Below are positions 1-48,364 of a stretch of DNA of 48,364 bases, one piece after another. The notes under the pieces were generated by a model. The model saw only the letters and a program-made list of their open reading frames with translations, was not told the DNA's origin and searched no databases. This stretch comes from Dehalococcoidia bacterium (lineage in GTDB: Bacteria > Chloroflexota > Dehalococcoidia > Lucifugimonadales > UBA3495): the NCBI GenBank assembly GCA_022823505.1, contig JAJEIA010000144.1, positions 1 through 48,364 on the forward strand. The letters are read 5' to 3'. Made by a program: the position numbers and the translations under genes. The stretch's first letter is position 1; every line of letters begins with the position of its first letter.

Positions 1-382
1 GCAGCAGCCGGCGCACGATGTCCACCGTGTCGCGGACCCGGGGGATGGGGCCGGAGAACTCCAGGCCATGCTCAGGTTCAACCTGAACCTTGTGGCTGCT
101 GCCCAACCCGAGAATGAAACGGCCGTTGGAGAAATGGTCCACGCACGCCGCCGCCATGGCGATGGTCGGCGCGCTCCTGACGTATACGCTGCTGATGCTG
201 GTGCCCAGGCGGACTCGCGACGTCGCCAGCGCGCAGGCCGTGAGAATGGAGAACTGGTCGCCGCCATGCCCCTCGGCCACCCACGCCGACTCGTAGCCAA
301 GTTCCTCGGCCAGCTTGACGCACTCCACGATTTCCGGAGGCGTCATTCCGCCTCCGGCAAAGGCTACTCCGATACGCTCCAT
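1..382 (-). CDS. LLM-class flavin/F420-dependent oxidoreductase, N-terminal part (runs off the window)
   Basis: Reading the minus strand from an ATG at 382 gives 127 codons without a stop up to the window edge. The protein starts MERIGVAFAGGG and continues with the pattern LAEELGYESAWVAEGHGG, then TSRVRLGTSISSVYVRSA and FSNGRFILGLGSS. This is the classic N-terminal half of a luciferase-like (beta/alpha)8 monooxygenase that uses FMN or F420. A GGGAG ribosome site lies about 8 nt upstream. The start is 13 nt after the stop of the methyltransferase gene, so it is the last visible gene of the minus-strand run that begins near 5129. Only the N-terminus is visible, so substrate and exact cofactor are unknown. 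Confidence 0.85.
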   Translation of the reverse strand, partial: MERIGVAFAGGGMTPPEIVECVKLAEELGYESAWVAEGHGGDQFSILTACALATSRVRLGTSISSVYVRSAPTIAMAAACVDHFSNGRFILGLGSSHKVQVEPEHGLEFSGPIPRVRDTVDIVRRLL

Positions 383-395
383 CACATGCTCCCGT

Positions 396-1253
396 TCAAC
401 CGACAACTCCCGCTGAATCCAGCCGTGCGCCCCTGGTATCCCACGTGATCATCGCCTGTCGCGCTCCGCTCAGCCATCGCGGGCTCAGGCCGGCCGGGCC
501 ACGCTCGAAAAGTTGGTCGAAATTGTCCCGAATCAGGCGAAGGGTTGGCTCGCCGTTACTCTCCAATCGGCTCACCGCCAGGTCCATGGCCTGAGCCTCG
601 GACAGGCCGCCGGCCGCCTCGGGGATCCACCACGGCGGTTCCTGGATTACCCGAATGTCGGGCATGAGTCCCATTTCCCACAGGACGGCGGCCAGTTCCG
701 GCAGCCCGGGCCAGGGAGTGGGCTGCTCGTCGTAGAGCACGCGCCGCAGTTCGTTGTCCATGTCTCCCGGCGTGGGTCGCCAGATGCATATGATGACCCG
801 ACGCGACGCCGACTCGTGCAGCTTGGCGACGAAAGGCACGATGTCACGCACGAAGTAAACGACGTCCGAAGTCATCACCACGTCGCCGGTTTCGGCGGAG
901 TCCATCCACCAGTCCGACGACACCCGCGCGTTCGTGATGCCCGCCTCGTCACGCGACGCGATGAATTGGCCCCGCATGCTTTCCGACGGCTCCGCCAGCA
1001 CGACCTCACGCACCTGTCCCGCCAGGGGCAGGGACACCCGGCCGGCGCCGCCACCCACGTCGAGCAGGACATCCGTGGGCTGCAGGTACTCGGCGATTGC
1101 CTCGAGGTTCTTGTCCCATGGGCGATGCGGGTCCAGGCGGAATTCCTCCGCCAGGTCGGACCAATGGTCGGCTCGTCGACGATGGTCCGCGAAACGTTCC
1201 GCCGCCACCGCCGCGTCGTGGACTTCCGCGTAGCGTTCGGCCGCGGTCGTCAC
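396..1253 (-). CDS. Class I SAM-dependent methyltransferase
   Basis: The 285-aa protein carries a Rossmann methyltransferase core. Motif I is TDVLLDVGGGAGRVSLPLA at about residues 60-78, followed by the acidic ribose-binding position in VVLAEPSESM. SDVVYFVRDIVPFV matches the post-motif region. The C-terminal third resembles no substrate domain I recognise, so the methyl acceptor is unknown. Its ATG overlaps the stop of the upstream quinone-oxidoreductase gene by 4 bp (ATGA), implying translational coupling. It could act on a product of the neighbouring oxidoreductases, but that is inference from position only. Confidence 0.8.
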   Translation of the reverse strand: MTTAAERYAEVHDAAVAAERFADHRRRADHWSDLAEEFRLDPHRPWDKNLEAIAEYLQPTDVLLDVGGGAGRVSLPLAGQVREVVLAEPSESMRGQFIASRDEAGITNARVSSDWWMDSAETGDVVMTSDVVYFVRDIVPFVAKLHESASRRVIICIWRPTPGDMDNELRRVLYDEQPTPWPGLPELAAVLWEMGLMPDIRVIQEPPWWIPEAAGGLSEAQAMDLAVSRLESNGEPTLRLIRDNFDQLFERGPAGLSPRWLSGARQAMITWDTRGARLDSAGVVG

Positions 1254-2221
1254 GGTGTCAGGATCACCTTGCCGCGAGTCCCTCGCGAGGCCAGGTGCAG
1301 ATGGGCGTTACCCGCTTCCGACATGGGGATGATGCGATCAACGATCAACTTGAGCCGGCCGTCCATGATCATGGGAATGAGATCATTCATCGCCCCCTGG
1401 TGGTCCAGCGAGCCGATTGGCGAACGACCCATGCTGAATCCGATCACCGTGCGGTTGAGGGTCGTGATGTCGGAGGCGGCCAGGTTGGCCGGCTGGCCGC
1501 TGGCGTTGCCGTAGCTGACCACCCGCCCATAGGAGGCGACGCAGCGCACCGACTTTTCTAGCACCGGGCCGCCCACGCACTCCAGCACCAGTGCGACGCC
1601 GCGCCCGTCGGTCAGCTCACGAATCTCATCCTCGAAATCCGTTTCCGTGTAGTTGATGGTGACGTCCGCCCCCAGGGAACGGCAGAGGTCCAGCTTGTCC
1701 TGCGTCGAGGCCGTCGCAACCACCCGGGCGCCCCACTCCTTCGCCAGCTGGATGGCGACGGTGCCCACGCCGGACGCGCCGGCCTGGACCAGCACCGTAT
1801 CGCCCTCCTGCATCTGGCCGCGCGTCCTGAGCAGATGATAGGAGGTGAGGAACGTGATGGGCATGCCACCGGCGTGGATTGGGTCGATGGCCTCCGGGTA
1901 CGGGAAAACGAAGCTGTGGTTGACCGCCACGTATTCCGCCTGGCCCTGCGGCCCCATCGCCATGACCCGCTGGCCCACCGCGAGTCGTCCGTCCGTCACG
2001 TCCGAACCCAACGCGGTGATGGTTCCCGCGGCCTCCAAACCCAGCGTCGCCGGCAGATCCGGCCCGGGGTAGTTGCCCTGCCGACGCATGATGTCCGCGT
2101 AGTTGACGCCGGCCGCGTCCACCTTGATCAGCACCTGGTGCGGGCTGGGAGTGGGTTCCGGCGTGTCCTTCCATTCCAGGACCTCAACACTGCCGTATTC
2201 CTCGATGCGTAGGGCTTTCAT
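1250..2221 (-). CDS. Zinc-independent MDR family NADPH:quinone oxidoreductase-like protein
   Basis: The 323-aa protein is a medium-chain dehydrogenase/reductase of the zeta-crystallin/quinone reductase type. It begins MKALRIEEYGSVEVLEW, has the GroES-like region with AAGVNYADIMRRQGNYPG (about 33-50), and the nucleotide-binding loop AGASGVGTVAIQLAKEWGA (about 148-166). No structural or catalytic Cys cluster for zinc is visible, which fits the quinone-reductase branch. The C-terminus ends GKVILTP as is usual. Its ATG overlaps the preceding gene's stop by 4 bp and its own stop overlaps the methyltransferase start, so it lies in the middle of a compact operon. The natural substrate cannot be named. 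Confidence 0.88.
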   Translation of the reverse strand: MKALRIEEYGSVEVLEWKDTPEPTPSPHQVLIKVDAAGVNYADIMRRQGNYPGPDLPATLGLEAAGTITALGSDVTDGRLAVGQRVMAMGPQGQAEYVAVNHSFVFPYPEAIDPIHAGGMPITFLTSYHLLRTRGQMQEGDTVLVQAGASGVGTVAIQLAKEWGARVVATASTQDKLDLCRSLGADVTINYTETDFEDEIRELTDGRGVALVLECVGGPVLEKSVRCVASYGRVVSYGNASGQPANLAASDITTLNRTVIGFSMGRSPIGSLDHQGAMNDLIPMIMDGRLKLIVDRIIPMSEAGNAHLHLASRGTRGKVILTP

Positions 2222-2685
2222 CTAGCGTTTCTCCGCAATGGACTGGGTTGGTTGGAGGTGGATGTGAGCCAAATCAGGCTGTCCGCTGCGATCTGCATTT
2301 CCGCTGGTAGTTGGGTGTTAAAAATCTCCAGCATAACGCCAGTGTAATATAGTCCCAGGCGGAATTCGTTTTCGGCCATGTTGGGCTTGTGCTGAAAGTT
2401 GTGCAGCCGGGCCAGGTGTCTCCAATAAGCATCGAAAATGACTTTATATGCGGTTTTGGCGTACTGACGCATATCTGAGGAAACGCCGGTAACACGAGAG
2501 TTATGCAGCAAGGCCAAGGCGGACAACAGGTCAACGGCAGCATCCCAAACTAGTGATGCGGACTTTGCGGCCGCTCCGATACAGCGATCGTAATCCAGAG
2601 CAACAGCGCTTTGAAACTTATCCCGTGCCTCCAATAATCTTGAACCAGCGAATCGGCAATATTCTGCCGCCGTTGGATCAGGCAT
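2218..2685 (-). CDS. HEPN/PaREP1-like helical protein
   Basis: The 155-aa all-helical protein has the pattern AGSRLLEARDKF, then DYDRCIGAAAKSASLVWDAA (about 29-48), which resembles PaREP1/HEPN-type domains (repeating helices with a conserved Ala-rich second helix). A clear RxxxxH RNase motif of active HEPN toxins is not evident, so nuclease activity should not be assumed. It overlaps the upstream 114-aa gene by 8 bp and the downstream oxidoreductase start by 4 bp (ATGA). The pair could be a toxin-antitoxin-like or sensor module placed in a metabolic operon, or a dedicated partner. Family placement is by eye. Confidence 0.5.
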   Translation of the reverse strand: MPDPTAAEYCRFAGSRLLEARDKFQSAVALDYDRCIGAAAKSASLVWDAAVDLLSALALLHNSRVTGVSSDMRQYAKTAYKVIFDAYWRHLARLHNFQHKPNMAENEFRLGLYYTGVMLEIFNTQLPAEMQIAADSLIWLTSTSNQPSPLRRNAR

Positions 2686-3022
2686 TCTCCGCCTCCAGCA
2701 TCTGGATTACAAGCTCCGCGCCGTCGAAGCAATCTTCCCACTGCTCGTCGTTGAAATCACCGTGGCCTCCGAAGTCTCGCTCGAACATCAGCAAGCTCCA
2801 GCACACGGACTCGACAGCAAGGTCATCTATTTCTCTCGACAAGTTCCGAGCGGCAACCCAGAGATCCGGATCCGGGTCGGGTGCAATCTCCCGGATCCGC
2901 TGCTGCAGTGCTTCAAGCAGCAGACGAGGCGCGATTTTCGGATTCTGCTCTTTGGCCAATACGGCTTTCTTCAGCAGGGTCGAGGTTGGGGTTAGTGCAA
3001 TCGGTTTTTTCTGCATGGCCAC
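2678..3022 (-). CDS. Small helical protein of unknown function, paired with the HEPN-like gene
   Basis: I do not recognise this 114-aa protein. A Lys-rich N-terminus (MQKKPIALTPTSTLLKKAVLAKEQ) leads into predicted helices and an acidic C-terminal half (FGGHGDFNDEQWEDCFDGAELVIQMLEAENA). There is no signal peptide or membrane segment. The GTG at 3022 has an AGGTG ribosome site 7 nt upstream; an internal ATG at 3016 is the alternative. It overlaps the next gene by 8 bp, so the two are almost certainly co-translated, and it begins 24 nt after the 2-hydroxyacid dehydrogenase gene ends. Opposite net charge over its halves would suit a protein-binding role, which is inference. Confidence 0.6.
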   Translation of the reverse strand: MAMQKKPIALTPTSTLLKKAVLAKEQNPKIAPRLLLEALQQRIREIAPDPDPDLWVAARNLSREIDDLAVESVCWSLLMFERDFGGHGDFNDEQWEDCFDGAELVIQMLEAENA

Positions 3023-3046
3023 TGTATTTCACCTTACCTAACCATT

Positions 3047-4039
3047 TTACCTGGCCGGGCCGCGCAGATTGGGCGATTGGAGCACGTCGGGGTTGATTAC
3101 CCGTATCGCCTCGCCGGAGGCAAAGGCGCGGATATTCTCGACCACGCCGGAGTAGAAGGCGCGATACCCCCCTTGCGTGACGTAGCCCACGTGCGGAGTG
3201 ATGAGCGTGTTGTCCAGGGTCAGGAAGGGATGGCCCGCCGGCAGGGGCTCCACGTCGAAGGTATCCAGCGCCGCGCCGCCGATGGCCCTGCGCTCCAGCG
3301 CGTCCACCAACGCCGGCTCGTCGACGATGGGACCGCGAGAGATGTTCACCAGGACCGCCGACGGCTTCATCAACCCGATTTCATGGGCTCCCACCAGGCC
3401 GCGAGTGCGGTCGCTCAACCGGACGTGTACCGACACCACGTCGCCTTCCGCGAACAGCGTGTCTTTGTCGACCAGCGTGGCGTTGCACTCCGCGGCCCGT
3501 TCGGCCGTCAGGTTTTGGCTCCACGCGATGACCCGCATGTCGAAGGCGTTCCCGACCCTGGCCACCAGCGAGCCGATGTGTCCGAGGCCCAGTAGCGCCA
3601 GCGTCTTGCCCTGCAGGCCGGACCCGACGTGGATTCCCCACTTTCCTTGGTCGCGTGTGGCCCGGTCCTCCTCGGCGATGCGGCGCATCAGGCCGATGAT
3701 CAGGCCCCAGGTCAGTTCGGTGGGACCCTCGCCCTGGCCCGGGGTACCGCACACCGTGATCCCCAGGTCTGTGGCCGCATCAGTGTCGAATGAGGCATTT
3801 CGCGCGCCGGTGGTGATCAGGCAACGGAGCGAGGGAAGCCGTTCCAGCAGCGAACGCGGGAAAGCCGTTCGCTCCCGCATGCCCATCACGATGTCAAAAT
3901 CGGCCAGCCGCGTCGCCAACGCGTCCTCGTCGGCGATATGATCGCTGAAAAAGGTGACCTCTATACCGCCGGGAAGGCTGGACCAATCGGCCATGCTCGA
4001 GGCAACGCTCTGATAGTCATCGAGGACTGCGACTTTCAT
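3047..4039 (-). CDS. D-isomer-specific 2-hydroxyacid dehydrogenase (SerA/phosphoglycerate dehydrogenase-like)
   Basis: This 330-aa NAD(P)-dependent dehydrogenase has the two-domain D-2-hydroxyacid dehydrogenase layout. The dinucleotide fingerprint is LGLGHIGSLVARVG in the middle. The catalytic triad is visible as Arg in VHVRLSDRTRGLVG, Glu in DTFDVEPLPAGHP and His in TPHVGYVTQGG. The NAD-binding helix region contains NISRGPIVDEPALV. The ATG at 4039 (MKVAVLDDYQ) is preferred over the in-frame GTG at 4051 because AGAGGTG lies just upstream and MKVAVLDD is the family's usual N-terminus. It is followed after 24 nt by the HEPN-like pair. Substrate unknown. Confidence 0.88.
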   Translation of the reverse strand: MKVAVLDDYQSVASSMADWSSLPGGIEVTFFSDHIADEDALATRLADFDIVMGMRERTAFPRSLLERLPSLRCLITTGARNASFDTDAATDLGITVCGTPGQGEGPTELTWGLIIGLMRRIAEEDRATRDQGKWGIHVGSGLQGKTLALLGLGHIGSLVARVGNAFDMRVIAWSQNLTAERAAECNATLVDKDTLFAEGDVVSVHVRLSDRTRGLVGAHEIGLMKPSAVLVNISRGPIVDEPALVDALERRAIGGAALDTFDVEPLPAGHPFLTLDNTLITPHVGYVTQGGYRAFYSGVVENIRAFASGEAIRVINPDVLQSPNLRGPAR

Positions 4040-4079
4040 AGATCTGGTCACCTCTTCAGTTCGATTGCTTCCCGCCGGC

Positions 4080-5129
4080 TCACTTGAACGCCGGCATTAC
4101 CTTTTCGGTCAACAGGCGAATGTTCCTTGCGACCACGTCATGGGGGATCATGCCGCCGGCGTTCAGTTCTGCTACCACGCCGTCCAAACCAAGCTCTTCC
4201 CGCAGTTGGGTGAAACGGTCAACCAACCCGGCCGGTGTGCCGAACGCCACCTTGGTCGCCAGGATGTCGTCGTAGGACAGGGCAGAGAGCCGCGCCGCGC
4301 GCTGGTCGCGCAGTTCGGTCGCCTGGATGCCCGCCGTTCCAGAGTCAGCGGCGTAGAGGCGGCCCATGCGACCGAAGTACGCCTGGATGCTTTCGAAGGG
4401 CTCCTCAACGGCGCCGGTTTCGGTCAAACCCACGTAAACCGGGACGCGCAGGGATACGTCGCCTTCCCCGGGATGTCCCGCCGCTTTCCACGCAGCCCGG
4501 TATTGCCGGAGGTTGTCGCGCAGTTCCGGCACGTCCATGCCGCGCAGTCCGACAAAGATCGGGTAGCCGTCGGTTCCGGCGCGGGGGAACGTCTCAGCGG
4601 TGGTGGCCGCCATCCGGAAGGGCGGATGCGGACGCTGGTAGGGCAACGGCGCCACGGTAGCGTTGGTCACCTGGTAGTAATTCCCGACGTAGGAAAAGGG
4701 TTCGCCCTCCCAGGCCTGCAGGATGATATCCAGGGCCTCGCGGAAACGGTCGCGGCTTTCGTTGTACGGCACGCCGTAGATGTCGTAGGAACGGGCGAAC
4801 CCGCTGCGCCCGATCCCGAAATCGAACCTGCCCTCGCTGATCTGGTCGACGGTGGCGACTTCCTCGGCGATCCGCAGCGGATTGTTCAGAGGCAGCACGT
4901 ACACCGCCATGCCGATGCGCAGCCGACGCGTCCGCGTGGCGATGCTGCTGGCAATGGTTATCGGCGATGAAAGGACCGACCGGTCGGGAGTGAAGTGCAT
5001 TTCGGCCAGCCAGGCCCCGTCCAGACCGCATTCCTCGGCCGTATCGATCAGTTCGAACCCCTCGGCGAAGGCCGCGGCCTGGTTCCCGTCCGGGCGGGTT
5101 TCGAACTGCATGAACATGCCGAAGTGCAT
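4080..5129 (-). CDS. LLM-class flavin-dependent oxidoreductase (luciferase-like monooxygenase)
   Basis: The 349-aa protein starts MHFGMFMQFETRPDG and shows the bacterial luciferase fold signatures: AEECGLDGAWLAEMHFTPDRS, then RTRRLRIGMAVYVLPLNNPLR, EVATVDQISEGRFDFGIGRS and the C-terminal GTPAGLVDRFTQLREELG. This is the full-length alkanal-monooxygenase-like type. The start at 5129 has AGAGG about 9 nt upstream; an open frame extends to 5198 but the family N-terminus begins at MHFGMF. It precedes the 2-hydroxyacid dehydrogenase by 40 nt on the same strand. Together with the truncated homologue at 1-382 it shows two luciferase-like oxidoreductases in 5 kb, a family known to be expanded in SAR202 bacteria. 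Substrate unknown. Confidence 0.9.
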   Translation of the reverse strand: MHFGMFMQFETRPDGNQAAAFAEGFELIDTAEECGLDGAWLAEMHFTPDRSVLSSPITIASSIATRTRRLRIGMAVYVLPLNNPLRIAEEVATVDQISEGRFDFGIGRSGFARSYDIYGVPYNESRDRFREALDIILQAWEGEPFSYVGNYYQVTNATVAPLPYQRPHPPFRMAATTAETFPRAGTDGYPIFVGLRGMDVPELRDNLRQYRAAWKAAGHPGEGDVSLRVPVYVGLTETGAVEEPFESIQAYFGRMGRLYAADSGTAGIQATELRDQRAARLSALSYDDILATKVAFGTPAGLVDRFTQLREELGLDGVVAELNAGGMIPHDVVARNIRLLTEKVMPAFK

Positions 5130-5371
5130 GGAAAAACCTCTGGAGGCGGCGGTGGACTCCCGGCCAGGATTCGCGCCGGCGTTGGGCAAGTAAAGCACAG
5201 GGCAAATGGAGGGTCAAGTTGACCTGCGCGACCTCCGGACCAGCGTTGCTCGAGGGACATTCGCCCCTGGAGTCTGTGGTCGTAGCCCACCCGGGCGGTA
5301 CCGTCCGGGCGCTGTTTGCCCAGCGGTTCGGCTGCGGCTGTACGGCCATGGCAGAGCGCGGCGTTTTGCAC

Positions 5372-5400
5372 TTGTATCAGCAGCCGGGATTGGGTAGAAT
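5372..5400 (+). promoter_or_regulatory. Probable sigma-70-type promoter for the speD/aminopropyltransferase genes
   Basis: A -35-like TTGTAT (5372-5377) and a -10-like TAGAAT (5395-5400) are separated by exactly 17 bp, 79 nt upstream of the speD start. The -10 matches five of six consensus positions, the -35 only three. The rest of the 5130-5478 gap (about 350 bp, divergent to the luciferase-like gene) holds no convincing gene. Confidence 0.45.
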
Positions 5401-5478
5401 CGTCGCCTGCTGTTCCCGAGGCGCCGTGCTGACCCGTTGCCCGGCCGGGGGAGCCAATCCACACGGAGGAAAGGGTGA

Positions 5479-5868
5479 TTGGATGTACTAGGTACTCACG
5501 TGCTCCTGGAACTTAGAGATTGCGACCCCGGGTTGCTCGACGATTTAGCCCATATACGGCAGGAGATGCTGCGCGCTGCGTCGTCGGTCGAAGCCCATGT
5601 GGTCGGGGAGTCGTTCCACCAATTTACGCCTCAGGGCGTAACCGGCATTCTGTCCATCGCCGAATCCCACATATCCATCCACACCTGGCCGGAGCACGGC
5701 TACGCGGCGGCGGACATCTTTACCTGCGGCGACCAAACCATGCCGGAACGGGCGGCGGCAGTGATAATCGAAGCGCTGCGCTGCCGGGACCCCGAGATTA
5801 CACAGATCCGCCGCGGGCTTCTGGGCGCGCACGTTGTAGAACTGCAACCGGCGCACCACCTGAACTGA
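5479..5868 (+). CDS. speD: S-adenosylmethionine decarboxylase proenzyme (prokaryotic SpeD type)
   Basis: This 129-aa pyruvoyl enzyme decarboxylates S-adenosylmethionine to supply aminopropyl groups for polyamines. The self-cleavage site is visible as Glu62-Ser63 in GILSIAESHISIHTWPEHG; Ser63 would become the pyruvoyl group. His in SIHTWPEHGY and Cys in AADIFTCGD match the processing and active-site residues of the class 1B (Thermotoga/Bacillus-like) enzymes, and the length is normal. The start is a TTG (MDVLGTHVLLEL) preceded by GGAGG 9 nt upstream; an in-frame TGA at 5476 excludes any earlier start. The aminopropyltransferase gene follows after 100 nt, so the two form a polyamine module. Confidence 0.95.
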   Translation: MDVLGTHVLLELRDCDPGLLDDLAHIRQEMLRAASSVEAHVVGESFHQFTPQGVTGILSIAESHISIHTWPEHGYAAADIFTCGDQTMPERAAAVIIEALRCRDPEITQIRRGLLGAHVVELQPAHHLN

Positions 5869-5895
5869 CGCTCACTCGCCCTCGAAACGAGGCAA

Positions 5896-5913
5896 CGGCC
5901 GGCTTGCCGGCCG
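5896..5913 (+). other. GC-rich hairpin between speD and the aminopropyltransferase gene
   Basis: An 18-bp near-palindrome (CGGCCGGC, TT, GCCGGCCG) lies in the 100-nt spacer. It could be an attenuator or mRNA stabiliser. No T-run follows, so it is not a standard terminator. Confidence 0.35.
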
Positions 5914-5967
5914 CGTGCCCCGAGTCTGCCGTCTCCAGCCCGATTTTCGGTTGCCCAAGGAGTCCCG

Positions 5968-6897
5968 ATGGCCAGCTACCCGATGGAAGAGATCACCGGC
6001 AAGTGGGTGATCGAGACCGTGATGCCCGATCTGGCGATCATGCTGAAGGTCGACGAGGTCCTGTACTCGGGCCACACGGGATACCAACGGGTGGAAGTGG
6101 TCCATTCTGAGGTGTACGGCCGCAGCCTGCTCCTGGACGGCAAGACGCAGTCAACCGAACGCGACGAGCACATTTACCACGAGACCCTCGTCCATCCGGC
6201 CATGCTGCTGCATCCCGACCCGCGCCGGGTGTTCATCGGCGGCGGCGGCGAGGGCGGCACGCTGCGCGAAGCCCTGTCGCACCGCTCTGTCGAACACGTG
6301 GTCATGGTCGACCTCGACCAACGGGTGGTCGAACTGTGCCGCGAGCACCTTCCGCAGCATCACCGTGGCGCGTTCGACGACGCACGGACCGAGTTGGTGT
6401 TCGACGATGCGCGCGGGTTTCTCCAGGCCACCGACCAGTCCTTCGACGTGATGATCATGGACCTGGTCGACCCCCTGGAGGGCGGCCCCGCGTACCTACT
6501 GTATACCGAGGAATACTACGAAATCGCCCGCGCGCGGTTGAACCCGGGCGGAATCCTGGTCACGCAGTCGGGCCCCGCCGGATACCTGAGCCTCCACGAA
6601 TGCTTCACGACCATCTATAAAACGCTGGATAGCATCTTCAACCACACCGCCCCGTATCAGGTCCACGTACCGTCTTTCATCACGCTGTGGGGCTTCACCG
6701 TCGCATCAGACGCGCCCCTGCCCGGCCTCGGTGCCCCCGAGGTGGACCGGCGCCTGGCAGAGCGGATCACCCAGCCGTTGCGGCACTACGACGGGCGCAG
6801 CCACGAGGCCATGTTCGCCCTGCCGAGGCACATCCGCGACGGCATCGCGGCAGAGACCCGTATCAACCGGGACGATTCGCCCGTATTCATGGTGTAG
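5968..6897 (+). CDS. speE: Aminopropyltransferase (spermidine synthase family, thermospermine synthase/ACL5-like)
   Basis: The 309-aa protein transfers an aminopropyl group from decarboxylated SAM to a polyamine. The cofactor loop reads VFIGGGGEGGTLREALSH, with Glu where ordinary spermidine synthases have GGGDGG. The stretch MDLVDPLEGGPAYLLYTEEY, followed by GGILVTQSGPAGYL and later LWGFTVASDAP, matches the pattern I know from plant ACL5 thermospermine synthases (DPIEGGPCYKLYT, FVTQAGPAG, WGWVMASD). This suggests spermidine rather than putrescine as acceptor and thermospermine as product; that is inference from motifs. The N-terminal HSEVYGRSLLLDGKTQSTERDE is the family's conserved beta-sheet/active-site region. 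It lies 100 nt downstream of speD. Confidence 0.9.
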   Translation: MASYPMEEITGKWVIETVMPDLAIMLKVDEVLYSGHTGYQRVEVVHSEVYGRSLLLDGKTQSTERDEHIYHETLVHPAMLLHPDPRRVFIGGGGEGGTLREALSHRSVEHVVMVDLDQRVVELCREHLPQHHRGAFDDARTELVFDDARGFLQATDQSFDVMIMDLVDPLEGGPAYLLYTEEYYEIARARLNPGGILVTQSGPAGYLSLHECFTTIYKTLDSIFNHTAPYQVHVPSFITLWGFTVASDAPLPGLGAPEVDRRLAERITQPLRHYDGRSHEAMFALPRHIRDGIAAETRINRDDSPVFMV

Positions 6898-6917
6898 GCC
6901 CGAGCAAAACCGGCCTG

Positions 6918-6926
6918 TGCTATGAT
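6918..6926 (+). promoter_or_regulatory. Extended -10-like element at the 5' end of the small membrane-protein gene
   Basis: TGCTATGAT fits the extended -10 pattern TGnTATnAT and overlaps the first ATG of the following open frame. The same arrangement (TGCTACAAT) is found at 11863-11871 in front of a look-alike gene. If functional, the mRNA would start inside the annotated frame and the true start codon would be further downstream. Confidence 0.3.
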
Positions 6927-7392
6927 GCGGATAACGGAACTGCCGCAGGCAATTTATCGGGCTATCAATGGCTGGCGGGTATGGGTGACGCTGCTGTTCT
7001 TGGCGTCCTTAATCCTCAACGAGGCTGCGCTGGGAATCCGGGAAGGGCAGACGGTTGTAGAAGCGCTGACGCGCATTTCGTACCTCCGGATGCTGCTGCT
7101 GGCTTTTGTATGCGGCGTCATCGCCCAAGCCGTCATCGGCACAGTGCCATTCGCTATAGGAGTAGTCATGACGATGATAGATTTCGCCCTTCGTCGTCGC
7201 AGGGAGTGGCGTGAGGAGGGGCGCGGAGAGGGTCGTGAGGAGGGGCGTGCTGCGGAACGGAGCAGAGTCATTGCCGCGATTATGGCGGCCCCCGGTCTGA
7301 CGGATGCCGCCAAGTTGCAGGCCATCGCCGCAATCAACGGCGCGGAAGACGGGGAAAGCGGATCACCGGCTCCGCGCCGCCAGGGCGAATGA
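6922..7392 (+). CDS. Small membrane protein with Arg/Glu/Gly-rich cytosolic tail (unknown function)
   Basis: This 156-aa protein has two predicted transmembrane segments (about residues 19-35 and 55-82) and then a highly charged repeat-like stretch, RRRREWREEGRGEGREEGRAAE, probably helical and cytosolic, ending in an Ala-rich segment. No enzyme motif is visible. A second protein with the same architecture (membrane anchor plus RWLEEGRREGRRQERE) is encoded at 11870-12277, so the two belong to one loose family. The gene follows the aminopropyltransferase by 24 nt but may have its own promoter. The start is uncertain because the extended -10-like element overlaps the first ATG. Confidence 0.6.
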   Translation: MMRITELPQAIYRAINGWRVWVTLLFLASLILNEAALGIREGQTVVEALTRISYLRMLLLAFVCGVIAQAVIGTVPFAIGVVMTMIDFALRRRREWREEGRGEGREEGRAAERSRVIAAIMAAPGLTDAAKLQAIAAINGAEDGESGSPAPRRQGE

Positions 7393-7402
7393 TACTCCGC
7401 CA

Positions 7403-7897
7403 CTACCCCTGAGCCGCGGCAAGTTCGGGGAACCTGGCCAACGGTAGAACCTCGCCGGCCGTCTCCCAGTTATCCACCATGTCTCGGATCGCATCGGGAA
7501 CCCGCCTGGTTTGCCCAGTGTCCGCGTGGAACCCGACGTATATGGCCTCCATGGTGGTCAGCGCCGCATCGTCGGGAGTTCCGCCGGCCGCGAAAATCGC
7601 CACTTCCAGCGCCATGCTGGTGTTGCCGATGCGAGCAACCCGCGCCCGCAGATCCAGCATTTCGTCCACCCGGACCGGCGCCCTGTACTCGATCGTGACC
7701 TTTGCCACGGCGCTGTCAAAGTAACCCGCCGCCGCGACCCGGTAGATGCTGAACCCCAGGTTGCGGAAGTATTCGGCCTGAGCGATTTCCAGCCAGCCCA
7801 GATAGCTCCCGTTGAACGCGATGCCCTGCGCGTCGCATTCCTGCCAGCGCACCCGCACGTCGAAGCCGAACCGGTAGTCTGAACGCAGATGCGCCAT
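7403..7897 (-). CDS. Acyl-CoA thioesterase, hotdog fold (4-hydroxybenzoyl-CoA thioesterase/YbgC-like)
   Basis: The 164-aa protein has the 4HBT/YbgC hotdog pattern: VRVRWQECDAQGIAFNGSYLGWLEIAQAEYFRNLG near the N-terminus, where the Asp of ECDAQGIAFNGSY corresponds to the catalytic Asp of YbgC. VTIEYRAPVRVDEMLDLRARVARIGNTSM forms the central strand region. It likely hydrolyses an acyl-CoA; the chain length cannot be told. Its start lies one or two bases from the trmD stop (7899) on the same strand, so it is translated directly after trmD. It converges with the plus-strand membrane protein. Confidence 0.85.
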   Translation of the reverse strand: MAHLRSDYRFGFDVRVRWQECDAQGIAFNGSYLGWLEIAQAEYFRNLGFSIYRVAAAGYFDSAVAKVTIEYRAPVRVDEMLDLRARVARIGNTSMALEVAIFAAGGTPDDAALTTMEAIYVGFHADTGQTRRVPDAIRDMVDNWETAGEVLPLARFPELAAAQG

Positions 7898-7898
7898 G

Positions 7899-8657
7899 TC
7901 AATCTGACGTCCCGCTCCATCCCAGGCTGGCCAGGAAGACGCGGTCGGAATTGGTCAACGGCGCGGTGTTCAGCAGATCGGGACGCAGTCGCAGCGTGCG
8001 TTCCAGGGACTCCCGCCGGCGCCAACGCTCGATGTCGGCGTGGTTGCCGGACCGCAGCACCTCCGGCACGGCTGTGCCCCGAAAATCCGCCGGCCGGGTG
8101 TACAGCGGGTGCTGCAACAGTCCCGAAGTGATGCTGTCGTGCTCCACGTTCTCAGCGGATCCCACAACCTCCGGCACAAAGCGGGACACCGCGTCGATGA
8201 TGACCATGGCCGCCAGCTCGCCACCGGTGAGCACGTAGTCGCCTATGGAAACTTCGTGAGTGATCAAACCCTCCCGAATGCGTTCGTCCACGCCGGCGTA
8301 GTGTCCGCAGATGAGGATCACGCCGGGCGCGCGGGCAAACTCGTTCACCGTTCCCTGGTTCAGAATGTCCCCCTGCGGAGAAGTGAGCGCAACGGGCGTC
8401 GCCGAGCGGTCTTCGGCTGGAATGTTCGCCAGGGTGGCTTCCACCGCGGCAAACACGGGCTCCGGTTTCATCACCATCCCGGGTCCGCCGCCGAACTGGT
8501 AGTCGTCCGCCGTGCCGTGCCGGTCCGTCGCGTAATCGCGGATGTCCACGGTTTCCAGCGCGATCAAGCCGCTGCGAACCGCGCGTCCCAGCACGCTGTA
8601 TTCCTCGATGAACCGGAACGCGTCGGGGAACAACGTCAGGACGGTGAAGCGCATCAT
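7899..8657 (-). CDS. trmD: tRNA (guanine(37)-N1)-methyltransferase TrmD
   Basis: TrmD methylates G37 of tRNAs that read CNN codons, preventing +1 frameshifting. The 252-aa protein begins MMRFTVLTLFPDAFRFI and carries family signatures YQFGGGPGMVMKPEPV, ILICGHYAGVDERI and the trefoil-knot cofactor loop SIGDYVLTGGELAAMVIID. The open frame extends upstream to 8915, but those codons read as a low-complexity Arg/Gly sequence unlike TrmD, so the paired ATGs at 8657/8654 are chosen. The downstream thioesterase starts at its stop. The usual rimM/rpsP/rplS companions are absent, so trmD is detached from its common cluster here. Confidence 0.96.
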   Translation of the reverse strand: MMRFTVLTLFPDAFRFIEEYSVLGRAVRSGLIALETVDIRDYATDRHGTADDYQFGGGPGMVMKPEPVFAAVEATLANIPAEDRSATPVALTSPQGDILNQGTVNEFARAPGVILICGHYAGVDERIREGLITHEVSIGDYVLTGGELAAMVIIDAVSRFVPEVVGSAENVEHDSITSGLLQHPLYTRPADFRGTAVPEVLRSGNHADIERWRRRESLERTLRLRPDLLNTAPLTNSDRVFLASLGWSGTSD

Positions 8658-8728
8658 CGCCACGGGCGCCGCCGTTGCAAGCCCTGGATCGGCGGCGCTG
8701 CCCGAGGGGTCAGTTGCCGATGAGGAGA

Positions 8729-9982
8729 TCAGGCCGGCTGCAGCTCCCGCGCTGCCAGGCCGTTCTTGTACGCCTCGCCGCCCTTCATGATCAGCAGCAG
8801 ACGCTCGCGGTCCCGTAGAACCGAGATGTTCTGCAGCGGGTCGCCGTCCACCACCAGCACGTCGGCCTGCTTGCCGACCTCGATGGTGCCAACCTCCTTG
8901 CCGATGCCGCAGCACTCGGCGGCGTACCCGGTGGCGGCCTGGATGGCCAGCATGTTGCTCATGCCCTTTTCGACCATCAGCTCCAGTTCGCGGGCGTTAT
9001 CGCCGTGGACGAAACCGCCGGCGTCGGTGCCGGCCACGATGCGCACGCCTTCCTTGATCGCCAGCTCGGTGCTCTGGATGTGGATGTCCATCAGCGCCTG
9101 CGCGCGCACCCTGATGTGGGGGGCGCTGACCGTGCTGTGGAAGTCGTACACCTCGAAAGTGGGTGTGAAGAAAGTCCCCTGGTCGGCCATCATTTTCAGC
9201 ATGTCGGGGTCGGTGGCCAGGTAGCACCCGTGCTCAATCGAGCCGGCGCCCGCCTTGATGGCGATGGGCAATCCGGTGCCGCCCACGGCGTGGCACAGCG
9301 TGCTGCGCCCCATGGCCGCCGCCTCGTCAACCAGCGCCCTGGCCTCATCCAGCGCGTAGGCCTGGTCCAACGGGCCGTTCCCCGGGCGGCCGGATGCCCC
9401 GCCGGTGGTGGCAAACTTTATCTGGTCGGCCCCGCACCGGACCAGTTCACGCACCTTGGCGCGCACGCCATCCACGCCGTCGGCGACGCCGTCGGGCGAC
9501 AGCGGGTCGTGGCCCAGGATGACCTTGCGATGGCCGCTCCCGCTGACCTTGTCTTCGATGCCCCCGGTGGGAGACATGATGTTTACGGAGATGATGAGGC
9601 GTGGCCCCTTGATCAGGCCCTGCTCCACCGCCATCTTGAAGCCGGCGTCGAGACCGCCGGCGTCACGCACCGTGGTGTAGCCGGCGGCCAGCGTGTCCTC
9701 GATGACCTGGGAGGTGCGGATGTTGAACAGCGATAGCGGTTCGTCCATCCCCCAACGGCCGGTCAGGCCGTATCCCCCCGAGGCCAGGTGGTCGTGTACG
9801 TCGATCAGGCCGGGCATTATGGTGTGCCCGCTGGCGTCCAGCACCTCGGCTCCTTCGGGAACCGGAACCGCGGCGCTGGGGCCGACCTCCAGGATGCTAT
9901 CGCCGTCGATCAGCACCGTGGCGTTTTCCACCACCGGTCCGCCCGATCCGTCGATGAGATTTCCTCCAACTATTGCCAGCAT
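8729..9982 (-). CDS. Metal-dependent amidohydrolase (imidazolonepropionase/prolidase-like)
   Basis: This 417-aa TIM-barrel hydrolase starts MLAIVGGNLIDGSGGPV. Metal-binding features are visible: the N-terminal HxH in GLIDVHDHLASGG, the likely bridging Lys in QIKFATTGGASG, His in TLCHAVGGTG and SIEHGCYLATD, and Asp in IVAGTDAGGFVHGD. The C-terminal segment GKQADVLVVDGDPLQNISVL is the usual closing beta-sandwich. The ATG at 9982 has AGAGG at about 7 nt; the open frame reaches 10033 but lacks family similarity there. Substrates in this subgroup include cyclic ureides and Xaa-Pro dipeptides, and none can be assigned. trmD follows after 71 nt. Confidence 0.9.
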   Translation of the reverse strand: MLAIVGGNLIDGSGGPVVENATVLIDGDSILEVGPSAAVPVPEGAEVLDASGHTIMPGLIDVHDHLASGGYGLTGRWGMDEPLSLFNIRTSQVIEDTLAAGYTTVRDAGGLDAGFKMAVEQGLIKGPRLIISVNIMSPTGGIEDKVSGSGHRKVILGHDPLSPDGVADGVDGVRAKVRELVRCGADQIKFATTGGASGRPGNGPLDQAYALDEARALVDEAAAMGRSTLCHAVGGTGLPIAIKAGAGSIEHGCYLATDPDMLKMMADQGTFFTPTFEVYDFHSTVSAPHIRVRAQALMDIHIQSTELAIKEGVRIVAGTDAGGFVHGDNARELELMVEKGMSNMLAIQAATGYAAECCGIGKEVGTIEVGKQADVLVVDGDPLQNISVLRDRERLLLIMKGGEAYKNGLAARELQPA

Positions 9983-10149
9983 GATCGACCTCTCATTGTT
10001 GCCGAATGCGCAGCCGACCGGGTGACCCATCAACGGCGCCAGGGTATTTTTATGGTGACGCGATGCTAATTTGGGCCCCGGCCGATGTCAAGGAACATAA
10101 ACCGCGTAACTGGTCAACCGGCGGCGCGTATATGCTGGGTAGGCTGCGA

Positions 10150-10155
10150 TATAAT
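10150..10155 (+). promoter_or_regulatory. -10-like TATAAT in the divergent gap before the TolB-like gene
   Basis: A perfect TATAAT hexamer lies 38 nt upstream of the ATG at 10194, but no good -35 box is found at 16-18 bp. The 211-bp divergent region 9983-10193 otherwise shows nothing recognisable. Confidence 0.35.
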
Positions 10156-10193
10156 CGGCGGCGAGAAACAAGCGCATATTGGATCGAATATTG

Positions 10194-11219
10194 ATGAGAT
10201 TGGTCACGCGAAATTGTCGTCATTTGTTGTTGACCGTTTGTTTCGCCGTGGCCTTGTCATCGGGCGGCTGTTTTGCCGGGAACTTGTTCGGCGGAGACCT
10301 CCCTGCCATCACCTACATAGTATCCGACGACGATGGCGCCCAGGCATGGGTCCAACGACCGGACGACGAGTCGTCACGTATCTCCTCCCTGAGCGCCGAC
10401 GCCAGGAACCCCCGCTGGTCGCCGGACCAATCCAAGATCGCGTGGGTCTCGGTCGGCAACAAAACCGAGCTGATGCTCTACGACGTGGGCAGCGAAGGGG
10501 TCACGTCACTCGTCTCGGACGTTGATGCCGATCAGCCCCCGATCTGGGCGCCGGAATCAGACCGGATCGCCTACGTGTCGGATGAAAACGGTGAGCCGGA
10601 CATTTACATGGTGGCTCTGGACGGCGGGCAAAAGACCCGGCTGACCTTCAATCCCGAGCGGGAACTCGTGGGCGACTGGTCGCCCGACGGGGAATGGCTG
10701 GTGTTCACGGAGCGCGGTAAGGACGGGCTTTTCCTGCGCAACCCCAACGGCGTCAACCGCATCGAACTGACCGCGGGCCCCGACACCGATCCGGTGTGGT
10801 CGCCAAAGGGCGACCGAATAGCCTTCCTGCGTGACGACGGTGGCGCCCGTGACGTTTATGTGCTGCGACCGACCAGCTCCGATAACTGGGCCGATGATAC
10901 GGACGAGGTCGCCGTGTCCGATGACCAACACGACGAGTTTTCGGTGGCCTGGTCCTCCGACGGCCGGCGCCTGGCGTTCGTGGTGCGTTTCGACGACCAG
11001 TCCGAGATTTTCTCCGTGTTGGTGGATGGCTCGGAGCGGCGGCAACTCACCCAGAACACTGAGGATGATCTGATGCCGGTCTGGTCGGCGGGTGACGACC
11101 GTATCGCGTTCGTCTCCTATGCCTACGGCGACGCCGAGATCCTGTATATGAACGCGGACGGAACCGGCCAAATGCGTCTCACCGTCAACGAAGCCATGGA
11201 CACTCACCCCGATTGGTAG
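10194..11219 (+). CDS. TolB/WD40-like beta-propeller protein, probable secreted lipoprotein
   Basis: The 341-aa protein has an N-terminal signal-like segment (MRLVTRNCRHLLLTVCFAVA) ending in SSGGC, a weak lipobox. It then has at least five repeats of the TolB-type propeller blade motif: PRWSPDQSKIAWVS, IWAPESDRIAYVSDENG, GDWSPDGEWLVFTERG, PVWSPKGDRIAFLRDDGG and AWSSDGRRLAFVV, and finally PVWSAGDDRIAFVS. These PD40 blades usually mediate protein interactions at the cell envelope. The ATG at 10194 is preferred to TTG 10179, though no strong ribosome site is present. The stop overlaps the first candidate start of the next gene. Confidence 0.82.
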   Translation: MRLVTRNCRHLLLTVCFAVALSSGGCFAGNLFGGDLPAITYIVSDDDGAQAWVQRPDDESSRISSLSADARNPRWSPDQSKIAWVSVGNKTELMLYDVGSEGVTSLVSDVDADQPPIWAPESDRIAYVSDENGEPDIYMVALDGGQKTRLTFNPERELVGDWSPDGEWLVFTERGKDGLFLRNPNGVNRIELTAGPDTDPVWSPKGDRIAFLRDDGGARDVYVLRPTSSDNWADDTDEVAVSDDQHDEFSVAWSSDGRRLAFVVRFDDQSEIFSVLVDGSERRQLTQNTEDDLMPVWSAGDDRIAFVSYAYGDAEILYMNADGTGQMRLTVNEAMDTHPDW

Positions 11220-11851
11220 ACGCGCCGGACGTCTCCCTGGATGCCATGCCTCACCCTGCACCCGATGTTGACCCCGCCGACCTGGGCCCGTTGCTGGGCG
11301 GTCTCAGCGCCCCCCTCGCGGCGGTCTCGACCCGCTCCGGAGATGTCAGCAACGCCCAGATAGCGGTGGCAATCACCGCCGCGTCCATTGTTCCCCAGCG
11401 GCCCCGGCTGATCGTCCAGATTTACCACACGAACTTCACCCACGGCCTCATCGCTGCCAGCGGCGTGCTGGCGATCAACTTTCTGGAATGGGAGCAGCTT
11501 CCGCTCATCTGGCAGTTGGGCATGCACTCCGGTCGTGACGGGAACAAGCTCGAGAGCGTGAGCCATACCACCGGCGCCACGGGCAGCCCGCTGCTGGAGG
11601 GGTGTTATGGCTACCTGGATTGCCGCGTGGTCAATGCCATGGACGGCGGGGACATGACGGCGTTCCTGGTCGAGGCCGTGGCCGGACGCACCAACGGCGG
11701 CGAACGGATGACCTGGCGGGAGGCCAGACCGCGTCTCCCCCGCCGGTGGGCCGACGAATGGGATCGCAAGATCGCCGGTGAGATCGACGTATCATTGCAC
11801 ACCATGGACTCCATCGACCCGACTCCATGGCCGGGCCGGCCGGTCACCTGA
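11213..11851 (+). CDS. Flavin reductase-like FMN-binding domain protein
   Basis: The 212-aa protein resembles the flavin-reductase-like split-barrel family: APLAAVSTRSGDVSNAQIAVAITAASIVPQRPRLIVQIYHTNFTHGLIAASGVLAINFL is the expected strand, FMN-phosphate loop and helix arrangement. CYGYLDCRVVNAMDGGDMTAFLVEAVAG matches the later barrel strands. Such proteins bind FMN and may supply reduced flavin to partner monooxygenases; luciferase-like proteins occur elsewhere in the window, but no direct link is shown. The TTG at 11213 overlaps the upstream stop; the ATG at 11246 is the alternative start. The C-terminus is Pro/Arg-rich. Confidence 0.75.
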   Translation: MVDAPDVSLDAMPHPAPDVDPADLGPLLGGLSAPLAAVSTRSGDVSNAQIAVAITAASIVPQRPRLIVQIYHTNFTHGLIAASGVLAINFLEWEQLPLIWQLGMHSGRDGNKLESVSHTTGATGSPLLEGCYGYLDCRVVNAMDGGDMTAFLVEAVAGRTNGGERMTWREARPRLPRRWADEWDRKIAGEIDVSLHTMDSIDPTPWPGRPVT

Positions 11852-11862
11852 ATCCGATACAA

Positions 11863-11871
11863 TGCTACAAT
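11863..11871 (+). promoter_or_regulatory. Extended -10-like element overlapping the start of the second REEGR-type gene
   Basis: TGCTACAAT fits TGnTAnnAT. It overlaps the ATG at 11870 exactly as the element at 6918 overlaps its gene. A further TACAAT is present at 11858-11863. Confidence 0.3.
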
Positions 11872-12277
11872 GCGCTCATCGGATTTGCCCAGCGAACTGA
11901 TTGATCGGGGCATCTATTGGCAAATGGGCGGGTTCACGCTGGTAGCCGTGGCCAGCGTCGCTGTCCTGGCGGAGTTCTCCGGCTCCGAATTGCGAGCGTT
12001 TATCTACTTTGAGATCGCCGTTACCAAGCTGTACTGGGCGCTGGTAATTCCGTTGGCCGGGCTGTTTGACGGGGTGCGCAAAATGTTTGAGAAAATGTCC
12101 GACATCAGAGCCAAACGCCGGCAACGGTGGCTTGAAGAAGGCCGCCGGGAAGGGCGCCGTCAAGAACGTGAGACCTTGCGTGTAGAGTTGCGTCGCCTGG
12201 GCGTGACGCTGCCGCAGGAGGCCATCGATTACCTGGACGGCAAGGGCGATGGAAGTGAGCCGCAACATGGATGCTGA
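11870..12277 (+). CDS. Small membrane protein with charged REEGR-like tail (unknown function)
   Basis: The 135-aa protein has two hydrophobic segments (GGFTLVAVASVAVLA and LYWALVIPLAGLFDGV), then a basic/acidic helix RAKRRQRWLEEGRREGRRQERETLRVELRRLG. It ends in VTLPQEAIDYLDG, which resembles tails seen after such coiled stretches. Its architecture mirrors the protein at 6922-7392. No catalytic motif is visible. Its 3' end overlaps the downstream PncC-NMNAT fusion gene by 29 bp. The true start is uncertain because a possible -10 element overlaps the first ATG. Confidence 0.6.
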   Translation: MRSSDLPSELIDRGIYWQMGGFTLVAVASVAVLAEFSGSELRAFIYFEIAVTKLYWALVIPLAGLFDGVRKMFEKMSDIRAKRRQRWLEEGRREGRRQERETLRVELRRLGVTLPQEAIDYLDGKGDGSEPQHGC

Positions 12278-13418
12278 AATTGCTGAAATCGTGACCCGAA
12301 TACACGACACGCCGCAGCAATCGGTGCTGGCCGTCGCCGGCGCCGGTAACTACGCCCTTGCCTGGCTCCTCGGCGTCGGCGGCGCCTCCCGCACCGTGCT
12401 GGAGACCCGGGTGCCCTACGGATACCTGGCGATGACCGATTTCCTGGGCGGGTACGCTCCCGAGCAGACCGTCTCCGCTGATACCGCGCGCCGTATGGCC
12501 CGGGCGGCATGGTCTCGCGGCATGTCCTTGCGCGAGCAGGATGCGCCGATAGTCGGGCTCGCCTGCACCGCCACCATTGCCACGGACCGGACCAAGCGCG
12601 GCGATCACCGCGCGTTCATCGTTACATGGGACGATGACGCGGCGACCACCGACTCGTTGGCGCTCGAAAAAGGCCTTCGGGATCGCGCCGGCGAAGAGGA
12701 CGTCGTCAGCCGTTTGGTCATATCCGCCATTGCCCGTGCCTGCGGTGTATCTGCGGAACTGGACCTGGGGCTCGCCTCCTCGGAGCGGCTGGAGACCGAA
12801 TCAACCCGTCACGCCGAACCGGTGCAGCGCTTGCTGGACGGGGATGCCCGTTGGGTTACAGTTCATCGGGACGGACGGATGGTCGTGGACGGCGATGCGC
12901 CGCGGGCCCTGCTGCCCGGCTCGTTCAATCCCATCCACGCTGGTCACACCGAGTTGGCCGAGGTGGCAAGCCGTGTGTTGGGCGCCCCGGTCGCCTACGA
13001 ACTTTCAGTGACCAACGTGGACAAGCCGCCCCTGGCTGTGGGAGAGGTTCACCGCCGACTGGAGCAGTTCCGAGGCGTCGGGACAGTGGTGCTCACGCGG
13101 TCGGAGACCTTCATCAAAAAGTCGGAGGTGTTCCCCGGATGCGGTTTCGCCATCGGGTGGGACACCGTGACCCGGTTGATCCAGCCGAGATATTACGGGG
13201 ATTCCGAAACGGCGATGCTCCAGGCTCTGGCCGAGATGTGGGGACGCGGGAGCCGGTTTGCCGTGGGTGGGCGCACCGACGACGGCGGGGCATTCCGGTC
13301 CCTTGCAGACGTGCACATTCCGGACGGGTTCCGGCCGATGTTCACGGAAATACCCGAGTCCGATTTCCGGCGCGATGTGTCTTCGACCGCGATTCGGGAG
13401 AACCTGGGCCTCAATTGA
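12249..13418 (+). CDS. Fusion of CinA/PncC-like domain with nicotinamide-nucleotide adenylyltransferase-like domain
   Basis: The 389-aa protein has two parts. Residues about 10-175 resemble the CinA C-terminal (PncC, NMN deamidase) domain: QSVLAVAGAGNYALAWLLGVGGASRTVLE and later IVGLACTATIATDRTKRGDHRAFIV. Residues about 218-389 are a nucleotidyltransferase: LLPGSFNPIHAGHTELAEVA with the HxGH motif at His230-His233, and a C-terminal DVSSTAIRENLG matching the ISSTxxR signature of NadD/NMNAT enzymes. Together they could deamidate NMN to NaMN and adenylate it, linking two steps of NAD salvage. Several typical PncC active-site residues are hard to place, so domain 1 may be degenerate. The ATG at 12249 follows AAGGGCG. 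Confidence 0.8.
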   Translation: MEVSRNMDAEIAEIVTRIHDTPQQSVLAVAGAGNYALAWLLGVGGASRTVLETRVPYGYLAMTDFLGGYAPEQTVSADTARRMARAAWSRGMSLREQDAPIVGLACTATIATDRTKRGDHRAFIVTWDDDAATTDSLALEKGLRDRAGEEDVVSRLVISAIARACGVSAELDLGLASSERLETESTRHAEPVQRLLDGDARWVTVHRDGRMVVDGDAPRALLPGSFNPIHAGHTELAEVASRVLGAPVAYELSVTNVDKPPLAVGEVHRRLEQFRGVGTVVLTRSETFIKKSEVFPGCGFAIGWDTVTRLIQPRYYGDSETAMLQALAEMWGRGSRFAVGGRTDDGGAFRSLADVHIPDGFRPMFTEIPESDFRRDVSSTAIRENLGLN

Positions 13419-13443
13419 CACTTGCTGGGGCCGTTGCTACGAT
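13415..13443 (+). promoter_or_regulatory. Strong sigma-70-like promoter for the nuo operon
   Basis: A perfect -35 TTGACA (13415-13420) and a -10-like TACGAT (13438-13443) are spaced by 17 bp. They lie 38 nt upstream of nuoA, and the -35 box overlaps the stop codon of the PncC-NMNAT gene. No terminator separates that gene from the promoter, so read-through is possible. Confidence 0.6.
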
Positions 13444-13481
13444 GAATCGGCCCACCCAAGACCTCCCATTCCTGCCCAATC

Positions 13482-13898
13482 ATGTTAACTCCGCTGTTAC
13501 TCCAAACCTTCAACCCGGCCGCCTACGCCGGTAATTGGTTGGCCGTGGTAATCGCCATTGCCATCGCTTTGGCCGCCATCGGGGCAATGTTCGCGGGTTC
13601 GCAGTTGCTGTCGGCGCGGCGCCGCTCCGCCGTCAAGCTCACCACCTACGAATGCGGTATCCCGCCCACGCCCTTCGCATGGTCCAATATCAACATCCGC
13701 TTCTACATCTTTGCGATTTTGTTCCTGATATTCGACGTCGAAGCGGTGTTCCTGTTCCCTTGGGCCGTGGTGTTCCTGCAGGAGAAGGCGGTTAACGGTA
13801 ACGCGATACCGTTCTACGCGATGCTCCTGTTCCTGGCCATGCTGTTCTTCGCCGTTATCTACGGCTGGCGCAAGGGGGTGCTGGATTGGCAGAAGTAA
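13482..13898 (+). CDS. nuoA: NADH-quinone oxidoreductase subunit A
   Basis: The 138-aa membrane subunit of complex I has three hydrophobic segments. It carries the family motif [45 protein letters not shown], including the Cys loop of the active/deactive transition (YECG) and the acidic residues in the second helix. It opens the nuo operon 38 nt after a good promoter and overlaps nuoB by 13 bp. Confidence 0.97.
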
Positions 13899-14509
13899 AC
13901 CCCTCTGCGAGCGCCGGCGGCCTGCCAGAAGACCCTGCAACCTCCCCGCTGGCCATGCCGCCCCGCGCCACGGAAATCATCCTGGGATCCGGCAACCGGC
14001 CCGGCCCGAGCCTGCTCAACCAGGCGACCGACGGCCGGGTGCCCGGGGTCATCACCACCACCACCGACCAATTGTTCGCCATGGCCCGCAAGTCGTCCCT
14101 GTGGACGCTCAGCTTCGGCCTGGCCTGCTGTGCCATCGAAATGATCTCGACCTATATGGCCCACCATGATTTCGACCGCTTCGGCGTGGTGACCTGGCCG
14201 TCGCCCCGCCAGTCGGACGTCATGATCGTGGCCGGCACCGTGGTCAAAAAGATGGCCGAACCCATCCGGTTGCTCTACGAACAGATGCCGGAGCCGAAAT
14301 GGGTCATCGCCATGGGCAGTTGCGCCACCAACGGCGGGCCGTACTATCGTTCCTACTCGGTGGTGATGGGCGTGGACCACATCATCCCGGTGGACGTGTA
14401 CGTGCCCGGATGTCCGCCCCGCCCGGAAGCCCTGCTGTACGGGATACTAAAGCTCCAGGAAAAGATCATGGCCGACGCGGGGGACGGTAGTGCCGCGGCC
14501 TCGGCGTAA
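13886..14509 (+). CDS. nuoB: NADH-quinone oxidoreductase subunit B
   Basis: NuoB (207 aa) holds the N2 [4Fe-4S] cluster next to the quinone site. The ligands are visible: tandem Cys in [11 protein letters not shown], Cys in [11 protein letters not shown] and Cys in [15 protein letters not shown]. The N-terminal 45 residues are a variable Pro/Ser-rich extension. The TTG at 13886 overlaps nuoA by 13 bp; an ATG at 13955 (MPPRATE) is a possible alternative. The stop overlaps nuoC. Confidence 0.96.
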
Positions 14510-15020
14510 CGCCCCGGAGGCGGACGCGGAGCCGCCGCCAGACCCCATCGAGCTCCTGGCGCCGGCGCGGCGTGAAACTCTGGACCGTGCCGTGAGCCTC
14601 CTATCGGACTATTCTGCGATCCCGGGCGCACTGGGTGATCTGCCTCAGGTTACCGTGCCCTCGACCGACATCGTGTCGGCCTGCATGGCCTGCCGCGACG
14701 ACGCCACGTTGGACTGCCGAATGCTGCTCTGCCTGGCGTGCGTGGACTACGAAGAGCGGTTCGAGTTGGTCTATTTCCTGCAGTCGTTGGGACAGGAGCA
14801 GTCCCTGGTGCTGAAGACCAACGTCTCCTATGACAACCCGGCATTGCCCTCGGTGTGTGCAGTCTGGCCGGCTGCCGATTGGTACGAACGCGAGGCGCAC
14901 GACCTGTTCGGGGTCGCGTTCGACGGGCATCCCGACCTTTCTCCCCTGCTCCTGTATCCGGAATTCGACGGGTACCCCGGGCGGAGATCCTACGATTTCT
15001 ACGAGTACCGGGAGTTCTAG
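14490..15020 (+). CDS. nuoC: NADH-quinone oxidoreductase subunit C
   Basis: NuoC (176 aa) is part of the peripheral connecting arm. [18 protein letters not shown] is the family beta-sheet core, and [45 protein letters not shown] is the highly conserved NuoC/30-kDa signature. The GTG at 14490 gives a 20-bp overlap with nuoB. It is separate from nuoD, unlike the E. coli NuoCD fusion. The stop overlaps the next small gene by one base. Confidence 0.95.
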
Positions 15021-15331
15021 TGACCGCCGCCCAGGAAATGGATCCCAGTGCGCCGCACGAGGCGGGTCCCGTGGAACTGATCGCACGCGTGGTTCCCCGC
15101 GGGGACCAGTTTCTGGCCTCGGTGGACGGCCTGGAATTGGAGAGCAGCGGACGCACCCCAGAAGCCGCGATGACCGGCCTGGTTCAGGCCATGCGGGGCT
15201 GGCTGGAGCGCCAGGACACGGTTGGTCGCCTGGGGCAGGCCCTCGGCATGGGTCACCTGGACGAAGAAACTGAAATAGTGCTGCGGTTCGCCGAAGACGA
15301 ACCGTGTGGCAACCAATCAACCGGTGACTGA
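15020..15331 (+). CDS. Small HicB-like fold protein inside the nuo operon
   Basis: The 103-aa protein has a HicB-like single-domain pattern: VELIARVVPRGDQFLASVDGLELESSGRTPEAAMTGLVQAMRGWLERQ. This compares with the usual HicB layout of a strand-strand-strand core followed by a helix (Y.....dg.w.a..pel.g....G.t.eeA...l..al). There is no C-terminal DNA-binding domain and no HicA partner nearby. The GTG at 15020 overlaps the nuoC stop; an in-frame ATG at 15038 is the alternative. It is followed 3 nt later by a second HicB-like gene, so the two are a tandem insertion between nuoC and nuoD. Confidence 0.6.
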   Translation: MTAAQEMDPSAPHEAGPVELIARVVPRGDQFLASVDGLELESSGRTPEAAMTGLVQAMRGWLERQDTVGRLGQALGMGHLDEETEIVLRFAEDEPCGNQSTGD

Positions 15332-15334
15332 CCC

Positions 15335-15637
15335 ATGGATCGCATCGTGTACGAGATTGAAGCCATGCGTACCACCTCCGGTTGGGAAGCGCGGTGCCCG
15401 GAGCTTGAGGTATCGGCCTTCGGCGACGACCAGGACTCAGCCCAAACCGCCCTCCGCCGGCGTGTCTCGGAGTACCTCGAGGACTGCGAGGAGATGGGCG
15501 TCCTGGAGGAAGTGCTCATCGAGGCGGGTTTCTACGATAATGGAGAAGCCTGGATGAGCGCTCGCGTGGAGCCGCCGCAGCCCAGCCTGCGCTTCATCGG
15601 TTCGCCGTTTCCCGAAACCCGCGACCCGTCGGCCTGA
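15335..15637 (+). CDS. Second HicB-like fold protein inside the nuo operon
   Basis: The 100-aa protein reads MDRIVYEIEAMRTTSGWEARCPELEVSAFGDDQDSAQTALRRRVSEYLEDCEEMG, a good match by eye to the HicB-type partial RNase-H fold (strand, strand with W.A.CPEL, then helix). A C-terminal tail (PPQPSLRFIGSPFPETRDP) follows. Stand-alone HicB-like proteins may bind nucleic acid or act as orphan antitoxins; no HicA toxin (dsRBD-like, about 60 aa) is visible next to it. It starts 3 nt after the preceding small gene and ends 50 nt before nuoD. Confidence 0.65.
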   Translation: MDRIVYEIEAMRTTSGWEARCPELEVSAFGDDQDSAQTALRRRVSEYLEDCEEMGVLEEVLIEAGFYDNGEAWMSARVEPPQPSLRFIGSPFPETRDPSA

Positions 15638-15687
15638 TCGCACGATGGCCGTCCGCAAACCCGCAAGCAATCGCTGATACTGCTGCC

Positions 15688-16821
15688 ATGACCACCAACA
15701 TCCCGGACACCGTGCGCGAGGGCACTCAGCCGGTGGAGATGCTGCTCAATATGGGGCCGCAGCATCCCTCCACCCACGGCGTGTTCCGCATGGTGCTCTG
15801 GGTTGACGGCGAAAAAGTGGTCGACGTCGAGCCGCACATCGGCTACCTGCATCGCGGATCCGAGAAGCTTTGTGAGGGCGAGCAGTACCACCAGGTTGTC
15901 ACCCTGTTCGACCGGCTGGATTACATCGGCAATTTCAACAATGAGTTGGCGTATTGCATGGCCGTGGAAAAGCTGATGGGCCTGGAGGTGCCGGAACGGG
16001 CCGAATACATCCGCGTCATCCTGTGCGAACTGAACCGCATCGCCAGCCACCTGCTGTACGTGGGAACTATGGGTCTCGACGCCGGGGCCATGACGCCGGT
16101 GATGTTCTCCTTCCGCGGACGCGAGCGCGTGCAGGCGCTGTTTGAAGCCGTATCCGGCGCGCGCATGATGCACAATTATTTCCGCATCGGTGGCCTCAAA
16201 GAGGATGTCCCGGACAATTTTCGGCAGTTGGTCGATGAGTTGATGCCGCTGCTGCGGGAAGACGTCGAGCAGAGCGACCGCATACTGACTTTCAACGAGA
16301 TTTTCCTCTCCCGCCTCAAGGACGTTAGCCCAATCGGGGCCGACGAGGCGATCGCCCTGGGGCTAACGGGCCCCCTGCTCCGCGCGTGCGGGTACGAGTA
16401 TGACGTCCGCAAGGCGCAGCCGTACTCCATCTACGACCGTTTTGACTTCGAGGTCCCGGTGGGGCTGGACGGAGACTGTTGGGACCGACACTGGGTGCGC
16501 GTCCAGGAGATGTACCAGTCCCTGCGCATCGTGGAGCAGGCGATGGAACAGCTGCCCGAGGGACCGGTAGCCTCCTCCCTCGGCCGCCGCTTGATCCGCC
16601 CTCCCGCCGGCGAGGCGTACGTTCGCGCCGAGAATCCGAGGGGCGAGATCGGCGTGTACCTCGTCAGCGACGGTACCGACCGACCCTACCGGGTGAAGGT
16701 GCGGCCACCGTCGTTCTGCAACCTGTCCGCCCTGCGCCGGCTATTGGCAGACACCTGGCTGGCGGACAGCGTCGTGGTGCTTGGTTCCCTGGACATCGTG
16801 CTCGGCGAGGTGGACCGGTGA
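15688..16821 (+). CDS. nuoD: NADH-quinone oxidoreductase subunit D
   Basis: NuoD (377 aa) is the 49-kDa subunit that forms the quinone cavity with NuoB. Signatures present are LLNMGPQHPSTHGVFRMVLW (with the quinone-site His), EPHIGYLHRGSEKLCEG, VILCELNRIASHLLYVG and the C-terminal YLVSDGTDRPYRVKVRPPSFCNLSAL. The C-terminus ends LGEVDR as usual. Its stop overlaps the nuoH GTG start (GTGA). Confidence 0.97.
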   Translation: MTTNIPDTVREGTQPVEMLLNMGPQHPSTHGVFRMVLWVDGEKVVDVEPHIGYLHRGSEKLCEGEQYHQVVTLFDRLDYIGNFNNELAYCMAVEKLMGLEVPERAEYIRVILCELNRIASHLLYVGTMGLDAGAMTPVMFSFRGRERVQALFEAVSGARMMHNYFRIGGLKEDVPDNFRQLVDELMPLLREDVEQSDRILTFNEIFLSRLKDVSPIGADEAIALGLTGPLLRACGYEYDVRKAQPYSIYDRFDFEVPVGLDGDCWDRHWVRVQEMYQSLRIVEQAMEQLPEGPVASSLGRRLIRPPAGEAYVRAENPRGEIGVYLVSDGTDRPYRVKVRPPSFCNLSALRRLLADTWLADSVVVLGSLDIVLGEVDR

Positions 16822-17927
16822 GTTTCCTCGTCGATCTGGCATGGAGCGCCCTCGGGCTGGCGATCATGTTCGCCGTTCTCTCGGTCATTGTTCTGTCGAT
16901 GACCTGGCTGGAACGCAAGGCGCTGGGTCGCCTGCAACTGCGCTACGGGCCGACCCGCACCGGACTATTCGGGTTGATGCAGCCCATCGCCGACGCGGTG
17001 AAGCTGATCCTCAAGGAGGACATCATCCCCGACGATTCGGAAAAAGCCATCTTCTGGATCGCTCCGGTGATTGTGGTCGTGTCCGCCTTCGTCATCTGGG
17101 TCACCATTCCCGGCGGCGACAACGTGGTTATCCGAAACCTGCCGCTGGGGCTGTTCTACATCATCGCCTTCGCCGTGATCGGCATACTCGGATTGGTGCT
17201 GGCCGGCTGGGGGTCGGCGAACAAGTACGGCATCATGGGCGGTTTGCGGTCGGCCGCGCAGCTGATTTCCTACGAAATCCCGGTGGTGCTGGTCGCTGCT
17301 GCCGTGGCCATCCTGGCCCAATCCCTGGATATGCGGGAAATCGTTTCACAGCAGTCCTCCTATCCCTACCTGGTGGTGCTGCCCCTGGGATTCGTGGTGT
17401 TTTTCATCGCCGGTTTGGCCGAAGTGGGACGCACGCCCTTCGACATCTACCACGCCGAGAGCGAGGTGGTGGGAGGCCCGTTCGTGGAGTACAGTGGCGC
17501 CCACTGGTCGGTGTTTTTCCTGGCAGAGTACATCAACACCTTTGCCATCGCCGCGCTGACCACCCTGCTGTTCCTGGGCGGATGGGGCGGCCCCGGCCTC
17601 CCCGACGTGGTGTGGTTCCTCTTCAAGACCTACGCCGTGGTGCTGGTGGTGTTCTGGGTCCGGGGAACCTTCCCGCGCCTGCGCATAGACCAGTTGATGG
17701 CCTTCGCGTGGAAGGTGATGGTTCCGCTGTCCTTCTACACCGTCATCATTGCCGCCGTGTACCGGTTCTACGGCCTGCCCTGGTGGAGCCTGACCATCAT
17801 GTCGGCGGCCGGACTCGCGGTTGCCGGGTGGATCATCTACCGGCGCATGACCGGGCCGGCCCGTCGGGTTGCGGAAGTGCAGCGACAGCTTGCCGCGCGT
17901 CGGGCGGTGACGGGAGCACGCACCTGA
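16818..17927 (+). CDS. nuoH: NADH-quinone oxidoreductase subunit H
   Basis: NuoH (369 aa) is the membrane subunit linking the quinone site to the proton channels. WLERKALGRLQLRYGPTRTG and LMQPIADAVKLILKEDIIP are the conserved first loops. AGLAEVGRTPFDIYHAESEVVGGPFVEYSG is the acidic E-channel loop, and RGTFPRLRIDQLMAFAWKVMVPLSF is the C-terminal signature. An open frame extends upstream to 16479 inside nuoD, but the GTG at 16818 matches the family N-terminus and overlaps the nuoD stop. Confidence 0.97.
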   Translation: MSFLVDLAWSALGLAIMFAVLSVIVLSMTWLERKALGRLQLRYGPTRTGLFGLMQPIADAVKLILKEDIIPDDSEKAIFWIAPVIVVVSAFVIWVTIPGGDNVVIRNLPLGLFYIIAFAVIGILGLVLAGWGSANKYGIMGGLRSAAQLISYEIPVVLVAAAVAILAQSLDMREIVSQQSSYPYLVVLPLGFVVFFIAGLAEVGRTPFDIYHAESEVVGGPFVEYSGAHWSVFFLAEYINTFAIAALTTLLFLGGWGGPGLPDVVWFLFKTYAVVLVVFWVRGTFPRLRIDQLMAFAWKVMVPLSFYTVIIAAVYRFYGLPWWSLTIMSAAGLAVAGWIIYRRMTGPARRVAEVQRQLAARRAVTGART

Positions 17928-17937
17928 ACGCGTATGC

Positions 17938-17946
17938 TGGTATCAT
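17938..17946 (+). promoter_or_regulatory. Extended -10-like element in front of the Uma2 gene
   Basis: TGGTATCAT matches TGnTATnAT and lies 28 nt upstream of the Uma2 ATG, in the only sizeable gap between nuoH and the next gene. It suggests the embedded gene can be transcribed on its own. Confidence 0.35.
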
Positions 17947-17973
17947 ATTCGCAATTCTAGGCAGAGTGCCGCC

Positions 17974-18561
17974 ATGACAACCCGCACCCGCAAAATCACC
18001 GTCGACGAGTTCTGGGAAATGGTCAGTGATCCCGGCCATCGCTATGAATTGGTGGATGGAGAACTGGTAGACATGGACGGCAAACCCAGGCACGGAAGGA
18101 TTACAACCCGGATCGGCGCCTTGCTTCAAATCCATGCTTTCGAATCCCAATTGCCCCTGGACGTCGGGGTGAGCACAGGGTTCGTGATGAGTGAAACTAC
18201 ATTGCGCTTCCCGGACGTGCACGTGACCTCCTGGGAACGATTGGCTGAATACGATGAGGCAGCGCCGGGCTGGCCGCGTCTCGCTCCGGATGTAGCCATT
18301 GAAATCGTTTCAGCGAGCAACACCCCGGCCGCTTTGGACCGCAAGACTGCGGAGTATTTCGCTGGTGGCTCCCGGGCCGTATGGATAGCCGATCCGGACC
18401 CGCGCACCGTGAAAATCAGGAGACCGGGGCAACCGGAACGTATCCTTGGTCCGGTCGACGTTTTGACCGGCGACCCGGAGATACCCGGTTTTTCCTGCGC
18501 CGTTGCCGATATCTTCGCGGTGCTGGACCGACCCGGCGCACCCGCTCCCCCGGACGAATAG
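17974..18561 (+). CDS. Uma2 family (DUF820) PD-(D/E)XK-like endonuclease
   Basis: The 195-aa protein has the Uma2 layout: TVDEFWEMVSDPGHRYELVDGELVDM at the N-terminus, HGRITTRIGALL, then DVHVTSWERL. The PD-(D/E)XK core is APDVAIEIVSASNTPAALDRKTAEYFAGGSRAVWIADPDPRTVKI, with Asp in PDVAIEIVS, Glu two residues on, and Lys in DRKTAEYF as the likely catalytic set. The function of Uma2 proteins is largely unknown; they are abundant in cyanobacteria and Chloroflexota and often mobile. It sits between nuoH and nuoI, where it has no evident role in respiration, and is preceded by a possible promoter of its own. Confidence 0.88.
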   Translation: MTTRTRKITVDEFWEMVSDPGHRYELVDGELVDMDGKPRHGRITTRIGALLQIHAFESQLPLDVGVSTGFVMSETTLRFPDVHVTSWERLAEYDEAAPGWPRLAPDVAIEIVSASNTPAALDRKTAEYFAGGSRAVWIADPDPRTVKIRRPGQPERILGPVDVLTGDPEIPGFSCAVADIFAVLDRPGAPAPPDE

Positions 18562-18565
18562 AGCC

Positions 18566-19096
18566 ATGCTGGAAAGCCTGAAAGGAATGATGCTCACCCT
18601 CGCGTCCACGGTCTCCGGGTTCCGCCGGCCGGTGACGCAGCAGTACCCCAAAGAGCCAACCCCCGTGCGGCCGCGCTTCATGGGGTTCCCGGCGCTCACC
18701 TGGGATGGCGAAATCAGCGAACCCTACTGCACCGGCTGCATGGTGTGCATCCGCAATTGTCCGACGCAATGCATGTCGGCCAGCATGATGGACAACCCGA
18801 AGCACGCCGACGGCGAAAGCAGTCGGCGCAAGATCGTCGATTACTTTGAAATCAATTTGAACCGATGTATATTGTGCGGCATCTGCGTCGAGTACTGTAA
18901 TTTCGACGCCATCGTCATGAGTCACGAGCACGAGATGAGCACCTACGCGCGCAACGGAGATCGGGTCGATCTCCCGGCACTGCTGGACATCGGCAAGAAA
19001 TACCAGGACGATACCGCGTGGATCCCGCCCACCGTGCTGGCGAAGCAGAAAGCCGACGCTGCCAAAGCGGCCGCCGAAGCAGAATCCCCGGAGTGA
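18566..19096 (+). CDS. nuoI: NADH-quinone oxidoreductase subunit I (2x[4Fe-4S] ferredoxin)
   Basis: NuoI (176 aa) carries clusters N6a and N6b. The two CxxCxxCxxxCP motifs are YCTGCMVCIRNCPTQC and CILCGICVEYCNFDAI. The C-terminal Ala/Lys/Glu-rich tail (LAKQKADAAKAAAEAE) is typical of actinobacterial and Chloroflexi homologues. The ATG at 18566 is 4 nt after the Uma2 stop; an upstream extension of the frame to 18503 lies inside the Uma2 gene and is not used. Confidence 0.96.
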   Translation: MLESLKGMMLTLASTVSGFRRPVTQQYPKEPTPVRPRFMGFPALTWDGEISEPYCTGCMVCIRNCPTQCMSASMMDNPKHADGESSRRKIVDYFEINLNRCILCGICVEYCNFDAIVMSHEHEMSTYARNGDRVDLPALLDIGKKYQDDTAWIPPTVLAKQKADAAKAAAEAESPE

Positions 19097-19109
19097 ACCG
19101 AGGCTGACC

Positions 19110-19415
19110 GTGCCCAGAGAAGACGAAACTTTCCGGAATATATCGGCGCGCCACCCGCAGTATTGCACCTGCGTGGAGTGCGTTGAGAAGCGGAAATCCG
19201 GCCAGGACGAAACCGTCGCCGGCAAGGTGGGGAAGATTGCTGGCAGGATCGCCGGCAAGGCCGCCAAAGCCGGGAAAATCGGAAAGGGCAAGAAGCGCGG
19301 CAAGGCCGGCGCTTCCGGGAAGGCCCGTGGTCGAACGCGGTCGTTATCCGAGCCCGTGCGCAAGCACAAGGCCGACTGCGAGTGCGCAACCTGTACGCTC
19401 CTCAAGTCAATTTAG
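19110..19415 (+). CDS. Lys/Gly/Ala-rich small protein with two CxCxxC knuckles
   Basis: I do not recognise a named family. The 101-aa protein has an N-terminal HPQYCTCVECVEKRKSG and a C-terminal HKADCECATCTLLKSI, each giving His-x3-Cys-x-Cys-x2-Cys. These look like two halves of one zinc site or two small knuckles. They are joined by a basic linker of about 60 residues rich in GK, GR and AGK repeats, resembling histone H1 or nucleic-acid-binding tails. The GTG at 19110 is 13 nt after nuoI. Its position in the nuo operon could reflect metal/cluster maturation or simple cargo; nucleic-acid binding is the more natural reading of the linker. Confidence 0.65.
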   Translation: MPREDETFRNISARHPQYCTCVECVEKRKSGQDETVAGKVGKIAGRIAGKAAKAGKIGKGKKRGKAGASGKARGRTRSLSEPVRKHKADCECATCTLLKSI

Positions 19416-19574
19416 GTGTTGGTCCACCAGGATTCCAGGGCCGGTCCGCCTATTCAGTAATGCCGACACCGAAACCACACCCTCACCACCGGAGCCGCCA
19501 GCGGGGCGGCTCATACTTTGGCAGCGCACCGGGTCTCTGCATGCGGAACCCGGTAGGACGGGACGTGTAGACCC

Positions 19575-20093
19575 GTGGCGCTGGCCCTGTTCGTAATCGT
19601 GGCCATTTTCACCCTCGGCGGCGCCGTGGGGGTCGTGGCAACTCGTAACGTGGTCCATGCCGCATTGTTCCTCTTGCTGTCCCTGTTGGGCGCGGCCGGG
19701 GCCTACCTGCTGCTGTTCGCTGAGTTTCTGGCCTTGGTGCAGGTGCTCATTTATGGCGGCGCGATCACCATAGTCGTCCTGTTTGCGGTGATGCTCACCC
19801 GCTCGTCGGAATATCCCCGGATCACGGACAACAAGCAGTGGCCGTTGGGTTTGATAACGGCTATCGTGCTGGCAGTTGTGCTGGGCGCGGCTTTCTGGTT
19901 GGCCCCAGACGTGGCGGCAGAGCCCCAGGCGCCGGCGTTCACGGAACTCGGCGCGGCCCTGTTCACCAAGTGGGCGCTGCCCTTTGAGATCGCTTCTCTC
20001 GTGCTGCTGGTGGCCCTCATCGGGGCCATCATCATCGCCCGGACGCAGAACGTTGCGACGCAAGCCGATACGCCGGCGGAAGGCGAGGGTTAG
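19575..20093 (+). CDS. nuoJ: NADH-quinone oxidoreductase subunit J
   Basis: NuoJ (172 aa) is a five-helix membrane subunit. GVVATRNVVHAALFLLLSLLGAAGAYLLLFAEFLALVQVLIYGGAITIVVLFAVMLT contains the conserved pi-bulge helix (LALVQVLIYGGAI). The GTG at 19575 follows a 159-nt spacer after the CxCxxC protein gene; that spacer shows no gene and no obvious signal. nuoK begins 7 nt downstream. Confidence 0.95.
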   Translation: MALALFVIVAIFTLGGAVGVVATRNVVHAALFLLLSLLGAAGAYLLLFAEFLALVQVLIYGGAITIVVLFAVMLTRSSEYPRITDNKQWPLGLITAIVLAVVLGAAFWLAPDVAAEPQAPAFTELGAALFTKWALPFEIASLVLLVALIGAIIIARTQNVATQADTPAEGEG

Positions 20094-20100
20094 CCGCGCA

Positions 20101-20421
20101 ATGGTGCCCCTGCTTTATTTCCAGCTCCTGGGAGCCGCCCTGTTCGGGATCGGTTTCTACGGAGTCCTCGCGCGTCGGAGCGCGGTGCTCATCGTCCTGT
20201 CCATCGAGTTGATGCTGAATGCCGTGAACATCAACCTGATCGCGGCCGCCTCCTACCTGAACGGTACAGGTCGTTTCGCCGCCTTCGACGGCCAGATCAT
20301 CGCGATCTTTGTCATCACGGTCGCCGCTGCGGAGGTCGGGTTGGCCTTCGCCATCATCCTGCGAATGTATCGCAATCGCGGTACCGTCAACGTCGACGAA
20401 ATCAACCTACTCAAGTGGTGA
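20101..20421 (+). CDS. nuoK: NADH-quinone oxidoreductase subunit K
   Basis: NuoK (106 aa) is a three-helix antiporter-like subunit. The membrane glutamates are visible in VLSIELMLNAVNINLIAA and VAAAEVGLAFAIIL. The gene starts at ATG 20101 (MVPLLYFQLLGAALFGIG). It ends 1 nt before nuoL. Confidence 0.96.
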   Translation: MVPLLYFQLLGAALFGIGFYGVLARRSAVLIVLSIELMLNAVNINLIAAASYLNGTGRFAAFDGQIIAIFVITVAAAEVGLAFAIILRMYRNRGTVNVDEINLLKW

Positions 20422-20422
20422 C

Positions 20423-22360
<1,938 letters not shown>

Positions 22361-22385
22361 CCGGCGGCGCTGACCGACACTGACC

Positions 22386-23900
22386 ATGGCCAATTTCGAC
22401 CAGGTATCTCTCCTGCTGCTGGTGCTGGTGCCCCTGGCCGGCGCTGCCCTGGCGATGTTCCTGCCCAGGGACCGCCCGCGGGACGCCTGGCAGTTCGCCA
22501 TCTTTGTCGCCGTGGTGTGCTTCATCCTCTCCGTGATTGTGTTCCTGCGCTATGACTACGGCGCCGGCGGCGTCCAGATGGTTCGGGAATACCCCTGGAT
22601 CGGGCACCCGGTGAACATCAGCCTGCACCTCGGATTGAACGGCATCGGCGCGCCCCTCGTGCTGCTCAATGGCATCGTCCTGCTGGGCGCGGTCCTGATC
22701 AGCCAGACCATCACCCGCCGGACGCGCGACTTCTTCGTGCTCCTGCTGGCCCTGGGAGCCGGCGTGTTTGGGGTGTTCGTGGTCCGCGACCTGTTCTTCC
22801 TGTTCTTCTTCTACGAACTGGCCGTGTTGCCCATGTACCTGCTCATCGGCGTGTGGGGCAGCAGCACCGACTTCGGCTCCTTCCTGCGCACCAAGGAATA
22901 CGGCGCGATGAAGCTGATGTTGATGCTGGTCGCAGGCAGCATCCTCATCTGGGTAGGCATCCTGGCCCTGTACGTGGCATCCTCTCAGGCGGGCGACCCC
23001 ACCTTCAACATCGACAAGCTGGCCGCGCTCCAGCAGGGCGGCGCAGTCTCCCGCCTGACCCAGATGTGGGTGTTCCCTTTCTTCGCGCTGGGTTTCGGCG
23101 TGCTGGCTGGCCTCTGGCCCTTCCATACTTGGTCGCCCGACGGCCACGTGGCCGCGCCCACCGGCGTCAGCATGTTGCACGCCGGCGTCCTCATGAAACT
23201 GGGAGCCTTTGGCATCATCCAGGTTGGTATGATTCTCACCCCCCAGGGGGCAGAGGTGTGGATGCCGGTACTCATCGGGCTGGGCACGGTGAACGTCATC
23301 TACGGCGCGATCTCCGCGCTGTCGCAGAACGATCTCAAGTACGTCATCGGCTATTCCAGTGTCAGCCACATGGGCTACGTGCTCATGGGTATTGCCACGC
23401 TCCATCCCGTAGGTCTCGCCGGCGCGGTGCTCCAGATGTTCTCCCACGGCATAATGACGGCCCTCATGTTCGCCATGGTGGGAGCCATCTACGAACGGGC
23501 CCACATTCGCGACAGCATGATCCTCAACGGCCTCATCAAGCGCATGGGCACGACCACGTTTTTCTTCGCCATCGCCGGCCTCGCGTCGCTGGGCCTGCCC
23601 GGGCTGAGCGGGTTCATCGCCGAGTTCATGGTCTTCACTGGAGCCTTCCGAACCTACCTGCCGCTGGCGGTGCTGGGCGTCATCGGTGCGGCCATCACGG
23701 CCGTCTACATCCTGCGCCTCCTCGCCCGCTCCTTCTTCGGCGAGGGCGATCCCCAGTGGGACCACCTCACCGACGCCAGTACCGTTGAGAAAGGCGTGGG
23801 CGCTGCGTTCGTCCTGATCCTCATCGCGGTGGGCGTCTGGCCCGCTCCGCTGCTGCGCGTCATCAACACCGGCGTCCAAAGCGCGCTGGCGGTGTTTTAG
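22386..23900 (+). CDS. nuoM: NADH-quinone oxidoreductase subunit M
   Basis: NuoM (504 aa) is the second antiporter-like subunit. FFYELAVLPMYLLIGVWG holds the conserved Glu, and FGVLAGLWPFHTWSPDGHVAAPTGVSMLHAGVLMKLGAFG is the signature with the pump Lys. SQNDLKYVIGYSSVSHMGYVLMG follows. Start ATG at 22386; 12 nt precede nuoN. Confidence 0.97.
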   Translation: MANFDQVSLLLLVLVPLAGAALAMFLPRDRPRDAWQFAIFVAVVCFILSVIVFLRYDYGAGGVQMVREYPWIGHPVNISLHLGLNGIGAPLVLLNGIVLLGAVLISQTITRRTRDFFVLLLALGAGVFGVFVVRDLFFLFFFYELAVLPMYLLIGVWGSSTDFGSFLRTKEYGAMKLMLMLVAGSILIWVGILALYVASSQAGDPTFNIDKLAALQQGGAVSRLTQMWVFPFFALGFGVLAGLWPFHTWSPDGHVAAPTGVSMLHAGVLMKLGAFGIIQVGMILTPQGAEVWMPVLIGLGTVNVIYGAISALSQNDLKYVIGYSSVSHMGYVLMGIATLHPVGLAGAVLQMFSHGIMTALMFAMVGAIYERAHIRDSMILNGLIKRMGTTTFFFAIAGLASLGLPGLSGFIAEFMVFTGAFRTYLPLAVLGVIGAAITAVYILRLLARSFFGEGDPQWDHLTDASTVEKGVGAAFVLILIAVGVWPAPLLRVINTGVQSALAVF

Positions 23901-23912
23901 GCGGTTACCGGA

Positions 23913-25469
23913 ATGCCAATCGATTACACCGCCAATCTGTACCTGCTGACGCCGGAGTTCGTCCTCACGGCGCTGGCGTTCCTGGTGTTCACGGTGGACC
24001 TCTTCCTGCCCGAGAACCGCAAGGAGTGGCTGGCCGGCCTGTCGGTGGTCAGCCTCGTGGCCGTGATGGTCATCGCCATCCTCATGCGGCCGTCGGGCTC
24101 GATCGAGCTGTACGGCGGCCTCATAGTCGTCGACAGTTTCGGCCTCTTTTTCAAGATATTCTTCCTGGCCATCGGCGTGGGCATCATCGCGTTGTCGGTT
24201 GAGTACGGACGCGATCGTCTCGAGCACCGCGGCGAGTTCTATGGGCTGCTGCTCTTCTCCGTTCTCGGCATGAACCTCATGGCCATGTCCCGGGAACTGC
24301 TCACCGCCTACATCGCCCTGGAACTGCTCTCCTTCAGCCTTTACGTCATGGTGGCATATGGATTGCGCGAGGCGCGCTCCAACGAGGCTGGCATCAAGTA
24401 CATCATCATCGGCGCGCTGTCGTCGGCCATCATGCTCTACGGGCTCAGCAACATCTACGCCGCCCTGGGTACCACCTTCTTCGCCGGCATCGCCGAGGAG
24501 TTGGCGTCACCCGGCGCCGTGAGCCCGGTACTGTGGGTGGGTGTGGCGTTGCTGGTTGTCGGGCTGGGGTTCAAGCTGTCGGCGGTGCCCTTCCACATGT
24601 GGGCCCCGGACGCCTACGAAGGCGCGCCCTTGCCGGTGACCGCCTACCTCGCCATCGGATCAAAAGCCGCCGCTTTCGCCCTGACCCTGCGCCTCTTCGC
24701 CGAGGCCATCGTTCCCGCCGTGGACCGCTGGGACGAGTGGCAACTGGTTATCGCCGTGCTGGCCGCAGTCACCATGCTCCTGGGCAACCTGGTGGCGTTG
24801 GCCCAGCGGAACCTGAAGCGGCTCATGGCTTACAGCAGCATCGGACACGTGGGCTACGCCCTGGCCGGCATCGCGGTGCTGGGCAGCGACTTTGCCCTGG
24901 CTGCCAAGTCGGTGGTCTTCTACCTGGTGGTGTACGCTGTGACCAACCTGGTGGTGTTCGCCGGCGTCACCGCCTACTACAATCGCACCGGCCAGGACAA
25001 CATCGCGGACCTGGCCGGCCTGGCCGACCGGCAGCCCTTTGTCGCCGCCGCCATCGCCATCGGCCTGTTCTCCCTGGCCGGCCTGCCCATATTCGCCGGG
25101 TTCACCGCCAAGTTCTACCTGTTCGCGGCCGTGGCCGACGGCGGGTTCCTGTGGCTGGCCGGCGTCGCAATCTTCGCCAGCCTGATTTCCCTCTACTACT
25201 ACCTGCAGGTTCTCCGCCAGATGTACATCGAGCGGCCGTCCAACCCCGACCATGCCGAAGAGGAACACGAACCCGCCACCGATCAAGGAGAGGTTCACGC
25301 CCACGACACTCACGACGACCCACCGGTTCCGGCCATGCCTCGCCCGTCGCTGCTGCTCACGGCCACCATGGGCGCGGGCCTGCTGGTCGTAACCTGGCTG
25401 GGCGTCTACCCCGCCCCGCTGCTGGGCCTGATCGACGCCGCCAGCGCGGCGATCGTGCCATTGGGATAA
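23913..25469 (+). CDS. nuoN: NADH-quinone oxidoreductase subunit N
   Basis: NuoN (518 aa) is the third antiporter-like subunit. ELLTAYIALELLSFSLYVMVAYG, then LGFKLSAVPFHMWAPDAYEGAPLPVTAYLAIGSKAAAFAL and RNLKRLMAYSSIGHVGYALAG are the family signatures. A His/Glu/Asp-rich loop (HAEEEHEPATDQGEVHAHDTHDD) precedes the last helix. It is the last nuo gene; nuoE, nuoF and nuoG are not in the cluster. Confidence 0.97.
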   Translation: MPIDYTANLYLLTPEFVLTALAFLVFTVDLFLPENRKEWLAGLSVVSLVAVMVIAILMRPSGSIELYGGLIVVDSFGLFFKIFFLAIGVGIIALSVEYGRDRLEHRGEFYGLLLFSVLGMNLMAMSRELLTAYIALELLSFSLYVMVAYGLREARSNEAGIKYIIIGALSSAIMLYGLSNIYAALGTTFFAGIAEELASPGAVSPVLWVGVALLVVGLGFKLSAVPFHMWAPDAYEGAPLPVTAYLAIGSKAAAFALTLRLFAEAIVPAVDRWDEWQLVIAVLAAVTMLLGNLVALAQRNLKRLMAYSSIGHVGYALAGIAVLGSDFALAAKSVVFYLVVYAVTNLVVFAGVTAYYNRTGQDNIADLAGLADRQPFVAAAIAIGLFSLAGLPIFAGFTAKFYLFAAVADGGFLWLAGVAIFASLISLYYYLQVLRQMYIERPSNPDHAEEEHEPATDQGEVHAHDTHDDPPVPAMPRPSLLLTATMGAGLLVVTWLGVYPAPLLGLIDAASAAIVPLG

Positions 25470-25492
25470 TTGCTGACGGAGCCGGTCATGCC

Positions 25493-25510
25493 TGCACCGA
25501 ACTCGGTGCA
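25493..25510. terminator. Hairpin between convergent nuoN and the DUF1828 gene
   Basis: TGCACCGA, AC, TCGGTGCA is a perfect inverted repeat in the 46-nt gap between two converging genes. It may terminate both transcripts. No T-run follows on either strand, so it is not a textbook intrinsic terminator. Confidence 0.45.
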
Positions 25511-25515
25511 ACCCA

Positions 25516-26283
25516 TCACGCCGCCAATTCGTGACGTACTGCTTCGCGTTGCGTCCACAACACTGGGAGCACCTCGTAATTTCTTAACGCTTCCTCGACA
25601 TTGCCAGAGACGGATTGGTCGGTATCGTTCAGAAATGCGTAGGTGCGAGAATCCGATGGACGTATGTCACGAGTATCAATGTACGAAAATACGATTGCTT
25701 GGGCGATGTCTCGGCTCGGACGGTTCACGGTCCGCAACAGTCGCTCGGGATGAGAACGAGATTTGGGAATAATGAAGTTGAACCGATGATCGTACCCGCT
25801 TTTTCCTTTCAAAGTAACGTCCGGTGTGTACCGGATATCGCAGTCGTCCAGCCATGCGGCCACGTCCTCCAAAAATAAGCTGGCAACCGTAGACTGCGCC
25901 AAATAGAAGAGGTCGTTAACAGCCAGCATGGCTTGAAGCAGGCTGTGCTTACGTACCGCGAAATTGGCTGACACCGCCCTGACTTCCAAGCGACGATTTT
26001 CTATAAGTTCGACACCGAAACCCCGTAGCGTGGTAGCAAGGATATCTTGCCGCCGCGGACTGTCGATGGGACAACCAGCCATCTCTAGGTCGTCCAAAAT
26101 AAACCCATCGTCAGTCAGCAAGAATCCCTCACCCGATTTCGTGGCATATATCTGGATATAGTCATTATGGCGATCCAGATGAGGCGTCGTGATTTCGTAC
26201 CAACCGTCGATCTGGCGTAAGGTGGTCTTATCCTTCAGCCAATCCCAATATTGGTCCAACAAAATCTGGATGTCGTCGTTCAC
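25516..26283 (-). CDS. DUF1828/DUF1829 domain protein
   Basis: The 255-aa protein starts (GTG at 26283) VNDDIQILLDQYWDWLKDKT. The N-terminal half matches DUF1828: ITTPHLDRHNDYIQIYATKSGEGFLLTDDGFILDDLEMAG. The second half, DVTLKGKSGYDHRFNFIIPKSRSHPERLLRTVNRPSRDIAQAIVFSYIDTRD, matches DUF1829. These proteins are of unknown biochemical function and are often found in variable, defence-like regions. Its start overlaps the upstream DUF6978 stop by 4 bp (GTGA). The open frame extends upstream to 26406 inside the DUF6978 gene, but GTG 26283 fits the family N-terminus. Confidence 0.8.
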   Translation of the reverse strand: MNDDIQILLDQYWDWLKDKTTLRQIDGWYEITTPHLDRHNDYIQIYATKSGEGFLLTDDGFILDDLEMAGCPIDSPRRQDILATTLRGFGVELIENRRLEVRAVSANFAVRKHSLLQAMLAVNDLFYLAQSTVASLFLEDVAAWLDDCDIRYTPDVTLKGKSGYDHRFNFIIPKSRSHPERLLRTVNRPSRDIAQAIVFSYIDTRDIRPSDSRTYAFLNDTDQSVSGNVEEALRNYEVLPVLWTQREAVRHELAA

Positions 26284-26729
26284 TTGAACAACTCCCGTCT
26301 GATCCTGGGCGGATCCGTGACGTTTGTGAATTTCAAAAAGTCCTGTAGCGTTTGCCAGATGTCGCTCACGTCGGAAAAGTGCTCGGGTGGTACGGGAACC
26401 GCCCACTTATCAGCGTATCCTTCGACATAAAGATGTAAATGCGGAGCGGCAACATCAACGTCGTCCGGGTTGCGATGCGGAGGCCCACCGATATCAAGCC
26501 GTGCCAGAATTACAGAGCGTCGCGCTCTATTTTGGAGGGTATTTTTCGCTAGATTGATTCGACCACGGTACAGGTCTAATGAAAAGTTTTCCCGTCCGTC
26601 TATTGACTCTAATGGAATGATCGTTTTCCCTCCGGTGTAAGGGAAACGCCACTCGTGGTCATTGACCTTGCGTTTTTCTGCTGCGAGAAGGGAGTCTGCA
26701 ACAGTTTGAGGCAAATCGATGCCTGGCAT
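26280..26729 (-). CDS. DUF6978-like protein
   Basis: The 149-aa protein reads RKVNDHEWRFPYTGGKTIIPLESIDGRENFSLDLYRGRINLAKNTLQNRARRSVILARLDIGGPPHRNP, then APHLHLYVEGYADKWAVPVPPEHFSDVSDIWQTLQDFLKFTNV. This pattern matches proteins annotated as DUF6978. The function is unknown. A strong GGAGG ribosome site is 4-8 nt upstream of the ATG at 26729. With the overlapping DUF1828 gene it forms a two-gene cassette flanked by the convergent hairpin and by inverted repeats at 26772-26815. The base composition of the pair (more A/T-rich) differs from the GC-rich neighbours, which suggests transfer. Confidence 0.75.
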   Translation of the reverse strand: MPGIDLPQTVADSLLAAEKRKVNDHEWRFPYTGGKTIIPLESIDGRENFSLDLYRGRINLAKNTLQNRARRSVILARLDIGGPPHRNPDDVDVAAPHLHLYVEGYADKWAVPVPPEHFSDVSDIWQTLQDFLKFTNVTDPPRIRRELFK

Positions 26730-26771
26730 TGGTCCTCCGATGATGAGATAGAATTGGTGCGCGGGGTCTGA

Positions 26772-26815
26772 CCGACTACCAATTGCGCCCGCAGTCTATT
26801 ACGTGCGCTCGTAAT
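26772..26815. promoter_or_regulatory. Inverted repeats upstream of the DUF6978/DUF1828 pair
   Basis: The divergent region 26730-26964 contains ATTACG, TGCGCT, CGTAAT (26798-26815), a perfect 6-bp inverted repeat. It also has an ACCAATT copy (about 26778-26784) whose inverse AATTGGT lies about 30 bp away next to the DUF6978 start. They may be operator sites. No clear -35/-10 pair is visible. The rest of this 235-bp gap shows nothing else. Confidence 0.35.
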
Positions 26816-26964
26816 CGCACAAGCGTCATGATTGCCTGCGGTACACAGGATCAGTTCGTGGACATTCGGCCGGTTGATCGCCGAGCTATTGGTATGCGAG
26901 TTGAGGTACGACAGATTCAACACGTCATATCGGCGGTCGGAATTTATTGGAGCAAATTAACGCC

Positions 26965-27501
26965 ATGATCATCGCAGTTATCGGCAACTACGACCCGCCG
27001 CCTCACGTGTACGCCCTCGCCGAGGGCGTCGGCAAGGAGCTGGGCCGACGGGGCATCACGCTGGTTTGCGGTGGCCTCACCGGCGTCATGGAGGCGGTGT
27101 GCAAGGGAGCGAAATCTGAAAACGGCACCACCATCGGCATCCTGCCCGGCGGATCGCCCCACACCGCCAACGAGTGGGTCGACTTTCCCGTCGCCACCAA
27201 CATGGGGTTCGCGCGGAACGTCGCGGTGGTCAGCACCGGACAGGCGGTGATCGCGGTGGGCGGCGCATTCGGCACCCTTTCGGAGATCGCCTACGCGCTC
27301 AGCTATGGGATACCGGTGGTCTCGCTGCACAGCTGGCCGCTGACCCTGCGCGGCGACGGTCTGCCCGTAGGCGATAACTACATAATCGCCGATGACCCGG
27401 CCGACGCCGTGGACAAGGCGGTGGCCGCCGCCCTCGCCCGCACCGACGAAACCCAGACCGTCGCCTTCTCCGAACCCCTGCCGGAGGTGCCCAATGGCTG
27501 A
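26965..27501 (+). CDS. LOG/TIGR00725 family Rossmann protein (nucleotide 5'-monophosphate phosphoribohydrolase-like)
   Basis: The 178-aa protein starts [26 protein letters not shown]. It has the LOG-family nucleotide-binding pattern [21 protein letters not shown] (compare GGG..GlMgA) and [23 protein letters not shown], where the usual catalytic PGGxGTxxE motif is [13 protein letters not shown] enzymes release the base from cytokinin nucleotides or purine nucleotides; TIGR00725 members are uncharacterised and often lie near glycolytic or nucleotide genes. The ATG at 26965 is preferred over TTG 26947. The stop overlaps eno by 8 bp. Confidence 0.82.
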
Positions 27502-28798
27502 TGCCACCATCGCGTCCGTGATTGGCCGGGAAGCCCTGGACTCCCGCGGTAACCCCACGGTCGAAGCCGAGGTGACCCTGAGCGACGGCAGCGTGGGCCT
27601 GGCTCTCGTCCCCTCGGGCGCCAGCACCGGCAGCTACGAGGCGCTGGAGCTCCGCGACGGCGACCGCGCCCGGTTCGGCGGCAGCGGGACACTTGCCGCC
27701 GTCGCCAACGTGAACGACAGCATCGGCCCCGCACTGTCTGGCGTTTCTCCTTTCGACCAGTCCTACGTCGACCGCCGGCTGATTGAACTGGACGGCACCA
27801 ACGACAAGAGCGGCCTCGGCGCCAACGCGGTGCTGGCCGTGTCCATGGCGACCGCCCGTGCCGCCGCCGTGTCGGAGCACGGAGGATCCCTCTGGCGGCA
27901 CCTGGCAGCCGGCGGTCCGGTGAGCCTGCCCGTGCCGCTGCTCAACATCCTTAACGGAGGCCGGCACGCGTCCAACTCGGCCGACGTGCAGGAGTTCATG
28001 GTCGCCCCCTCCGGTTTCGACCGCTTCTCGGACGCCTTGCGCGCCGGCGTTGAGATCTACCAGTCATTGAAGTCGATCCTTCGCAGCGGTGAGCACAACC
28101 TGAACGTCGGCGACGAGGGCGGATTCGCCCCGAGCCTGCCGTCCAACCGCGACGCCATCGAGGTGGTGTTGCAGGCCATCGAAACCGCCGGATACCGGCC
28201 CGGCGAGCAGGTTCATATCGCCCTGGACGTTGCGGCGTCGGAACTGTGGGACGCTGACGCGTCGAATTACCGGCTCGAACGCGAGGGAGTGTCCCTTAAC
28301 GCTGACGAACTGGTGCATCTGTACGCCCAATGGTGCGCCGAATACCCCATCATCAGCATCGAGGACGGGCTGTTCGAAGACGACTGGGCCGGCTGGTCAA
28401 CCATGACCCAACGGCTGGGCGATTCGGTCCAATTGGTCGGCGACGACCTGCTGGTCACCAACATCAGCCGCCTCCGGCGCGGCATCGACGAGCAAGCCGG
28501 CAACGCCATCCTGCTCAAGCCCAACCAGATCGGCACGCTATCGGAAACCGCCGCCGCGTTGGGCATGGCCCGCGACGCCGGCTGGACCGCCGTGATGAGC
28601 CACCGTTCCGGCGAAACCGAGGACACCACCATCGCTGACCTCGCCGTCGCGTGGAACGTCGGCCAGATCAAGACGGGCGCCCCGGCCCGGTCCGAGCGGG
28701 TCGCCAAGTACAACCGCCTTTTGCGCATCGAAGCGGAACTCGGCGACGCGGCCCGGTACGCCGGCCCGCAGGTTTACGGTAGCTTCGGCTCCCACTAG
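27494..28798 (+). CDS. eno: Enolase (phosphopyruvate hydratase)
   Basis: Enolase (434 aa) converts 2-phosphoglycerate to phosphoenolpyruvate. Signatures are [52 protein letters not shown], the Mg ligands in [23 protein letters not shown] and VGDDLLVTN, and the catalytic Lys in [14 protein letters not shown] followed by [18 protein letters not shown]. The usual FYDxxxxxY site reads [15 protein letters not shown]. An in-frame extension upstream lies in the LOG gene; ATG 27494 is chosen. It is followed by a hairpin, then GAPDH with its own promoter. Confidence 0.97.
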
Positions 28799-28808
28799 CT
28801 GGGCGTAT

Positions 28809-28835
28809 ACCGGCCGCGTTGCCGTGCGGCCCGGA
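28809..28835 (+). terminator. GC-rich hairpin after eno
   Basis: CCGGCCGC, a short loop, then GCGGCCCGG can pair through six to eight G-C pairs just after the eno stop. It is followed by a short T-containing stretch (cttttc, about 10 nt on), so it could be a weak intrinsic terminator. Confidence 0.4.
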
Positions 28836-28848
28836 TTGGCCTTTTCGG

Positions 28849-28857
28849 TGGTATAAT
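28849..28857 (+). promoter_or_regulatory. Extended -10 promoter of gap
   Basis: TGGTATAAT is a perfect extended -10 element (TGnTATAAT) 124 nt before the GAPDH ATG. No -35 is needed for this promoter type. The implied 5' leader of about 118 nt contains no riboswitch I recognise. GGGAGG lies 6-11 nt before the ATG. Confidence 0.55.
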
Positions 28858-28981
28858 CGCGGGCGCCGGCGGGGTCGAACTGACCGCGAGAATCTCGAGA
28901 TCGTCGGCGGGACAGTACGTATATCGCGTGCTCTGCCTGATCACTTTTGGCCACGATTGAACTGATGGGAGGCATTCCACG

Positions 28982-29989
28982 ATGGCGACGCGCATCGGTA
29001 TCAATGGGTTTGGGCGGATCGGACGGTTGGTCGCCCGGGCGGCGCTTTCACCCACCTACCACGACCGCCTGGATTTGGCCGCCGTGAATGGCCTGGGAGA
29101 TCCCGATACCGCCGCCCATCTGTTCAAGTACGACAGCACCTACGGCTCCTACGCCGGCACCGTGCGTACGGACAACGGGAATATAGTCATCGACGGCAAG
29201 TCGATCCGGATGTTCCAGGAAGCCGACCCGGCCAACATCCCCTGGTCCGAGATGGGCGTCGACATCGTGGTGGAATGCACCGGCCGCTTCACCGACGCCG
29301 CCAAGGCGGCCGCCCACATCGACAGCGGCGGCGCCGAAAAGGTCATCATCTCGGCTCCGGCACGCGGAGCCGATGCCACCATCGTGCTCGGCGTGAACGA
29401 CGAGGTGTACGACGCCGGCGAGCACCGGATCATCTCCAACGCCTCCTGCACTACCAACTGCTTCGCGCCCATGGTCAAGGTGCTGCACGATGCCTTCGGG
29501 GTCGAGCGCGGCCTGATGTCCACCATCCACGCGTACACCAACGACCAGAGCATCCTGGACCGCAACCACCGGGACCTGCGCCGGGCCCGGGCCGCCGCCC
29601 AGAACATCATCCCCACCAGCACCGGCGCGGCTCGTTCCGTGGGAGTGGTGCTTCCCGAGCTCAACGGCAAGCTCCACGGCATCGCCTATCGCATCCCCAC
29701 GTCCATCGGGTCTGCTACCGACTTTGTCGCCGACCTCAAGCAGAACGTCACCAAAGACGAGATCAACGCCGCCTTCAAGGCCGCTGCCGAGGGTCCGCTG
29801 AAGGGTATACTCGAATACACCGAGGACCCCATCGTCAGCTCCGATATTCGCGGCAACACCCATAGCTGCGTGTTCGACGGCCTGAGCACCATGGTGCTGG
29901 ACGACAGCATGGTCAAGATCCTGGGTTGGTACGACAACGAGTGGGGATACTCCTGTAGAACCGCCGACCTGTGCTGCCTGATTTCGTAG
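28982..29989 (+). CDS. gap: Type I glyceraldehyde-3-phosphate dehydrogenase
   Basis: GAPDH (335 aa) oxidises glyceraldehyde-3-phosphate in glycolysis. It starts MATRIGINGFGRIGRLVARAAL. The catalytic Cys is in SNASCTTNCFAPMVKVLHD, and the His is in HAYTNDQSILDRNHRDLRRARAAAQNIIPTSTGAA. The end WYDNEWGYSCRTADLC is typical. It is adjacent to enolase but has its own extended -10 promoter, so the two can be regulated separately. Confidence 0.97.
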   Translation: MATRIGINGFGRIGRLVARAALSPTYHDRLDLAAVNGLGDPDTAAHLFKYDSTYGSYAGTVRTDNGNIVIDGKSIRMFQEADPANIPWSEMGVDIVVECTGRFTDAAKAAAHIDSGGAEKVIISAPARGADATIVLGVNDEVYDAGEHRIISNASCTTNCFAPMVKVLHDAFGVERGLMSTIHAYTNDQSILDRNHRDLRRARAAAQNIIPTSTGAARSVGVVLPELNGKLHGIAYRIPTSIGSATDFVADLKQNVTKDEINAAFKAAAEGPLKGILEYTEDPIVSSDIRGNTHSCVFDGLSTMVLDDSMVKILGWYDNEWGYSCRTADLCCLIS

Positions 29990-30005
29990 CAATCCCTGGC
30001 GGTTG

Positions 30006-33000
30006 ATGCGCTCACGCCCCATGGACGCTCACCGGCTTCGCCTCTTTGCCCCCCTGCGCAGGCTGTGGGGGCCTAATTTTCTGCTGTCGGCCCTGCTGGT
30101 CGCCGCGCTGGCCCTTCGGATCTATGGCATCGACTGGGATGACGGCCACGGATTCCACCCCGACGAGCGTTCCTTCTACCTGCGCGCCGATGACATGTTC
30201 CGTGTGCTCACCCAGGCGCCGGGACACGAGACCTGGTTGAACCAGTGGGAGGAAATGCGGCCCGGCCTGCCCGGCATCGGCACCGCCCTGTCGGCCGAAC
30301 GCAGTCCTCTCAACCCGCACTGGTTCCCGCTGGGCAGCATCCTGATCTACGCGCTGGTTCTGATCCGTTCGGTGGCCGAGCTATTCACCGACTGGGGCGC
30401 CATGGACCTGCGCTTCGCCGGTCGAACCCTGGCCGCCCTCGCCGACACGGCATCGGTGGCCCTGATGTTCGTCATCGGCCGCCGGATGTACGGCCGTTGG
30501 ACGGGCCTGCTGGCGGCAGCGTTGACCGCGTTCGCGGTAATCCACATCCAGCACGCCCACTTCTACCGGCCGGAACCCTTCACGGTTCTCACGTCTCTGG
30601 CGGCGCTGTGGGCCATGCTCCGGTTCGGGGACACCGCCCGGGTTCGCGACGCCGCCCTGCTGGGCCTGCTGGTGGGCCTGGCCATGGCGCCCAAGGTGTC
30701 GGTGGCGCCCATCCTAGCGCCGCTGGCATTGGTGTTCCTCTGGACCTGGAAGGACCGAGCCGGCGGGCGATGGACAGATCTGACGGTGCTGTCGGCCGTC
30801 AGATTCGCGCCCACGGTGTTGGTGGCCGGCCTGCTGGCGTTGGTGGCGTTTTTCATCACCACCCCTTACGCGTTGTTGGATTTCAGCACGTTCGTCGCCG
30901 ACATCCGCGCTCAGGCGGAAATGGCCCGGGAGGCCGGCCACTGGCCCTTCACCTGGCAATACGCCGACACGCCGGCCTTCTGGTACCAGATCCGTCAGAC
31001 CTCGGTCTGGGGATTGGGCATTCCGCTGGGGATTGTCGCTTGGCTGGCCGCACCGTTCACGGCGTGGATGGCATGGCGGGGCGGTATCGCCCAACGTGTC
31101 GACCTCCTGCTGCTGGCCTGGGCCGTGCCCGCGTTCGTGTTCCTGGAGTTGTTCGAGGTCAAGTTCCTGCGCTACGTGTTCCCTCTGATGCCCTTCTACA
31201 TCCTGATGGGTGCCCGGATGCTGGTCGCCGCGGTGACGTGGGCCCGGTCGTGGCAGACCCGGGATCCGGCCGGTGCGTCCATCCTGCCCGACGACGCGCC
31301 GTTTTCCGAAGAGTGGCATGCCACCCCTCCCACCGTTGGCGACGACCTCATCTTCGACGAACCGCTCTTCGGCGACGACGCGCCGTTCTCGGAGGAATGG
31401 CACGCCACGCCTCCCACCGGCGGCATGGTGGTTTCCGCAACCGGACGAACCGTGGAACCCGACGACCTCGTGGACCGTCAGCCTTCGCGTTGGCAAAGGG
31501 CTGCGGACGCGAGCCGCCGATACGCTTATCCGGCCAGCATCGCCTTTCTCGCGCTCGTCGTTGCGTCCACCGTCCTGTACGCCATTGCTTTCTCCAGCAT
31601 CTACAGCCGTCCCCACACGGCGGTCGCGGCCTCGGAGTGGATCAACGCCAACGTTCCATTCGACGCCTCCATCATCAACGGTGGCTCCTATTGGGACGAG
31701 CGCATTCCCGACCTCGGCCGTTACGACGTCTGGACCTTTCCCGCCTACCATCCCGACGCCGACCGCAGCAAAATCCCGGACCTTGTTGATCGCCTGTCCT
31801 CCAGCGACTACGTGGTCTTCTATTCCAATCGGGCCTATGGCTCAGTCGCCCGGCTGCCGGAAGAATATCCGCAGAGTTCGGCGTTCCTCCGCCTGTTGTT
31901 CGCCGGAGACCTGGGTTACCGCCTGGAACGGTCATTCTCGTCGTATCCCGCGTTGGCCGGTTTTGAGCTGCGCGATGATCCCTACGGCCGCGCCGGTCTG
32001 GCCCCACCCGCTCGCGTTGAGGACGGCCGAAACGCCGCCGCGTTGAATTCTGGCCTGAACCTCGGCTACGCTGACGAAAACGTCATCGGATACGACCACC
32101 CCCGGGTGCTGGTGTTCCGCAACGTCGACCGGCTGTCCACCGGCGAAATACGGTCCTTGATCGACGATGCCTCGGCACGCCCCGAGGAAACGCCACCGCT
32201 GATGCTGCCTCCCAATGCGCGGGAAGCCCAGCAGAACGGCGGCACCTGGTCGCAGGTATTTCGACCGGATGGATGGCCCAACCGGGCCCCGTGGCTCAGC
32301 TGGTTCCTGGCGCTGGAAATCATCTGCCTGATCGCGTTCCCGCTCACCTGGTGGTTGCTGCGTCCGCTGTACGACCGGGGGCTCCTTTTCTCCCGTGTCG
32401 TCGGGATGCTGCTGGTGGCCTGGGTGGCGTGGGTGCTGGTCAATGCCGGGGTCATGCAGTTCTCGACGGCTACCATCGCTTTGGCGATGCTGATCGTGGC
32501 GATACCCTCGGGCGCGGTTCTGGCTGGACACTGGCGAGAGATGGCGGGATGGCTGCGCGAGCGCTGGCGCATGGTGCTGGCCGCCGAGGCGTTGTTCATC
32601 GTGGCCTACCTGGCGTTTGTGTTGATCAGAGCCGCCAATCCAGACCTGTGGCACCCGTGGCGCGGCGGCGAGAAGCCCATGGAGCTGGCCTATTTCACCG
32701 CCGTGGCGCGCTCGTCCGTCTTGCCGCCGTACGACCCGTGGTTCGCCGGCGGCTACCTCAACTACTACTACTGGGGCTACTTCGTCCTGTCCATTCCCAC
32801 CCGGCTGACGGGTATTCCACCGGTCGTGGCGTTCAACCTCGCCGTGCCGACGCTGTTCGCCCTCACCGCAACCGGCGCCGGCGCCCTGGTATATGACCTG
32901 GTCAAGTCGGCCCGAATCGTTCCGCCGGATAACCCGCCGTCCGGCCAACCGCCTGGTGGAGGCTGGCGACGGATGGTGTCACTGCGCCGCGCGCGGGAGT

Positions 33001-34736
33001 GGATCCCCGGCGGCGCGGCGCTGGCGGGCCTGGCCGCCGCGTTGATGGTCGCGGTCGCCGGCAACCTGGACGGCGCGGTCCAGCTTTTTCACATCCTGTC
33101 CGGCCGAATCCAGGGGATGGGCGTGTCCCTGTCCAGTTTCGATTTCTGGCGCAGCAGCCGCGCCATACCCGAGATCCCAATCTTTGAACCCAACGCGCTG
33201 ACCCCGTGGCTGGAGCCACGCGATCAGGTCGATCTTGGGTTTCACATCACCGAGTTTCCGTACTTCACCTTCCTTTTCGCCGACCTTCACGCGCATATGA
33301 TGACCATGCCCGTCGCGCTCCTCGCAATCGCGCTGGGTTTCGCCGCGTTGACCGGCGTGTCAAGGCACGGGCCGCAGAGCATCTGGACCTGGACGTGCGT
33401 CGCGCTGATGGGGTTGGCGGTGGGCAGCCTGTGGACCATCAATTCGTGGGAATACCCCGTGTACGCCCTGCTGATGCTTGGATTCGCCATGACCGCGGCG
33501 TGGTTGATGCAGGGAGAACTCAAGGTGCGTCTGGCCGTCGGCATCGCCCTCGCCATGCTGGCCGTGGTGGTCAGCTACGTGGCGTTCCTGCCGTTCCACG
33601 CCGCCACCGATACCTTCGGCACCGGTATCGAACCGACCCGTTGGCGCACCCCCCTGGCCAACTACCTGCTGATCCACGCGCTTCCCTTATGGGCGGCGCT
33701 GGCGCTGCTGTCAGTGACGCTGCCGCGAGCCTGCGCCCCGCTCCTGGCCCGGATCAGATCAGGAATACCGGTTCCGGCAACACACCAATGGCTACTGGTG
33801 GCCGCGCTGTCTGGCGTCGTCCTGGCTTGCTACTTCTTTGCCGCCGGGTTCCTGACCGCCGGCGTTCTCATGGTCCTGCTGACCCTGGCCTGCTGGTCGC
33901 TGGCGGCAACCCTGCTTGACGGCCGCGATCCCGAGTATCGTTCCGACGGGGCCGCCCTCGGCATGTTGGCGATGGCCCTGGCCATCGGAATCGGGGTGGA
34001 ATTCATCCGCGTGGAAGGCGACATCGCCCGCATGAACACCCTCTTCAAGTACTATCTCGTGGCGTGGCTGCTGTTCGGGGTGGCCGGCGCGTACGGTTTC
34101 TGGCGCGGGTGGACGGCCTGGCGTTCTCACCAGGGGTTTGTCGCAAATCTGGTGCGCCTGTCGTTCGTTCAGGTGGCTGGCGTGATCGCGGTAGGCGTGC
34201 TGATCTACCCGGCGCTGGCGACGCCGGTGCGTATCCAGGACCGTTTCCACCCCACGCCATTGACCCTCAACGGCTCGGCGTGGATGGCCGACGCCGTGCA
34301 CTCGGAGCGCGACGAACCCATCGAAATGCGCTGGGACGCCGACGCCATCCGCTGGTTGCAGAGCAACGTCTCCGGTTCCCCGGTGGTGCTAGAGGCCCAC
34401 GGGGATCAGTACCGCTGGAACGGCCGGACGTCCGTGTATACCGGATTGCCTACCGTCATCGGCTGGTCGTGGCACCAGATCCAGCAGCGCAACGATTGGG
34501 ACCTCATACGGCATCGCGCGCAGGACGTCTCCTCCATCTACAACACGCAGAGCAAGCAGGCCGCGCTCGACCTGATCGACCAGTACCGCGTTCGATACAT
34601 CATTGTGGGCGACCTGGAGCGGATCTACTACCTGCCGCACGGCATCGAGAAGTTCGACCGGATGGTGGAGGACGGCACGCTCGAACTGGCCTACGCCAAC
34701 GACCGGACTACCATTTACCGCGTCACCGAGCCGTAG
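30006..34736 (+). CDS. Giant membrane protein: GT39-like glycosyltransferase fused to a DUF2298 (Chlor_Arch_YYY) domain
   Basis: The 1576-aa protein has many transmembrane segments. The N-terminal ~590 residues resemble GT-C (PMT/ArnT-like) glycosyltransferases: IYGIDWDDGHGFHPDERSFYLRADDM carries the catalytic acidic residues in the first loop, and HIQHAHFYRPEPFTVLTSLAA follows. The C-terminal ~800 residues match DUF2298/Chlor_Arch_YYY: PYDPWFAGGYLNYYYWGYFVLSIPTRLTGIPPVVAFNLAVPTLFA, and ITEFPYFTFLFADLHAHMMTMPVALLAIALGF. A loop near residue 430 contains a 28-residue direct repeat (see the repeat entry). It probably transfers sugars from a lipid carrier at the membrane. ATG 30006 or 30021 are possible starts; gap ends 16 nt before. 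Confidence 0.88.
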   Translation: MRSRPMDAHRLRLFAPLRRLWGPNFLLSALLVAALALRIYGIDWDDGHGFHPDERSFYLRADDMFRVLTQAPGHETWLNQWEEMRPGLPGIGTALSAERSPLNPHWFPLGSILIYALVLIRSVAELFTDWGAMDLRFAGRTLAALADTASVALMFVIGRRMYGRWTGLLAAALTAFAVIHIQHAHFYRPEPFTVLTSLAALWAMLRFGDTARVRDAALLGLLVGLAMAPKVSVAPILAPLALVFLWTWKDRAGGRWTDLTVLSAVRFAPTVLVAGLLALVAFFITTPYALLDFSTFVADIRAQAEMAREAGHWPFTWQYADTPAFWYQIRQTSVWGLGIPLGIVAWLAAPFTAWMAWRGGIAQRVDLLLLAWAVPAFVFLELFEVKFLRYVFPLMPFYILMGARMLVAAVTWARSWQTRDPAGASILPDDAPFSEEWHATPPTVGDDLIFDEPLFGDDAPFSEEWHATPPTGGMVVSATGRTVEPDDLVDRQPSRWQRAADASRRYAYPASIAFLALVVASTVLYAIAFSSIYSRPHTAVAASEWINANVPFDASIINGGSYWDERIPDLGRYDVWTFPAYHPDADRSKIPDLVDRLSSSDYVVFYSNRAYGSVARLPEEYPQSSAFLRLLFAGDLGYRLERSFSSYPALAGFELRDDPYGRAGLAPPARVEDGRNAAALNSGLNLGYADENVIGYDHPRVLVFRNVDRLSTGEIRSLIDDASARPEETPPLMLPPNAREAQQNGGTWSQVFRPDGWPNRAPWLSWFLALEIICLIAFPLTWWLLRPLYDRGLLFSRVVGMLLVAWVAWVLVNAGVMQFSTATIALAMLIVAIPSGAVLAGHWREMAGWLRERWRMVLAAEALFIVAYLAFVLIRAANPDLWHPWRGGEKPMELAYFTAVARSSVLPPYDPWFAGGYLNYYYWGYFVLSIPTRLTGIPPVVAFNLAVPTLFALTATGAGALVYDLVKSARIVPPDNPPSGQPPGGGWRRMVSLRRAREWIPGGAALAGLAAALMVAVAGNLDGAVQLFHILSGRIQGMGVSLSSFDFWRSSRAIPEIPIFEPNALTPWLEPRDQVDLGFHITEFPYFTFLFADLHAHMMTMPVALLAIALGFAALTGVSRHGPQSIWTWTCVALMGLAVGSLWTINSWEYPVYALLMLGFAMTAAWLMQGELKVRLAVGIALAMLAVVVSYVAFLPFHAATDTFGTGIEPTRWRTPLANYLLIHALPLWAALALLSVTLPRACAPLLARIRSGIPVPATHQWLLVAALSGVVLACYFFAAGFLTAGVLMVLLTLACWSLAATLLDGRDPEYRSDGAALGMLAMALAIGIGVEFIRVEGDIARMNTLFKYYLVAWLLFGVAGAYGFWRGWTAWRSHQGFVANLVRLSFVQVAGVIAVGVLIYPALATPVRIQDRFHPTPLTLNGSAWMADAVHSERDEPIEMRWDADAIRWLQSNVSGSPVVLEAHGDQYRWNGRTSVYTGLPTVIGWSWHQIQQRNDWDLIRHRAQDVSSIYNTQSKQAALDLIDQYRVRYIIVGDLERIYYLPHGIEKFDRMVEDGTLELAYANDRTTIYRVTEP
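31290..31418 (+). repeat. Direct repeat inside the GT39/DUF2298 gene
   Basis: The peptide DDAPFSEEWHATPPT occurs twice, at 31290-31334 and 31374-31418, 84 bp apart in the same frame. The two DNA copies differ at six third-codon positions with no amino-acid change, so the duplication is old and the peptide is under selection. Confidence 0.9.
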
Positions 34737-34898
34737 GTGTTGGAGCCGCGCTCGACCCGATGTGTCCTGTCGCCTGTTCGGGTAAACCCTGCCGCATTGA
34801 TTGTCATCCGCAGTGCCCGGCGCTGGGTCGGCCGGGGAGGAGATCACCCCGCCTCTGGTAAGATGCCGTCAGAATATTTTGTGACCACGAGGTGCCCC

Positions 34899-35705
34899 GT
34901 GCTCTTTCCGGACCCATCAACCGACCGGCTACTGGCTAATCTGGATGCGGAACAGCCCTCCCTCTGCGCCTACGTATTCAGTCATCCAAACATGGTTGAA
35001 GTGGCTGGCTTGGCGGGCATCGACTGCTTCATGGCCGACATGATGTTCACCGCCCACGATTGGGATAACATTGCCCATCTGATACGGGCGGCCCGCGGTA
35101 CGGGCATCTCTCCCATGATACGGGTGCAGGCTTTTCCGTGGGCCACCGGTACCGACCGGCGCACCGTTTCCGATGCGGCCCGCGCCTTTGCCCTTGGGGC
35201 CACGGCCGTCACGGTGTCGGTGGGCTCAAAAGAGGAGGTCCAGGAGTTGATGGGCCTGCGGGACGACTGGCACCGCCTCATACATCTGCGCCGTTTCGAC
35301 ACCGCCGAGGACTTCCCAGAGTTCAACCGCAAAACCCGGGAAGGGACTTTGATCGTGCCAACCGTGGAGAGCGAGGGTGGCCTGCGCGACCTCGACGACA
35401 TCCTGGCTATCGACGGTATCAGATTGGTGTGGTTGGCCGCGGGCGACGTGACCAAGATCCTGGGAGTGCCGTTCAAGTACGAAGACCCCAAGGTCATGAG
35501 GCTGTTGGAAAACGCCGTAAAGACTGCGGAGCGACACGGCGCCGCCATCATGTACAACATGGGCCTGGACTCGCCGGACTTCGACGCCATGGCAGCATCG
35601 GCCAGACGCTACTTCGAGGTCGGTGTGCGTGTGGTCGGCCTGGGGGCCATGGAGTGGCACGCGCAGATGGCCCTGCAGCAAATCCGGCGCGGCGCCATCG
35701 GGTGA
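34899..35705 (+). CDS. HpcH/HpaI aldolase/citrate lyase family protein
   Basis: The 268-aa TIM-barrel protein resembles class II pyruvate/2-oxo-acid aldolases: LANLDAEQPSLCAYVFSHPNMVEVAGLAGIDCFMADMMFTAHDW, PMIRVQAFPWATGTDRRTVSDAARAFALGATAVTVSVGSKEEV, then TLIVPTVESEGGLRDLDDILAIDGIRLVWLAAGDVTKILG. The Arg in MIRVQ, Glu in VESEGG and Asp in AAGDVT sit where the pyruvate and metal ligands of HpaI lie. GTG 34899 is chosen because GAGG is 6 nt upstream; ATG 34863 is an alternative. Substrate unknown. Its neighbours are a membrane glycosyltransferase and a Gfo/Idh/MocA oxidoreductase, both carbohydrate-related. Confidence 0.82.
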   Translation: MLFPDPSTDRLLANLDAEQPSLCAYVFSHPNMVEVAGLAGIDCFMADMMFTAHDWDNIAHLIRAARGTGISPMIRVQAFPWATGTDRRTVSDAARAFALGATAVTVSVGSKEEVQELMGLRDDWHRLIHLRRFDTAEDFPEFNRKTREGTLIVPTVESEGGLRDLDDILAIDGIRLVWLAAGDVTKILGVPFKYEDPKVMRLLENAVKTAERHGAAIMYNMGLDSPDFDAMAASARRYFEVGVRVVGLGAMEWHAQMALQQIRRGAIG

Positions 35706-36156
35706 GGCGTCAATAGCCCTCTCCGCAACGGCTTTCGCGCGCGTTGGGAAGGGTTGTCGTTCTACGATAGCGACGTCGGATTCTCGATTTCCGGCATCGG
35801 TCTTCGGCAGAGAGGTTCAACGGCTCAGTAATCGCCGAAGTGAGCGGATCGTTTCCCTGGCCACCGCCTCGTACAGGTAAACAGGCATCAGCACCGGTAA
35901 TTGTTCAGAGTTGCGGGGGAAGTGTCGTTGTGAGCGAAGTGCGGCAATCCCGTCGGCGCAAGGGAGTTCTTCAAGACCGGCATGACTGCTACGGCGTCGA
36001 GATCGCCACGCCGCTGCGCTCCTCGCGATGACAAATGGGTACGCGTGAGGACTGTCGCCGTTTTGACCGTGCTGCGAGCCTTACCCTATAATCCGTTGCG
36101 CCGCGCCGCACTTTCGCACCCAGGCGCGCCTCTAAGTATCGTCAGGAGGTACTACC
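35706..36156. other. 450-bp intergenic region before the Gfo/Idh/MocA gene
   Basis: No credible gene is seen. The region contains the dispersed palindromic repeat at 35923-36033 and a CAGGAGGT ribosome site directly before the next start. The short open frames here show no family resemblance. Confidence 0.7.
35923..36033. repeat. Dispersed inverted-repeat element (MITE-like)
   Basis: The left arm (35923-35950, TGTCGTTGTGAGCGAAGTGC onward) and the right arm (35999-36033, ending CTCCTCGCGATGACA) are imperfect inverse copies. They match the widespread bacterial intergenic element whose arms read roughly GTCATTGCGAGGAGCGAAGC. About 48 bp separate the arms. Such elements are common in Dehalococcoidia and several other phyla. 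Confidence 0.6.
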
Positions 36157-37191
36157 GTGGCAATCGAATCCGTCCGCGTCGGCCTGATCGGCGCCGGCCG
36201 CAATACCCGTGATCGACACATCCCGGGGTTTGACAGCACTCCCAACGTGGAGATCGGCGCGGTCGCCAACCGCTCCCGCGAGTCCGGCCAGCGCGTCGCC
36301 GACGCCTTCAACATCCCCACCGTCTACGACAACTGGGAAGAGCTGCTCGAAGACGAGAGCCTCGACGCCGTTTGCATCGGCACTTGGCCCTACATGCACC
36401 GCACCCTCACCATGGCGTCGCTGGAGGCCGGCAAGCACGTGCTCTGCGAGGCCCGCATGGCCATGAACGCCGCCGAGGCCCACGAGATGCTGGCCGCTTC
36501 CCAGGCGTCTCCCAACCTGGTCGCCCAGATCGTGCCTTCGCCCATGTCCTTCGGCATCGACGACCTGATGATCCGGCTGATTGCCGAAGGCTACATCGGC
36601 GACCTGGTGTCCATCGACGTGCAGTCCCAGACCGGGTTTACCGACCGCGACTCCACGCTGCACTGGCGCCAGGACCGCGACATGAGCGGGTTCAACATCC
36701 TGAACATGGGCATCTGGTACGAGGCCATGATCCGCTGGGTTGGACGGGCCACCTCGGTGATGGCCATGAGCCAGATCTCGGTCCCACACCGCCGCGACGA
36801 CGACGGCAACTGGCGCTCGGTCACCGTGCCCGACACCGTCGACATCCTGTGCCGGCTTGCCAACGGAGCCAACGCGCACCTCAAGTTCAGCGCCTGCGCC
36901 GGCCTGTCCCCGGGCAACTCGGTCTGGATCTACGGCACCGACGGCACGATCCACGTGGACGGGCGGATGCGCGTCTATGGTGGAAAGCGCGGCGACTCCC
37001 AGTTGCAGGAAATCGCCAATCCGCCCGAAAGCCGCTACTCGTGGGCCGTCGAGCAGGAGTTCATCGCCTCCATCCGCGACGGCGCGCCGGTCATGCGTAC
37101 CCCGTTCAACATCGGCGTCCACTACATGGAGTGGACCGAGGCAGTAACCGTGAGCGCCCAAACCGGCGAGGCTGTCCACCTGCCCCTGTAG
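36157..37191 (+). CDS. Gfo/Idh/MocA family oxidoreductase
   Basis: The 344-aa NAD(P)-dependent sugar-type oxidoreductase starts (GTG 36157, CAGGAGGT at 8 nt) VAIESVRVGLIGAGRNTRDRHIPGF. The Rossmann motif GLIGAGRNTRDRH is followed by the acidic AVANRSRESGQRVADAFNIP. The usual EKP motif is altered: KHVLCEARMAMNAAEAHEM has Ala-Arg where Lys-Pro is expected, so the catalytic Lys of the family appears to be replaced. The alpha/beta domain includes SQTGFTDRDSTLHWRQDRDMSGFNILNMGIWYEAMIRWVG. The loss of EKP suggests altered or absent dehydrogenase activity. Confidence 0.88.
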   Translation: MAIESVRVGLIGAGRNTRDRHIPGFDSTPNVEIGAVANRSRESGQRVADAFNIPTVYDNWEELLEDESLDAVCIGTWPYMHRTLTMASLEAGKHVLCEARMAMNAAEAHEMLAASQASPNLVAQIVPSPMSFGIDDLMIRLIAEGYIGDLVSIDVQSQTGFTDRDSTLHWRQDRDMSGFNILNMGIWYEAMIRWVGRATSVMAMSQISVPHRRDDDGNWRSVTVPDTVDILCRLANGANAHLKFSACAGLSPGNSVWIYGTDGTIHVDGRMRVYGGKRGDSQLQEIANPPESRYSWAVEQEFIASIRDGAPVMRTPFNIGVHYMEWTEAVTVSAQTGEAVHLPL

Positions 37192-37215
37192 GCGACTGAA
37201 CCTCGGTCGCAATTG

Positions 37216-37245
37216 CGTAGGGGCGACCCATGGGTCGCCCCTACG
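37216..37245. repeat. Perfect 30-bp palindrome between the oxidoreductase and the selenoprotein gene
   Basis: CGTAGGGGCGACCCA and its exact inverse abut at 37230/37231. It sits between two converging genes (37191 and 37270) and could act as a bidirectional terminator or a nucleoid/IHF-like site. This repeat class (GTAGGGGCGACCC) is widespread in Chloroflexota intergenic DNA. Confidence 0.8.
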
Positions 37246-37269
37246 GCGTTTAAGACCGGCCGCCGGTAA

Positions 37270-37812
37270 CTATCGATCCACCAGGCAGGCAATGACCTGG
37301 GGCGCCGCGGTGGCCGCCCGCTCCGATAGCTCCGCATCGGACAGCGTCACGATGGGGTGCTCGACGATTGCCAGCCCGTAATCCGGGTCGCCGCGCATCC
37401 GGGACATGGCGTGGGCCTGGCTCACGAAGGGCCGGGTGGTCAGCACGGTGGACGGGATCCCCAGCAGCTCGGTTTCCATTGCGTCGTGCACACTGCACGC
37501 GGTGCAGGACCCTCATTCCGCCGTGGCGTGTATTGCCACGTCGATGCTCTTCGCAGTGCGCTGCAGGTCCTCAATGCGCGCCGGCCACTGCCATCCGCCC
37601 TTGTTGTGCTCCACCGTGCCGGCGATGTCGTACCGCTCGCCGATGATGGCGGCGATGCGGCGCAGCAGATCCTCCGAGTGCGGCTTGTTGTTGGCGAACA
37701 GCCCGATTACCTTGCCGTCCAGGGTCGCCGGACGTTGCGCCAGCCGCGATGGCGCTGGCGGTGCGTCGTCTCGCGGGTCCAGTGTGACGATGGGCGAACC
37801 TTGCGTAGTCAT
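37270..37812 (-). CDS. UGSC-type selenoprotein with in-frame TGA (Sec100)
   Basis: Two adjoining minus-strand frames are in the same register and are separated only by a TGA at 37513-37515. Read through, the protein has 180 residues, with the junction ATAE-Sec-GSCTACSVHDAMETELLGIP. This is the hallmark of the UGSC family, where Sec (or Cys) begins the motif [U/C]GSC. Sec100 and Cys103 form a UxxC redox pair. The start is ATG 37812 with AAGGAGG 7 nt upstream; the N-terminus is MTTQGSPIVTLDPRDD. A stem-loop with a GTG apical loop starts 12 nt after the TGA, as expected for a bacterial SECIS. The host must decode Sec, but no sel genes are in the window. A disabling nonsense mutation is the alternative and is less likely given the motif. 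Confidence 0.82.
37483..37515 (-). promoter_or_regulatory. Candidate bacterial SECIS element with its UGA codon
   Basis: After the TGA (37515-37513), GCGTGCA (37500-37494) can pair with TGCACG(A)C (37490-37483), leaving a GTG loop. The apical GU is 19-20 nt from the UGA, within the range of bacterial SECIS hairpins. A competing six-pair stem CTGCAC/GTGCAG overlaps it. Confidence 0.5.
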
Positions 37813-37838
37813 GCGATGTCCTCCTTGCATAAGATGTA

Positions 37839-37870
37839 GATTACCCACCGAGTTTACCCAGCGGGTAATC
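37839..37870 (-). other. Hairpin in the 5' leader of the selenoprotein gene, at the border of the repeat field
   Basis: GATTACCC and GGGTAATC form a perfect 8-bp inverted repeat with a 16-nt loop, about 25-30 nt upstream of the selenoprotein start. It is also where the pentamer repeats begin, so it may mark the end of the inserted segment. Confidence 0.4.
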
Positions 37871-38345
37871 GTCTAGCCCTGCCGAGCCGGACCGAGCCAT
37901 ACCATACCCTGCCCTTCCGCGCCGGGCCAAGCCTCAACTAGCTGAGCCGATCCCCGCTCTGCCGTGCCAAGCTATGTTCGTTGATTGAAACCTTGCGCTG
38001 CCGCGCCATACCACGCCATGCCAAGCCCAACCTTGCCTGGACGGGCCGTGCCATGATCTATCTTAGGTGAGTTATGGTTAACCTTGCCATGCCACACCAT
38101 ACCGAGCCGAACAGCGCCCAGCCATGCCATGCCGCGCCCAGATAGGCCCAGCCGAGTCATGCCACCTGTAAACAGTTGTTGATTGAAAACCTTGCCATGC
38201 CGGGCAACACCAAGTCCTACAGATCCGGGCCATGTTTACCGGTTGCAACTTTCCCTGCCTAGCCTTGCCCGGCCAAGCATCGCCATGCCGGGCCACTCCA
38301 TGCCGCGCCGTACCTGGCCTTGCCGCGCCCCGCCATGCCTGCGGT
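37871..38345. repeat. Field of degenerate GCCNN pentanucleotide repeats in several blocks
   Basis: The sequence repeats GCC plus two variable bases with 5-bp phase (for example GCCAT GCCAA GCCCA ACCTT GCCTG). It does so in blocks at roughly 37875-37977, 37992-38055, 38082-38165, 38191-38212 and 38254-38342. Blocks are separated by unique-looking boxes, two of which are near-identical: TTGATTGAAACCTTG (37981-37995) and TTGATTGAAAACCTTG (38179-38194). A third box ends GGTTAACCTTGCC. On the minus strand all frames give Gly/Ala/Arg peptides with 5-residue period (GMAWLGAVRLGMVWHGKV), an effect of the 5-bp period and not a protein signal. No gene is called here. Confidence 0.85.
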
Positions 38346-38346
38346 A

Positions 38347-38949
38347 CTACTTGCGAATTGGATTGATGCTGACCGTCTCAAATCGGCCATAAGTGCCGCT
38401 CTTTTCCGGTCGCCAATCGCCTAATCCAATGCGCCGGCCAGCTATGTCTAGCCAGCCGCCTAACTGATCTTGGTCAACCAATTCGTCGTCAGCGTCCAAA
38501 CGGAAAGTTAGTGACCATTCGTCAAATTTGGCCCGTGTCCGTTCAATGCGGGCTTGCCCCACTTTTACCGGTACGGTGAACTGCGTGGTCTTGCCCAACT
38601 CTTCTACCGTAGCGCCGTAGTACTCCCGGTCGTAGTCAAACGAGATGATCTCGGTGACTATCAACCCTTCCCGTACTTGTGGCCCCTGTTTCATCTTGCG
38701 GGCGGCGGTTTCGATGCAGGCTCGGATAGCCGCTTCCGGGATTGTAGGCGCTCCGCTCGCGTCGAGGTAAAGGCTGATTTGGCATTCGAGTTCCCGGAGC
38801 CGTTCGTTGTCGGTGATGGTCCGGTTGGAACCACGCTTGCGGGCGATTTCTGCCTTCTCGATGTTGGCAGGGCTTCGGGTGTCGAGTCCGGCCGCTCCGT
38901 TGTGCTGGATGATGGGCCTAATGCCCTTGATTGTGACTTCGTATTCCAT
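38347..38949 (-). CDS. 200-aa phage-type protein of unknown function
   Basis: The protein starts MEYEVTIKGIRPIIQHNG with AGAGGAAC 7 nt upstream of the ATG. Features are KGIRPIIQHNG, ELECQISLYLDASGAPTIPEAAIRACIETAARKMKQGPQVREGLIVTE, KVGQARIERTRAKFDEWSLTF and a conserved-looking end IAGRRIGLGDWRPEKSGTYGRFETVSI. I recall similar proteins in prophages near recombination genes, but I cannot name a family or function; a RAMP/Cas7-like fold is conceivable from the GLGDWRP...GRFE ending but unproven. The gene starts inside the HNH frame and ends 1 nt before the pentamer-repeat field. Confidence 0.65.
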   Translation of the reverse strand: MEYEVTIKGIRPIIQHNGAAGLDTRSPANIEKAEIARKRGSNRTITDNERLRELECQISLYLDASGAPTIPEAAIRACIETAARKMKQGPQVREGLIVTEIISFDYDREYYGATVEELGKTTQFTVPVKVGQARIERTRAKFDEWSLTFRLDADDELVDQDQLGGWLDIAGRRIGLGDWRPEKSGTYGRFETVSINPIRK

Positions 38950-39230
38950 CGCAGTTCCTCTTCAATGCTTATTTTAAGCGCGGCCATAAAGCCGTATGCG
39001 TCGCCGCCGGTGCGGGTAAACCGGCGCATCGTGGTTGCAATTTCGTGGCACAGGTTGCACAGGGCGGTCAGGTCATCCGGAGTTGTCTCCCATTCCTGTG
39101 GGTAGTGTTCTGCCCAATGGTGCGCTTCAACTGCCGGTTTCTGTCCGCAAAACTGGCAGACGCCACCGGAACGTGCGGAGGCTTCGGCGCGCGCCGCGAG
39201 ATACTGCGGATGCTGGTAATTATAGCACAT
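38691..39230 (-). CDS. HNH endonuclease-like protein (C-terminus overlaps the next gene)
   Basis: The frame from ATG 39230 reads MCYNYQHPQYLAARAEASARSGGVCQFCGQKPAVEAHHWAEHYPQEWETTPDDLTALCNLCHEIATTMRRF. This is a clear HNH core with CxxC, the catalytic HH, and CxxCH. After about residue 95 the frame overlaps the 200-aa gene for 259 bp and becomes Ser/Pro/Thr-rich, which looks like a shadow translation. The functional protein may therefore have lost its normal stop or C-terminus. The start overlaps the 3' end of the companion gene by 11 bp. HNH proteins of this size are common in phages and mobile introns. Confidence 0.7.
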   Translation of the reverse strand: MCYNYQHPQYLAARAEASARSGGVCQFCGQKPAVEAHHWAEHYPQEWETTPDDLTALCNLCHEIATTMRRFTRTGGDAYGFMAALKISIEEELRWNTKSQSRALGPSSSTTERPDSTPEALPTSRRQKSPASVVPTGPSPTTNGSGNSNAKSAFTSTRAERLQSRKRLSEPASKPPPAR

Positions 39231-40248
39231 GGGTTTGCTTTTCCTGTGCGCTCGGTACCGCCACTTGCCGAATGACCGAGCGGCTGGAGCCCCAGGTGGC
39301 GATGAGGCTGACGAAGGCTCCGGCCATCCCGCCGCCGGGCAGCACCGTGATCCGGTCCGCCTCGGGGACCACCGGAACCATCCGGTCGTGGTCGAGTTCA
39401 TGCCCCATGCGTTTCCAGCGCATCCACTCCGACACCGGAACCCACGCCTTGTCGTGCAGGAAATCGGCCACCCGTTGCCGCGACCATCCGGCCGCCGCAA
39501 TGTGCCCCATCGCCTCCGGACTGATGACGCAGATCACTTCCGGCATGCCCGGCCCGAACGCCAGCATGGAGTGCGCGACCGGGGTCAGAAAATCGGCCGG
39601 GTCCCGGCCACTGTGCAGCGTCACCTGCAGCGGCGCCAGGGTCGCGAACGCCTGCACGATGGTGGCGTTTTCGCCGTAGCCCAACTCCGACGCCAACGAC
39701 GGCCACGGGCTGATTTCAAGGTTCTCGGGAAATGCAAATGTGATCTTGCCGGCGTGGCCGAAGGTGCTGTTGTCCATCACCACCGGAACTGACCCGTAGA
39801 AGTTCGACTTGAACAGGTTCACCGCCCGCCCGATGGCCGCGTTGGCACGGCTGCCGTTTCCCATCATCTCCACGCCCCCGTTCATCCCGATGGCCTCGGC
39901 GTAGGGCCCGCTCACCACCGTCAGCACCGTGGCGCCGTTGGTGGACGTGCTGCTGGCGTGGAGGTTGAAGCCCCGGTCCGCGATCGCCGACAGCGCCGCC
40001 ATGACCACCGGAAAATGCTCCGGCAGGCAGCCGGCCATCACGGCGTTCACCGCCGCCTTGCCGGCCGTGAACCGTTTCTGCCGGATGATCTCCGTGCCCA
40101 GGTGGTGGTCGGCGTCCACGCCGGCATATTCCAGCATGGCCTGCACCCGGTCCGGAGTGGGCGGCACAATGGGCAACCCGTCGGTGAGCCCGTTGGCGAA
40201 GTAGTATTCCTGGGCGTCGTTCCAGTCGGCGAAGCTTAGGGTGGTCAT
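39220..40248 (-). CDS. Conserved companion protein of UGSC (seleno)proteins
   Basis: The 342-aa protein starts MTTLSFADWNDAQEYYFANGLTDGLPIVPPTPDRVQAML. The TDGLPIVPPTP motif belongs to an uncharacterised family that I know as a frequent genomic neighbour of UGSC proteins. Other features are STSTNGATVLTVVSGPYAEAIGMNGG, ANAAIGRAVNLFKSNFYGSVPVVMDNSTFGHAGK and MLAFGPGMPEVICVISPEAMGHIAAAGW. Function unknown; a redox partner role is plausible. The last ~12 residues (PSAQEKQTHVL) look unlike the family and run into the HNH start, consistent with the gene's 3' end having been replaced by inserted DNA. Confidence 0.7.
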   Translation of the reverse strand: MTTLSFADWNDAQEYYFANGLTDGLPIVPPTPDRVQAMLEYAGVDADHHLGTEIIRQKRFTAGKAAVNAVMAGCLPEHFPVVMAALSAIADRGFNLHASSTSTNGATVLTVVSGPYAEAIGMNGGVEMMGNGSRANAAIGRAVNLFKSNFYGSVPVVMDNSTFGHAGKITFAFPENLEISPWPSLASELGYGENATIVQAFATLAPLQVTLHSGRDPADFLTPVAHSMLAFGPGMPEVICVISPEAMGHIAAAGWSRQRVADFLHDKAWVPVSEWMRWKRMGHELDHDRMVPVVPEADRITVLPGGGMAGAFVSLIATWGSSRSVIRQVAVPSAQEKQTHVL

Positions 40249-40332
40249 GTGGCATTCACTCTCGTGGGCGGTCCGGGGCGATACGGGATTATGCCATCAT
40301 TGGCCGGTCGCGGCGAGTACCTGCTCCGGGGA

Positions 40333-41724
40333 TCAGTTGCGCAGGCCGCCCCGTCGAAAGTCCGGCGCTTCCATGGGCATTTCGGTGACCACCAGCGGAT
40401 CCTGCAGGCGGGAAGCGATGCGCGGCCGGGCGGACGCTATGGCCTCGATCTGCTGCGACGTGGTGATGATCGTGGGCAGCCGCTCCTCGTACCGATAGCC
40501 GACGATCTGGAACAGTTTGTCCTCCGCGAAGGGAGTGCTCCGCTCGGCTCCCATGTCGTCCAGCACCAGGACGTCGGCGTTGCGGATCCGGTCCAGCAGG
40601 TCGTCGTGGTTGACGGCGCTGTCCGGCGCAAATGACGCCCGCAGAAAGTCCAGCAGATCGGCCACCGTGGCAAAGAAGACCTCGTCGCCTCGATCCTCCC
40701 GCTCTCCGGCCGCCGCAACGGCCAGGTGGGTTTTGCCGACGCCATAGGGACCGTGGAGGCTGAGCCATCCGTCGGGGCTGTTGGCCCAACGTTGCACGTA
40801 GGACTTGGCCGCCCGCAGACTGCGTTGCTGGTTGTCGGTCAACCTGCCGTTGCCAGAGGGATCGAACGCGGCAAAGGTCATGCGGGACCGCATGTTGGGC
40901 GGGACCGAGCCAATCGAGCGAGCCGTGGTACCGCCGACCCTCCCCAGCCGGTACATCCGGCCAAACCCGTCCGGCGATTCCAGTCGGGTGCGCAGGAATT
41001 CGTCCAGCCGGTCGGGGTCGCCGCGCAGGGTGACCACGGTGGGCAGCCGTGCCGCGTGCCGCGAGGCCAGGAGTTGAAAAAGCCGCTCCTGGGTCCAGGG
41101 CGTTGACGGCCGCGTCGGCAGGTCGTCGAGGACCAGCAGCGGCGCGCTGCGAACCTGCTCGAACAGGTCGACGAAAGGCTGGTCGGCTTCGTCGTCAAAA
41201 CCGCTGCGCAGGTAGTCGATCAGGTCCGCCGCGGTGATGAACAGCGCCGGATTTCCCAACTCTATACGTCGGTTGGCGATGGCGGCGGCAAGGTAGGTCT
41301 TGCCGCTCCCGCTGGGACCGACCAGGGTCAGCCAGCCGTCGGGTTCATCGGCATATGCAACGGCCGCGGCCAGCGCGTGGCGAAAGGCCTGTCGGGTCGC
41401 CGTTTCCTGGCCCAATCCGTCCGGGTTGGCGTTTTCGAACGTGGCCTGCCGCAGGGATCCCAGGTTGCTGTACCGCTCCAGGGCCTCGATGCGTTGGCTC
41501 CGGTCGGCGTCCTGTTCCTGGCATTGGCACGCAAACACCTTGCCGAAGTCGGGATTGGTCACATGGACCCGCCGGGTGACCCAACCCGCGCCGCCGCATC
41601 GTTCGCAGTCCTCAGCGCCGCTCCGGTTCTCCGGGCTCCCAGGGTAGTCGGCCGTATCGCCGTCGATAGCTGTCCAGGTATCCCGTGCGGCTATCCGGCG
41701 CAGTATCGCTCCCAGGCTCTCCAT
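40333..41724 (-). CDS. Tandem two-domain DnaC/DnaI-like helicase loader ATPase
   Basis: The 463-aa protein has an N-terminal zinc-finger-like segment (Cys40, Cys43, Cys66, Cys68), as in DnaI. Two complete DnaC-type AAA+ modules follow. Module 1 has Walker A GPSGSGKT (136-143) and Walker B LLVLDD (196-201). Module 2 has Walker A GPYGVGKT (325-332) and Walker B VLVLDD (385-390). Both modules carry a similar lead-in (TF..., then PDGWL) and an ADLxDxLR stretch after the ATP site, so the second is a duplicate of the first. Ordinary DnaC/DnaI has one module. It probably loads DnaB, encoded two genes upstream. The start at 41724 (MESLGAILRR) lies 113 bp inside the DnaD-like gene. Confidence 0.88.
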   Translation of the reverse strand: MESLGAILRRIAARDTWTAIDGDTADYPGSPENRSGAEDCERCGGAGWVTRRVHVTNPDFGKVFACQCQEQDADRSQRIEALERYSNLGSLRQATFENANPDGLGQETATRQAFRHALAAAVAYADEPDGWLTLVGPSGSGKTYLAAAIANRRIELGNPALFITAADLIDYLRSGFDDEADQPFVDLFEQVRSAPLLVLDDLPTRPSTPWTQERLFQLLASRHAARLPTVVTLRGDPDRLDEFLRTRLESPDGFGRMYRLGRVGGTTARSIGSVPPNMRSRMTFAAFDPSGNGRLTDNQQRSLRAAKSYVQRWANSPDGWLSLHGPYGVGKTHLAVAAAGEREDRGDEVFFATVADLLDFLRASFAPDSAVNHDDLLDRIRNADVLVLDDMGAERSTPFAEDKLFQIVGYRYEERLPTIITTSQQIEAIASARPRIASRLQDPLVVTEMPMEAPDFRRGGLRN

Positions 41725-42418
41725 GCTCATGGTTCGTATCACCAAGTCGGTCGGTTATGCCTACCGCGAGGCCGGGTTGACGTTCTCGTTTCCACCTGCG
41801 CAGAACCGCGTCGATATACCGCCAACTGCGGGCGTTACGCTCCGCTGCGACGGCGATGGCCTCGGCAATCCATTCCGCCGGGTACTCCTCCTCCGCTGCC
41901 CGCAACTGCTCCGCGACGCTGTGCCCGTAGGGGCCGATGTGCTGCTCGTATAACGCGAATATGTTAGCACGCGGCTCTCCGGTTGTCGGAGGCTGCGGCA
42001 ACGGTTCCGACGCATTGGGATCCACCTGACCGGTCAGGTCGGCGGCGGTCAACTCCGTGACTCCGGCGGTCTTCACATAGCGCCGGCAGCCCTCGTCGTT
42101 CAGGAATACGCGGACCTCGCCGCCGGATTGAACCGCCAGCAGTGTTCTCCGTGCGACGGCCGACGCCAGTCCCTGCCGGATCTCTGTATTGTCCATCCCT
42201 GCTTCCAGAAAGGGATCGTCCAGCAGTTCGTGAAGGCCGATGCCGGGCGGTACGGGTCCTCGGGCTGGCGTTTCGGCCAGCAGGGCCAATGCCCGCAGCG
42301 TCACCTTGAGTTCGATGATGTCGTCGATGTCGGCCAGCCACTGTGCCAGGGCCGCCGCCGGTATCGGGATCCGGCGTGCGTTGGCCGGCAGAGTCGCTTT
42401 GCCAGCGACGTCGTCCAT
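41612..42418 (-). CDS. DnaD-like primosome protein
   Basis: The 268-aa protein has an N-terminal winged-helix-like half and a DnaD/DnaB2-like C-terminal helical domain: ANIFALYEQHIGPYGHSVAEQLRAAEEEYPAEWIAEAIAVAAERNARSWRYIDAVLRRWKRE. DnaD proteins help load the replicative helicase. The C-terminal tail ends YRRRYGRLPWEPGEPERR, a segment that overlaps the start of the loader gene. It begins 1 nt downstream of the dnaB stop, so dnaB, this gene and the loader form one replication-initiation operon. Confidence 0.82.
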   Translation of the reverse strand: MDDVAGKATLPANARRIPIPAAALAQWLADIDDIIELKVTLRALALLAETPARGPVPPGIGLHELLDDPFLEAGMDNTEIRQGLASAVARRTLLAVQSGGEVRVFLNDEGCRRYVKTAGVTELTAADLTGQVDPNASEPLPQPPTTGEPRANIFALYEQHIGPYGHSVAEQLRAAEEEYPAEWIAEAIAVAAERNARSWRYIDAVLRRWKRERQPGLAVGITDRLGDTNHEHGEPGSDTAPDSRTGYLDSYRRRYGRLPWEPGEPERR

Positions 42419-43804
42419 CTAGGCGACGGACTCCTCGTAGCGCTGCAATTCGTCGAATCGCATCAGGTTGTCACGGAAATAGAGGTGAAAGCTGCCAGTG
42501 GGCCCATGTCGGTGCTTGGCCACGATCAGCTCCACCAGGTTGCGCGGGTATGGTTGACCCGGCGCGTGCTGCTCCCACTCCTCCTCGGTGAAGTTGCGGT
42601 CCTCCCGGTAGAGGAAGGTCACCACGTCGGCGTCCTGCTCGATGCTGCCGCTGTCGCGCAGGTCGGAAAGCTGCGGGCGATGGCCCGGCCGGTTCTCCAC
42701 CACCCGGCTCAGCTGCGAGCAGGTGAACACCGGCACGTTCAGGTCCCGCGCCATGCCTTTCAGCGACCGCGAAATCTCGCTGATCTCCTGCACCCGATTT
42801 TCGCCGTATCCCTGCCGCCGGCCCCCGCCCTGGATCAATTGCAAGTAGTCGACCACCAGGAAATCCAGCCCGTGCTCCAGCTGCAACCGTTGGGCCTTGC
42901 TCCGCATGTCCATGGTGGTCTGGAACGGCGTGTCGTCAATGAAAACAGGCAGGCCAGAGAGCAGTCCCACCGCGTCGGAGATCACGTTCTGTTCATTCTC
43001 CGACAGCAGTCCAAGGCGCAGCCGGTGGGAGTCGACACCCGATTCCGCGACCAGCATCCGCATGGCCACCTGCTCACGGCTCATTTCCAGGCTGAAAATC
43101 CCGCAGGTCTGGCCGGATTTCGCCGCGTGGGTGCAGATGTTGAGGGCCAGGCTGCTCTTGCCCAGGCCCGGCCGCGCCCCGACGATCAGCAGGTCGGAAC
43201 GCTGCATCCCGCCCAGCAGGCTGTCAAAGTCGCTGTACCCGCTCTGCAGGGGAGGTTCGTCGGTAAGCGATACGTCCCCGATGTCTCCCTGCAGGTAAAC
43301 GTCCAGCACCGAGCTCAGCGGTATGAAGCCCCGGTCGTCGGCGGCGGGACGCACGCCGAAGAGCACTTCCACCGACTGACGCATCGCCTCGTCGACGTTC
43401 GAACTCTCGTCGAACCCCAGCTCGGATATGCGGTTCCCCGCCTCGATGATTCTCCGCTTGGCCGCCGTCTCGGCGACGATCGCGGCGTAATGCTCGACGT
43501 TGACCGAGGTCGGAGTGCCGGTGATGAGTTGTCCCAGATAGGGTAGCCCGCCCACTTGCTCCAGGCGCCCCTGGGTTTGCAGCTCCCGGGCCACCGTGAT
43601 TTGGTCGATGGCCTCTTGACGCAAGAATACGGCGAGGATCGCGGAAAAGCAGAACTGGTGCCGGGCCCGGTGAAAGTCCTCGGGCTTGATCAGCGGCGTG
43701 ACCCGGTACAGGGCGTCGCCGTCGATGAGCAGCGCGCCGAGAACCGCCGCCTCGGCCTCAAGGTCGTGGGGCAACTGCCGTTCGCTGTACGGGTCGGCAA
43801 CCAC
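42419..43804 (-). CDS. dnaB: Replicative DNA helicase DnaB
   Basis: DnaB (461 aa) has the N-terminal domain starting LPHDLEAEAAVLGALLIDGDAL and the RecA-like C-terminal domain. The Walker A is VGARPGLGKSSLALN, the catalytic Glu is in GIFSLEMSREQ, Walker B is FLVVDYLQLIQGGGR, and the arginine-finger region is KHRHGPTGSFHLYF. The length is normal and no intein is present. It lies downstream of rplI, the common rplI-dnaB order. Confidence 0.97.
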   Translation of the reverse strand: MVADPYSERQLPHDLEAEAAVLGALLIDGDALYRVTPLIKPEDFHRARHQFCFSAILAVFLRQEAIDQITVARELQTQGRLEQVGGLPYLGQLITGTPTSVNVEHYAAIVAETAAKRRIIEAGNRISELGFDESSNVDEAMRQSVEVLFGVRPAADDRGFIPLSSVLDVYLQGDIGDVSLTDEPPLQSGYSDFDSLLGGMQRSDLLIVGARPGLGKSSLALNICTHAAKSGQTCGIFSLEMSREQVAMRMLVAESGVDSHRLRLGLLSENEQNVISDAVGLLSGLPVFIDDTPFQTTMDMRSKAQRLQLEHGLDFLVVDYLQLIQGGGRRQGYGENRVQEISEISRSLKGMARDLNVPVFTCSQLSRVVENRPGHRPQLSDLRDSGSIEQDADVVTFLYREDRNFTEEEWEQHAPGQPYPRNLVELIVAKHRHGPTGSFHLYFRDNLMRFDELQRYEESVA

Positions 43805-43872
43805 GGCGTACCGGTCCTCTGTGTTGCAGCCGCATCAGGAATATCTGCGGCCCAATGGCGGCCAGGGGCGAT

Positions 43873-44322
43873 CTATTCTTCCACGGCCGCGATGACGTTG
43901 ATGGTCGCCCGAATCTCGCTGGACAGGTTCAGCACCACCTCGTATTCTCCGGGCTCACGGATCGGCTCGACGTTGTTGGTGATGCGACGGTCGATGTCGC
44001 GCTCCAGCGTCTCACCGACGGCATCCGCGATCCTGGCCCCGCTGATTGCGCCATAGTAGCGGCCGGTGGGGGTGATCCGGCCCGGGATGGTGACCGTCAG
44101 GTTGTCCAGCGCCTCGGCCAGTTCTTCCACGACCTGCGTTTCCCGCGCCCGCTGCTGGTCGCCCTCGACCTTGATCTTGTCCAGGCGCTTCATCGTCTCG
44201 TCGGTGGCGATTTCCGCCAATCCCTTGGGCAGCAGGTAGTTCCGCGCGTAACCGCGCGAGACACGTTTCACCTCGCCAGCCCGGGCCTGGTCGGGAACGT
44301 CGTGCAGGAACAGCATCATCAT
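43873..44322 (-). CDS. rplI: 50S ribosomal protein L9
   Basis: L9 (149 aa) starts with three possible Met codons (MMMLFLHDVPDQARAGEVKRVSRGYARNYLLPKGLAEIAT) and shows the family's conserved GYARNYLLPKGLA segment, the long central helix and the C-terminal domain. It is followed 68 nt later by dnaB. A TATAAT lies upstream on the same strand. Confidence 0.96.
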   Translation of the reverse strand: MMMLFLHDVPDQARAGEVKRVSRGYARNYLLPKGLAEIATDETMKRLDKIKVEGDQQRARETQVVEELAEALDNLTVTIPGRITPTGRYYGAISGARIADAVGETLERDIDRRITNNVEPIREPGEYEVVLNLSSEIRATINVIAAVEE

Positions 44323-44413
44323 GGGAGGGCCCTCTCTATTATTGCGGCAGCCGGCAGGCTAAGTCGGTCCAGGCCGGCATCGGGATCTGACGGGCTGCAA
44401 GTTTAGGAGCAAT

Positions 44414-44419
44414 ATTATA
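44414..44419 (-). promoter_or_regulatory. -10-like TATAAT upstream of rplI-dnaB
   Basis: A perfect TATAAT on the minus strand lies about 92 nt upstream of rplI. The -35 position reads TGCCGC, a poor match. The whole divergent gap 44323-44684 (362 bp) also holds the inverted repeat at 44484-44550. Confidence 0.4.
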
Positions 44420-44483
44420 GACCATTCGAGTTTCGGGCGGCACGCCTTGCTGTCACCGTGGCAAGTCCTTGTAGGGCCATTTT

Positions 44484-44550
44484 CAGAAGCAGGATTTCCC
44501 GGATTTTGAGATTTCCAGGATGTTCATAAATCCCGAAAATCCTGCTTCTG
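44484..44550. repeat. Long inverted repeat (CAGAAGCAGGATTT arms)
   Basis: Arms 44484-44497 and 44537-44550 are perfect inverses of 14 bp, and pairing can extend inward with few mismatches through CGGGATT-like sequence. This motif class (CAGGATTT with CAGGATG) is a common dispersed bacterial repeat. It separates divergent rplI and tenA. Confidence 0.75.
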
Positions 44551-44684
44551 ACAGTTCCCGCCAGGATGGACTTTGCACCAGCCCCGTGTCACCGGAGATG
44601 CCGATTCGGCACAGCGATCTCGCCGTCCCGCTCGTGCGTTAGAATGGGCCGCAACCAGACCCACGCCATCACCGGAGGAACCTC

Positions 44685-45350
44685 ATGTCTTTCTGCGACG
44701 AGATCGAGCGGGAGTCCCAGCAACAACGCGACGCCATGGCCTTCCATCCATTCGTGCAGGGCATCGGCGACGGAACGCTACCCCTGGACCGGTTCAAGCA
44801 CTTCATCACCCAGGACTACGTCTATCTCATCGATTTCGCCCGCGTCCTCGCTCTCGCCTCGGCCAAGGCGCCGGACCTGCCAGCCATGTCCTGGTTCGCC
44901 CGCGCCGTCGACTACATCCTGAACACCGAAATGGACCTGCACCGTTCGTACTGCGCCCAGTTCGGCATCACCGAAGCCGAGCTTGACGCCACCCGGCACG
45001 CGCCAACCTGCTATTCCTACACCAGTTACCTGCTCCGCGTCGCCCATCAGGGCACCTTCGGCGAAGTCGTCGCGGCCGTGCTGCCCTGCATCTGGGGATA
45101 CTGGCGCGTCGGCGAACGCCTGGCCGACCAGGGCCTGCCGGACCACGCCGGCTACGCGCAGTGGATCCAGATGTACGCCGCCGCCGAGCAACAGTCGGTC
45201 GCAGAGGAATGTCGCGCAATCTGCGATCGCATCGCCGCCACGGCCGGGTCTGCCGAGATCGCCGCGATGAAAGAGGCCTACATCACCTGCACGCGCTACG
45301 AGCAGGCCTTCTGGGAGATGGGTTGGACGCTGGAGGACTGGCCGGTATAG
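44685..45350 (+). CDS. tenA: TenA family thiaminase II (aminopyrimidine aminohydrolase)
   Basis: TenA (221 aa) salvages pyrimidine from degraded thiamine. Family features are FHPFVQGIGDGTLPLDRFKHFITQDYVYLIDFARVLAL, the catalytic Cys region YTSYLLRVAHQGTFGEVVAAVLPCIWGYWRVGERL, and the C-terminal Glu region TRYEQAFWEMGWTLEDWP. GGAGGAA lies 6-12 nt before the ATG. No thiamine-pyrophosphate riboswitch is visible upstream, so it is not controlled by the usual THI box here. Confidence 0.93.
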   Translation: MSFCDEIERESQQQRDAMAFHPFVQGIGDGTLPLDRFKHFITQDYVYLIDFARVLALASAKAPDLPAMSWFARAVDYILNTEMDLHRSYCAQFGITEAELDATRHAPTCYSYTSYLLRVAHQGTFGEVVAAVLPCIWGYWRVGERLADQGLPDHAGYAQWIQMYAAAEQQSVAEECRAICDRIAATAGSAEIAAMKEAYITCTRYEQAFWEMGWTLEDWPV

Positions 45351-45394
45351 CCTGATCGCGAGTCGGAGCGTTCCGCCGGGGCAGTTGGCTGGCC

Positions 45395-45469
45395 TGGTCG
45401 GGGTGGGCAGATTCGAACTGCCGATCTCCTGCTCCCAAAGCAGGCGCCTTGCCGCTAGGCCACACCCCG
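45395..45469 (-). tRNA. tRNA-Pro (anticodon UGG)
   Basis: The minus strand folds as a full cloverleaf: acceptor CGGGGTG/CACCCCG, D arm GCCTAGCGGCAAGGC, anticodon arm CCTGC-TTTGGGA-GCAGG with TGG at positions 34-36, variable AGATC, and T arm GGCAG-TTCGAAT-CTGCC. The discriminator A and an encoded CCA follow (45395-45398). The gene ends 44 nt from the tenA stop, facing it. Confidence 0.93.
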
Positions 45470-45894
45470 ATCCTCGCACCCCTGATCGGCCCGGCGATCC
45501 GAAAAAGTACCCCCAAGCATACCATACTGCGAACTTTCCGCTGGGAGGTGGCACTATGATCGCCAACCGGCTTTGCCACCAAAGATTGCGCCTGAATCCA
45601 TAATTGGCGTTCTTGGCAAAAACCAAAGGGAATCTAGCCCTGTCCCTGGTCGCTTTGAGCAAAGACGTTGAGGCCTGTTCATACTTTGCATCTGCCACCG
45701 CATTGGACAAAAACCAGACCATTCGTGATTAGGGTCGCTTCGGCGTTGTAATCAGCCCAATCATAGTCCTAGCACAGAACCCTACAGGCAGAATGTGTGT
45801 GGGTCGATTCGGTGCCGATTGGTATCCAGTATGAAGCCCTCTTCAACCCGGTGAGGGCTTCATTTTCGTCTCGCGTCGGATTCGCCAAAGCTAC
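45470..45894. other. 425-bp region between tRNA-Pro and the 255-aa gene
   Basis: No credible gene is present. The only structure seen is the 11-bp stem at 45831-45863. The composition is more A/T-rich than the surrounding core genome, like the accessory genes beyond it. Confidence 0.6.
45831..45863. terminator. Hairpin terminator-like element after the accessory gene
   Basis: ATGAAGCCCTC and GAGGGCTTCAT form an 11-bp stem with an 11-nt loop, 32 nt beyond the stop of the minus-strand 255-aa gene. On the plus strand it is followed by TTTCG; on the minus strand no T-run follows, so termination there would rely on the stem alone. Confidence 0.5.
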
Positions 45895-46662
45895 TCAACC
45901 CTCCAAGGTGGGGAAATCCGAGAGGTTTATGCGCGGCAGTTCTTGGCCGGCGTCCCCTGAGAGTTGCGCCAGCCGGATGATGAGACGGGTAATCGCCTGC
46001 GTCAGGAACGACGTTTCTTGCGAACTGAGCTCGGTGTCGGCACCCTCGGCTTTGCGTGCCTGCGGCCCGCCTTTCTTGGTGGAGAGGTACCCAATCTTGC
46101 CAAGCACCTCCGGATCGATGTTACATCTGCGTGCCGCCTCACGACGGCCTCCGAATTTTCCCTCAAGCACTGTGAGGCAGAAGTAGGACATGGTGGTCAA
46201 CGGTTCGTGCCCCTGGCGGTATCCCATTAGCCGCGTATGCATGGTTTTGACGTCCGGGTCGTGTATGTTCATCGGGTTATCCGATGGCGGCTCTGGATAT
46301 TGTCCGGACACCCGGAAGGAGAATTCGTCGCTGATCAGCAGTGTTTCGTGGATGGTGAACGTCACGACGCCGGGGGTCGGGTTCCGGTCAATGATGACTG
46401 GTTGCCCGTACCTCAGGTTGAACCGACCGGGCCCTGATCTCAGAGACGATTCAAACTCCCATCGGTCAATGAAGGGTTGGACAGTTGCTCGAGCGCTTTC
46501 CTCGGTTGAGAAGTGCTCCATCATCTCGAACCGGGCTTCACGGTTATCAACCGTGAGGCGAAAAACTGGACAGTCGAAATGCAAAGGAATGGCGTTGTCG
46601 TAATCGATTGAATCGTCGTGCTCTACGATGTAGACTAACGCCTCGATGTGTGGATCGTTCAT
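45895..46662 (-). CDS. Uncharacterised 255-aa protein downstream of the Argonaute gene
   Basis: I do not recognise this protein. The N-terminal ~150 residues look like a beta-rich domain: IEALVYIVEHDDSIDYDNAIPLHFDCPVFRLTVDNREARFEMMEHF, later VTFTIHETLLISDEFSFRVSG. The C-terminal part is helical: MHTRLMGYRQGHEPLTTMSYFCLTVLEGKFGGRREAARRCNIDPEVLGKIGYLSTKKG, then SFLTQAITRLIIRLAQLSGD. That second part could be a helical sensor/HEPN-type domain, but no clear catalytic pair is seen. There is no APAZ-like region I can identify. It follows the Argonaute by 118 nt on the same strand, so co-expression is likely. Confidence 0.65.
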   Translation of the reverse strand: MNDPHIEALVYIVEHDDSIDYDNAIPLHFDCPVFRLTVDNREARFEMMEHFSTEESARATVQPFIDRWEFESSLRSGPGRFNLRYGQPVIIDRNPTPGVVTFTIHETLLISDEFSFRVSGQYPEPPSDNPMNIHDPDVKTMHTRLMGYRQGHEPLTTMSYFCLTVLEGKFGGRREAARRCNIDPEVLGKIGYLSTKKGGPQARKAEGADTELSSQETSFLTQAITRLIIRLAQLSGDAGQELPRINLSDFPTLEG

Positions 46663-46780
46663 TTCGATTTCCTTGCCGGACCGGACGTGTTTAGCAGGTT
46701 AAGCAGGGCCCATCCGCTGCTGCACCCGGGATCAACGTATCTTACACGACTGCGAGAGTTACAGTACCGCGTTCGGGCGA

Positions 46781-48202
46781 CTACATGAAGAAGCGGAACT
46801 GGTAGGGTATGCGGCTCAAGTTCGGCATATGCTTTATGACACGCGCCAACACCTTGGCGTACGAGATCGTGACTGGCAGATTGTCATACAGGGAGTCGTT
46901 GTTCCAATTCATTTTGGTCAGTCCAAGAATTGCCTGAGCGGTAGCGTCCCAGGACCCGTGCCCGGCGTGGCGTGTCAAAAGCAATGGCCTGGGCGTACTA
47001 GCCGCTCCTTTGAAAAAAGCCCGATTGGGCGATATTCCCCGGACATCCCCGTGCGTCCACAGTAGTGCGTCATAGTGCCGTAGCGCAGCTAAAGTACCTC
47101 GGTCAATTGGGAATCGAGCCGGGCTCATCCTAGACGTTCTTCGATCTATGTCGTACTTGACCCCACGCCACGCGATATCTTCGGAGATCTGCACCAAATC
47201 TACCGCTTCACACAAATGGAGAGCCTCCATGCACCCGGCAATCTCCTCTCTTTTGAAATCGGTAGTCTTATGGACCATGACCTTCTTGGGATATCTGCCC
47301 GCGTGGCGACGCCGATATAGGTCCATGGACCGGGCCATCACCCTGAACATCTCATTTCTGGACAGGAACGGATTGTCCCTACGCATTTCAAATTCGTGAG
47401 CATCGTATGCGATGAATTCGATCCCGGCACCCGCTTCATCGAAAATTTGGCTGCAACAGGTGATAAACCTCGGACCATCCACAGACTGTGGACGCATGGC
47501 GTAGGAAATCCCGATGTGGGCGATATCAGGGTCTGCTCCTGCCAGTTTCCACGGAACGCCGCCTGCTTTGGCATAAAGCGCCAACCCAAGGCGCCACATC
47601 ACGCTGGCCCGGCATGAATAGGCCATCGCTCCGGTTTCGTTGATGACCTGGATAGGAATGCCGAGCGTGGCAGTGATGGCTTTCAGGTAGTCATGGAGGT
47701 CGAAGTCGTCCTCGTCAGACCCCTTAAACCCGGGATCCCAACTGTTGGGCAGATAAACCAGAACGATATCGAAATCGGTCCGAGCGGATCGGAGTTGGTG
47801 GATTGCCCGAACCAAGTGCTCCGCCAGGACAGTGTGAGGCGTCCCTGATTCTCGAACTTCGAGATCTATCGAAGGGTCCAGTTCTATATCACAGTTCCCT
47901 CCTGCCAAGTCTAACCTGGCGCGAAAGACTTCCTCAAAACCAGGCCAAATTGGCAGATATTCCGGCCGTTCCCGCGGCCTCTGCTCTACGGCCAATTCAT
48001 CCACGAAATGGCGCAGCCGAGCTCCGCCTCCATGCGGAGCGATAGTCGCAATTTTGACTGGTGCGGGCAGCAACCCTGATGAGATTGGACCGTGTCTGAG
48101 CAACCCTCGCAGAGGGTGGATATCGGTATCCGACGTTCCATTGGGATGAAACGTCAGCATCGGCTCCGGAAACTGGATGTGCGGCGCAAGTTCTCTGTTC
48201 AT
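46781..48202 (-). CDS. Short prokaryotic Argonaute (MID-PIWI, catalytically inactive)
   Basis: The 473-aa protein has the short-pAgo layout. N-terminal PEPMLTFHPNGTSDTDIHPLRGLLRHGPI matches the family opening. The MID pocket residues appear in LHDYLKAITATLGIPIQVINE and LALYAKAGGVPWKLAG (Lys, Gln, Lys). The PIWI begins IAHIGISYAM and continues SQIFDEAGAGIEF, KKVMVHKTTDF and ILGLTKMNWNND, ending RIPYQFRFFM. The catalytic tetrad is lost (Ser in IGIS, Thr in HKTT where Asp is expected), typical of short pAgos that act as guide-directed sensors. ATG 48202 has GGAG 9 nt upstream; the frame also runs to 48346, but that part overlaps an IS-like end. The usual APAZ effector is not visible and would lie upstream. 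Confidence 0.85.
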   Translation of the reverse strand: MNRELAPHIQFPEPMLTFHPNGTSDTDIHPLRGLLRHGPISSGLLPAPVKIATIAPHGGGARLRHFVDELAVEQRPRERPEYLPIWPGFEEVFRARLDLAGGNCDIELDPSIDLEVRESGTPHTVLAEHLVRAIHQLRSARTDFDIVLVYLPNSWDPGFKGSDEDDFDLHDYLKAITATLGIPIQVINETGAMAYSCRASVMWRLGLALYAKAGGVPWKLAGADPDIAHIGISYAMRPQSVDGPRFITCCSQIFDEAGAGIEFIAYDAHEFEMRRDNPFLSRNEMFRVMARSMDLYRRRHAGRYPKKVMVHKTTDFKREEIAGCMEALHLCEAVDLVQISEDIAWRGVKYDIDRRTSRMSPARFPIDRGTLAALRHYDALLWTHGDVRGISPNRAFFKGAASTPRPLLLTRHAGHGSWDATAQAILGLTKMNWNNDSLYDNLPVTISYAKVLARVIKHMPNLSRIPYQFRFFM

Positions 48203-48271
48203 GGTCCAGCTCTCCGCGATGCCCCATTCCTCGTCCCTAAACGAAAGACTGCATCTATCCCATCCCCTATC

Positions 48272-48364
48272 TGTCATTTGCCGCGGTCTTTGACCCAGTA
48301 AACCACGAAAATAACCAAGGTCTTTGACCCGTATTTCCGAGGTCATTGACCCACCTTGGGAGCC
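48272..48364. mobile_element. Probable IS21-family terminus (partial, at the window edge)
   Basis: From TGTCATTTGCCGCGG at 48272 the sequence contains three copies of GGTC[T/A]TTGACCC (48285-48296, 48319-48330, 48341-48352). Multiple short repeats of this GGTC/GACC type behind a TG...CA end are typical of IS21-family (istA/istB) transposon termini. The element would continue beyond 48364; no transposase is visible here, so the family call rests on the repeats alone. It lies 70 nt upstream of the Argonaute start and may have displaced or split the Argonaute operon. Confidence 0.5.

Follow-up and report, generated by a model that had tools for sequence, protein, structure and literature searches.

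The window, by which we mean the whole 48,364-nucleotide stretch of Dehalococcoidia DNA analysed here, is contig C113 of a 3.7-Mb assembly that comprises 164 contigs and is 87% complete. On its minus strand lies a frame of 180 residues (37270–37812) that runs from ATG to TAG when TGA is translated as selenocysteine (Sec, U). It holds a single TGA, at codon 100 (37513–37515), in the motif context TAE-U-GSC-TACSVHDAMETELLGIP, and a likely ribosome-binding site, AGGAGG (37820–37825, minus strand), can be read directly from the sequence just before the ATG. The same strand carries a gene for a second protein of 342 residues (39220–40248), separated from the first by an insertion (37850–39215).

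An earlier note on this DNA had seen two minus-strand frames split only by TGA, whose read-through restores the UGSC motif. We find the same single open reading frame, and the Pfam family UGSC (PF24696) spans both of its halves, covering residues 11–178 with profile positions 3–171 of 172 at 147.3 bits (cut-off 25); scored alone, the parts before and after the TGA reach 47.2 and 80.5 bits against the same cut-off. With the family motif present and the TGA at the Sec position, the gene adds a member to a selenoprotein family that was already known and had been named by 2008 (PMC2398784, in its accessible part). The gene product, scored with C for U, reaches 110.9 bits with NCBIfam NF041046, below the curated cut-off of 125, and we therefore file it under the Pfam family and not as an NF041046 equivalog. 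The earlier note had warned that standard gene callers would easily miss the gene; in an open reading frame listing (table 11, limit of 80 residues), this frame shows only its upstream part (37513–37848, 111 residues from an earlier GTG start). Ordinary calling of open reading frames cuts UGSC genes at the UGA.

Conservation and decoding of the in-frame TGA

Orthologues from the same genus carry one TGA each, at the same codon, in 13 of 13 genomes (88–96% identity; 49 genomes searched, the host's own included). The TGA also falls in the same column in 66 of 66 aligned UGSC loci, which were the best-scoring matches among those listed (L024–L089), a choice that favours well conserved copies. Two of these loci, L029 and L060, both represent the window's own gene, so that L029 was left out; as L057 and L083 are likewise one place, the remaining 65 Sec rows represent 64 distinct places. 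A scan of a genome collection yielded 55 CGSC loci with Cys at the TGA column, from Actinomycetota, Alphaproteobacteria, haloarchaea, Archaeoglobi, Myxococcota, Binatota and Bacillota; because the scan pattern itself required the Cys motif, they show that such forms exist and align, not how frequent they are. The alignment of Cys homologues at the TGA, for which the earlier note had looked, is thus seen, and the outcome it had feared, a TGA outside the conserved motif, did not occur, the TGA column being the Cys column of the homologues.

On a tree with 65 Sec rows and 49 of the 55 Cys homologues (49 in alignment A3 as well), five switches between Sec and Cys are needed, at least three of them forced by well supported branches; the details of this tree are unsafe because several branches are long. 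The window falls in a clade of 17 rows, 14 from its own genus, itself included, and one from each of three other genera of the family. The branch that leads to this clade is long (1.36 changes per column, support 100/100), which marks the window gene as a divergent copy of UGSC. Within the genus, 12 of the 13 available pairs entered a pairwise selection test (L067 was left out, its reference being offset). Synonymous divergence (pS) was 0.31–0.59 upstream and 0.25–0.54 downstream of the TGA, and pN was at most 0.09 and 0.06, respectively. As pN is low on both sides in 12 of 12 pairs, purifying selection continues beyond the TGA.

The genes for selenocysteine insertion occur in the same genome: the earlier note had pointed to selA, selB, selC and selD as the genes to look for, all four were matched, and the feared absence of sel genes did not materialize. 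The tRNA-Sec scores 66.4 bits, over the cut-off, and is called as tRNA-SeC with anticodon tca by ARAGORN; the tRNA-Sec model also responds in 14 of 14 control genomes, mostly below the cut-off and above it in five. The selA match reaches 544 bits and the selB match 307 bits, both over their cut-offs. The latter covers positions 2–301 of 581, and since its contig stretch stops about 15 bases beyond the match, selB is probably cut by the contig end. This selB lies at L012 (G000:C120:46905-47822), and a match resembling the SelB C-terminus is found near the end of another contig (L019, G000:C106:33141-33347). Finally, selD (L020, G000:C40:43713-44636) is matched at 373.8 bits, over the cut-off, and holds one in-frame TGA itself, so that the selD of the host genome is probably a selenoprotein gene too.

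The candidate SECIS hairpin lies at 37485–37499 on the minus strand and is identified by a consensus structure and by frozen synonymous sites. Run on the 65 Sec rows, RNAalifold returned one structure, a 6-bp hairpin formed by nucleotides 17–22 and 26–31 counted from the U of UGA. In the window its stem, CGUGCA/UGCACG, pairs 37499–37494 with 37490–37485 around the loop GUG (37493–37491), with a spacing of 19 nt between UGA and loop. The earlier note had placed a hairpin with GU in its loop 12 nt after the UGA; hairpin and GU loop are real, and the stem starts 13 nt after. According to the accessible part of PMC13188914, a bacterial SECIS has a loop of 3–9 nt, an upper stem of 4–16 bp, a G in the first two loop positions and a spacing of 16–37 nt; the window hairpin, with its 3-nt GUG loop, 6-bp stem and 19-nt spacing, lies within all of these limits. 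The plausible SECIS of the earlier note is supported by published rules and by conserved synonymous sites, at a single-sequence stability with z about 0.

Single-sequence folding recovered the hairpin in two of three stretches, with no excess stability over shuffles (z from –0.20 to 0.15). With z-scores of about 0, it was dropped as proof of a SECIS and the case rests on comparison. Rfam reported only a tRNA at gathering threshold in the window. Of the 65 Sec rows, 60 carry the hairpin core GTGCAGTNTGCAC and 64 have GU as the first two loop bases; neither is found in any of the 55 Cys loci. Codon choice is the cleaner test, because the Cys proteins also differ in the residues of the hairpin region. 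The Ser at Sec+7 is written AGT in 62 of 62 rows, a codon that accounts for 4% of the 573 Ser codons elsewhere in these genes; Val at +8 is GTG in 55 of 55 (background 44%) and Ala at +5 is GCG in 37 of 37 (background 29%). Across the hairpin codons, +5 to +10, we counted zero changes, synonymous or not, in 12 of 12 genus pairs.

Covariation adds little by itself, because the hairpin hardly varies. When a seventh pair (16–32) is included, which is not formed in the window nor in 27 of 51 distinct rows, two pairs change on both sides yet stay paired, and each measure was reached by 0 to 4 of 500 shuffles. By the share of cells that are paired, the true register (91.6%) comes ahead of every slid control (next 74.8%). 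A slide of +3 equals its covariation score (0.049) and exceeds it on double-change cells (7 vs 3), and a slide of –1 ties with it for both double-change cells and pair types. Taken together, the comparative evidence strongly suggests that the hairpin is held by selection.

Comparison shows a sequence apparently built for SelB-dependent Sec insertion at UGA codon 100, given the machinery genes, the hairpin under selection and the selection that persists beyond the UGA. The TGA at 37513–37515 thus very probably encodes selenocysteine, and the gene is best read as a genuine UGSC selenoprotein gene. A decaying UGSC gene, left in two fragments by a true stop, would agree with the listing of only the upstream part at a limit of at least 80 residues, with a related copy without the Sec motif in another genome (G009) and with the insertion that splits the gene from its partner in this genome. 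We consider it highly improbable, since the TGA occupies the same codon in all 13 orthologues, selection acts on both sides of it in all 12 pairs tested, the SECIS is conserved and the sel genes are present. Still less credible is a UGA that encodes a residue other than Sec, for instance through a suppressor tRNA or a reassigned code, which would suit a UGA open in frame but not the presence, at this site in the homologues found, of Cys, the usual Sec counterpart, nor that of tRNA-Sec, selA, selB and selD, and which would leave a conserved SECIS purposeless.

UGSC copies in the host genome and its relatives

Seven UGSC copies, with one in-frame TGA each, are found in the host genome. The 13 other genomes of the genus hold 6–10 UGSC matches each, and up to 13 occur within the family, counts of matches that were not each checked for Sec; 94 of the 147 genomes searched, the host's own included, have a match. 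Two small PrdB-like genes of the host genome also contain one in-frame TGA each (L209, G000:C56:2574-3185, and G000:C33:63112-63696). Their motifs are UPLC and UPRC, and contig C33 also carries a UGSC copy, at a distance of about 9 kb from the second gene. Selenoprotein-rich organisms are defined by at least six selenoprotein genes in the accessible part of PMC5029168, and with its UGSC copies, selD and the two PrdB-like genes with TGA the host genome would count among them. The UGSC row of the 2016 table in that part of the source gives 26 and 33, which we read as organisms and genes; against these figures stand seven TGA-bearing copies in one genome. No UGSC study is evident in the accessible parts of the literature on selenoproteins of SAR202, Dehalococcoidia or Chloroflexota.

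Two copies depart from the common pattern. The copy L030 (1489–3207; G000:C33:72229) is a fusion of UGSC and partner with the motif UGGC in place of UGSC, and the hairpin after its UGA differs in sequence, having a paired stem and no GU loop. In genome G009, L182 (G009:C45:46597-47109) is a UGSC copy without the Sec motif, the only match without a stop among the matches listed. Its frame reads LITCSSC where L024 reads LITGVGDUGSCSSC, an apparent in-frame deletion of 21 nt that is either a real loss or an assembly fault.

The partner protein and its genomic surroundings

The second protein of the window (39220–40248, minus strand) belongs to no named family and was recognized by tblastn through 36% identity to the partner beside another UGSC copy. 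Its gene lies upstream of UGSC and had gone unmentioned in the earlier note. It had no match in Pfam, NCBIfam or PHROGs, and none of four homologues of it rose over the cut-offs of Pfam or NCBIfam. Such partners have about 350 residues, share motifs such as WTDGLPVVPPT and NAVMAGC, and lie near most UGSC genes. By tblastn, each of the 55 Cys loci has a partner, which is fused C-terminally to UGSC in 28 of them and is a separate protein in the other 27; a partner was also seen in six of six plasmid regions read, from seven plasmid records. Among the Sec rows, 61 of 65 have one: 57 in the fetched flanks, the window at 39220–40248, and three in wider stretches. The partners of L055, L082 and L087 lie within about 3 kb, one of them on the other strand; in the stretches read for L031, L037, L073 (a same-genus orthologue) and L086, the remaining four of the 65, no partner was found. 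Comparison shows UGSC to be accompanied by a conserved second protein, in most cases encoded close by or as a fusion. We give the joint claim, a UGSC selenoprotein accompanied by a conserved second protein, a probability of roughly 0.92. A fusion of UGSC with a domain called Unknown_1 was reported previously (Zhang and Gladyshev, 2008; PMC2398784, accessible part), and Unknown_1 is probably the partner described here. On two haloarchaeal plasmids (L165 and L170), a Cys-form UGSC has a partner homologue on both sides.

The insertion at 37850–39215 (minus strand) has alignment-based borders at about 37828 and 39250, and the last ten or so residues of the window partner are encoded by it, as judged from where the alignment ends. 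In the window, partner and UGSC are consequently 1.4 kb apart, whereas in 12 of 13 same-genus loci they are separated by roughly 50–200 nt and the insertion is absent, the 13th being L073. The insertion holds an HNH-like open reading frame (phrog_144, 3.4e-8) and another at 38347–38949 (phrog_4652, 2.3e-34). Beside these two phage-type frames lie about 500 nt of a degenerate, GGC-rich five-base repeat (37850–38345), whose autocorrelation is 0.46 at periods 5 and 15, 0.43 at period 10 and 0.19–0.28 at the other periods from 2 to 14. Among 15 genomes searched (10 of this genus, the host's own included), the stretch was found only in the window itself. The insertion is phage-like and splits an otherwise conserved gene pair.

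The window UGSC gene faces a GFO/IDH/MocA oxidoreductase gene on the other strand. For the Cys loci, neighbours were taken from a crude gene caller that misplaced some genes, and the counts that follow come with no background rate: CoA-transferase III genes occur near 13 of the 55, acyl-CoA dehydrogenase and enoyl-CoA hydratase genes near eight each, and thioredoxin and disulfide reductase genes, few in number, near three each. Small NifU-like proteins, in two clusters of which one is under the Pfam cut-off, are encoded in eight of the 55 loci (L131, L137, L143, L150, L160, L138, L155 and L164), near fused Cys UGSC-partner genes and mostly just upstream of them. On an Arthrobacter plasmid the gene order is trxB-trxA-partner-UGSC; glycine reductase operons also carry trxB and trxA.

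Predicted fold, possible function and known counterparts

In the predicted model of UGSC (pLDDT 92.6), strand and helix alternate five times and the UxxC motif follows the third strand. This model points to a Rossmann/flavodoxin-like fold and not to the thioredoxin-like one suggested in 2008. Foldseek and VIA-align returned broad Rossmann/flavodoxin-like matches, and for the fusion model the listed matches were taken up by its UGSC domain; PrdB/GrdB and thioredoxin structures were absent among the best 50 matches listed per search, which carries no weight against either. Sequence searches of the PDB gave no convincing relative, with best E-values of 0.63 for the UGSC protein and 0.18 for its alignment, and nothing up to E 1 for the alignment of the fusion.

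A link to PrdB-like selenoproteins comes from hhalign, which aligned 87 UGSC with 33 PrdB-like rows at probability 89 (P 2.3e-6) and placed Sec on Sec; a first, narrow PrdB-like set, before both alignments were widened, had given a P of only 0.028. The strongest control, a D-2-hydroxyacid dehydrogenase with a Rossmann domain (one of 17 control profiles), scored 36.6 vs 45.3 for the PrdB-like set, so that part of the latter score may reflect a common fold; the other 22 controls scored 10.8–22.6. UGSC and PrdB-like proteins have in common an ungapped UxxC-x11-E-xx-G. The site was found in 28 of 30 PrdB-like proteins, with the C in 27, the E in 27 and the G in 25. In UGSC itself, every row counted (65 Sec, 49 Cys) retains UxxC or CxxC. 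The PrdB-like proteins used here fall under the PrdB cut-off (none of 201 genomes over it). The window protein matched only PF24696 and NF041046, with no hit to PF07355 at E up to 0.1 in Pfam and none to TIGR04483, and we therefore do not file it as a member of GrdB/PrdB. Compared by hhalign with PrdB-like proteins, UGSC and GrdE, the partner gave nothing (GrdE, a single sequence, P 0.82). On these profile and motif data we lean towards homology of UGSC with PrdB/GrdB, having lowered an originally firmer estimate because the strongest control was a Rossmann dehydrogenase. The redox role that the earlier note had drawn from UxxC remains plausible, and it can be sharpened in that the nearest characterized kind found, by hhalign and shared spacing, is PrdB-like and not thioredoxin.

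The most likely, though tentative, view of how UGSC and its partner might work, which we hold at somewhat less than even odds, is that UGSC would supply the selenol as one subunit of a two-part reductase. The UxxC pair of UGSC would sit at the N-terminus of the helix after the third strand of the predicted Rossmann/flavodoxin-like fold, in a domain probably related at a distance to the PrdB-like Sec domain. The selenolate would attack a substrate held together with the partner subunit and form a Se-substrate bond; release could then occur through a Se-S bridge with Cys103, and recharging by thioredoxin or another dithiol. A bolder proposal, and a more doubtful one, is that UGSC and partner form a third branch of the glycine/proline-reductase-type selenoenzymes. 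Such enzymes would be reductases of two subunits, in many cases fused, and would cleave a C-N, C-O or C-X bond via a selenoether intermediate; in Cys form they might have reached actinobacteria, sphingomonads and haloarchaea, and in the host genome they would have expanded to seven Sec copies, each perhaps for a different substrate.

Alternatively, UGSC could be a real selenoprotein that binds or delivers selenium or a metal, or a regulator, and not a reductase subunit. No substrate is identifiable and the accessible parts of the sources give no tested function for the UGSC family, which would suit such a role; nevertheless, we find it somewhat less likely than a reductase subunit, as the retention of UxxC or CxxC in every Sec and Cys row counted, together with the PrdB-like signature, fits catalysis, and some Cys loci lie among CoA-transferase and acyl-CoA genes. 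In a thioredoxin fold, the CxxC follows the first central strand and the final strands run antiparallel; the predicted UGSC model, with its five alternations of strand and helix and UxxC after the third strand, speaks against such a fold, and so does the alignment with PrdB-like proteins. A thioredoxin-fold thiol oxidoreductase with the partner as its client is thus quite improbable, even though UGSC has a UxxC motif and a Trx-like fold was termed 'likely' by Zhang and Gladyshev (2008; PMC2398784, accessible part).

Several known systems can be set beside this locus. In the fusion of UGSC with Unknown_1, as described in the accessible part of PMC2398784, UGSC is likewise fused to a conserved extra domain; beyond that report, the partner is found here in all 55 Cys loci and 61 of 65 Sec rows. 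The window hairpin resembles the SECIS of the E. coli fdhF type in lying just after the UGA and in its apical GU, but differs from it in that the consensus has a 3-nt loop and a stem of only 6 bp, with no bulged U seen. With PrdB/GrdB (TIGR04483, PF07355), UGSC shares UxxC and, without a gap in register, a Glu (+15) and a Gly (+18) counted from Sec, whereas the alignment spans only the second half of UGSC and the partner has no similarity to the one GrdE tried. PrdB and GrdB work with a second, pyruvoyl subunit, PrdA or GrdE, and UGSC, too, comes with a second protein. This conserved partner, together with the possible remote link to proline reductase, gives the UGSC family a testable enzyme hypothesis.
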